Both the position numbers and the translations under genes were made by a program. Source: a virus. From it: DNA of 35,619 nt. Of this stretch, positions 1-35,619 are shown one piece after another (within the stretch, counting starts at the first letter, position 1; each line of letters begins with the position of its first letter). The DNA lies in the IMG/VR virus record IMGVR_UViG_3300042924_001367, positions 1-35,619 of that record; one strand, written 5' to 3'. Below the pieces are notes generated by a model. The model was not told the origin of the DNA, made no database searches, and saw nothing but the letters and a program-made list of their open reading frames with translations.

Positions 1-1555
1 TGCCATCGAAGTACATCGAGCTACCGCCAAACTTACTCTGCGTCGTGCTTATCTGCGCGTTGCCTACTGTCTCCAGATCGTTCATCATCGCGTTGTCGAT
101 GATGCCTGCGTTGGTGAAGTTGAGGAGTAGGCTGGTGTCTGTCGTATTCGTTGGGGGAGCAGTTGGCACGGTTAGCGTTGTCTGCGTAGGGTCATACGCG
201 CTGGTTCCTTTCAACATCTTGAAACCAGAGATGTAGCCAGGGAATGGTGGGATAGTGCTGCCAGAAAGATCACCAGCCCAACCAATCCAGAAAGAAGATG
301 CGGTTGAATTAGTGATGCTTGTGTTGCTCGAAGTATTGAACCATCTTGCCCCATTCAGAAAACCAGACATTGAGCCGCTGGCATTTCTGCAAATTACAAG
401 ATGATTCCATGTGTTCAAGTTCATTGCTGCACTACCACCAGAATCAGCATACGTTGGATACCCCCAACGAAGTACCAATGTTCTATTGGTCGCATACAAC
501 ATATCGAACCCATCACAATTTGACGGGTACGAGATCACCTTGAAGTTTCCGTAAACAGCCCTGTTCTCCGCTGGTGTTGATGTCGGGTATAGCCAGCACT
601 CAATACTGAACGGCGTCGTAGATGTTCCCGGATTGAACGCTGTATTAGCTGCCGCACTTAAATAATCCCCCGTACCATCAAAATACCCACTACCCCCTAT
701 CGTGCCGGAAGCATACGCAGCAGTAGGTGAGAACGGAGAGAACCGCTGGACTGATACATCACCGTTGCGAGTGATCGTAAATGCGTTCGTGCTGTTGTCG
801 ATGAAGCGATTGGATTGGCACGTTAAAATTGAAGTGTTAGTAATGGCTGTAAGTGGTGCAGCCGGAGGCGTGAAGGCTGAGGTATAGACTGCGGTGCCTT
901 TTACAATTCGAGCATTTGAAATATACCCAGCAAACCCATAACCCCCACCGTTATAGTCACCAATAGTAAGTGGTTCAGCACCATCTGTTACAGCGGCACT
1001 ATTAGTTGCCGTAGCAATCGATGTTCCATTTACATATAAGGTAAATGTGTTTGAATTTCTAACAACAGCTACATGGCTCCAAGTATTTAACGCAAACGCA
1101 TTGTTGCCACTTAAAAGCAATGCGCCACCAAATAAACCAGAAGCACTATATGGCCCCCAAGCAAACCCTATTACATTGTTTGTTTGGGTAAAAATATAAT
1201 ATTCTGCTGTTCCACCCCATTTACTAATAATTAACCTGTCTGCCGCGCCAGCCGTTGGGTAAATCCAGCACTCAATAGTAAAGTTTGCCGTAAGAGTAAG
1301 CGCGGTATTATCCGCAATACTTAAATAATCCCCCGTACCATCAAAGTAGTTCGACCAGTTATCGCCATAAGGCGAAAACGTACCCTGAGTCGTGTTGCCG
1401 TTACGGGTGATCGAAAAAGCGTTGCTAGAACCGTCTGTGAACGTATTGTTCTGTGCGCCGTTAGTGCCGTTGCCATGCAGCAATAGTGTGACGTTCTCAA
1501 AGTCTGAGTCAACAGCAACGCCTTTCGCAGCACCTTGTAGAGCTTTGGACAGCAT
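1..1555 (-). CDS. LamG-repeat tail/adhesion protein, N-terminal part (runs off left edge)
   Basis: The frame is open from the ATG at 1555 to base 1 (518 codons, no stop), so it is cut by the window edge. It begins MLSKALQGAAKGVAVDSDFE. Two full concanavalin/laminin-G-like modules follow, each with the pattern YFDGTGDYLS, then TIECWIYP or SIECWLYP, then NTWSHVAV or NTWNHLVI, then AGYISNARIVKGTAVY or PGYISGFKMLKGTSAY. A third module is beginning at the edge (FGGSSMYFDG). LamG folds in phage tail proteins usually bind glycans, so a receptor-binding or virion-surface role is inferred. The ATG overlaps the TGA of the upstream tail fibre gene (TGATG), implying coupled translation. The A+T content is visibly higher than in the neighbouring structural genes, especially in module 1, which suggests horizontal gain. 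The missing C-terminus is probably the fragment at 35124-35619. Confidence 0.85.
   Translation of the reverse strand, partial: MLSKALQGAAKGVAVDSDFENVTLLLHGNGTNGAQNNTFTDGSSNAFSITRNGNTTQGTFSPYGDNWSNYFDGTGDYLSIADNTALTLTANFTIECWIYPTAGAADRLIISKWGGTAEYYIFTQTNNVIGFAWGPYSASGLFGGALLLSGNNAFALNTWSHVAVVRNSNTFTLYVNGTSIATATNSAAVTDGAEPLTIGDYNGGGYGFAGYISNARIVKGTAVYTSAFTPPAAPLTAITNTSILTCQSNRFIDNSTNAFTITRNGDVSVQRFSPFSPTAAYASGTIGGSGYFDGTGDYLSAAANTAFNPGTSTTPFSIECWLYPTSTPAENRAVYGNFKVISYPSNCDGFDMLYATNRTLVLRWGYPTYADSGGSAAMNLNTWNHLVICRNASGSMSGFLNGARWFNTSSNTSITNSTASSFWIGWAGDLSGSTIPPFPGYISGFKMLKGTSAYDPTQTTLTVPTAPPTNTTDTSLLLNFTNAGIIDNAMMNDLETVGNAQISTTQSKFGGSSMYFDG
656..682. repeat. Direct repeat copy 1 within LamG modules
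   Basis: A 27-base stretch is identical to 1319-1345. It encodes the FDGTGDYLS motif at the start of a LamG module. It indicates module duplication and could serve as a recombination site for swapping modules. Confidence 0.85.
1319..1345. repeat. Direct repeat copy 2 within LamG modules
   Basis: Identical over 27 bases to 656-682. The two LamG modules have otherwise diverged at DNA level, so a perfect block here suggests a recent exchange or strong local constraint. Confidence 0.85.
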
Positions 1556-3621
1556 CAGTTATTCCCCACTCTAGCACCGTAAACCTGAGTTCCTACCTTC
1601 CACAACACGATGACCGTATAGCCTGTTGTGTTCAGAGTCGGAGCCGATCCAGAGTCTGTTTTCCAGCTAACGCCTGATGTGCCAAAGGTTGAGTCAGACC
1701 ACGTTAGTGTGTACGCAGAGCCATCATCTACCATCAACGTCACAGCTTCACCAGCAGCGAAGTTAGTTCCCTTTGGCGTTCTGTTAGCACCTAGCGTAAT
1801 TAGCTGGATAGAACCGTTACCGGGGTCAATCTCAAACGCTGCACCGTCTGTAATCGTAAAGATGTCCTCGAGGATCGTTCCTATGATTGCAGGATCGGTT
1901 AGCGTCTTGTTTGACAGCGTCTGAGTACCTGTCAGCGTAGCCAGGCTGGACGGGAATGTGTTCGTGCCGGACGACAGATCCTTGTTCGTCAGCGTCTGCG
2001 TGCCAGTCAGCGTCACGTCGCCAGTGCCAGGGAACGTCTGGCCGGCGTTGAAGGTGATGTTGCCGGTCATCGTGCCGCCGGTTGTCGGCAGCGCACCGAC
2101 ATCCGCAGCCGTCACCGAGCCGACGGCCTTGAACGTCAGGATGCGCACCTCGTCATCCAGCGCCAGAGCGGTGGTGAAGGTGATGGTCGAGCCATTGGTC
2201 GCGGTGATGTCGTCGGGATACAGTAGCGCACCGTTGACCCAGACATAGGTGAAGCCGACCCGGTAGCCGCCGGTGAAGGTGTAGCTGGTCTGACCAGCTG
2301 TCGCCTTGAAGCTCTTCTCGACGGTCAGATCCGGCAGGGTCGGCAGCGCCTGCCAGGCCGAGCCGGTGTAGACCCGCATCTCGTTGGCGACGCTGTTGAA
2401 GTAAAGCGCACCGGTCAGCAGGGCATTGCCGTCGTTGTCCAGCGTCGGGTTAGCAGTCTTTGCGCCCAGGTACCGATCGTCGAAGGAGTCATAGCTTGCA
2501 GCTGCGGCAGATGCCGACGCTGCTGCATTGGTTTCAGATGTCGACGCATTGCTGGCACTGGTCGCCGCATTGGTCGCGCTGGTGCTTGCCGAGCTTGCGG
2601 AGTTGGCTGCATTTGTCGCACTGGTCGATGCGTTGCTCGCCGAGGTTGAGGCCGACGATGCCGAGCTCGAGGCGTTGCTGGCCGACGTGCTGGCCGAGCT
2701 CGCGCTGCTCGCTGCGTTGGTCTCGGACGTTGCCGCAGCAGTTGCGCTGTTGCCGGCGTTGGTTGCAGCTGTGCTGGCAGTGCTGGCCGACGCCGCAGCA
2801 TTGGTGGCGCTGGTCGAGGCATTCGACGCAGACGTGCTGGCCGAGCTGGCAGACGATGCGGCATTCGTTGCAGACGTAGATGCCGCGCTTGCCGATGATG
2901 CTGCGTTGGTCGCTGATGTCGAAGCAGCCGACGCAGAGTTAGCAGCATTGGTCGCCGAGGTCGAGGCAGAAGCAGCGTCTACCAGCAGCGTCCACTTGGC
3001 GCTGTCGGTGTTGGTGTTGATCGGCTGCGAACCGCTCGAGGTATGCTGAACGATACACTGCCAGATGTTGTTGTTGGTAGTGTCCTTGACGATGTCTCGG
3101 ACGTAGTACAGCGTGCCTGCTGCCCAGTTGCCGCGGTTGGTTCCCAGCGTGTCAGCGATCGTCGGGTTGCCGTTGGCATCGAAGCCGAGCGCCTTGTTGG
3201 CACGCAGCGCTGCTCGAGGCAGGGTCATGTTGATCGTTGTCGGGTCGGTCTGCGGTGCAGACAGCGCACGCGCCAGACCCTCGGCATTCTGCTGCGCGAA
3301 GATCGTCTGCTGATCCAGCTCGTCGTTGAGCGTGTTGGCGAAAAAATCGCCGCCGGTCACAAAGTCTGACGTGCGCTGGATCGTCCGGTTGCCGACGATG
3401 GCAATCTGCGTCGCACCGGTCGGCGATGCCGTCAGCGTCACGCTGCCGGTGCCGTTGCTGTTGATCGTCACCGTGTAGTCGGTGGTCAGCACCAGCAGCG
3501 CGTCATCCTTGTAGACCGCGATGTCGGTCGCCGCTAGGATCTCGAACGTGAACGCATACGGGCCTGTGCCTGAAGCGGCAAAGACCACACGCCTTGTCAC
3601 ATTGTTAATTGGTACGCCCAT
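1555..3621 (-). CDS. Tail fibre protein with Ala/Ser-repeat shaft
   Basis: 688 codons. The N-terminus (MGVPINNVTRRVVFAASGTG, then FEILAATDIAVYKDD and DFVTGGDFFANTLNDELDQQ) matches the virion-attachment domain found in T7 gp17-like fibres. Residues about 215-375 are a low-complexity shaft of SATNAASSASAAST-like repeats, as in lambda Stf-type fibres. After the shaft come beta-rich segments with ALYFNSVANEMRVYTGSAWQ and two TLTGTQTLTNK/LSNKTL repeats, typical of phage fibre tips. The ATG at 3621 is preceded by GGAAGG at suitable spacing. The downstream LamG gene overlaps the stop codon. Its role is inferred as host recognition, bound to the tail through the N-terminal domain. The family assignment is firm; the receptor is unknown. 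Confidence 0.92.
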   Translation of the reverse strand: MGVPINNVTRRVVFAASGTGPYAFTFEILAATDIAVYKDDALLVLTTDYTVTINSNGTGSVTLTASPTGATQIAIVGNRTIQRTSDFVTGGDFFANTLNDELDQQTIFAQQNAEGLARALSAPQTDPTTINMTLPRAALRANKALGFDANGNPTIADTLGTNRGNWAAGTLYYVRDIVKDTTNNNIWQCIVQHTSSGSQPINTNTDSAKWTLLVDAASASTSATNAANSASAASTSATNAASSASAASTSATNAASSASSASTSASNASTSATNAAASASTASTAATNAGNSATAAATSETNAASSASSASTSASNASSSASSASTSASNASTSATNAANSASSASTSATNAATSASNASTSETNAAASASAAAASYDSFDDRYLGAKTANPTLDNDGNALLTGALYFNSVANEMRVYTGSAWQALPTLPDLTVEKSFKATAGQTSYTFTGGYRVGFTYVWVNGALLYPDDITATNGSTITFTTALALDDEVRILTFKAVGSVTAADVGALPTTGGTMTGNITFNAGQTFPGTGDVTLTGTQTLTNKDLSSGTNTFPSSLATLTGTQTLSNKTLTDPAIIGTILEDIFTITDGAAFEIDPGNGSIQLITLGANRTPKGTNFAAGEAVTLMVDDGSAYTLTWSDSTFGTSGVSWKTDSGSAPTLNTTGYTVIVLWKVGTQVYGARVGNN
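2500..2970 (-). repeat. Degenerate Ala/Ser/Thr/Asn-coding repeat (fibre shaft)
   Basis: This stretch of the tail fibre gene codes for about 155 residues built from near-heptad units of the SATNAAS/SASAAST type. Codons vary between units, so the repeat is stronger in protein than in DNA. Long open frames in the other five frames here are by-products of this composition. Confidence 0.8.
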
Positions 3622-3655
3622 GTCTCAATCCTTCCGGTTGGAAATTGTACTTACG

Positions 3656-6508
3656 TCAATCGGGTTTGTAATACAGTCCGTTTGCTTTGCGCAGCTCCTC
3701 GAGCTCGTCGATCTTGATCTGCAGCGTCGGGTCTTCCTGCAATAGTTGTTTCTTGGCCATGTCCATGAACTGCGAGTGGACGCGCTGGATGGTCTTCTGC
3801 TGATCGTCCAGCGTCATCAGGTCAAAGCCTGGCGTCAGGATGGTCTGCAGGATGGCGTCCTTGGCTGGCATCTCTTTGCCGTAGATAGTCAGCAGCCGGT
3901 TGTACTGCACCGCGTCCATCTCCACGCCCTGCAGCTTGCGCTCCGGCATACCGACCGGGGAGCCCAGGCGCACCAGGGCGTCGTCGACCTCGCTGAACTG
4001 CGACGGGCTGACCTTGGTCGGCAGAACGATCTCAAGCGGGTTGCCGCGTGACTGCAGCACCGGGTCGCCCCACAGGTTGAGCTGCTCGGGCAGCGCCTCG
4101 CTGAAGTAGGGCAGGCGGCTGCGGTACTTGTTGAAAGCCTCGGCAAAGCCACGCACGCCCATCGGGAGCTCGGGGCTGGCACGCGGGTCACGCGCTGCTG
4201 GGTCATACAGACGCTCGATGCCGGCCACGATGGAGCTCGAGCCAGGCGCAGGCGAGCCGCCGATCGCAAACGCGCCGAACTGCTTGGCCAGACCGTCGAC
4301 AATCTTCTTGCCGTCCACCTGACCCTGCTGGTTGGTGCCAATCAGCTTGGCCACATCGGCCACACCCTGCAGATAGGGCTGCTCTTTCAGGTATTCGTAC
4401 AGGCCATAGGTTGCGCCGAGGAAAACCTCCTCGACCTTGCCGGCGTCCGGCTCATGCTTGGCGTACTCGGCATAGTCGGCGGCGATCGCCATCAACGCCG
4501 AGACCGGCTCCATGCCTGAGTAGCTGTACCAGGTGTCGCCGACCTTCATGCTGTACGGCTGCCAGCCATCGCGCATCGCAGCCTCGCGGTCTGCCTTGCG
4601 CTCGGGGCCGCGTCCGGTCAGATGACCCTCGGATGCGAGCATGGCGAAGGTTGCCAACATGCTTGAGCCCAGCGTGAACTTGGCCAGTGCCATATCACGC
4701 TGGATGCCACCAGCCGCAATCTCCTGATTCCAACGGGAGGAGAGAAAAGCGAACGGCGTGCGCTCGACCACGTTCAGCCCGATGTTGGCCGGCGTTTTGA
4801 AGAATGGCACCACGACCTTGAGCGCCGGGTGGTTGAAGACATTCTGCAGCTTAGCTAGAGCAGGGGGCAGGTCGGCAGTAAACGTGCCGCGCTTGGCAAA
4901 CTCCAGCGCTGCCTCGTCCAGATCCCGCGGCGGGTTGGCCAGCAGGCTGGCAGCTTCCACCTCGGCCTTGGCGATCGCCTCGGCCTCAGTCAGGCCGGCG
5001 TCCAGCGCATCCCGGTAAGTCGACTTGGCACGGCGGGTCACCTGGGCGTTGATCTCCATGCGGTACATCACGCCCTTGAAAAACTCATCCTCGGACATGA
5101 GCGCACGACCAGGCAGGGTGACCGCGGTGCCGTAGTAGTCCAGCCCCTTGCCGAACCATGAATTCTGATCAGCACCGGTCATGCGCTGCAGGGTCTCGCC
5201 CAGGCCTTCGGTCGGCGCACGATCCAGCTCAACCTTGCTGGCCAGATCCATCTGCGGCTGGTTCTTGCGGAAAGCGGTCGACGCCAGGTCGAATCCTTCG
5301 ATCAGACCGTTGCGCAGCGACTGCACCATCGTCAGCGCCTCGTCCATCGCCAGCTTCTCATCGGCTGCACCAGGCACTAGCGCACGCCAGCTGCGCACAC
5401 CAGCCGGCAGGGTGTTGGAATAGATTGATGCGATCAGCCGCTCGGGGATCTGATACGCACCGAACATGGCATTGGAGACAATGTTCTTGGCGTGCGAGAC
5501 CGGCGAGGAGAGCAGGCCGTTGATGTAGGTCGTGAACCAGACATCCTTGACGCCGGACATCATCGAGGCCTCGACCAGCTTATTCTTGCCGGCACGGGTC
5601 TCGATCGACAGGTACGAACGCGCCAGGTCGGTCAGCGACTGGTCGCCACCGTACTCATCCAGCGTCTTGCGGATAATGTCGGCGTTGCCCTCACGCGGGA
5701 TGCGGAACACAGCCAGAGCTCGGGCAGTCTCGGTCTGGATACCCTTGACGCCCTTCTGGATCAGGCCGTGCAGGGCGATCTGCTGGCGCAGCTTCAGCTT
5801 GTCGATGTCGGTCGCAGCACCCGAGTCGACCAGCTTGAACAGCTTGTCGAGCTCGTTGGCCGACGACTCCAGCACCTCGAGTGCCTTGTAGGTCTCGACA
5901 GCGTTGGCCATCATCTTGCCGTCGGTGCCGATCAGCCGGTTCAGGAATACTTCATCGATGCCAGAGTCGGCAGCCTTGGCCTTGATCTCGTCGAACGTGA
6001 CAGCCTTGGTCTTGATCTTCAGCGCGTCGGCCACGCCACCGATGACAGCAGCTGCGTCGTCGGTCTGGTAGCGGGGCAGGTTGAATGCTTCTTCAGGCAC
6101 GCCAGCGGCTCTCTCGGCTGCGTTGGGGCTCGGCTTGCCGATGGTATTGCCCGTCGCCTTGCGGGCTGCTGTGGCCTGTTTAACGGCGTCTGTGAGGGTC
6201 TGGCTGGCCTCGGGGATAACGGTCTTGGTGCCGACCTTGCCGGTCGGCGGCAGGGCGTCGTCAGCAGCGCGTGCTGCCTCCGGCACGATGTCGCGCACCG
6301 ACTTTGGTTTTGCTTCGCGCAGGGTCTTGCGGATGACGGAAGCCAAGCCGGCAACCTGCATACCGTCCATCGACGGCGTGCCAGGCTCTACTGCAGTCTG
6401 AAGATCTGGGGTTGCCATGCCCTCGGCGGGCATCGGCTCAAGCGGCAGTTGTCCAGTCGGAGCTGGTGGGATCAGCTGGTCGAGGCGCTGGTCTAGGTTG
6501 TCGGCCAT
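3656..6508 (-). CDS. Large internal (ejected) virion protein, 950 aa
   Basis: A long protein following the T7 gp14/15/16-like block, where podoviruses encode proteins ejected with the DNA. The N-terminus is proline-rich and disordered (MADNLDQRLDQLIPPAPTGQ) and contains PSMDGMQVA near residue 46, a motif shared with the upstream protein. The central and C-terminal parts are helical, with recognisable stretches VSHAKNIVSNAMFGAY, FFKTPANIGLNVVERTPFAF and hydrophobic segments such as FTLGSSMLATFAMLAS that could contact membrane. No lytic transglycosylase signature was seen. I chose the ATG at 6508 because GGAG lies 7-8 bases upstream; a GTG at 6511 (GTGA overlap with the previous stop) is the alternative. 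The ejection role is inferred from position and size. Confidence 0.75.
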   Translation of the reverse strand: MADNLDQRLDQLIPPAPTGQLPLEPMPAEGMATPDLQTAVEPGTPSMDGMQVAGLASVIRKTLREAKPKSVRDIVPEAARAADDALPPTGKVGTKTVIPEASQTLTDAVKQATAARKATGNTIGKPSPNAAERAAGVPEEAFNLPRYQTDDAAAVIGGVADALKIKTKAVTFDEIKAKAADSGIDEVFLNRLIGTDGKMMANAVETYKALEVLESSANELDKLFKLVDSGAATDIDKLKLRQQIALHGLIQKGVKGIQTETARALAVFRIPREGNADIIRKTLDEYGGDQSLTDLARSYLSIETRAGKNKLVEASMMSGVKDVWFTTYINGLLSSPVSHAKNIVSNAMFGAYQIPERLIASIYSNTLPAGVRSWRALVPGAADEKLAMDEALTMVQSLRNGLIEGFDLASTAFRKNQPQMDLASKVELDRAPTEGLGETLQRMTGADQNSWFGKGLDYYGTAVTLPGRALMSEDEFFKGVMYRMEINAQVTRRAKSTYRDALDAGLTEAEAIAKAEVEAASLLANPPRDLDEAALEFAKRGTFTADLPPALAKLQNVFNHPALKVVVPFFKTPANIGLNVVERTPFAFLSSRWNQEIAAGGIQRDMALAKFTLGSSMLATFAMLASEGHLTGRGPERKADREAAMRDGWQPYSMKVGDTWYSYSGMEPVSALMAIAADYAEYAKHEPDAGKVEEVFLGATYGLYEYLKEQPYLQGVADVAKLIGTNQQGQVDGKKIVDGLAKQFGAFAIGGSPAPGSSSIVAGIERLYDPAARDPRASPELPMGVRGFAEAFNKYRSRLPYFSEALPEQLNLWGDPVLQSRGNPLEIVLPTKVSPSQFSEVDDALVRLGSPVGMPERKLQGVEMDAVQYNRLLTIYGKEMPAKDAILQTILTPGFDLMTLDDQQKTIQRVHSQFMDMAKKQLLQEDPTLQIKIDELEELRKANGLYYKPD

Positions 6509-9306
6509 CACTTAGCTCCTTTTGCAGGAGCTCGACGGCCCCCAGTTACTTCTTGACCTGAGAGGATTCCCGCTTGCCGACCGCGCCGGTCAGATACAGT
6601 TCCTGAAACCCCTTGCCGGACTTCTCCGCTTGGATTTGGTTGCGAAGCATTTGCACCGCTGGGTGATCCTTGCCCAGGCGCTGCTCTTCCTCCTTCAGCA
6701 TTTCTTCCAAGGTAAGCATCGTAGTCACTCCTGAAAAAGACGTTGGTGTCATACCACACCATACGGGCATCAGACACATTCCCGTCCGTAATTATATCAG
6801 TCACCACTTTTCTAAAAAGCCGTTGTTTTTCTGACATTATTTGAGCACGGTTTGCAGCGTTGTAAGCATCGTCAAATTCGGGGATGTACTGGAACCGCAG
6901 GCCGTTTAGACCAGCAGTGTCAGCGCCGCCGGCCTTGGCCTGCACGTTGATGCGATCGTTGAATCGCATGTCAGTGACATAGGTAAAACCGTCCACCCCA
7001 TACTCTCGGAGCTTTGCGGTCACCTTCCCCATTTGCTCCGGCGTGACTTTCTGCTTGAAGTAAATTTCCACGCCTGGTCTAGCATTAGGAGCGGTGCCAT
7101 TCCGCAAGACCTTGGAAATAAACACAGCGTCTTGATCGTATGCTTTGCCTTGCTCAACCAACCTGCGCTCTAACGAAGCAGGATTGAAGTTCTGTCGCGT
7201 GACAAACTCAGCGTTAAGAGCACGCTCTGTTTGCGCCATGAAAGAGCCATAAGTGTTGGACAGGTTGTATGTCACAACGCTTGGATCGGCGCGAACAACG
7301 TCATCAAACTCTGCAGCAAGCTCTGCCTGTGCATAGTTACTCATTGGGCGATTTGGCCGTTCGCCAGATACGCCTAACGTGTATCGGTCAACGTCAGCCT
7401 TCATTCCAGAAAGCTGCTGTTGTTTTGCCGGTTTTTGGCTATCAAACGCCGCTTTTGCTTCCTGTACGCGATCAGCGTACTGCTGATCGGTTTCTGTCTT
7501 GCGCTGTGCCGGCGGCTTAAATCCAGTGTTTATGTCACGGCGCAAATCCTTAACGCCTTGTGGATCAGCAGCGCCAGCAAGCGACATCTCGAAATCAAGC
7601 GAGCCGCCTTCGCCGGCTTTGCTCGTCCAACCGTTGTTTGTCCACTTCTCTTTTTCAATGAACCAAGCAACAGCCTGCAAATCATCTGGGCCTAGATCAC
7701 CAATCTGAGGCGCGACGTTTTTGATCATGCCGCTGTTGTTGATCTCTTCAGCAGCTTCTTTGAATACGTCTTGGCCAAAACCAAATTCGCTTCCCACTTT
7801 GGGGTCGTACAACGTCGAACCCACAAGGTGCTTGCCAGCCACACCCTTTTCAGCTGGCGGTGGAATGCGCGGAAGATCAGCCAGGCGGCGAAGCATTCGC
7901 GCTGCCCACACATCAATCGTTGCCTCATTCGTGAGGCCAATCAGATTGCCTGTGAAGTTTGGCGTCTTTGGCGAGTCGCCAGTTTTAACAGCGCGGAACA
8001 TGTCAAGCAGAGCACCCATAGATGAAGGGCTGTTTGCGTTAAACAGCTGACCGCTCGCTTTTGTGATGAGCGGGAACTCGCCTTCTTTGAAAAGCTGAGT
8101 CAGTGTTTTTGCGTCCACTGGCAAACCGGCGTTTAACCTATCTTCGTAGGCGCGAAGCTCGGCGTCATATTCGCCTCGAGAAAACCTTCTCAGAATTTCG
8201 ATCGCGTTATCGAAGTTTTGCTCAACACCAGTCTGGGCCGAGGTTGTTCCAAGCACGTCAGCAAACACATCGCCAATGCCGCCAAACTCGGCACGCAGCC
8301 TGTCACGCATCGAGCGATACCAGCTTGCTTGCGAAAGAATGTCGATCGCAGCCTGGTCGCCAGCCTGAGCTCGGTTAACAACATCCTGCACTTCATCAAA
8401 AAGCCTCGACGCAAGAGTTGCTTGCCATAGGTCTTTCGGCACACCTTCAGGCGGCGTATGGAAATCGTAAGGAATCTTTGCCGCTTCTACCTCGGCGATC
8501 GTGCCGCCGGCTTTCGATTCCTTGAAGTCAATCTTGGATGCCTCGATAGGAACCCAGCCATCTGCCTCTGGGTAGTTGGCGTGCATGTCCTCGACGGCTT
8601 TGGTGGCAGCCTGCCTTAATGCCGGCTTACGTCCAGCCGCGTTGGTTACTACCGTGCGCTCAGATCTAGTAAGCGCAGGGGCTTGGCCAGTAACCGGGCC
8701 AGGCGGCACGACGTCCATGATCATGCCGCTCTTGCGCATACCGCTTTCAATTACATTGGCGGCAGCTGGCGCGAGCGCAGTGCCTGCAGCCTTGGCACCC
8801 TTAACACCAATCTTGACTGCTTCCGGTGCGCCCAGGATCGGGTTGTATTCACCCAGCTTGCCAGCAACGTCAGCTGTCTTGCGGCGCTCTGCCGCGCTAT
8901 AGCCAACCATATCTGGCGCATTTTCAGGAACCACGGGCGGCAGCATTTCGCTTACCCGCTCAGTGGTCGGCAGCACCTGCTCGCCACCGGTTAGCAAGCG
9001 AACCAGGCTTTCAACGTCACCAGGCAGGCCAAGCGACTGCGCAACCGTGCCACGCAGTGCGCCGGCCAGCATATCCGCAAGCCCCATCGCAGGAACCTCG
9101 AGACCGCCGGCTGCTTTTGACTGAGCTCTAGTCACGCCGCCACGGCCATACCTCGGCCCTGCATCGGTGCGCGTGGCACTCGGGCCAGCGGCGAGCTGCA
9201 TACCATCCAGCGACGGCTCTTCAACCATCGGCTCGTCCACAGCCTCGGGAAACGCAGCCATCGCCAGCGTGTCCAGATACTTCTGCTCGATCGGGCTGTA
9301 GGCCAT
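6508..9306 (-). CDS. Large internal (ejected) virion protein, 932 aa
   Basis: This lies between the 588-aa and 950-aa virion genes with 2-bp and overlapping junctions, so it belongs to the same cargo block. The N-terminus has PSLDGMQLAAG near residue 32, echoing the next gene. The first roughly 270 codons have the high G+C of the neighbours; about 6780-8500 is visibly less GC-rich, which suggests a mosaic replacement of the middle and C-terminal domain. The last 70 or so residues are Gly/Pro/Ser/Arg-rich and look unfolded; this is where a separate 57-codon gene is nested in another frame. No enzyme motif was recognised with certainty. An ejection or entry role is inferred from position only. 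Confidence 0.72.
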   Translation of the reverse strand: MAYSPIEQKYLDTLAMAAFPEAVDEPMVEEPSLDGMQLAAGPSATRTDAGPRYGRGGVTRAQSKAAGGLEVPAMGLADMLAGALRGTVAQSLGLPGDVESLVRLLTGGEQVLPTTERVSEMLPPVVPENAPDMVGYSAAERRKTADVAGKLGEYNPILGAPEAVKIGVKGAKAAGTALAPAAANVIESGMRKSGMIMDVVPPGPVTGQAPALTRSERTVVTNAAGRKPALRQAATKAVEDMHANYPEADGWVPIEASKIDFKESKAGGTIAEVEAAKIPYDFHTPPEGVPKDLWQATLASRLFDEVQDVVNRAQAGDQAAIDILSQASWYRSMRDRLRAEFGGIGDVFADVLGTTSAQTGVEQNFDNAIEILRRFSRGEYDAELRAYEDRLNAGLPVDAKTLTQLFKEGEFPLITKASGQLFNANSPSSMGALLDMFRAVKTGDSPKTPNFTGNLIGLTNEATIDVWAARMLRRLADLPRIPPPAEKGVAGKHLVGSTLYDPKVGSEFGFGQDVFKEAAEEINNSGMIKNVAPQIGDLGPDDLQAVAWFIEKEKWTNNGWTSKAGEGGSLDFEMSLAGAADPQGVKDLRRDINTGFKPPAQRKTETDQQYADRVQEAKAAFDSQKPAKQQQLSGMKADVDRYTLGVSGERPNRPMSNYAQAELAAEFDDVVRADPSVVTYNLSNTYGSFMAQTERALNAEFVTRQNFNPASLERRLVEQGKAYDQDAVFISKVLRNGTAPNARPGVEIYFKQKVTPEQMGKVTAKLREYGVDGFTYVTDMRFNDRINVQAKAGGADTAGLNGLRFQYIPEFDDAYNAANRAQIMSEKQRLFRKVVTDIITDGNVSDARMVWYDTNVFFRSDYDAYLGRNAEGGRAAPGQGSPSGANASQPNPSGEVRQGVSGTVSDRRGRQAGILSGQEVTGGRRAPAKGAK
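6546..6719 (-). CDS. Nested 57-aa helical protein (overlapping gene)
   Basis: This frame lies wholly inside the 3' end of the 932-aa gene, same strand, different frame. The ATG at 6719 has AGGAG about 8 bases upstream, a much better ribosome site than a random internal start would have. The product (MLTLEEMLKEEEQRLGKDHP, then AVQMLRNQIQAEKSGKGFQE and LYLTGA) looks like a compact, charged helical protein. The overlapping 932-aa frame is low-complexity here. That contrast suggests the small gene is the older one and that the large gene was extended across it. Function unknown; it may be a small virion or assembly factor made with the cargo proteins. Confidence 0.6.
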   Translation of the reverse strand: MLTLEEMLKEEEQRLGKDHPAVQMLRNQIQAEKSGKGFQELYLTGAVGKRESSQVKK

Positions 9307-9308
9307 CG

Positions 9309-11075
9309 TTACTCTCCCGCCTGGTTCAGCAGCTGCTCAATGCGGGTCACCTCGCGCTGCTTGTTGATGTCATTGCCAGCCTTCTGCTTCAACGCAGGTA
9401 GGTTCTGCCGGGTGATCGTGCCGTTGATCCACGGCTTCTTTGAATACACGTCGTCGAGCTGCTTGCGGGCAGCCTTCGCTCCCTCGCTGTTGCGCTGCTT
9501 GGCGATGCCCTCGTCGATCTTCTCCAGAATCATCCGCGGCGTCGGCACCTTGCCTTCGCGGATCATCTGCGCCTCGATGTCCTTAGACTCCGCCAGCAGC
9601 TCCTGGCGGCGCTTGAACTCAGCCCCCTTGGGGTCGATGACGGTCACGCTGCCAGGCACCACAGGGATGCCGGCACGCTTGGAGATGCCGTTGTCGAGCT
9701 CGTTCTGGTCTTGCTTGTCTTCACGGTTCAGCAGCTTCAGCGCAGCCACAGCTTGCTTGGTGGATAAGCCCTGGCGAGTCATCGACCAGATCTGATCAGG
9801 GCTGGTGATACGACCCTCGTAGATACCGCGCAACAGATTGAACTCGGCTGCCGAATTGCCTTCACCCTTCGGCGGGTCGCGCAAATCCTTCAGCACACCA
9901 AGCGGCACCACGTCAGGGTTGCGCATAGCGATCGCCGCGATCTGGTTGGTCAGGTTTTTACGCTGCGCACTACCTTCGGGTGCTTGTAGCGCCTGGTCGT
10001 ACAGCGGCAAAAACTGCTTGAGATCTGCTGCTTTGGCGTCAGCCTTCTGCTGCTTCTCAAGCGCCTCGCGGTTGTTGACCGCGACCATAAAGTTGGCAGT
10101 CACCTTGGCCACAGAGTCGAAGTCAGTGGCGATCATCTGCTGCAGCACCGGGCTCATCTTGCCGACATCGCCTGCGCGGATCTTCGCCAACGTCTTCATC
10201 GGGTCGGCCAGGTAGGCGTCACCAGTGATTTCCCTGGTCACCGCGTTGATCTTCGCAGTGCGCAGCGCAGTCTCAAACTTGGTCGAGTATTCTTTCTGTA
10301 GACCAGCATCGCCCAGCAACATCGACTGCGTGTTGATGTTCTTGCGGAATACGTCAGCGAGCTCGTCGATCGAATACGCCTGACCGGTGCGAGGGTCGGT
10401 GTAGCTGCCTTGTTGCACGGTCGCCTCGAGCAGCCGCACGCTGTTGTCGAAGTCGAGATCAAACTTGGCGATGCGCTCGTTCTTTGCGCGGGTGAGCTCG
10501 GTCTGTCGCGCCTTATCAAGCACGGTCGCGCCGTGCATCTTCATGGTCGCAGTGAACTTGAGCGCAGCTTCTGGGTCGACACTGGCCAGCGACTTCGCCA
10601 GACCATTGGTCATGGTCGAGATCTTGGTCTCCACCTGCTGCGAGTTTGCGTTGCCTGTCTCGATGTCGACCAACAGCTTGGAGAGCTCGTTGCGACCCTC
10701 GATCTCAAAATGCGATGAGAGCTCAAGGCTGCGAGCCTTGCGCACAGCGGCATTGAAAAAGCTCGGCAGGTCGCCAGAGTTCTTGCCGATGCCGCCACCC
10801 AGGCCAACAGTGACACCCTCTTTGGCGAGCTGGATGTCTTCCGGCGTCAGCGGGTTGTTGGCCACATACTCGAGGCCTTCTTTGGTGCGCAGGTTTGCGG
10901 AATAGTTGTTGATGGTCGAAGCCATCCGGTCGAGGATCTGCGCATACACGTTGCTGACATTGGCATCAGCGCGGGCAGCAGTCATGTAATCGACCTCGGT
11001 CGGCACGACCTGCTGCATCGGCACACCGCCGGCACCGCGCAGCTGTACTTGTCCTTCTGTCAGTCGCGTCGCCAT
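9309..11075 (-). CDS. Internal virion protein, 588 aa (gp15-like position)
   Basis: 588 codons, mostly alpha-helical and charged, starting MATRLTEGQVQLRGAGGVPM with GAGAGGA upstream of the ATG. It sits between a T7 gp14-like protein and two proteins of more than 900 residues, which is the order of the T7 core/ejection proteins gp14-gp15-gp16. There is no signal peptide, transmembrane segment or catalytic motif that I can identify. By position it should be part of the internal core stack and be delivered into the host envelope during infection. Sequence similarity to T7 gp15 itself is not visible by eye, so the role rests on synteny. Confidence 0.72.
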   Translation of the reverse strand: MATRLTEGQVQLRGAGGVPMQQVVPTEVDYMTAARADANVSNVYAQILDRMASTINNYSANLRTKEGLEYVANNPLTPEDIQLAKEGVTVGLGGGIGKNSGDLPSFFNAAVRKARSLELSSHFEIEGRNELSKLLVDIETGNANSQQVETKISTMTNGLAKSLASVDPEAALKFTATMKMHGATVLDKARQTELTRAKNERIAKFDLDFDNSVRLLEATVQQGSYTDPRTGQAYSIDELADVFRKNINTQSMLLGDAGLQKEYSTKFETALRTAKINAVTREITGDAYLADPMKTLAKIRAGDVGKMSPVLQQMIATDFDSVAKVTANFMVAVNNREALEKQQKADAKAADLKQFLPLYDQALQAPEGSAQRKNLTNQIAAIAMRNPDVVPLGVLKDLRDPPKGEGNSAAEFNLLRGIYEGRITSPDQIWSMTRQGLSTKQAVAALKLLNREDKQDQNELDNGISKRAGIPVVPGSVTVIDPKGAEFKRRQELLAESKDIEAQMIREGKVPTPRMILEKIDEGIAKQRNSEGAKAARKQLDDVYSKKPWINGTITRQNLPALKQKAGNDINKQREVTRIEQLLNQAGE

Positions 11076-11086
11076 TCTTGTCCTCT

Positions 11087-11689
11087 CTATTTCCCGATGA
11101 TCCGCTCACCGGCAGCAACAGCACCGGATGCCAGCGTTGCGTTAGCGAGCAGCCCGCCAGACTTACGCGCTGCGCTGCCAGCCTGTTCGTACTGCGCACC
11201 CTGGCGCTCTGCGGTGAACAGGTTCAGCATGTTCTGGTACTCGGTCGACTGCACCAATGCAGTCGCGTCTTCGTAGCCCATGATGCGAGCGGTCAGTGCA
11301 TTCAGGTCGGTGATGCCAACGTCGAACATGGTTGCCCTGACGTTCTCGTTCTGCACGGCCTGCACACTGCCTTCGCCCAGCACGACACCGTTTGCAGCAG
11401 CTCGAGCGCGGATCGCAGCATTGGTCGCACGCATGTTTTTCAGCAGCGTGTTGCCAGCGATCTGATAGTTCTGCGACTCCATCTGCGACTTCTTGAGCGT
11501 GCGGCCTGCCTGGATGGCGGCATACATCTCTGCCATGTCGGCACGCACCTCGGCCACAGCGAGGTTGTCGCGTGCCTGCAACAGATAGCCGGTCTGCTGC
11601 TGAATGCCAGCAGCGATCTGCATCTGCGACTGCGCATACGCGGTGAGAAACCCAGCGCCTGCGGTAAGTTGTCCTGGTGTAATGGCCAT
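11087..11689 (-). CDS. Internal virion protein, gp14-like, 200 aa
   Basis: A 200-residue alanine-rich helical protein beginning MAITPGQLTAGAGFLTAYAQ. It has the size, composition and location (directly after tail tube B) of T7 gp14, internal core protein B, which forms an outer-membrane pore during ejection. The segment around residues 75-110 (IAGNTLLKNMRATNAAIRAR) is typical of this family. The C-terminus is Gly/Ala-rich (LLANATLASGAVAAGERIIG) and could be membrane-active. The stop of the tail tube B gene lies just upstream with a 2-bp gap. Confidence 0.75.
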   Translation of the reverse strand: MAITPGQLTAGAGFLTAYAQSQMQIAAGIQQQTGYLLQARDNLAVAEVRADMAEMYAAIQAGRTLKKSQMESQNYQIAGNTLLKNMRATNAAIRARAAANGVVLGEGSVQAVQNENVRATMFDVGITDLNALTARIMGYEDATALVQSTEYQNMLNLFTAERQGAQYEQAGSAARKSGGLLANATLASGAVAAGERIIGK

Positions 11690-11691
11690 CG

Positions 11692-13677
11692 TCAGGTTCC
11701 CGAATAAACAGCGACTCGGTAATCAAGGCCGAGCAGATTCATCTTCAGCGGCAGACTCTGCGTCACTTCGATCGCTTGCTCGCGGCTGTAGCCGAGGATG
11801 CCGTTGACGCGCTTGATGCCGGTGAACGTCGGCACCGGGTCATCCAGCAGCGGGTTGTCCATCAGCCGGAAAGCAACCTCCTGCGCGTTGAGCAGACAAT
11901 GCTGCGTGTCGTCCAGCACCGCGCTGATCTCGACGATTCGCTTCTTGAACGACACACGGCTGCCGGTCTGCAGCTTGATCTCCACCGGCATCGTTTTGGC
12001 GTACACCGTCATGGGCAAGCCGACTTCGTAGCTGGTGGTCGATGCACGGTCAAACGTCACCGAGCCGCCGGCGCTCACAGTCTCGTTACTCTGCGGCACA
12101 CCATCGGTGATGACGTTCAGTGCTTTGCCGACATGCGGCAGGCTGCTTGCACTCGCTGCAGCGCCGCCCGTGAATGCGCAGTCGGTATACAGATCGTCCT
12201 TGAACTGCTCAATAAAGTACCTGGTTGTGCCATCGAACACGCGCTTGGTCACGACATAGATCTGCGTCACGTCGACACCGACATCGATGAAATCACCTGC
12301 GGTGATGTACTCGCTGGGTGACGTGATCTGCTGGCTGCGCATGATCGAGAACACCGCCATCGTGCCGTCGCTGGTGTTGGTCATCATCAGCAAGTCGGCT
12401 TCTTCGGTGCTCGCACCACGACGCAATGCGATGCGCTGCGGGCCTTTCAGCAAGTGACCAGAGAGCAGCGAGATGCGCTGCGTGATGTAGGTCAGCTGCG
12501 TGTCACTGAACACAAACTCGTTTAACGACTTGCCCTGGCGCTGGATGTAGATGCTGCCGGATTCGACCGATTGCACTCGCGTGCCAGGCTTGATGCCGTT
12601 GCGGCTGACCTGCTTGAACGTAAACGTCAGCGGCGTGATCGGGTCAGTACCTTGCTGCGGCACATAGAACTCACCACCGGTCGTGAACACTTGGAAGTCA
12701 CGCGAGCTCACGATGTCGGTGATGACGTTCAGGTCATTGGTGTCGAGGGTCGCCTCGACTGCGTCATCGTCCAGCGATTCGCTTGGCACGAAATCGAAGA
12801 ACAGATTGATCTTTGAGCCCCAGATGGTCGACGGGCGAGACTTGCTGCCGCCAAAGTACAGACGACCCTCATGGAATGTCACCGACCGCGGCCAGCCCTT
12901 GCCCGAGCTCCACACATCCTCGTAGCCGGTCTCGAGCTCCCAGCTGCCATTGGCAACCGCTGCGGTGTTGAAAAACGGGTATTCGGTGATGGCATCGACC
13001 GAGGTCGCCGAGGTGTACCGCACGATCTTTGCTCGGCCCTGCGGGCTGGCGTTGATGTACTGGTTCACATGGCCACTGTTGAACACCGAGGCCGATGCGG
13101 TAATCGTGATGTTGCCGGCCACCGCAGACGGCGTGATCGTGCCGGAAGGGTTACTTGCCGACAGCGTGAAGGCGTACTTCGGGATGCTGTCAAACGTGAT
13201 CGTGCTCGCCGTCCAGCTCGCGTCAGATCCTCCGCGCACAATCTTGACCGGCTGCAGATCTGGGTGAACGATGATCAGCGTGTCAGCAGACTGCGTCCAG
13301 CACATGTCGTCGACGATGCTGCTGCCGATCGACGTGGCCAGATAGTCGTTGCCCGACGCATTGATGTTGGCAATGCGAGCACCGTTCTTGATGACGTGCA
13401 TTCTGTTGTGCGTGAAGCACAGCATGTAAGAGTCATCGACCGAGAACTGGAACGGCACCAGGCGCACACCGTTGCCTGCAGACTCGGTGCCGGTATGCGG
13501 CAGCTGGTGGATATGCTTCAAGCCTGGCCGGCGGCGTAGTCCACCTTGCGGCTGGATCAGCACGTTGGTCGCCTTGGCCAGCGCGTTCGGGTAAGACTGC
13601 AGGTCAACCCGCGCACGCAGCAGCGGGTCGAGCTCCCCCGTCGAGAAGTTGGTGGCGAAGTCGACAAAGCGCGGCAT
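11692..13677 (-). CDS. Tail tubular protein B (nozzle), 661 aa
   Basis: 661 codons, close in size to T7 gp12-type nozzle proteins. The N-terminus MPRFVDFATNFSTGELDPLL plus ARVDLQSYPNALAKATNVLI is the conserved opening of the wider podovirus tail nozzle family: an FSTGELDP-like motif and a GGLRRRPG motif near residue 45. The remainder is beta-rich, with DDSYMLCFTHNRMHVIKNG and WPRSVTFHEGRLYFGGSKSRP, also characteristic. Its ATG overlaps the stop of tail tube A (TGATG). Together with tail tube A it forms the tail tube that connects portal to fibres. Confidence 0.9.
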   Translation of the reverse strand: MPRFVDFATNFSTGELDPLLRARVDLQSYPNALAKATNVLIQPQGGLRRRPGLKHIHQLPHTGTESAGNGVRLVPFQFSVDDSYMLCFTHNRMHVIKNGARIANINASGNDYLATSIGSSIVDDMCWTQSADTLIIVHPDLQPVKIVRGGSDASWTASTITFDSIPKYAFTLSASNPSGTITPSAVAGNITITASASVFNSGHVNQYINASPQGRAKIVRYTSATSVDAITEYPFFNTAAVANGSWELETGYEDVWSSGKGWPRSVTFHEGRLYFGGSKSRPSTIWGSKINLFFDFVPSESLDDDAVEATLDTNDLNVITDIVSSRDFQVFTTGGEFYVPQQGTDPITPLTFTFKQVSRNGIKPGTRVQSVESGSIYIQRQGKSLNEFVFSDTQLTYITQRISLLSGHLLKGPQRIALRRGASTEEADLLMMTNTSDGTMAVFSIMRSQQITSPSEYITAGDFIDVGVDVTQIYVVTKRVFDGTTRYFIEQFKDDLYTDCAFTGGAAASASSLPHVGKALNVITDGVPQSNETVSAGGSVTFDRASTTSYEVGLPMTVYAKTMPVEIKLQTGSRVSFKKRIVEISAVLDDTQHCLLNAQEVAFRLMDNPLLDDPVPTFTGIKRVNGILGYSREQAIEVTQSLPLKMNLLGLDYRVAVYSGT

Positions 13678-14291
13678 CAGTTTCTCACCGCGATGAGGGT
13701 ATAGTCTTCGATCGCACGGGTCGGCTGACCCTGCGCATCGATGTTCATGGCCGTTCGGAAGTAGCCACCGCGGCCATTCTCGGACGGGTCGCCAACGGCC
13801 TTACGCTCCCAGCGCAGCGACTTGTCCTGCTGTTCGGTGATCGGCTCGGCGATGTGCCAGGCGACCATGTATTTCATCAGCTGGGTGAAATACTGCGGCC
13901 AGGCGAACTCACCGACGCTGTACTGGTAGTCGATGAACACAGCCTCGAGATTGGTCAGCAGCTGGTCGCCTTGGATCTCCCAGTCTTTTTGCACCGGAGC
14001 ACCTGGGCTGGCGCTGTCATACACGGCACGCGGGCCGGCAAGGCGGTCACCCGGCAGCTGATAGGCATAGCGCCAAACCGATGTCGGCGCTGTCAGCAGG
14101 CGAGCGAGCTGCACCTTCTTGGTGTTGAAACTCCACGGGTACATCACCAGCGTGGAGTCGCGGATGTCTGGGTAAAGACGGTCACAGACCGACGACTCGT
14201 CGGTGCCGTCATTGAACGACGTGATGGCCTTCGCGCCAATCAGGAGCAGGGCATCTGAACAAATTGTGATCCCGGTATCGCCTGCTGCCAT
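13677..14291 (-). CDS. Tail tubular protein A (adaptor), 204 aa
   Basis: 204 codons. It begins MAAGDTGITICSDALLLIGA and continues DESSVCDRLYPDIRDSTLVMYPWSFN in pieces typical of T7 gp11-like adaptor proteins: a helical N-terminal half, a WSF motif, then LPGDRLAGPRAVYD. It forms the ring between portal and nozzle and is where fibres attach in T7. AGAGG precedes the ATG. Its 3' end overlaps the nozzle gene by one base. Confidence 0.9.
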   Translation of the reverse strand: MAAGDTGITICSDALLLIGAKAITSFNDGTDESSVCDRLYPDIRDSTLVMYPWSFNTKKVQLARLLTAPTSVWRYAYQLPGDRLAGPRAVYDSASPGAPVQKDWEIQGDQLLTNLEAVFIDYQYSVGEFAWPQYFTQLMKYMVAWHIAEPITEQQDKSLRWERKAVGDPSENGRGGYFRTAMNIDAQGQPTRAIEDYTLIAVRN

Positions 14292-14311
14292 CGCAACCTC
14301 TTAATGTGAGA

Positions 14312-14343
14312 AGGGGCCGATCCCTTGAAAGAGACCAGCCCCT
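14312..14343 (-). terminator. Stable hairpin between decoration and tail tube A genes
   Basis: On the minus strand the RNA folds as AGGGGC-UGGUCUC, loop UUUCAA, GGGAUCG-GCCCCU: 13 pairs including some G-U pairs. No good T-run follows, so it is more likely a partial terminator, a processing site or a 3' stabiliser that separates the highly expressed capsid and decoration genes from the tail genes. It lies in a 73-bp gap in an otherwise tightly packed region. Confidence 0.5.
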
Positions 14344-14364
14344 GGTACCACGCTTGACTGCCGG

Positions 14365-14643
14365 TTAGTCGCCGTCGGTAGCCGACAGAGTTGTGCCGTC
14401 AGTCACGTCGACCACGCCCGAAGCGTTGGACACGACGTAGACCAGGGTGACCACGGCGGTCGAGCCGGTCGAGGTCACGCAGTGGATCACGTCGCCAACC
14501 TCAAGGGTGTTGGCCAGTGAGTTGAAGTAGCCCGACGTGTTGACATCCGCGATGGCATCTGCGGTTTTGTAGCCATACATCGACGGTGCGTTGCCGCGCT
14601 TGGACGCGGAGTAGGCGGTAAAGCCAGCTGCATCGTATGCCAT
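14365..14643 (-). CDS. Probable capsid decoration or head-surface protein, 92 aa
   Basis: A small protein (MAYDAAGFTAYSASKRGNAP, then NSLANTLEVGDVIHCVTSTG) that looks beta-stranded and lacks signal or membrane segments. It starts 16 bp after the major capsid gene with a strong GGGAGG site and is followed by a stable hairpin. The capsid-decoration order is common in podoviruses and siphoviruses, so head decoration is the best inference, but no family match is certain. Confidence 0.55.
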   Translation of the reverse strand: MAYDAAGFTAYSASKRGNAPSMYGYKTADAIADVNTSGYFNSLANTLEVGDVIHCVTSTGSTAVVTLVYVVSNASGVVDVTDGTTLSATDGD

Positions 14644-14659
14644 GATTCAGCCCTCCCTA

Positions 14660-15514
14660 TTAAGCTGCAGCCGCGGTGTCGCGGGCAGTGATCTTGACGA
14701 TACCCTCGGCATCGATCGCAACCGAACCCGCCGAGAACAGAGCATTGACCAGCCAGCTCGTTTTCTCAGGGATGTAGTTGATCTCAGTCTTGGGTGCGAT
14801 ACCTTCTGCGTAGCCGATAGCGTCGCGGTGGAAGGCGTACAGCGTGCGATCCGACGAAGCATCGATCGGCAAGCCACCTTCCGAGCGGTCGCCCAGGATG
14901 TGGAACTGGAAGCCCATGAACGTCGAGATCTCACCCTGCACCAGCGCCTTGACGGTGTTGAAGTCCGAGCTGGTGACCGAAGTCTGCTCGAGCATCGCGG
15001 CCAGCGAGTTGGCGTGGATGATGATGTGGCGGCCATCAGCCGGCACGTTCTTGGCGTTCAGGATCTTCGCAGCCTCGCGCAGCTTGGCGATGTTCATGTT
15101 GGTGTTTGCGCCACCAATCGAGTTCGCCACGGTGCCGGTGCCGGAAGCAGCAGACAGCGCGTCGAGGATCAGCTGATCCTGGCGACGGCCAATCGCAGCG
15201 CCGACCACTTGGGCGAGCTCAGAGCGCTCGTCAAAGTTGACCTTTGCCTGCGAGAAGACATCCGAATACTCAGCAGCGTTCCAGTCGGTCAGGCTGCAGG
15301 TAACGGTTGAGAAGCCGACGTTCATCGGCGTGACATCGGTCTGGGTCACGCGGGCAGTTGCCACGCCACGACCGACCTTCGGGAATTTTACTTGGGAGCC
15401 TTCGACACCACGACGCTGACGCACAGCGCCCACCAGCATTGCTTTGCCCTGGTAAGCCTGTTTGACCTCTGCGTCGAAGAGTGTCACAAAGGCATTGCTC
15501 AGAGAGATAGCCAT
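14660..15514 (-). CDS. Major capsid protein, 284 aa
   Basis: 284 codons, starting MAISLSNAFVTLFDAEVKQA, directly downstream of the scaffold gene and a long structured leader. It has the features of the short HK97-fold coat proteins of podoviruses: an N-terminal helix, QGSQVKFP-type beta strand (here EGSQVKFPKVGRGVA), an E-loop-like stretch, a long spine-like helix region with DERSELAQVVGAAIGRRQDQ, the P-domain motif GRHIIIHANSLAAMLEQ, and FMGFQFHILGD. The small size and neighbours (portal, Bbp19-like, scaffold upstream) support the call. The start follows an ACGAGG site. Confidence 0.9.
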   Translation of the reverse strand: MAISLSNAFVTLFDAEVKQAYQGKAMLVGAVRQRRGVEGSQVKFPKVGRGVATARVTQTDVTPMNVGFSTVTCSLTDWNAAEYSDVFSQAKVNFDERSELAQVVGAAIGRRQDQLILDALSAASGTGTVANSIGGANTNMNIAKLREAAKILNAKNVPADGRHIIIHANSLAAMLEQTSVTSSDFNTVKALVQGEISTFMGFQFHILGDRSEGGLPIDASSDRTLYAFHRDAIGYAEGIAPKTEINYIPEKTSWLVNALFSAGSVAIDAEGIVKITARDTAAAA

Positions 15515-15721
15515 TTGAGAACCTCGTTCGGTTGATTAGTCAGGGTTTGCGCGTCGGTGAGCCGCGTCATGCGGGCCTGTGCTTGCGACTTACGGTCGCC
15601 ACTCGGCAGCATCTCGCTGCGAGTCAGGGTCGGGGAAACCCGGTGGGCCTTGCCGCAGATTGTAGGCAACTGTATCCAAAATGCAACACAGTCGATTGCA
15701 ATCTGTACAAGACCCGACCGG
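15515..15721 (-). promoter_or_regulatory. Capsid gene leader with tandem hairpins and possible promoter
   Basis: A 207-bp gap upstream of the major capsid gene, unusual in this operon. It holds at least four short stem-loops in a row: 15562-15574 (CCGC/GCGG), 15585-15599 (GCGAC/GTCGC), 15601-15624 (ACTCG and CAGC paired with GCTG and CGAGT around a 5-base loop, one bulge) and 15631-15642 (CGGG/CCCG). On the minus strand a possible -10 TACAAT (15664-15659) lies 16 bp after TTGCAT (15686-15681), a weak -35. The frame crossing the gap looks non-coding. I infer a structured 5' leader, perhaps stabilising or regulating coat mRNA. Confidence 0.45.
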
Positions 15722-16492
15722 TTAGTCCTTGACGACCTGGTTGAACAGCTTCTCGACCTTCTGCCGGTAGGCGGCGTCGGTCTTGTACTTGGGATCGGCC
15801 ACCATCTGGTAGAGCTCCTCTTGGGTCGGCGCTCCTTCAATCGGTGCAGACTGGATTGGCACCCGGCCCTCGTAGGCTTCGCGGATCTTGACCAGGGCAT
15901 TCAAGCCTCGAGCCGTGCCGCCCATGATCTTGAACTCCTCGAAATCCTCGGCTGACCAGACGCCCTTGTTGACCAGGCCACGCGCCCAGTCGACCATGCC
16001 GTCGACCATCGCCCGACCGTTGGGGCCGAGCTTCTTCATTTCCAACGCTGGGTCGACAAAGTCGGCAGACATGATTTCCTTGGCCTGGGTCTGCAGCTGG
16101 CCGACCAGGTCGTCGAACTGCGCCTGCGACAGGCCGTTCTCCTTTGCCCAGCCGGACAGGGTGTTTGCCATCGGGTTTTCGGCGTTGCCTTCGCCAAAGG
16201 ATGACAGGTCATACTTGCCATCAGCCGGGGCGTTGTGAGCGCCCTTGGAGATCTTGCCGCGCAGATCTCGCCAGCTCTTTGCCAGCCCCTCGAAGTCGGC
16301 GTTGCCGTCCTTCCAGAAGTTTTCCGGCAGCCACTCTGGCCGATCGGTTGGGCTGACCGGCGCAGACGGGTCTGGCGCTTTGTGGTCGATCGCGACTTGT
16401 TGCGGATTCGGTTCTTGTTGGTTTTCGTCCGTGACTGAAACACCGTCGAGTAGGCCGGACTGACCGGGCTCGACTGCTGCGGTTTCGCTCAT
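15722..16492 (-). CDS. Scaffolding protein, 256 aa
   Basis: It starts at the ATG at 16492 (MSETAAVEPGQSGLLDGVSV), preceded by AAGGAG and overlapping the upstream stop as ATGA. The product is acidic and Pro/Gln-rich at the N-terminus, with PEWLPENFWKDGNADFEGLA near residue 50, a motif found in the head-assembly scaffolds of many podoviruses and siphoviruses. The rest is helical with a basic C-terminus (KYKTDAAYRQKVEKLFNQVV), as expected for coat binding. Position between portal and capsid fits. It should direct procapsid assembly and be lost on maturation. Confidence 0.88.
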   Translation of the reverse strand: MSETAAVEPGQSGLLDGVSVTDENQQEPNPQQVAIDHKAPDPSAPVSPTDRPEWLPENFWKDGNADFEGLAKSWRDLRGKISKGAHNAPADGKYDLSSFGEGNAENPMANTLSGWAKENGLSQAQFDDLVGQLQTQAKEIMSADFVDPALEMKKLGPNGRAMVDGMVDWARGLVNKGVWSAEDFEEFKIMGGTARGLNALVKIREAYEGRVPIQSAPIEGAPTQEELYQMVADPKYKTDAAYRQKVEKLFNQVVKD

Positions 16493-16752
16493 AGGCTCCT
16501 TGCTTGGTTGATCCGTGCGATGAGATCCCGCACGACATTGCGCTGCCCTTCGGCAAAGAATGCGTGCGAGGGGTCGTTGCCTGGCACGGCGACAGGCACG
16601 TCCACATACATGTCGCGCAACCACTTGAGCAGCGCCTGGCCATCCTCATCGCCAAACACTCTCAAGCAAAGCCGCGCTAGGTCTTCGCGCTGCTGGGTGA
16701 CCTCGCGGATGTCTTCGGTCTGCCCCAGCGCTTCGAGCTCATCCCAAGACAT
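16489..16752 (-). CDS. Bbp19-like small protein, 87 aa
   Basis: A small helical protein (MSWDELEALGQTEDIREVTQ) with FGDEDGQALLKWLRDMYVD and a C-terminal HAFFAEGQRNVVRDLIARI. The spacing resembles the Bbp19 family of Bordetella phage BPP-1, usually found between portal and scaffold genes, where this one is. The ATG overlaps the portal stop (TAATG), and its own stop overlaps the scaffold start (ATGA). Its function is unknown; an assembly role is likely. Confidence 0.65.
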   Translation of the reverse strand: MSWDELEALGQTEDIREVTQQREDLARLCLRVFGDEDGQALLKWLRDMYVDVPVAVPGNDPSHAFFAEGQRNVVRDLIARINQARSL

Positions 16753-18356
16753 TAGGCAACCCCTTCAGGTGCAGGCAGAGCGCCTTGCTGCGCCTGCATT
16801 GCCATCGCTTGCGCCATTGCCTGCTGCTGCTGGATTTGCTGCGCTTCCTCCATCAGCACGGCACGCTCTTCGCGGGTGTTTCGGACGATCGCCGGCACAC
16901 CCAGCTTGTCGCCGATGTAGTCGACCACGGCGTCGTTCTTGAGCGCCAGCTGGCCGTCCGAGCCGAACTGGCCGGACACCATCAGCTGCGTGTACTGCAG
17001 GATGGCGTTGACCTCTTCCATGTTCTGCGCCATCGCCAGCGGTGCCACCGGAACCACCTTGACCTCGAGCCCGTTGACCCGCAGCGGCATGTCAATCAGG
17101 CCGCGCTCGTCCATGACCTCAAGGATCTTGGCCACCAGCGGGATCATGGTCTCGTTGATCAGGCGACCAAAGGCCGAGCCCAAGTTCTGCGCGAGCTCCT
17201 TCATGCGCTCAACGATCTCAGTCGCCGACCGCGCAGACATGTTGTCAGGCGGCAGTGACTCGTCCAGCAGGATGCGCTTAATGTTGCTGCGCAGGTCGTT
17301 GATCACCAGCTGGCTGACATTGAAGTCACCCGAGCGCGGCAGCGCCTGCAGTGCTGGGCCTTGCGGGCCACCGTTGCGGGCGACAGGGATGATCGCCCCA
17401 GGCACCAGCTTGACCGTGTTCGGGTTCAGCACGCCATCATCAGCCGCGGTGTACACACCGGCCACGGCCAGTGAGGCATTTTTGAGCAGCAGCTCGATCG
17501 TTTTGTTCAGGGTCTTGATGTCGGGCAGGGCAGTCATCAGCGGGCCGCGACCGTAGATCTCGCCGGCCACCTTCATGTAGCGGCTGATCACCCAGGGCGA
17601 TGTCTTCTTGCGGCGATAGACAATCTCTTCTTTGCTGACCTTGTCGATGACGTGGTAGCAGTAGTCACCGCGGCCAGCGTCGAAGATCGTCGCCTCGAGG
17701 AGCTCGATGTCGTCGGTCGGCTTGTCCTGAATGCGGCGCTTCATGTTGTCGGACAGCTTGGCGTCCGGCCACTGGCGCTCGATCGATTCGCCCTTGATCC
17801 GCATCCGGCGGTAGACGTTGTCGACCTGGCCGTTCGCGCCTTCCTCGTAGCTGACCAGGAACAGCGGCACCGGCACAAAGTTGATCGGGCTGGTGTCGTC
17901 ACCCGGCTGCACCATCATGCAGGCCGTGCCGACCGCCAGATCCAGCAGGAATTCACCGATCGCGATGTCGAAGTTGGACTGCTTCAGCACGTCGAACATC
18001 TTGTCGCTGTACGCATCAAGGATCGCTTGCGCCATCTGCTTGCGGTCAAGCGGGATCGACGGGCCAGGCTCAAGCCTTGACCACTTGCGCTGTGGCGGGA
18101 AAACAACGCTCTGCAGACGGTTGGCGAAGCGCTGGGTCGAGTTGATGGCGGTCGAGTCGAACACCCGCGCCATCTTCTTGCTGCCGGTCGCGCCACCCTC
18201 CCAGACGCCATACAGCTGACGTTGGGGCAGGGCAAACTCGTAGGCATCTTGGTACAGCTGCTGAAACTCATCCTTCTTGGTCTGAGCTGCAGCCTGGCGC
18301 TTGATGATTTCCTCTGGCTTTAAGCGCTTGCCACCAAGTGGCGTCTTGTATTCCAT
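16752..18356 (-). CDS. Portal (head-tail connector) protein, 534 aa
   Basis: 534 codons, the usual length of T7 gp8-type head-tail connectors. Characteristic stretches include YEFALPQRQLYG, RVFDSTAINSTQRFANRLQS, VFPPQRKWSRL, GRGPLMTALPDIKTLNKTIE and DNMSARSATEIVERMKELA. The C-terminus is a Gln/Ala/Met-rich tail. It forms the dodecameric ring through which DNA is packaged and leaves. The gene is followed by the Bbp19-like gene with one-base overlap and preceded by a 60-codon gene with a 2-bp gap. Confidence 0.93.
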   Translation of the reverse strand: MEYKTPLGGKRLKPEEIIKRQAAAQTKKDEFQQLYQDAYEFALPQRQLYGVWEGGATGSKKMARVFDSTAINSTQRFANRLQSVVFPPQRKWSRLEPGPSIPLDRKQMAQAILDAYSDKMFDVLKQSNFDIAIGEFLLDLAVGTACMMVQPGDDTSPINFVPVPLFLVSYEEGANGQVDNVYRRMRIKGESIERQWPDAKLSDNMKRRIQDKPTDDIELLEATIFDAGRGDYCYHVIDKVSKEEIVYRRKKTSPWVISRYMKVAGEIYGRGPLMTALPDIKTLNKTIELLLKNASLAVAGVYTAADDGVLNPNTVKLVPGAIIPVARNGGPQGPALQALPRSGDFNVSQLVINDLRSNIKRILLDESLPPDNMSARSATEIVERMKELAQNLGSAFGRLINETMIPLVAKILEVMDERGLIDMPLRVNGLEVKVVPVAPLAMAQNMEEVNAILQYTQLMVSGQFGSDGQLALKNDAVVDYIGDKLGVPAIVRNTREERAVLMEEAQQIQQQQAMAQAMAMQAQQGALPAPEGVA

Positions 18357-18358
18357 GA

Positions 18359-18541
18359 TTAGCCGTCCTTGTCGATCTGGTACTCGTCCAGCATTGGGCG
18401 CTTAGTCTTGCGCGTCTTGGCCGCCGCCTTGAAAGCAGCATCGGTTGGCGCACCGGGAGAGCCGGGCTTCCTCATCTTTTCGCCAGAGCCTTCTTTGATG
18501 CGCTCGCGCTTGGCGTGAATGTTTTCGTATAGACCTGGCAT
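18359..18541 (-). CDS. Small basic conserved phage protein, 60 aa
   Basis: It begins MPGLYENIHAKRERIKEGSG and has EKMRKPGSPGAPTDAAFKAA, a pattern I recognise from short genes beside podovirus portal genes. The protein is highly basic. It is packed between the coiled-coil gene (1-bp gap) and portal (2-bp gap). Function unknown; binding to nucleic acid or to the portal are both possible. Confidence 0.65.
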   Translation of the reverse strand: MPGLYENIHAKRERIKEGSGEKMRKPGSPGAPTDAAFKAAAKTRKTKRPMLDEYQIDKDG

Positions 18542-18542
18542 C

Positions 18543-19337
18543 TCAAGCTCCTTCCAACATGCCGCGGCTCATGCGCCGCATGACTACGTTTTGTTTTGCT
18601 GCCTTGCGCTCACCGACCTCGCGCTCAAATGTTTTGCCGAGCTCTTCGCGCTTTTGCTGAAACTGACCTGTTTCAAACGTCGGCAGCTGGGGCTGCGCTG
18701 GTGCAGAAGGTGGTGATGGCAGACTGAGCGTCGGCGCAGCAATGCTTGGCGCTTGCGGCGGTGCCTCGTTGAATGTCGGAACGTCGCGTGTCTTAAACAC
18801 CTGCTGCTGCGTGACATCGACCGTCCGGCCTCTGTTTTGCGTTTGGCCGGTCACAACGGTGTCAAGGAAGTACCCAGACGGCAGGTTGTTTGCCGAATAC
18901 AGCTGGCCACCGATGTTGTAAGACGTGCCTGCACGCCCTTGGGATACCGAAGTGGCGCTTACTCTCTCGGTCGGGTTCGCAGCGATATCAGCAAGGCTTG
19001 CGTTATACGCATTCAACCGCTGCTGATATGCCGCGACCTGGGCGTCGTAGTTCGCCATCGTTTGGGCGTATGCCTCCGACTGTTGTTGAAACGCAGTATT
19101 CGCAGCCAGCACTTGACTCTGGTAGGCAGGGAAGTCCTGCTGCGTGTATCTGTTGACCGCGGCCTCGTAGGGGTCGAGCACCGCTTTGGTTTGAGCAGTC
19201 CAGTTCTTGAAACCAGTGGCCTGATCTTGGGCGACATCGAACAGACCGCTCTGGTATGTCTTGGCCAGGCGCTCAATGTCTGCAGTCGCACGACGTGCGG
19301 CCTGCTTCTTTTGGTACATGCTTGGGCCGGTCGCCAT
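18543..19337 (-). CDS. Coiled-coil virion-associated protein, 264 aa
   Basis: Residues about 15-115 are helical and rich in Gln, Ala and Tyr (for example TQQDFPAYQSQVLAANTAFQ and YAQTMANYDAQVAAYQQRL). Then comes a Gly/Thr stretch and a proline-rich linker (PPQAPSIAAPTLSLPSPPSA), ending in a basic tail MRRMSRGMLEGA. No catalytic motif. Location between the cupin-like gene and portal suggests a head or core component. The start overlaps the previous stop (TAATG). Confidence 0.55.
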   Translation of the reverse strand: MATGPSMYQKKQAARRATADIERLAKTYQSGLFDVAQDQATGFKNWTAQTKAVLDPYEAAVNRYTQQDFPAYQSQVLAANTAFQQQSEAYAQTMANYDAQVAAYQQRLNAYNASLADIAANPTERVSATSVSQGRAGTSYNIGGQLYSANNLPSGYFLDTVVTGQTQNRGRTVDVTQQQVFKTRDVPTFNEAPPQAPSIAAPTLSLPSPPSAPAQPQLPTFETGQFQQKREELGKTFEREVGERKAAKQNVVMRRMSRGMLEGA

Positions 19338-19861
19338 TACATCATCCCCATGCCAGCGCCGAGGGTGTCTTGCGTGATGCCGAGCTCTGGCGTCAGACGT
19401 TCTTGAGAGAGCAGGGCGCGACGGCCACCGCGGGTGCGAGCTTTGAGCTGGGTTGCTTGCTGCTCTGCAGCCTTGCGGCGCTCTTCGTCGATCTGACCTT
19501 GGATCTCTTTCGCCTTGCGCTCCATCTCCATGCGCGAGGCCTCGTACTGCGAGACACCGGTCTCGTAGGCCTTGGTGTTCAGAGCAAGTTGATCTTGCGC
19601 AACCGACAACTGCTCAGACATTGCCTTCGTCGTGGATGCAAGCTGCTCTTTGGCAAGCCTTGACTGCTCCTCGAGCGCACCAGCCTGTCTGCCAAAGACC
19701 GAAGTCTGCTCAGACAGCTTTGTTTGAAATGCCGCTTGGTCTGCAGCCTGTCGCTCAAGCGCTGCCCGCTGCTGCGATTCAGCCTGCTGACGCGACTTGC
19801 GTGCTTCGTTAGCGTTGTAGGCAGAACCGATTAAGACTGCTGCTGCGATCCATCCAGCCAT
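19337..19861 (-). CDS. Membrane-anchored coiled-coil protein, 174 aa
   Basis: The N-terminus MAGWIAAAVLIGSAYNANEA is a short hydrophobic segment, followed by about 120 residues of predicted coiled coil rich in Gln, Ala, Glu and Lys. The C-terminus is RTRGGRRALLSQERLTPELG then a Gly/Met-rich end. This resembles short internal virion proteins that carry a hydrophobic N-terminus and a helical rod. The gene begins inside the 3' end of the cupin-like gene (31-bp overlap). Confidence 0.55.
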   Translation of the reverse strand: MAGWIAAAVLIGSAYNANEARKSRQQAESQQRAALERQAADQAAFQTKLSEQTSVFGRQAGALEEQSRLAKEQLASTTKAMSEQLSVAQDQLALNTKAYETGVSQYEASRMEMERKAKEIQGQIDEERRKAAEQQATQLKARTRGGRRALLSQERLTPELGITQDTLGAGMGMM

Positions 19862-20331
19862 TTGGCCTCTCCCTTCTCTAGATTCAATGCCGCCAACCTG
19901 CGGCTGTCACCCATGCCGCACTCAGGTACGACGTACAAGCGGCGCTCTAACTCTTCAATGTCTCGGCAGTTGTCTGGGTTGGGATAGATGTCCGTCCAGA
20001 CCACTTCCTCTTCAAACACTCGACCAGCACGCTGAAACCCTGCATTAACATCAAACTCAATCGGCGCGATCAGTACTTTCGCGCCCTCATCGGTGTTGAC
20101 AGCGATCACGCCCTTCTCAAGCCTGACCCGGTACGCGGTCTTATGCTCCGCACCGGTCAGCACCGTCCACGGCGGGATGGTGATCGTGCGCTCGTAGATC
20201 CCAGGCAGAAACCGATGCGTGGTCACGATGTCGGCCTGCAGCATCTGCAGCAGTTCGTTTTGCAGCTTGACCACCTGTTCGCGCATCTGCTGCGCAGGCA
20301 GCCTCTGCTCGAAGATCATCAGCGCGTCCAT
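19831..20331 (-). CDS. Cupin-like conserved phage protein, 166 aa
   Basis: The segment ITIPPWTVLTGAEHKTAYRV, LEKGVIAVNTDEGAKVLIAP and VFEEEVVWTDIYPNPDNCRD follows the strand pattern of a family of small cupin-fold phage proteins usually found near terminase and portal genes. The expected metal-binding histidines are only partly visible (the H of EHKT), so catalysis is uncertain. The ATG at 20331 has no good ribosome site; starting at the ATG four codons later is possible. The role is unknown. Confidence 0.55.
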   Translation of the reverse strand: MDALMIFEQRLPAQQMREQVVKLQNELLQMLQADIVTTHRFLPGIYERTITIPPWTVLTGAEHKTAYRVRLEKGVIAVNTDEGAKVLIAPIEFDVNAGFQRAGRVFEEEVVWTDIYPNPDNCRDIEELERRLYVVPECGMGDSRRLAALNLEKGEAKWLDGSQQQS

Positions 20332-20393
20332 ATAGCAAGCGATTCTATTGGAAATTGGTCATATACAAGGCGCTTTGATATCAGCTGGATATA
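20332..20393 (-). promoter_or_regulatory. A+T-rich gap before the virion genes, possible promoter
   Basis: A 62-bp A+T-rich gap between terminase and the cupin-like gene. On the minus strand it contains TTGTAT followed 15 bp later by TAGAAT, a possible but short-spaced promoter. It also contains CAATTTCCAA, shared with the leader of the tail fibre gene. Confidence 0.3.
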
Positions 20394-21947
20394 TCAATCA
20401 AGCGGGTTGAACTCCATGCTCGCGGTCACCGGCTTGGGTGGTGCTGCGCCATAGGAAAGCGAGCGGGTCATGCGGTTGTACTCGCCACCACCCAGCATCA
20501 GGTAGCCAAACGAATCACCGATGTGCGAGTGCTCGTTTTTGTTGGGCGCATCCCTGAACCGTTCTTGCCCAGCACCGACCGCCACCCGCTTGAAGTGATA
20601 GCCACCGCCCAGGGCTTTGCGTAAGAGCTTGCAGCTGCGGTTGACGATCAGCCCAGGCTTGCCGTTGATCAGCCGCTGCATCGGGGCAGCAGAGGCCTCC
20701 CGGCGCACCTTGAAGTCGTTGCTGGCCGTCGGTTGAGCTCGCAGGCCCAGCGTGCGCAGGAACTCAAAGCTGGTGACTTCGTAGATGGCATCTCGCGCCA
20801 TACCTGCCGGGTCGCCCCAGAGCATGACCTGGTGGTTGGGATACCGCTGGTTGAGCTCGGCGAGCAGTTGCATCCCGAACCGCTCGAGACCCATGTCGAA
20901 GGTCACAATCTCATGGTGGATCAGCCAGCGACCGTTAGGCAGGCGCTGCCCGATCGTGGCCGCCGGCGTCAGACCGAAGTCGAGACCTACCTGGATCGGC
21001 ACACCCGGCTCGACCTCGGTGTCGCCCGACATGGTCGAGTCTTCGTACTCAGGCCAGACCGGTCGACCTTCTTGCACATAGGTGTACAGCCCGCCGGCAT
21101 AGCAGCGAATCCAGTCAAGGTTCTTGCCCAGCAGCATCTGCGGGTAGTAGCCACCGGGCAGGTTGTTGATGTTCTCGGCCTGCGGGTTGACCTTCCACCA
21201 CTTGCCGGCAGAGAAGACATGATCGTTCGCCTCAGGGTTGTCGGGCAAATGATCAGCATCGACCTCCATGACGCCACCTGGCTGCTTCCAGAACCGCCAG
21301 GCATACGGGCCGGTCATCTTCTCCTTCTCGGCCATGTTGTGCCACCAGTGGTCGTCATCCATCGGGTTGGTGTCCATCCAGATGCCGTGCCAGGTAGCAC
21401 CACCGTCACGCTTGGTCGGGTAGCGACCGACCCGGTGGGTCAGGCCATCGATGACCGCCTTGGGCAGTTCTCGGGCTTCATTGACCCAGGCACCGGTCAG
21501 CTCGAGCGAGAGCAGTTTTCTGACGTCCTTGGGCTGGTCTAACGCCAGAAAGATGACCTCGCAGTCGATACCGGTCGCATCCCCGCGGGCAGGCAGTCGG
21601 ATGTGATGCGTGATCGGCGGCGTCCACAGCATCGGGCCGAACGTGGCTTCAGGGAATAGATCCAGCCAGGTCTTGATCGTCGTGGTCTTCAGCATTGGGT
21701 AGCTGTTTCGCACCACCGCAAAGCGGGTATACCGGATGTTGTCGATCGGGGAAGGCTTCTGCTTGATGGCCTTTAGGAAGATCTTGGCCGCGCAGGCGTA
21801 TGACTTGCCCGAGCCCACCGGCCCCATCAGACCCTGCACGAAGGCGTTGCTCTGGATGAAGTCGTAAATCACTGGGCTCTGACTGAAGTCCAGGTTCAGG
21901 CCCGCGCCTGAGACTGCTTTGTCCGATTGTTCTTTCGTTCTTGACAC
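20394..21947 (-). CDS. terL: Terminase large subunit, 517 aa
   Basis: Walker A GPVGSGKS is at residues 42-49. The Walker B-like strand TGAWVNEARE is at 151-160, with Glu157 as the likely catalytic carboxylate and Asn in place of the usual Asp. The nuclease domain starts with QVGLDFGLTPAATIG (Asp323) and ends near NEHSHIGDSFGYLML. The length is normal for phage TerL. The start is GTG at 21947, preceded by GGAGG at 4 bases. It pumps DNA into the procapsid through the portal and cuts concatemers. It pairs with the small subunit just upstream (15-bp gap). Confidence 0.93.
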   Translation of the reverse strand: MSRTKEQSDKAVSGAGLNLDFSQSPVIYDFIQSNAFVQGLMGPVGSGKSYACAAKIFLKAIKQKPSPIDNIRYTRFAVVRNSYPMLKTTTIKTWLDLFPEATFGPMLWTPPITHHIRLPARGDATGIDCEVIFLALDQPKDVRKLLSLELTGAWVNEARELPKAVIDGLTHRVGRYPTKRDGGATWHGIWMDTNPMDDDHWWHNMAEKEKMTGPYAWRFWKQPGGVMEVDADHLPDNPEANDHVFSAGKWWKVNPQAENINNLPGGYYPQMLLGKNLDWIRCYAGGLYTYVQEGRPVWPEYEDSTMSGDTEVEPGVPIQVGLDFGLTPAATIGQRLPNGRWLIHHEIVTFDMGLERFGMQLLAELNQRYPNHQVMLWGDPAGMARDAIYEVTSFEFLRTLGLRAQPTASNDFKVRREASAAPMQRLINGKPGLIVNRSCKLLRKALGGGYHFKRVAVGAGQERFRDAPNKNEHSHIGDSFGYLMLGGGEYNRMTRSLSYGAAPPKPVTASMEFNPLD

Positions 21948-21962
21948 GTTTCCTCCAAAGAC

Positions 21963-22382
21963 TCATTGCTCGCCAGATGGCGGTGCCACCACGTTCACAT
22001 CGATCACAGACGGTTTGTCGTTCTCGTCAGGGTTGTCCAGCAGTCCACTAGCCTTGGCCAACAACCGCAGCACGCCGACCTTGTCGTACAGCTCGATGTC
22101 CAGAAAGCTGTTGCCTTCCTTGTCCGTCCTGACCGATACCTTCTTAATCGCCTGCAAAGCGTGTTCAGGGATCTGGTGCGCCGCCTTGACCTTCACGTTG
22201 CCCGACTCATCCCAGGACATGATGTCCGTGATCTTGGTATTGGCCATGCACAGCAACGCATAGCTGACCGCCTCACGGTTCTGGATCAGGGTGTTTGAGC
22301 GCTCCAACCGACGCTGAATCGAGCGAGTACCACCCCAGTTGGTCAAGGGCGGTACCACGTTGGATTGTTTCTTCGCAGCCAT
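21963..22382 (-). CDS. terS: Probable terminase small subunit, 139 aa
   Basis: It sits immediately upstream of TerL. The segment ITDIMSWDESGNVKVKAAHQ followed by AIKKVSVRTDKEGNSFLDIE and LYDKVGVLRLLAKASGLL matches the C-terminal half of the Terminase_2-type small subunits: a W-x-x-x-G-x-V strand, a predicted KV/I strand pair, then 'K-L/V-x-A/L-L-x-L-L-x-K' helix. The N-terminal DNA-binding half is short and basic. The start overlaps the upstream stop (TGATG). It should recognise phage DNA for packaging. Confidence 0.75.
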   Translation of the reverse strand: MAAKKQSNVVPPLTNWGGTRSIQRRLERSNTLIQNREAVSYALLCMANTKITDIMSWDESGNVKVKAAHQIPEHALQAIKKVSVRTDKEGNSFLDIELYDKVGVLRLLAKASGLLDNPDENDKPSVIDVNVVAPPSGEQ

Positions 22383-22654
22383 CAGAAGGGGATGTCTTCG
22401 TCGTTCGACGGCTGCGGCTGGTAGCCATTCGCCTTCGCCTGGTTGTGCGCAGACGGCTCACCACCAGCCACCTGAGAACCGATCTTGATCGCCAACCAGG
22501 TCTCACCCGCCTTGGTCTTCTTCGGACTCGCGTCCAGCCAATGCACCGACCCATCCGGCAACATGATCCGACCCCGGTACGCCGGGTGCCAGTCCTCCGT
22601 CTTCTTGTCGTTCTTGAAAGCAGAACCTTGTCCAGGTCTCATCTCATACGCCAT
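22382..22654 (-). CDS. Small protein with SSB-type C-terminal tip, 90 aa
   Basis: The start at 22654 is set by a strong GGAGG five bases upstream; longer frames reach into a non-coding gap. The product has a compact basic N-terminal half (MAYEMRPGQGSAFKNDKKTE, then a W-H-P and LPDGSVHWLDAS core) and ends NDEDIPF. That ending closely matches the DDDIPF tip by which bacterial SSB binds its partner proteins. The N-terminal half may be a small beta-barrel. I infer a nucleic-acid or replisome adaptor role beside terminase; the enzyme function is unknown. Confidence 0.65.
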   Translation of the reverse strand: MAYEMRPGQGSAFKNDKKTEDWHPAYRGRIMLPDGSVHWLDASPKKTKAGETWLAIKIGSQVAGGEPSAHNQAKANGYQPQPSNDEDIPF

Positions 22655-22977
22655 ACCAACCTCCATGAAAAAGTAGGGAAAATTTTTGTCAGTTCCCCGC
22701 AACGCCACCGTGTGGGGGAGGGGGGAAAGGGTGCCTTTCTGACAACGAACATGCCAAGCTGGCAACCGGATGCGTTTGCAGAACCGCAGGCCTCGAGCTC
22801 CGGTTGGATGCGGACACGTCAGCGCACCCCCTACCTGCCGTACACGTCCAACACGCAGACGAACGTATGGGTTTTGTACAGACTGCACAGAACGCGCTAC
22901 AAGCCGTTTTCCTGCCTGACCCATGCCTGCCTATCACCTGACCCATGATCGCGCCTTGTAGGTGCCTTGTCGTTCGT
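22655..22977 (-). promoter_or_regulatory. 323-bp non-coding gap between early and packaging genes
   Basis: I see no convincing gene here. It holds two direct copies of CCTGACCCATG (22915-22925 and 22937-22947), 22 bp apart, i.e. on the same face of the helix; a G-rich plus-strand run at about 22713-22731; and a strong GGAGG just before 22654. The position between the replication gene and the first packaging genes makes it the natural place for a late promoter or antitermination site on the minus strand, but no clear -35/-10 pair was found. Confidence 0.4.
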
Positions 22978-23946
22978 TTAAATGCCATGCCGCGCTGTCA
23001 GCTGGTCTGCGTGCAGCGTGATCAGGTCGTTTGCCAGCACCGCACCATCGGTCGGCAGCGCCAGGCCTTCGGATGCGTAGCGTTCTGACAACCTATCGAT
23101 CAGCGTTTCAACTTCAGCAACTGCCACATGTTCAACAACCGCTTCGATTATTTCTTGGTTGCTTAGAACATTAAAACCTTTATTTATAAATAACCTTAAT
23201 ACCTTATCTATACCTATGTTCTTTGTGTTTAGCGCAACCTCTGGATGTAGCCGATGAGGTTGCCTATGTACTGAGTTATCCACAGCTTCAGGTTGCCTAT
23301 GTGACGGCTCCTCATTGGCAACCTCTGAAGGTAGCGTATTGGACGCTTTCGACTCCTTCTTCTTGGCGATCTGTTCTTTCATCTTTGCAACCGTGACGGT
23401 GTCTCCTGACTTTGGCATCTGGTACTCCTTTGCTGGTTGTGTGACGGGTTTGACTGCACCCTTGATCATGTCGTGGATGCGTTTGAGTCCTTCTGGATCT
23501 GGTGTCATGTCTTGCATCTGCTTCTCCTTCATTAGCGGTGTCCTGGTGTCCTCAATGCGGCTGGTGATGGCTACAGCTGTCTCGGCGTCGATGCTCTTGT
23601 CGAAGATCAGCCGGATGCTGTTGGCTCGTTCGCCCCTCCAGCCCTTGCTGACCACCTCGAGGTAGCCGGCCTTGACCAGCTTGCCGACTTGCCGGGTGAT
23701 GGCCTGCCTGCTGACGCCCAGGTCTTGCGCCAGGCGTGCTTGCCCGACCCAAGTGATCCCAGCTCGGTTGCAGTAGCTGGCAACCAGGAGCAGGGTGCGC
23801 ATCATGCCCTCGGTCAGGCTGCGGTCGGTGGCCGCTCGGATCGGGATGACGGCCAGCTTCCGCTGATCCGGTGCCGGCTCCTTCTCCTTGATCCGCGGCT
23901 TCTTGGGCAGCGTGAACTGGACGATGTTGTCAGGCATCGCGCTCAT
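22978..23946 (-). CDS. Replication initiator-like protein with winged helix, 322 aa
   Basis: It starts at the ATG at 23946, which overlaps the upstream stop as ATGA and has GGAAAGG before it. Residues 64-100 form a winged helix (WVGQARLAQDLGVSRQAITR, then QVGKLVKAGYLEVV). Two further blocks follow: a basic linker (residues 180-200) and a C-terminal helical domain (250-322). Residues about 207-240 are encoded by four DNA iterons, and a perfect DnaA box and an A+T-rich stretch lie alongside. This is the arrangement of lambda O, where the initiator gene contains its own origin. No helicase or primase gene is nearby, so the host helicase is presumably recruited. The function is inferred from the HTH and this origin. 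Confidence 0.72.
   Translation of the reverse strand: MSAMPDNIVQFTLPKKPRIKEKEPAPDQRKLAVIPIRAATDRSLTEGMMRTLLLVASYCNRAGITWVGQARLAQDLGVSRQAITRQVGKLVKAGYLEVVSKGWRGERANSIRLIFDKSIDAETAVAITSRIEDTRTPLMKEKQMQDMTPDPEGLKRIHDMIKGAVKPVTQPAKEYQMPKSGDTVTVAKMKEQIAKKKESKASNTLPSEVANEEPSHRQPEAVDNSVHRQPHRLHPEVALNTKNIGIDKVLRLFINKGFNVLSNQEIIEAVVEHVAVAEVETLIDRLSERYASEGLALPTDGAVLANDLITLHADQLTARHGI
23157..23324. other. Putative replication origin inside the initiator gene
   Basis: Four copies of the core AGGTTGC occur within 91 bp: 23234-23240 (inverted), 23257-23263, 23290-23296 and 23318-23324 (inverted). Three extend to AGGTTGCC(T/A)ATG. A perfect DnaA box sits between copies two and three. Next to copy one lies a strikingly A+T-rich stretch (about 23163-23231, with TTTATTTATAAATAA), a candidate unwinding element. 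A related GGTTGC is at 23157-23162. The layout iterons + DnaA box + A+T-rich region inside an initiator gene is characteristic of theta origins. Confidence 0.68.
23276..23284 (+). promoter_or_regulatory. DnaA box
   Basis: TTATCCACA, identical to the strongest E. coli DnaA box consensus, located between iterons 2 and 3. Host DnaA could bind here to help unwind the neighbouring A+T-rich stretch. Confidence 0.7.
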
Positions 23947-24632
23947 GCCACCCTTTCCAGCAGGCTGGCTTGAAGCGGTGCCTGCTGCCAATGCGGTCGG
24001 CATTGGATCGAATCCCACTGGTCAGCCATCTGCTTCACCGGCACGCCACGGTTGTGATTGCGGGCAATGTCGGTGCTGTCCACGCTGGCAAACGGATAGC
24101 CAAAGCGGGTTGTCGCCATGCCTCGCAGCATGTGCAACCAGGTCGGCACTCGGCCTGCCTTGCAGATCACGTTCATGGCCTCGGTCATCCGGCGGTGCCA
24201 GCTGTCCGATCCAACCACCGCATACTGAGCTGATGAACCGATGCAGACCCGCTGCCAGCTGTCGCAAAGCCGCTGCAGCCGGTCGATCGACTCATGCATG
24301 TGCCAAACCGGCGCTCCACGCTGACCATGCGGCCATTGGTGGAGCAGGGCGTCGTTGTCGGCCTCGTCACCCACAATCACGTCAGGGATGACCGCCCAGC
24401 TGGTCGGATAGTCCAGCCACTGCTCGCACCAAGCATAGAACCCAGCCCAGTCTGTCTCTTTGCCCGAGCGCCATGCCGAGAATGCACCGTTGTCCAGCAT
24501 GACGCCCTGGCCATGCTTGTGGCACCACTCCACGTCATCAGGCCGGTAGTGCGACACGCAAAAGAAACGACCCGCCAGCTGCTGCAACACAGTCCTGGGC
24601 GTGATCGGCGTGCCGTGGTAGTGGATCGTCAT
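23943..24632 (-). CDS. Possible TGT/DpdA-like base-exchange enzyme, 229 aa
   Basis: The start (ATG at 24632) overlaps the upstream stop as ATGA. Ordered motifs: VMLDNGAF (Asp47), AVIPDVIVGDEAD (Asp84, Asp89), PVWHMHES (108-115), RVCIGSSAQY (128-137), PTWLHMLRG (163-171) and FASVDSTDIARN (181-192, Asp185). The order of an Asp in a (D)xGxF loop, a glycine-rich strand and an 'FD..(T)..RN' loop parallels tRNA-guanine transglycosylases (their SGGFQ, GG(L/V) and FDCV.PTR..RN motifs) and the phage DNA-modifying DpdA. Family membership is inferred from this pattern, not proven. No preQ0 synthesis genes are present, so any substrate would come from the host. I recall similar unnamed proteins in proteobacterial phages. 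Confidence 0.45.
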   Translation of the reverse strand: MTIHYHGTPITPRTVLQQLAGRFFCVSHYRPDDVEWCHKHGQGVMLDNGAFSAWRSGKETDWAGFYAWCEQWLDYPTSWAVIPDVIVGDEADNDALLHQWPHGQRGAPVWHMHESIDRLQRLCDSWQRVCIGSSAQYAVVGSDSWHRRMTEAMNVICKAGRVPTWLHMLRGMATTRFGYPFASVDSTDIARNHNRGVPVKQMADQWDSIQCRPHWQQAPLQASLLERVA

Positions 24633-24877
24633 ATCTCGCCCCTGACGGTCTCCACGTCCACGCCATGATGGTGAGCTCGCAGGAACTGCCGCGTGTTCGG
24701 GAACTGATGCGCCAGGTGGTCGGCCATCTTCTCGTGGAACTCGCACTGCCAGAGCTCGCAGGCGATGACGATCTTCTCGACGTAAATCATCTGCTCCGAC
24801 TGGATCTCGAGCTCGTAGAAAACCTGCTTGTTGTTGTTCGGACAGCGCACCGCGAACTTGTGCGTGTAAATATTCAT
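24629..24877 (-). CDS. Conserved-looking small protein, 82 aa, unknown
   Basis: It begins MNIYTHKFAVRCPNNNKQVF and contains IVIACELWQCEFHEKMADHL. It looks like a mixed alpha/beta soluble protein with four cysteines and several histidines that could bind metal. The ATG at 24877 overlaps the stop of the upstream mini-membrane gene (ATGA); a TTG two codons earlier is possible but less likely. Its stop overlaps the next start. Function unknown. Confidence 0.6.
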   Translation of the reverse strand: MNIYTHKFAVRCPNNNKQVFYELEIQSEQMIYVEKIVIACELWQCEFHEKMADHLAHQFPNTRQFLRAHHHGVDVETVRGEI

Positions 24878-24990
24878 TTCCAATCTGCCTCATCTTCGCC
24901 GGCAATAAGCGCCACCCAGATGACCATGCCAGCAAGTCCGACCAGGCCGCCGATGGTCATCAGCAGCACACCAAACAGTGCGATCGCCAT
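24874..24990 (-). CDS. Mini membrane protein, 38 aa
   Basis: A 38-residue frame that fits exactly between overlapping neighbours: its ATG overlaps the upstream stop (TGATG at 24990) and its TGA overlaps the next ATG (ATGA). The product starts MAIALFGVLLMTIGGLVGLA, one long hydrophobic helix, and ends with the acidic tail GEDEADWK. This is probably a single-pass inner-membrane peptide. The precise overlaps at both ends are good evidence that it is translated. Function unknown. Confidence 0.65.
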   Translation of the reverse strand: MAIALFGVLLMTIGGLVGLAGMVIWVALIAGEDEADWK

Positions 24991-25190
24991 CACGGCCACC
25001 GTAGATGTGAGGTCAGCTTCCTGACATGCTGGTCAGGCGTCAGTCGCCCCGAATGATTCCTGTACGGGCTCTCAGAGCGCTTTTCAACGCAAGGCTTGCA
25101 GATCCACCTAGCAGTGCTCTTGCCGCGCTTGTAGACGCCGCCTTCCAGATCTCGAGTGCATTGGCAGCTGGTGCAGAACTTGGTATTCAT
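24990..25190 (-). CDS. Small zinc-ribbon-like protein, 66 aa
   Basis: Two CxxC knuckles, CTSC at residues 6-9 and CKPC at 31-34, separated by a basic stretch, suggest a zinc ribbon. The C-terminus is basic (SGRLTPDQHVRKLTSHLRW). A nucleic-acid-binding role is likely by type. ATGA overlap at the start and TGATG at the end. Confidence 0.65.
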   Translation of the reverse strand: MNTKFCTSCQCTRDLEGGVYKRGKSTARWICKPCVEKRSESPYRNHSGRLTPDQHVRKLTSHLRWP

Positions 25191-25384
25191 AGCAGCCCCT
25201 TGATGCGCTTGATCTCCCAGCCTGTCGCGTCATGGATCTGCAGGATGCGCTCGGCACTGACCGGCATACCGGAGCGCATCTTTGACAGCGAGCTCGGCGG
25301 CACGCCCAGGTACCGCGCCAGGGCCACGTCGTTCTTGAGATTGAACTTGCGCTTCAATGTGTCCAACAGCTTGTGTGTTTTCAT
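25187..25384 (-). CDS. Small HTH (XRE/Cro-like) DNA-binding protein, 65 aa
   Basis: Residues 18-39 (NDVALARYLGVPPSSLSKMR) form a helix-turn-helix of the XRE/Cro type, followed by AERILQIHDATGWEIKRIKG, usual in short one-domain phage regulators. The size matches Cro-like proteins. It could regulate the divergent control region at 26680-26861 or act as a minor early regulator. There is no CI-like partner with a dimerisation or peptidase domain in the window. Start by ATGA overlap. Confidence 0.75.
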   Translation of the reverse strand: MKTHKLLDTLKRKFNLKNDVALARYLGVPPSSLSKMRSGMPVSAERILQIHDATGWEIKRIKGLL

Positions 25385-25629
25385 TTTTTATATCTCCTGA
25401 TCATCTCGTTGCGCAGCTTTGTTCTTGCCTCGGTGCCGCGCTGCTGTTCGACACCGTTCAGGTAATCCAGCTTGGTGATGCGGGGCTTTCTGGCCTTGTC
25501 CGGCAGCTTCAAAGCCCAGCGCACCTCGCACTCAAAGCGCCATGCCTCGCTGTAAGTGCAGAGCTCCACGCCGTCGACCATCACAGTCTTTGCCGGCGGG
25601 TGAGGGCGCTCGCAGTGCGGACACGTCAC
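25381..25629 (-). CDS. Small conserved phage protein with CPHC knuckle, 82 aa
   Basis: It starts MTCPHCERPHPPAKTVMVDG, followed by ELCTYSEAWRFECEVRW and YLNGVEQQRGTEARTKLR. I recognise this pattern from a conserved small phage family with no known function. The CxxC at residues 3-6 plus later cysteines may bind zinc. The start codon is GTG at 25629, overlapping the upstream TGA as GTGA. Confidence 0.65.
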   Translation of the reverse strand: MTCPHCERPHPPAKTVMVDGVELCTYSEAWRFECEVRWALKLPDKARKPRITKLDYLNGVEQQRGTEARTKLRNEMIRRYKK

Positions 25630-25829
25630 TTGATCCGGCGAACCTTGGCCGCAGCCGCAGCCTTCTGCTCGCGAATGAGCCGGCGGAACTTCTTTGCCAG
25701 GTCAGTCTTCTCTGCAGGCGTGTACTTCCACTCTGGATTCCACACAGAGGGCGTGTCGTCAGTGACGACCTTCTTTGCCTTGCGCTTCTTCTCAGGCATG
25801 ACCGGCATCAGCAATCTGTTTTGGTTCAT
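25626..25829 (-). CDS. Small basic protein, 67 aa, unknown
   Basis: Lys/Arg/Ala-rich, starting MNQNRLLMPVMPEKKRKAKK and ending EQKAAAAAKVRRIK, with WNPEWKYTPAEKTDLAKKF in the middle. AAAGGA lies seven bases upstream of the ATG. High charge suggests DNA or RNA binding. This is the only junction of the early leftward operon that has a gap (12 bp) instead of an overlap. Confidence 0.6.
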   Translation of the reverse strand: MNQNRLLMPVMPEKKRKAKKVVTDDTPSVWNPEWKYTPAEKTDLAKKFRRLIREQKAAAAAKVRRIK

Positions 25830-25841
25830 TGATTTTTCCTT

Positions 25842-26174
25842 TCACACTTTCCAAAGACTCATACCCTTCCCAAAGTTGTCAGGCCGCGGCACGTTGCGCA
25901 TCTGCACCTGACCCTTGGCTGCCATCTTTCTCAGCACGCTGTAGAGCGCCTCTTTGTTGGTCTCGATGTCGGCCTCGCAGACATGCTCAAAGAGCTCCTG
26001 GGTCGAGAGCTCGCCAACGTCGGTCAAGGTCTCGATCACCAGCTTGCGCAGGTCGGTGCGCACCGGCTTGGCAGCCTTGCCATTCAGACCCATGTTGATG
26101 ACCAGCCTGCCGCCGGTTTTCGTAAGCACCGTGCGCTCACCCTGCAGCTGCTTGACCACCCAGTCCCAGCTCAT
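25842..26174 (-). CDS. Winged-helix-like small protein, 110 aa
   Basis: I start it at the ATG at 26174, which overlaps the upstream stop as ATGA; the longer frame upstream only mirrors the resolvase gene. It begins MSWDWVVKQLQGERTVLTKT. Residues about 50-100 (KLVIETLTDVGELSTQELFE, then ETNKEALYSVLRKMAAKGQV) look like a winged-helix DNA-binding domain. It may be a transcription or replication accessory factor. No closer family was recognised. Confidence 0.6.
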   Translation of the reverse strand: MSWDWVVKQLQGERTVLTKTGGRLVINMGLNGKAAKPVRTDLRKLVIETLTDVGELSTQELFEHVCEADIETNKEALYSVLRKMAAKGQVQMRNVPRPDNFGKGMSLWKV

Positions 26175-26491
26175 TTCAGCTGGTCGCGCATCATTGGGAT
26201 GAAGTCCTTCAACTGCAGGCACACCCGCCACGGCTGCCCATTGCGCCTGTACGCCAGCACTGGGATTTCCCCAGCCTGGGCGCACGCCTCCACTTGTTCG
26301 CTCCATTTGTCCACCTGTAGTCGTTCTTGTCGTTTCACTTCGATGCGGAACTGCTGCACGGTCAGATCGTCGCCGCTGTCTCTGGCCTGGCCTAAGTTGC
26401 GCTTCACCACAAACCCGAGCTCGTCAGAGAGCAGGGCGGCGAGCTCCCGCTCACCAGCCGCGCCCTTGTTGCGCTTGCCCCTGCCGTTCAT
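26171..26491 (-). CDS. Hjc-like Holliday junction resolvase / PD-(D/E)xK nuclease, 106 aa
   Basis: It begins MNGRGKRNKGAAGERELAAL. Nuclease residues are visible in order: Glu14/Glu16 in GERE, a basic strand (VVKRNLGQARDSG), Asp41-Asp42 (GDDL), and Glu51-x-Lys53 (IEVKRQE). This is the Hjc/phage PD-(D/E)xK layout, and length is typical. It would cut branched recombination or replication intermediates before packaging, working with the exonuclease and annealing protein encoded on the other strand. ATGA overlaps at both ends. Confidence 0.78.
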   Translation of the reverse strand: MNGRGKRNKGAAGERELAALLSDELGFVVKRNLGQARDSGDDLTVQQFRIEVKRQERLQVDKWSEQVEACAQAGEIPVLAYRRNGQPWRVCLQLKDFIPMMRDQLK

Positions 26492-26679
26492 GCGCTGCCC
26501 AGGAGGCGCTTCAGCCGGGTCTCAGCGGTCTCGTACCGCTTGCCGTAGGCCTCGACGATCAGCTCCTCGAGGATCGACGTGCGGCTGCGGCGCTGCTCGT
26601 CTGCAGCCAGGTCAAGCAGCTGCCTGACCTCTGGCCGCATACGCATCAGAAACATCCGGTAATGCTGGGTTGAGCTCAT
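26488..26679 (-). CDS. Ribbon-helix-helix (Arc-like) regulator, 63 aa
   Basis: The start is the ATG at 26679, with GGAG nine bases upstream. The sequence MSSTQHYRMFLMRMRPEVRQ, then LLDLAADEQRRSRTSILEEL, gives a short basic strand followed by two helices, as in Arc/MetJ-type repressors and phage RHH proteins. It is the first gene of the leftward early operon and lies beside a 13-bp dyad that could be its operator, so autoregulation of the divergent promoters is a reasonable inference. Confidence 0.68.
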   Translation of the reverse strand: MSSTQHYRMFLMRMRPEVRQLLDLAADEQRRSRTSILEELIVEAYGKRYETAETRLKRLLGSA

Positions 26680-26716
26680 CTGTAAAGTCTCCAAACGGTA
26701 CGATTGCGCGAAGATA

Positions 26717-26757
26717 TATCGATTCTGACGACTTCGCAACGCTTGTCAGAATTGATA
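26717..26757. promoter_or_regulatory. Operator-like dyad in divergent control region
   Basis: Inverted arms TATCGATTCTGAC (26717-26729) and GTCAGAATTGATA (26745-26757) pair over 13 positions with one mismatch around a 15-bp spacer. It lies between the RHH regulator gene and the rightward promoter. The centre-to-centre spacing suits two regulator dimers on one face of DNA. Confidence 0.55.
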
Positions 26758-26784
26758 CACAACGAAAAAGATACGTTTGGGTAC

Positions 26785-26813
26785 TTGACAGGTATTTCTT
26801 GGCGATATATTTT
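26785..26813 (+). promoter_or_regulatory. Rightward early promoter
   Basis: TTGACA (26785-26790), a perfect -35, is followed by TATTTT at 17-bp spacing or TATATT at 15-bp spacing. A 5-bp inverted repeat (GGCGA/TCGCC, 26801-26818) overlaps the -10. It would drive the recombinase operon, whose ATG is 48 bp further on. Confidence 0.6.
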
Positions 26814-26861
26814 TCGCCTTACTGCATCGCGCAGCACCCTACCGCTTAACAGGAGGATCAA

Positions 26862-27542
26862 ATGGCACCGCATCAAGGCAAGTTCGTCGCGTACTACCGC
26901 GTATCGACCGACCGTCAAGGTCAGTCAGGCCTTGGCATCGAAGCACAGCAGGAAGCAGTGCGTACATTTCTCAATGGTGGCCGCTGGTCAGTGATCGGCG
27001 AGTTCACCGAGATCGAATCCGGTACCCGTAAGCGCCTAAAAGACCGCCCTATGCTCAAGGCAGCGCTCGAGCTTGCCCGCAAGCAAAAGGCCACCCTGGT
27101 GGTTGCCAAGCTCGACCGCCTGGCACGCGACGTTCAGTTCATCTCAACGCTGTTGAACGGCAAGGTGCAGTTTGTCTGCGCCGACATGCCGCAGGCCGAC
27201 CGCACGTTTCTGCAGATGGTCAGCGTGTTCTCTGAGTACGAAGCCAAGCGGATCTCTGAGCGCACCAAGGACGCGCTGGGTGCGCTGAAGCGCCAGGGCA
27301 AGAAGCTCGGCAGCCCGACGCCGGAGATCGGCAGCGCCGAGGGCGTCAAGGTCATCCAGGCAAAGGCCGACGCCTACGCAGACAAGGTCGGGCCGATCGT
27401 GCGCGACATCATCAAGAAGTCAGGCGCTGACACCCTGCGCGACATCGCCGCAGCGCTCACAGCTCGCGGCATAGAGACACCCCGCGGCAACAATGACTGG
27501 CACCCCAGCCAGGTATCGAACTTGCTCAAAAGGATTAAGTGA
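26862..27542 (+). CDS. Serine recombinase/resolvase, 226 aa
   Basis: Resolvase catalytic domain at residues about 8-145: YYRVSTDRQG with nucleophile Ser15, VVAKLDRLARDV at 80-91 with the conserved Arg pair, FSEYEAKRISERTKDAL at 123-139. A short C-terminal domain at about 190-226 (DTLRDIAAALTARGIETPRG then WHPSQVSNLLKR) is the start of a Recombinase-type DNA-binding region. The size fits a resolvase or invertase more than a large serine integrase. AGGAGG precedes the ATG. It could integrate the phage, invert a segment or resolve multimers; no attachment or inversion site was identified, so lysogeny is not proven. Confidence 0.9.
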   Translation: MAPHQGKFVAYYRVSTDRQGQSGLGIEAQQEAVRTFLNGGRWSVIGEFTEIESGTRKRLKDRPMLKAALELARKQKATLVVAKLDRLARDVQFISTLLNGKVQFVCADMPQADRTFLQMVSVFSEYEAKRISERTKDALGALKRQGKKLGSPTPEIGSAEGVKVIQAKADAYADKVGPIVRDIIKKSGADTLRDIAAALTARGIETPRGNNDWHPSQVSNLLKRIK

Positions 27543-27757
27543 TGGGCGAGCTCAAACCTTTCCTAGTGATCGGCGGGTTACTCGCCACAACCCTGCTGAT
27601 CGGCTACCTGGTGCGCCGGTATGAGAAGAACAATCAGCAACCGCTTGATGAGACACAAGTAAAAAATCTGCAGCTGATGGCTCAAGACATGAGCAAGGCC
27701 AGAGCAGAAAAAAACAGGCTGATTGAACAGCACTTTGATGACGATATTTCTCGGTGA
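27542..27757 (+). CDS. Small N-anchored membrane protein, 71 aa
   Basis: One transmembrane helix at residues about 6-24 (KPFLVIGGLLATTLLIGYLV) followed by a cytoplasmic, charged helical tail ending HFDDDISR. The ATG at 27542 overlaps the recombinase stop (TGATG); a GTG one codon earlier gives a GTGA overlap. Its 3' end contains the -35 of the next promoter. Function unknown. Confidence 0.6.
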   Translation: MGELKPFLVIGGLLATTLLIGYLVRRYEKNNQQPLDETQVKNLQLMAQDMSKARAEKNRLIEQHFDDDISR

Positions 27758-27779
27758 TATACTGTTCAAAAATACAGTA
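27735..27779 (+). promoter_or_regulatory. LexA-controlled promoter
   Basis: TTGATG (27735-27740), 17-bp spacer ending in TGA, then TATACT (27758-27763): an extended -10 promoter. Overlapping its -10 and start site is TACTGTTCAAAAATACAGTA (27760-27779), which matches the LexA consensus TACTG-N10-CAGTA at all fixed positions. LexA bound here would block RNA polymerase; DNA damage would release it. It is 24 bp upstream of the ATG at 27804. Confidence 0.75.
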
Positions 27780-27803
27780 CGAATATTATAAGGATATTAA
27801 TCA

Positions 27804-28136
27804 ATGACTTACCAACCTATTAAGCCGCTCGACGGCATGAAAGACCTAGATCGCAAGACCGTGGCTAAGTATTTCAACCGGGTTGGCCGCGGGCTCAACT
27901 GCCGGCTTGATGTGCCCATTTTGGTCATTGATGACGTGAAATGGGCAGCCAAGATCTTTAACGAACTCTCCAAAGAGTTGACTAAGATCGCCTGGGAAGA
28001 TGAGCGAACCGACATCTGGCGCATCCTTGAGGCCAGGTACTCGATGGAGGCCGCCAAGCGCGAACTTCATCATCGCAATGAGAAAAAAGTAGGTAAGGCC
28101 GAGTTTAAGAAACTAACCGACAACCCCTACAGGTAG
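27804..28136 (+). CDS. SOS-controlled protein of unknown function, 110 aa
   Basis: It begins MTYQPIKPLDGMKDLDRKTV, with AAGGA upstream of the ATG. It is mostly helical and charged, has no membrane segment and no motif I recognise; a central VPILVIDDVKWAAKIFNELS and a very basic C-terminus stand out. The LexA-type promoter directly upstream suggests expression when the host is damaged or when a prophage would be induced. Candidates are an antirepressor-like factor or a modulator of host repair, but sequence alone does not choose. Confidence 0.65.
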   Translation: MTYQPIKPLDGMKDLDRKTVAKYFNRVGRGLNCRLDVPILVIDDVKWAAKIFNELSKELTKIAWEDERTDIWRILEARYSMEAAKRELHHRNEKKVGKAEFKKLTDNPYR

Positions 28137-28202
28137 TAGGTCAGACGGAAATCACCGTTTGAATTTTTATAAGTGCTTTAATGACAACGGAAGGGGTAAA
28201 AA
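28137..28202 (+). other. Short A+T-rich gap with weak hairpin
   Basis: ACGG-AAATCA-CCGT (28147-28160) followed by TTGAATTTTTAT could act as a weak attenuator after the SOS gene. The stem is only four pairs. AAGGGG just before 28203 is the ribosome site of the next gene. Confidence 0.25.
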
Positions 28203-28493
28203 ATGGTGCCAAAACATGACACTACACGGGCAAAATCCAGCGCATATGTGTATTCCGACTTTCCGAGCCGGAACAACTACATATGGGGTTTGTCGCATAA
28301 TTTGTATTCCGAAAATTGCGGCGACAAACACAAGACTCTTGCAGCGCAGCACGACTCTCTGACCCCCTGGTCAGACCACCGCATCCAAGCAATTCTCAGA
28401 CCTGAGCGCCGGCAGGCGATCGCCGAAGCGGTGTTCGAGGTGATCCTTTTCGCCCTGTTCGGGGCGATGCTGGTATTCGCTTATTTCAGCTAG
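28203..28493 (+). CDS. C-terminally anchored membrane protein, 96 aa
   Basis: A strong AAGGGG lies six bases upstream of the ATG. The N-terminal 60 residues are polar with no recognised motif and come from unusually A+T-rich DNA. The last 25 residues (EAVFEVILFALFGAMLVFAY) form one transmembrane helix ending at the C-terminus. A tail-anchored inner-membrane protein is likely; function unknown. Confidence 0.55.
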   Translation: MVPKHDTTRAKSSAYVYSDFPSRNNYIWGLSHNLYSENCGDKHKTLAAQHDSLTPWSDHRIQAILRPERRQAIAEAVFEVILFALFGAMLVFAYFS

Positions 28494-28502
28494 GAGGCGG
28501 CC

Positions 28503-28802
28503 ATGCAGACCGCCACCTTGGGTCGCGCCCTGCGCGACGCCCAGCTGACTCTTTTTGAGCACAGAGACACAGAGTTCCTAGAACGCTGTCGAGCACTAGC
28601 CGTTGAGATCGCCCGCCAACAAGGCACGGTGTGCATCAACGACATAAGAGCACAGCTGCGCTTGCCCGCTGAGACACACCCGTCCGTCCTGGGCGCGGTT
28701 TTCAGGTCAAAAAAATTCACGGCAGTCGGTTTCACCGAGGCCACCCACAAGGCCGCTCACGCCCGAGTCGTGCGCGTCTACAAACTTGCGGAGGAGAACT
28801 AA
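28503..28802 (+). CDS. Winged-helix-like early protein, 99 aa
   Basis: It begins MQTATLGRALRDAQLTLFEH, with GGAGG upstream. Residues about 40-95 (GTVCINDIRAQLRLPAETHP, then SVLGAVFRSKKFTAVGFTEA) have the helix-loop-helix-strand pattern of a winged helix; similar small proteins precede YqaJ/RecT genes in other phages as far as I recall. It may bind DNA and aid recombination or replication. The next gene begins immediately after its stop codon. Confidence 0.6.
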   Translation: MQTATLGRALRDAQLTLFEHRDTEFLERCRALAVEIARQQGTVCINDIRAQLRLPAETHPSVLGAVFRSKKFTAVGFTEATHKAAHARVVRVYKLAEEN

Positions 28803-29759
28803 ATGGCAGGTAAAAAAACCCCGGACACCATGCTGTCCTGCAGCCGGCTGCCGGCAATCATGGGGCTGTCTAGGTACAGCACACCGAACGACGAACTCGA
28901 GCTCTCAATCGCTGCCATCAGGGGCGAAAAGCGCGACAATAAGCAGAATGAATCGATGGCCTGGGGCGACCGGCTTGAAGCCGTCATCCTGCGCGAGGCA
29001 GCCGAGCGCCTACAGCTGGCTGACTTGGTCACAGACCACGACGAAGCCCGCTTCCACGAAAGCCTGCCGCTGTGCTGCAGCCTGGACGGCACCGGCGACG
29101 GCCACGGTCAGATCCTTACCACCGACCCTGACCGCGGGATCTATGTAATCGGCCAAGACAGCATCCGGCTGGACGGCGTCGGAATTCTTGAGGCCAAGCT
29201 GACCGCAGTGCAGCCCGAGGATGCGCCTGCCTTGTACCGTGGCCCGATACAGCTGCAAGGTCAGATGGATATTTGTTCGTCTAAATGGGGCGCACTTTGC
29301 GTCTTGTACCAAGGTACAGCACTGCGTGTCTTCCTCTTTGCGCCGCATCAACAAACGGTGCAAACGATCGCCCAAATAGCGACAGCCTTCCAGGCAAAGC
29401 TCGACACCTTTAAGGCGACCGGCGAAATCGACTATTACCCACCATTAAACAGCGACGATGCCGACCGGATGTACCCGGTCGCGACTGACACCGTTGTGCA
29501 GCTGGACATCGAGGCCGAGCTGTTGGCAGCAAAAATTGTCGACGCCAAGAACCGGGCAATCACCGCCGAGAAAGATCGTGCCGAAGCAGAGACCGAGCTT
29601 AAGACGATGCTTGGCAATGCAGGCAAAGCGATCGCCGGCAAGTACGAAATCAAATGGCCGATGCGCAGCTTTAAAGCACAGCCACAAAAAATTGTGCCGG
29701 CAAAGGAGGCGTACTCAATCCGGCAGTCAACCCTATCAGTTAAGGAGGCAACAGCATGA
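28803..29759 (+). CDS. YqaJ-type 5'-3' exonuclease, 318 aa
   Basis: Conserved steps of the YqaJ/lambda-exonuclease PD-(D/E)xK family are visible: SCSRLPAIMGLSRYSTPND at the N-terminus, AWGDRLEAVILREAAER (about 52-68), CCSLDGTGDGHG with the catalytic Asp, GILEAKLTAVQPEDAP with the E-x-K pair, and PIQLQGQMDICSSKWG. The C-terminal third is a helical region. It should resect double-strand ends for annealing by the RecT-type protein two genes on. GGAGGAG precedes the ATG; the stop overlaps the next ATG (ATGA). Confidence 0.88.
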   Translation: MAGKKTPDTMLSCSRLPAIMGLSRYSTPNDELELSIAAIRGEKRDNKQNESMAWGDRLEAVILREAAERLQLADLVTDHDEARFHESLPLCCSLDGTGDGHGQILTTDPDRGIYVIGQDSIRLDGVGILEAKLTAVQPEDAPALYRGPIQLQGQMDICSSKWGALCVLYQGTALRVFLFAPHQQTVQTIAQIATAFQAKLDTFKATGEIDYYPPLNSDDADRMYPVATDTVVQLDIEAELLAAKIVDAKNRAITAEKDRAEAETELKTMLGNAGKAIAGKYEIKWPMRSFKAQPQKIVPAKEAYSIRQSTLSVKEATA

Positions 29760-29944
29760 CACGCGAACTAACCAATCTTGAGAAGGCACACGACCGCGCT
29801 GTCGTCGCATTGCTCAACACCATCCCAAAATGCAGCGAAGAAGAAGCGCTCGAAATCGTCGAGTCGTTCACCGCGCTGGTTTTGTACACCATCGAAGCAT
29901 TCCTACCGGAGGGGGAAAAGCATGACTCAGCTGACCACAACTAA
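29756..29944 (+). CDS. Small acidic helical protein, 62 aa
   Basis: It begins MTRELTNLEKAHDRAVVALL. It is held between the exonuclease (ATGA overlap) and the annealing protein (23-bp overlap), so it is probably translated with them. It looks like a two-helix acidic protein with no recognised motif. It may be an accessory to the recombination pair. Confidence 0.55.
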   Translation: MTRELTNLEKAHDRAVVALLNTIPKCSEEEALEIVESFTALVLYTIEAFLPEGEKHDSADHN

Positions 29945-30968
29945 TCGCCAAGGCTTTGCGCCCGCCACGATGGGCGAGGCGATGGAGTTCTCCAAGATGC
30001 TGGCCGAGTCCAGCATGGTGCCGCGTGCCTACCAGGGCAAGCCGCAGGACATCATGGTCTGCGTGCAATGGGGCTATGAGCTGGGTCTCGCACCCATGCA
30101 GGCGTTGCAGAACATCGCGGTCATCAACGGCAAGCCCTCGGTCTACGGCGACGCCATGATGGCCCTGGTGCAGGCCTCGCCGGTCTGCGAGGGCATCGAC
30201 GAACACATCGAAAACGAAGGCACGCCGAACCCGGTGGCAGTCTGCATCGCCAAGCGCAAGGGTCGCAACCCGGTGATCGCCAGGTTCTCAGTGGAAGACG
30301 CCAAACGGGCAGGGCTGTGGGGCAAGCAGGGGCCGTGGCAGGCATACCCCAAGCGCATGCTCCAGATGCGAGCTCGAGGCTTTGCCCTGCGCGATGCCTT
30401 CCCTGACGTGCTTAAGGGTCTGATCACCGCCGAGGAGGCAGCCGACTACCCAGATGAAGCCAAGCCGCGGGAGAAGGATGTCACCCCAGCCAAGCCGGCC
30501 AACCCGCTGGATGCGATCGCACCGCCGCCGATCGACGTGGCACCAGTGGTCGCAGAGTTCCCGCCGTTCAATGACGACATACCGCTACCGTCAGAGCCGC
30601 CGCCGGAGTCGATCGAGATCGAGCTCATCCATGTCGATTCGCCGAACGATTCTGCAGAATCTGCAGAACCTGATGCAGAAGTTGTTGTGCTAGGCGACTG
30701 GCCGCTGATGGTGCCAGGCAAGGAGCAGCCGTTCTCCGTCCACGCCAGCCAGCAGGAATGGCAGCAGGCCTATGAGGATCTAGCCGACAAGACCGCCAAG
30801 GCCGGCAAGCGACCAGCTCGGGAGCGAATGACCATCCTGAAGGAGCTGCGCGAGGTCAATGAGCTGCAGCTGAAGCGGATCAACAGCATTGACCGGATGC
30901 GCCACACAGCGTCGTACAGCGGCAGGATCAACGCGCTGGGTGCCGCAGTGCCTGCCAATGAGAAGTAG
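29922..30968 (+). CDS. RecT-type single-strand annealing protein, 348 aa
   Basis: I start it at the ATG at 29922 (MTQLTTTNRQGFAPATMGEA), preceded by GGAGGGGG; the longer frame upstream is the shadow of the previous gene. The N-terminal 190 residues carry the RecT pattern: ALSKMLAESSMVPRAYQGKP-like opening (here EFSKMLAESSMVPRAYQG), QWGYELGLAPMQALQNIAVI, NGKPSVYGDAMMALVQASP and a MRARGFALRDAFPDVLKGL helix. Residues about 190-275 are a proline- and acid-rich linker, then a basic helical tail. It anneals complementary strands exposed by the exonuclease. Confidence 0.85.
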   Translation: MTQLTTTNRQGFAPATMGEAMEFSKMLAESSMVPRAYQGKPQDIMVCVQWGYELGLAPMQALQNIAVINGKPSVYGDAMMALVQASPVCEGIDEHIENEGTPNPVAVCIAKRKGRNPVIARFSVEDAKRAGLWGKQGPWQAYPKRMLQMRARGFALRDAFPDVLKGLITAEEAADYPDEAKPREKDVTPAKPANPLDAIAPPPIDVAPVVAEFPPFNDDIPLPSEPPPESIEIELIHVDSPNDSAESAEPDAEVVVLGDWPLMVPGKEQPFSVHASQQEWQQAYEDLADKTAKAGKRPARERMTILKELREVNELQLKRINSIDRMRHTASYSGRINALGAAVPANEK

Positions 30969-30975
30969 AAAAAAA

Positions 30976-30993
30976 CCCCGGCACACGCCGGGG
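30976..30993 (-). terminator. Intrinsic terminator of the late leftward operon
   Basis: CCCCGGC-ACAC-GCCGGGG forms a seven-pair GC stem. Read on the minus strand it is followed by seven T residues, a textbook intrinsic terminator for transcripts arriving through the lysis genes. On the plus strand it follows the annealing-protein stop by a few bases but has no T-run, so it would at most pause or stabilise that mRNA. Confidence 0.85.
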
Positions 30994-31000
30994 AAACGAT

Positions 31001-31039
31001 CCGCTAGGCCGCGATAGGTAGGAGTGACCTTCCTAGCGG
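31001..31039. terminator. Second hairpin in the convergent gap
   Basis: Perfect 8-bp inverted arms CCGCTAGG (31001-31008) and CCTAGCGG (31032-31039) with an inner GGT/ACC pair. The left-strand stop codon of the Rz gene lies in one arm. With the terminator at 30976-30993 it makes a double barrier between converging operons. Confidence 0.45.
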
Positions 31040-31515
31040 GTCGAGGGGAGCCTCAAGGCTTGGTATTGCTTGACGCATTGGGCGAGGCTGGCGCGGAGCT
31101 CGTCGGCTCGGGCAGCTTCCCTTGCAAGAAATTCTGCATCCTCTCGAGAAAGCGAGTTTCCAGTGCAGACGCAGGCGGGGCATCCAACGCTGGTGGTACT
31201 GGACACGGCACTTGCCTGGGCGGTGCGCTCGGGGCGCTTGCGCAAGCTGTCAGCAAGACTGGCAGCGCGAGCGTTAATCGATCGAATCTCATCATCCTTC
31301 TCCTGTCTCAAATGGTCTGCCTGGGCCTGCAGCTGCTGCTCCTTCTCACGCGCCGCAGCGACTGCCTTGGCGTGCTCCTCGGCCAGCTTCGCCTTCTCCT
31401 GATCCCAGGCCTGCTGGATCTCAGCGCGACCCGCTGACGCGCCCTTGAGGTACCCGGCACCGCCAGCAAAGGCGGCAGCCAGGACGACCGCGGCACCGGT
31501 ATAGAGAAGATTCAT
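31033..31515 (-). CDS. Rz: Rz-like inner-membrane spanin, 160 aa
   Basis: An N-terminal transmembrane anchor (LLYTGAAVVLAAAFAGGAGY) is followed by a long periplasmic coiled coil (QAWDQEKAKLAEEHAKAVAA, then EKEQQLQAQADHLRQEKDDE), the structure of Rz. Two cysteine-containing patches lie further on. A complete Rz1-like frame is embedded in it. The start overlaps the stop of the upstream secreted protein (ATGA). With Rz1 it joins inner and outer membranes at the end of lysis. Confidence 0.88.
   Translation of the reverse strand: MNLLYTGAAVVLAAAFAGGAGYLKGASAGRAEIQQAWDQEKAKLAEEHAKAVAAAREKEQQLQAQADHLRQEKDDEIRSINARAASLADSLRKRPERTAQASAVSSTTSVGCPACVCTGNSLSREDAEFLAREAARADELRASLAQCVKQYQALRLPSTR
31053..31295 (-). 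CDS. Rz1: Rz1-like outer-membrane spanin lipoprotein (embedded), 80 aa
   Basis: It lies wholly inside Rz in another frame. A short signal sequence MMRFDRLTLALPVLLTACAS carries the lipobox LLTAC with the acylated Cys at 18. The mature part is proline-rich (APSAPPRQVPCPVPPALDAP), typical of Rz1. AGGAGAAGG precedes two possible ATGs (31295 and 31292). Confidence 0.85.
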   Translation of the reverse strand: MMRFDRLTLALPVLLTACASAPSAPPRQVPCPVPPALDAPPASALETRFLERMQNFLQGKLPEPTSSAPASPNASSNTKP

Positions 31516-31706
31516 TTGGCTGGCACGGCTTTGCCTTCGAGCTTCTTGTGTACCTTCATTTCGCGGCAGACTTCTTTCTCTTTGCCGGCCTTGTCCTTCT
31601 CCATCCGGCAGACCTTCTTCATCTCGCCACCAGCGTGGACGTTGAAGGCCAGCACCAGGCTGGCGACTGCGGTCACCAACATGCGAATCAAAATCAAAGT
31701 GTTCAT
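31512..31706 (-). CDS. Small secreted basic protein, 64 aa
   Basis: A signal peptide (LILIRMLVTAVASLVLAFNV, cleavage probably after HA at 25) precedes a short, Lys/Glu-rich mature part with two cysteines (KKVCRMEKDKAGKEKEVCRE) that may form a disulfide in the periplasm. GAGGAGG upstream of the ATG. It sits in the lysis cassette between holin-like and spanin genes. No family recognised; a lysis accessory is possible. Confidence 0.6.
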   Translation of the reverse strand: MNTLILIRMLVTAVASLVLAFNVHAGGEMKKVCRMEKDKAGKEKEVCREMKVHKKLEGKAVPAK

Positions 31707-31717
31707 CTCACACCTCC

Positions 31718-32146
31718 TCAGATCTCAGGTTCAGGAGCCGGCGGCGGTGCCTTCTTGCCACCGAATCCGGTCACAACGGGAGCAGCGTCGAGCTGCGGTT
31801 CCATGCGCACAGGCGCATGAGTTGGTGCCGGCGCCTTGGGTGCAGGCGGCGGCGGGTCAGTCCAGTCGCTGGCCTTCGACACACCAGGCGGCGGGTCGAT
31901 CAGCTTGGCGACACCATCCTTGCCCTTGATGGCCAGCAGGGTCGCGAGCGCACCGAGGATGTACTTGCTCATGTCCGACAGCAGCAGGAAAAATTGTTTG
32001 TCAGCAGGCGCGATGCCGGTCATCGGCTGGGTCACAAAGACCACCGAGTACATGGCGAGACTCGACATCATCAGCAGCACCACGCAGAACGTGCCGCCGA
32101 TGATCAGCTTGATGACCGAATCAATTTGGTCTGGATTCCATTTCAT
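31718..32146 (-). CDS. Holin-like membrane protein, 142 aa
   Basis: Two transmembrane helices: residues about 12-38 (VIKLIIGGTFCVVLLMMSSL) and 57-74 (YILGALATLLAIKG). These are followed by a proline-rich cytoplasmic or periplasmic tail of about 65 residues (DPPPPAPKAPAPTHAPVRME). The location next to the endolysin and spanins supports a holin function. The N-terminus MKWNPDQIDSV is polar. The start overlaps the lipoprotein stop (ATGA). Confidence 0.68.
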   Translation of the reverse strand: MKWNPDQIDSVIKLIIGGTFCVVLLMMSSLAMYSVVFVTQPMTGIAPADKQFFLLLSDMSKYILGALATLLAIKGKDGVAKLIDPPPGVSKASDWTDPPPPAPKAPAPTHAPVRMEPQLDAAPVVTGFGGKKAPPPAPEPEI

Positions 32147-32337
32147 TTTTCACCCTCCGGCTTGAAGTCAGCAGCTGGTACCAGCTGGTCAGGGCAAGTG
32201 CCGGTCACCGCACAGGTCGGTCGCTGGCACTCAGGCTTGTTCCAGTTCTTGTTGTCCTGGCAGGGATAGCGGAAGCGGTCTTCGCAGGCACCTATCGTGA
32301 TGCCGACCAGCAGGGCGATGGCTAGAGCTTTCAGCAT
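32143..32337 (-). CDS. Small lysis-cassette lipoprotein, 64 aa
   Basis: The signal peptide MLKALAIALLVGITIGACED has a lipobox ending at Cys18. The mature part has four more cysteines (YPCQDNKNWNKPECQRPTCA), likely two disulfides. It resembles short cysteine-rich lipoproteins in phage lysis or superinfection-exclusion positions. The ATG overlaps the endolysin stop (TGATG). Confidence 0.65.
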   Translation of the reverse strand: MLKALAIALLVGITIGACEDRFRYPCQDNKNWNKPECQRPTCAVTGTCPDQLVPAADFKPEGEK

Positions 32338-32993
32338 CAGTGGCCTCCCTGCATGATGGCCAGCGCGTGCTTGTAGTGCTTGATGCGGTCGTTCAGTCCG
32401 ATCGTGCCGCCGTTGATGCGCTTAGTCAGGGTCAGGATGTCGCCTGCATCAGCCCATTGGTTCAGCTTGTTGGTCTCCCAGAACCAGCAGGCCGACTGTG
32501 CTGCACCCTCAAACGTGGCCAGGTACTCAGGCACATCGTCGATGCTCATCTCGAGCGAGTCGGCAAAGGCTTGATAGTTCGCACGCCCGGTCAGCTGAAT
32601 TAACCCGCGGCCGATCCAGGCGGCTGGATCTCCAGACTCTTCTGAGCCGTTGCCCATGCGGTTTGCGTAGACACGATTCGCAATGGCAGCCTGCTTGTCT
32701 GGCCGGCGGCAGATCGCCTCTGCGTCTGCGTCGGTCGGGAAGTACTTGGGGAAGATCCGGCGCAGCGTGGCCGGCTTGTAGTTCAGGTTTTCTTTCAGCA
32801 CCATGAAGCCGCCAGACTCATGGGCGCACTGCGCGACAAAGGCAGCGATGCGGGTGGGCGTGTTGATCTCGTAGTCATCCAGCAGGGTCGACCCGCCGAG
32901 CTCATCCTGCGGCTGCGCCAACGCCTCATGCCAGTGGTGGGCATAAGGGTTGCGCGGGATCATTTGCTTCAGCTGCGACAGTGTCAACATCAT
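32337..32993 (-). CDS. GH19 (chitinase-fold) endolysin, 218 aa
   Basis: A glycoside hydrolase family 19 lysin: NTPTRIAAFVAQCAHESGGF with catalytic Glu59, NYKPATLRRIFPKYFP, ANRVYANRMGNG, the WIGRGLIQLTGRANYQAFAD block, and a C-terminal LTKRINGGTIGLNDRIKHY with the INGG motif. No signal peptide, so release needs the holin. It cuts the glycan strands of peptidoglycan. The first ATG (32993) overlaps the upstream stop; the second (32990) has better AGGAG spacing. Confidence 0.92.
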   Translation of the reverse strand: MMLTLSQLKQMIPRNPYAHHWHEALAQPQDELGGSTLLDDYEINTPTRIAAFVAQCAHESGGFMVLKENLNYKPATLRRIFPKYFPTDADAEAICRRPDKQAAIANRVYANRMGNGSEESGDPAAWIGRGLIQLTGRANYQAFADSLEMSIDDVPEYLATFEGAAQSACWFWETNKLNQWADAGDILTLTKRINGGTIGLNDRIKHYKHALAIMQGGH

Positions 32994-33307
32994 TCGCTCC
33001 TAATGGTTTCTTGACGCCGCTCCTCTAGAATTTGACGCCTCAAATCTTTCATCTTCTTGACTTCATGCACTGCAGCCTGGGTCGCAAACCACATGTCGTA
33101 GTACATGAAAGCCAGGATAGGCATGACGATAAAGAACATCAGCACCACAGCCATGACCGTGGCGATCAATGACCAAGGTACATTCTCATCGTCGCGCTTC
33201 TGACCACCAGAAGCATTATTCCCACCGCCCATAGAATCACGAACACGGTCGCCCCAACGTATACCAGACGCGCCTTGAGCCGATTTACCGCCTGCCTTCG
33301 TTGCCAT
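32990..33307 (-). CDS. Membrane protein, 105 aa, overlapping upstream gene
   Basis: A Gly/Ser-rich N-terminus (MATKAGGKSAQGASGIRWGD) is followed by a transmembrane helix (SLIATVMAVVLMFFIVMPIL) and a charged coiled-coil-like C-terminus (EVKKMKDLRRQILEERRQET). Its first 142 bases lie inside the previous gene in another frame. The weak AGGCGG upstream and the close packing support translation. It is upstream of the endolysin with an ATGA-type junction, so it may be a second holin or pinholin-like factor. Confidence 0.58.
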   Translation of the reverse strand: MATKAGGKSAQGASGIRWGDRVRDSMGGGNNASGGQKRDDENVPWSLIATVMAVVLMFFIVMPILAFMYYDMWFATQAAVHEVKKMKDLRRQILEERRQETIRSE

Positions 33308-33864
33308 CGAGCCGCCTGAATCTTTCTAGTCTCTGCTGCTAACGCATCTGCTTGCTCATTCTGAATGTCAGTCCATGCCTTCTCAAACCTTGACCACACA
33401 CTGCCGAGCTCGGGCGGCGTGTTGTAGACCATCTGCTCTCGCACCTGCGCCAGCATCTCGTTCAGCTTGCTCTCAAGCCGGATGCGCTCCAGCGCCCTGC
33501 GACCTACCGATAACTCGCCTCGGTAAACTTCCTTTGCTGCCGCCTCGCTCTGCACATATATCTTTGCGAGCGCTTCGTACTGGTCGATGAAGTTGCCAAG
33601 GTTCGACCAGATGTCATTCAGCACATCATCCGGCGTGGCCTTCGCCACCTCCTGCACCCGCTTGACCTCTTCGTTGTACTGCTTCGTCTGCTCCTTGGTC
33701 GGGCTGACGATCTTGTGGTACTGCTCTCGCAGGTCTTTCAGTACGTCACTGACATCCCCGCTGGTACTCTTGATCTGCTTGTAGAGCTCGACACCTTTCT
33801 TGGCCAGGTCGATTGCCGTGGTACATGCCTTGTAGGCCGCGGCAATGGTGATCGGGTCAAGCAC
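33166..33864 (-). CDS. Coiled-coil protein with C-terminal membrane anchor, 232 aa
   Basis: It begins MLDPITIAAAYKACTTAIDL, followed by about 170 residues of charged helix. A transmembrane segment lies at about residues 205-222 (LVYVGATVFVILWAVGIMLL). I recall proteins with the MLDP(I)T/S opening from the post-fibre regions of other podoviruses, function unknown. The start codon is GTG at 33864, one base after the previous stop. Its last 142 bases overlap the next gene. Confidence 0.62.
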   Translation of the reverse strand: MLDPITIAAAYKACTTAIDLAKKGVELYKQIKSTSGDVSDVLKDLREQYHKIVSPTKEQTKQYNEEVKRVQEVAKATPDDVLNDIWSNLGNFIDQYEALAKIYVQSEAAAKEVYRGELSVGRRALERIRLESKLNEMLAQVREQMVYNTPPELGSVWSRFEKAWTDIQNEQADALAAETRKIQAARWQRRQAVNRLKARLVYVGATVFVILWAVGIMLLVVRSATMRMYLGH

Positions 33865-33865
33865 A

Positions 33866-34144
33866 TCAGAACAGGTGGAGCTGCTTCTTCATCTGGTGTA
33901 CCTCTTCGCGCAAGGCATCATTCATTTCTTCGCACCTGCGGTTCTGTTCCTCGACCGCAGCCAACCGCTGCGACAGCCGCTCGACCTCATCGCGCAGCAT
34001 TTGGATGACCTGCTGAGTGGCAGCATCTGCCGTGTTATTCATGCGCCCCTCGCGGTTGTCAGCCAGCACCTTGCGCCACATGGCATAAGCACCAGCAACA
34101 GCAGCTCCAACGCCGACACCCAGATTGGTCAACCAGTTCTCCAT
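33866..34144 (-). CDS. Membrane-anchored coiled-coil protein, 92 aa
   Basis: I chose the ATG at 34144 (MENWLTNLGVGVGAAVAGAY), with GGAGAG upstream; a TTG at 34159 is possible through overlap with the previous stop. The N-terminal helix is hydrophobic, and residues about 40-90 form a regular coiled coil (QMLRDEVERLSQRLAAVEEQ). It resembles small membrane coiled-coil proteins of phage lysis regions. Confidence 0.6.
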   Translation of the reverse strand: MENWLTNLGVGVGAAVAGAYAMWRKVLADNREGRMNNTADAATQQVIQMLRDEVERLSQRLAAVEEQNRRCEEMNDALREEVHQMKKQLHLF

Positions 34145-34155
34145 CACTCTCTCCG

Positions 34156-34599
34156 TCAAGCAGGGCGCACAAGGCAGCCGTCAAACCTGGTCGTGTCGGC
34201 AGCAGCAAGCGTGTTCACAGAGCTGCCTGTCGCGTGGTATGCAGCCACCTCAACGTAGTCGGTACTGCCGTTCAGGTAGACCAAACCGCTGGCCACAGAG
34301 ACCGGGCCAGTAAACGATCCTGTCGTGTAGCTTCCGCACTTAACCTGCAAGCCGTTCTTTGTGATGTAGCAGAGAGGGTTGGTCGTGCTACCAGTGAACT
34401 GCACGCTTGCGTTGATCTGGTAGTACCCAGCGACAGTCGGCGTAAACCTCGAGCTGGCGAAGTTGCTGTTGGTGTCAAAATCCTCAACCGCAAAATTGAC
34501 CTTAGTAATCGCAGCCGTAGGTATAGACGTGCTCGCATTGGCATACGCACTAAAGGCCGGAGCGTTCGGCATGTTCCCTAGCTTCTGTGACTTGCCCAT
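34156..34599 (-). CDS. C1q/TNF-like domain protein, 147 aa
   Basis: Residues about 12-145 follow the C1q-fold pattern: APAFSAYANASTSIPTAAIT, KVNFAVEDFDTNSNFASSRF, TPTVAGYYQINASVQFTG, and a closing DTTRFDGCLVRPA. Such domains trimerise and in phages sit on fibres, tail tips or capsid surfaces. Position after the fibre assembly gene suggests a fibre tip or receptor-binding accessory. The leader contains alternative hairpins over its ribosome site. Confidence 0.82.
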   Translation of the reverse strand: MGKSQKLGNMPNAPAFSAYANASTSIPTAAITKVNFAVEDFDTNSNFASSRFTPTVAGYYQINASVQFTGSTTNPLCYITKNGLQVKCGSYTTGSFTGPVSVASGLVYLNGSTDYVEVAAYHATGSSVNTLAAADTTRFDGCLVRPA

Positions 34600-34601
34600 C
34601 T

Positions 34602-34646
34602 GGGGCTCCTTTCTTCTGTAGTCTTTTTCTTGAGCCCCATCGGGGC
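34602..34646 (-). promoter_or_regulatory. Possible RNA switch over the C1q-like ribosome site
   Basis: In the minus-strand RNA, arm 1 GCCCC (34646-34642), arm 2 GGGGCTC (34638-34632) and arm 3 GAGCCCC (34608-34602) occur in order. Arm 2 can pair with arm 1 (5 bp, loop GAT) or perfectly with arm 3 (7 bp). Arm 3 overlaps the GGAG ribosome site six bases before the ATG at 34599. The two folds exclude each other, so they could switch translation on or off. Confidence 0.45.
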
Positions 34647-34661
34647 GGTTGGTATTTGGAC

Positions 34662-35114
34662 TTACACTGTCGGCAGCTCCGGCCAGGTGATCTCAAAGGG
34701 AAAGCCAGCCTGCGCGGTCAGATCCCGCAGCGCCTGGCGGTAGGCAAGCCACGCATCACGGTTGACCGGAGCGTCAGCCAGCTGCGTCCAGTCCGAATCG
34801 GACAGCCTGCGGTTGCGCTCGGCACGCACGGTCGCCGCCTTGGCCGCGGACTCTGCTGCTGCCTCTGCGGCCAGCTCGTCCTCGGCCTTGTCCTCGACGC
34901 GCACCGTGAACACCTGGCCGTCCTCAAGGTACGGATCGCACGGCACCAGCCTCTGCGCTGCGGTGTGCGGCTTCCAGACCGTGACGCCAACTAGGCCGTG
35001 CTCAGCCATGAACTCTGCGCTGATCCCGGTGACAGGGAAGCTGGTGTTCGGGAACATCGCCCGATAATCCGCGACCTGCTGTATCGCGTCGTTCTCAATC
35101 TTTGCAATCAGCAT
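34662..35114 (-). CDS. Tail fibre assembly protein, 150 aa
   Basis: The C-terminal motif RAERNRRLSDSDWTQLADAP, then VNRDAWLAYRQALRDLTAQA and GFPFEITWPELPTV, is characteristic of fibre assembly chaperones of the lambda Tfa/DUF4376-like group. The N-terminal half (MLIAKIENDAIQQVADYRAM) is the usual variable part. It lies directly downstream of the LamG/fibre gene, with AAGGAG before the ATG. It helps fold or attach the distal fibre. Confidence 0.85.
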   Translation of the reverse strand: MLIAKIENDAIQQVADYRAMFPNTSFPVTGISAEFMAEHGLVGVTVWKPHTAAQRLVPCDPYLEDGQVFTVRVEDKAEDELAAEAAAESAAKAATVRAERNRRLSDSDWTQLADAPVNRDAWLAYRQALRDLTAQAGFPFEITWPELPTV

Positions 35115-35123
35115 GATCTCTCC

Positions 35124-35619
35124 TTATTGAAGCGCAAAGGGCGCAGTAGGTGCTGTGAAGTTAGCTGTGTATCTTGCGTAGCCTTTGGTGATGCGTAGGT
35201 CATCGATGTAACCGGGAAACCAGTTTGTGCCACCTACAGGGTCAAAGCCCTGCTGTGCAATTGTTGGGCGGCTTGCTCCATTTAACAAACTTGTGGAATT
35301 AGTAACAGTCGATCCATCTTGCGTACCGTTAATAAACACGCGCAAAGACGTTCCCGAACGTGAAACCGCTATATGCGTCCAAGTGTTTGTAGATATTGTT
35401 CCGGTTGCCGTATATATCACCGATGAATTGATGAATACACTTAGCTTGCTTGATGTATCAATAAACCAAGTAAGATAGTTTCCGTTTGTGCTTGCGGGTC
35501 TTGAATCATAAAGCGTGTACCCGTTTGCCGATGGCGCAGTTGTCATGTACAGCCACATCTCAACAGTAAAATCACCAGCGCCAAACGCATACAAATCGGT
35601 TGTTGCAGAGTTACTGACT
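35124..35619 (-). CDS. LamG-domain protein, C-terminal part (enters from right edge)
   Basis: The frame is open from the right edge (base 35619) to a TAA at 35126-35124. It reads VSNSATTDLYAFGAGDFTVE, then MWLYMTTAPSANGYTLYDSR, NTWTHIAVSRSGTSLRVFI and PGYIDDLRITKGYARYTANF: one complete LamG module ending at the protein C-terminus. The TTG at 35594 is not the real start. It fits as the missing end of the protein cut at base 1, where a third module begins. The join is not direct: one base, or a gap of 3n+1 bases, would be needed to keep the frame. Confidence 0.82.
   Translation of the reverse strand, partial: VSNSATTDLYAFGAGDFTVEMWLYMTTAPSANGYTLYDSRPASTNGNYLTWFIDTSSKLSVFINSSVIYTATGTISTNTWTHIAVSRSGTSLRVFINGTQDGSTVTNSTSLLNGASRPTIAQQGFDPVGGTNWFPGYIDDLRITKGYARYTANFTAPTAPFALQ

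Follow-up and report, generated by a model that had tools for sequence, protein, structure and literature searches.

The replication initiator gene of the phage studied here most probably holds its own origin, a reading to which we give a probability of about 0.88. The winged helix of the protein would bind iterons located inside the gene, an A+T-rich tract would open and the host machinery would be loaded there. Comparison of relatives demonstrates constraint at the DNA level and co-variation of helix and repeats; actual binding, pairing at inverted half-sites, unwinding of the A+T-rich tract, help from DnaA, loading of host DnaB and origin activity are what we infer. It is also likely that residues 80 and 85 of the initiator form a recognition code for this own-gene origin, with about ten switches in which the helix and all the repeats would have changed together. 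At least three specificity groups would result (probably five with the Lys80 forms described below), perhaps in response to co-infecting phages or to satellites that would exploit or attack an origin held in common.

Layout of the initiator gene and its repeats

The window, i.e. the whole stretch of viral DNA that was analysed (35,619 nucleotides; IMG/VR record IMGVR_UViG_3300042924_001367), encodes a protein of 322 residues that matches three 'replication initiation O-like' profiles, PHROG 391, 678 and 345, with E-values of 4.6e-8, 1e-6 and 7.8e-6, respectively. By profile, it belongs to the O-like replication initiators. The winged helix that a preliminary description had ascribed to the protein encoded around the repeats was recovered, as HTH_36 scores above the Pfam cut-off and the AlphaFold model has helices and a wing at residues 46-113. 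The model is good for the winged-helix part and poor for the protein as a whole (mean pLDDT 66.8, pTM 0.38), and residues 199-243 are predicted to form a disordered linker. PDB sequence searches with this protein and with lambda O returned nothing useful.

The coordinates of the four AGGTTGC units, the DnaA box, the A+T-rich tract and the gene were all re-derived and found to be correct as first described (Table 1). A fifth unit and the decayed partner half-sites beside iterons A and D had been overlooked. In relatives such as L044, the partner half-sites are intact GCAACC motifs, and the pair forms an 18-bp inverted repeat, e.g. GCAACCTCCAGAGGTTGC in L044. Because these partners are intact in relatives, the two units of the window can be regarded as remnants of the 18-bp inverted repeat. 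The order 'inverted, direct, direct, inverted' originally proposed is right as read, but it represents the decayed form of a two-palindrome plan. The relevant unit is the half-site, used singly and as inverted pairs. The plan consists of two inverted pairs that enclose single units and the DnaA box, followed by the A+T-rich tract and one unit beyond it.

Table 1. Positions of the initiator gene and of the putative origin elements in the window
Feature	Position	Strand	Remarks
O-like replication initiator gene	22978..23946	-	322 aa; PHROG 391/678/345, HTH_36; homologs start at the same codon
Recognition helix of the winged helix, codons 80-93	23668..23709	-	AlphaFold helix 80-93, block pLDDT about 90
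Codon 80	23707-23709	-	In recognition helix
Codon 85	23692-23694	-	In recognition helix
Decayed partner half-site of iteron A (GGTAGC)	23330..23335	+	Intact in L024, L044
Iteron A (AGGTTGC)	23318..23324	-	Core conserved, switches along with the helix
Iteron B (AGGTTGC, inside AGGTTGCCTATGT)	23290..23296	+	
DnaA box, perfect, TTATCCACA	23276..23284	+	Sole perfect match in the window
Iteron C (AGGTTGC, inside AGGTTGCCTATGT)	23257..23263	+	
Decayed partner half-site of iteron D (ATGTAGC)	23245..23251	+	
Iteron D (AGGTTGC)	23234..23240	-	
A+T-rich tract, probable unwinding element	23163..23231		
Fifth iteron (GGTTGC)	23157..23162	+	Far side of the A+T-rich tract

In the mechanism that we propose, the winged helix of the O-like initiator would bind the iterons in the part of the gene that encodes the disordered linker. 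Bound initiators, probably as pairs on the inverted half-sites, would bend the region and open the A+T-rich tract, which iterons flank on either side. Host DnaA at the box located among the iterons would assist in many lineages. As no phage loader or polymerase was found, the host DnaB helicase and polymerase would be loaded at the origin through the C-terminal part of the initiator, through DnaA or through both. The earlier statement that the phage has no polymerase or helicase gene was borne out by PHROGs and Pfam searches of the window, which recognised neither, nor any loader; this includes a P-like loader or DnaB-like helicase gene adjacent to the initiator gene, an arrangement that lambda and P22 have. 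Most of the longer related contigs measure 32.6-35.5 kb, which suggests that the window is close to the whole genome and that little is missing. The GC skew of the window has no clear turn at the putative origin; gene direction confounds the skew.

Constraint on the DNA of the linker region

Scans of IMG/VR yielded 77 non-redundant full-length genes of relatives, and 38 further distinct genes were fetched afterwards, giving 115 in all. The family is one of freshwater phages, and the repeats, the A+T-rich tract and their flanks are conserved across it at the DNA level. Among phage isolates, the sole match was to Methylophilales phage MEP301 (38.8% identity over 38% of the protein); its gp55 (L082), annotated as hypothetical, aligns in the N-terminal part only. 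This gene, of 201 aa, contains no such iterons and no DnaA box, and the origin of MEP301 may therefore lie elsewhere than in gp55. A scan of species genomes gave one weak match, in a Chloroflexi MAG (L131), which is too short for repeats.

Over the whole window AGGTTGC is not enriched (nine copies against 5.9 expected), but the four copies within 91 bp are. Synonymous codons were shuffled within the gene in 500 trials, leaving protein and codon usage unchanged. In 2 of the 500 permutations of the window's gene, some 7-mer occurred four times within 160 bp, and for L024, L034, L044, L048, L050, L054, L058, L071, L073 and L079 the observed 7-mer copy number was never reached in 500. The density of 7-base repeats was not significant against codon permutation in L041, L042 and L066. 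Among 18 close relatives, synonymous divergence amounts to 0.087 in codons 206-264, about one third of the 0.258 found outside. Of 10,000 codon sets drawn at random, not one was as low, and non-overlapping contiguous windows of codons all gave at least 0.212. The repeat units fall on both strands and in several frames, and a change of core throughout the array between lineages alters the encoded peptide. Given the permutation results, the low synonymous divergence, the distribution over strands and frames and the disorder of the linker, we conclude from these comparisons that the DNA rather than the peptide of the linker region is conserved. That the repeats are instead a by-product of protein coding, arising from a repeated peptide or from biased codons, might be considered, as the units sit in a low-complexity linker and several of them share frame and strand. 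Such an origin is scarcely credible. Codon permutation fails to reproduce the repeat density, and synonymous change three times lower in the array region already refutes coding alone. The use of both strands and several frames, the switching of the peptide along with the array core and the predicted disorder of the linker also speak against it.

The DnaA box is perfect in 42 of the 77 genes, as against a mean of 2.4 (maximum 6) after codon permutation. In the complete set, 49 of 115 genes have a perfect box and 71 a relaxed form (18.6 by permutation), and 44 have none even when relaxed. In L050, L051 and L056 the box is reversed, the same DNA word thus encoding another peptide. Judged from its conservation, the box is a real and accessory element. 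A perfect copy is present in the window, but the box is not a constant of the family. As for whether relatives might keep the protein and lose both the repeats and the box, a comparison of iteron cores in related phages showed that the repeats are retained with the protein in nearly every case, their core tracking the recognition helix, whereas the box is absent from the 44 genes mentioned. An A+T-rich tract follows the iterons in nearly all genes. In the 110 classified genes, the best 60-bp A+T maximum has a median of 0.775 and lies at a median of 58 bp beyond the last iteron. In the clade of the window, L026-L031 and L034-L036 are devoid of the DnaA box and their iteron set is rearranged, with the helix code retained.

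Helix residues 80 and 85 and the types of repeats

In nearly all of the 77 genes, the commonest hexamer of the linker region found de novo is GGTTGC, GGTTGT or GTGTCC, or overlaps one of these. By core counts, 31 genes are of the GGTTGC type, 24 of the GGTTGT type and 21 of the GTGTCC type, and L041 is mixed (GGTAGC/TGTTGC); the register in which the GTGTCC type aligns with the GGTTGC type has an uncertainty of one base. The units within one gene share the same type, and mostly so does the unit beyond the A+T-rich tract. An own-type core is found there in 29/31 GGTTGC, 21/24 GGTTGT and 5/21 GTGTCC genes, the far-side unit of the latter often being GTTTCC or GGTTGC instead.

Exactly two of the alignment columns 1-199, namely 80 and 85, separate the repeat types without error, and both residues belong to the front part of the recognition helix. 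All 24 GGTTGT genes have Gln at position 80, whereas the 52 others, without exception, have Arg or, in one case, His (L071, of the GGTTGC type). At position 85, all 21 GTGTCC genes have Asn, and the 55 others have Lys or Arg throughout. The combination of Arg80 with Lys/Arg85 occurs in 30 of the 31 GGTTGC genes. Specificity would be set mainly by these two helix residues: Arg80 with Lys/Arg85 would read GGTTGC, Gln80 with Lys/Arg85 would read GGTTGT, and Arg80 with Asn85 would read GTGTCC. Arg facing G and Gln facing A, here the partner of the last core base in the opposite strand, is a textbook preference.

On a tree of the family built with the helix and the linker left out, the repeat types need 10 changes, and the well-supported branches alone force at least six changes for GGTTGT and at least six for GTGTCC. 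Pairs on separate branches agree in 6/6 cases for each residue (two-sided p 0.031 each). When the rule was applied to the 38 later genes, 32 were predictable and the core was right in 32/32, some of them being 52-66% identical to any earlier gene; these 32 genes are not 32 independent lineages and include no GTGTCC type. The other six genes, for which the rule gave no prediction, have Lys80 and different repeats, with GTTGTC/TGGTTG in L174 and L177 and GTTGTC/TGTTGT in L223-L226. The recognition helices of these Lys80 proteins read VTKQAISKQ and VSKQQVARA, and they probably represent two more specificity types.

Close pairs of different types differ in two separated patches, the helix and the iterons. 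Between L050 and L042, nucleotide identity is 84-95% before the helix, 70% in the helix (44% at the amino acid level), 86-92% over residues 94-185, 35% in the iterons and 82-85% after them. The corresponding values for L094 and L057 are 54% in the helix, 82-96% between helix and iterons, 25% in the iterons and 72-96% after them. For comparison, L050 and L056, which are of the same type, are 89% identical in the helix and 99% in the iterons. One exchanged block would fail to explain these near pairs; there was either an exchange of two patches or selection on both. A different kind of exchange is seen in L032, which hardly differs from the window's gene as far as the iterons and then falls to 44-58% nucleotide identity, with 14-41% amino acid identity after residue 241. 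In view of this strong divergence, the A+T-rich tract and the C-terminal part seem to have been exchanged as a module.

It could be argued that helix and repeats co-vary as one exchanged block among a few ancestral types, residues 80 and 85 making no contact with the bases that vary. The two elements share a gene at a distance of about 400 bp, modules do get exchanged, as L032 indicates, and recombination could shift them together, although the intervening DNA does not follow. We consider this unlikely. The approximately 330 bp between helix and iterons stay at 82-96% identity in one near pair and mostly at 86-92% in the other, with both ends differing. Moreover, no other column of the alignment separates the types without error, at least six changes are forced for each of two types, and the replacement of Arg by Gln together with that of G by A on the read strand fits textbook base contacts. 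We therefore favour a code carried by residues 80 and 85, and the initiator very probably binds these repeats.

What co-variation reveals is recognition alone, not its consequence. The repeats might thus serve as an operator for autoregulation or as a partition or centromere site to which the protein binds, with replication starting elsewhere. The nearest PDB folds, all with modest scores, include MarR/CodY-type regulators, in line with such a role; among the same matches, however, are the initiator domain 4pt7 and the related N-terminal domain 4pql. The sites are at a great distance from the start of the gene, 600-800 bp into it, and a promoter scan, itself uninformative, gave no promoter-like match near them. 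The O-like profile, the A+T-rich tract bracketed by sites and the DnaA box are features of an origin, which makes an operator or a partition site quite improbable and an in-gene origin the preferred interpretation.

Known systems and the rest of the phage genome

The preliminary description had considered that lambda O has the same plan. This holds for the gene, the repeats and the A+T-rich tract; it does not for the sequence, which has no detectable similarity to lambda O, for the P-like loader or for the placement of the DnaA box. We know of no perfect DnaA box among the lambda iterons. In lambda, the origin is inside the O gene and the initiator binds its own gene (PMC7466680, PMC5043065), with four annotated iterons at 39034-39118 of NC_001416, and DnaA-box-like sites have been reported downstream of the pO promoter (PMC3985674). 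In both systems, mid-gene iterons adjoin an A+T-rich tract. However, lambda has four 18-bp units in a row, whereas the present family has single and inverted half-sites, a unit beyond the A+T-rich tract and, in many lineages, a DnaA box among the units, and no P gene was found in the window. As the match of the family profile to lambda O was not significant, homology is not claimed.

The O-like gene 18 proteins of P22 and L have internal repeats of about 20 bp (four copies) and 11 bp (six copies), respectively, read as different specificities (PMC8022706). That comparison involves three distantly related proteins, in contrast with the parallel switches within one family, the two residues and the near pairs described here. 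In the PLE satellite of Vibrio cholerae, the RepA_N domain of RepA co-varies with the iterons, cognate pairs are required for replication and specificity was swapped more than once (PMC8263062). In contrast to our family, whose origin would be in the gene and whose change is centred on one helix, PLE has its origin between genes and swaps entire domains. Iteron plasmids are not known to have their iterons inside the rep gene. In RK2, P1, F and pSC101, iterons, DnaA and an A+T-rich region act together (PMC5043065, PMC4081077), and the Rep proteins have two winged helices (PMC4081077). Here, by contrast, the iterons are within the gene, the model shows one winged helix, and Pfam gave no match to the Rep_3 profile or to two winged-helix domains of the iteron-plasmid Rep type.

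O-type in-gene origins, differing repeats among O-like proteins (those of lambda, P22 and L) and repeated exchange of initiator and iterons, as in PLE, are known already. The freely accessible literature searched describes neither this family nor a code at the level of residues for O-like initiators. As far as that search shows, the novelty resides in the family itself, in its composite layout of half-site pairs, a DnaA box and units on either side of the A+T-rich tract, and in a code of two residues that predicts the sequence of the origin. Because all repeats have to change along with the protein, it is a puzzle how an initiator and its origin can acquire a new specificity and avoid a non-functional intermediate. 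The pairs L050/L042 and L094/L057, which differ mainly in one helix and the repeats, make this question directly testable. As two residues predict the repeats in unseen genes, origins of uncultured phages could be located simply from the protein alone. The code also suggests replication-compatibility groups among related phages.

The other genes of the window include those for terminase, head, connector, tail, RecE/RecT-like, lysis and recombinase proteins. Directly upstream of the initiator gene, 23943-24935 (- strand) matches PHROG 887, queuine tRNA-ribosyltransferase (E-value 8e-56); its product is possibly a DpdA-like enzyme of 7-deazaguanine DNA modification, and DNA similar to this gene is present in phages Pam5 and Mae-JY30. 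A serine recombinase or DNA invertase (PHROG 125, Resolvase domain) is encoded at 26862-27542 (+ strand), and the phage has several tail-fibre genes. Imperfect direct repeats of 55 nt (631-685 and 1294-1348, 82%) could be duplicated tail-fibre segments. Finally, a RecE-like exonuclease with a YqaJ domain and a RecT-like annealing protein are encoded next to each other at 28803-30968 (+ strand).
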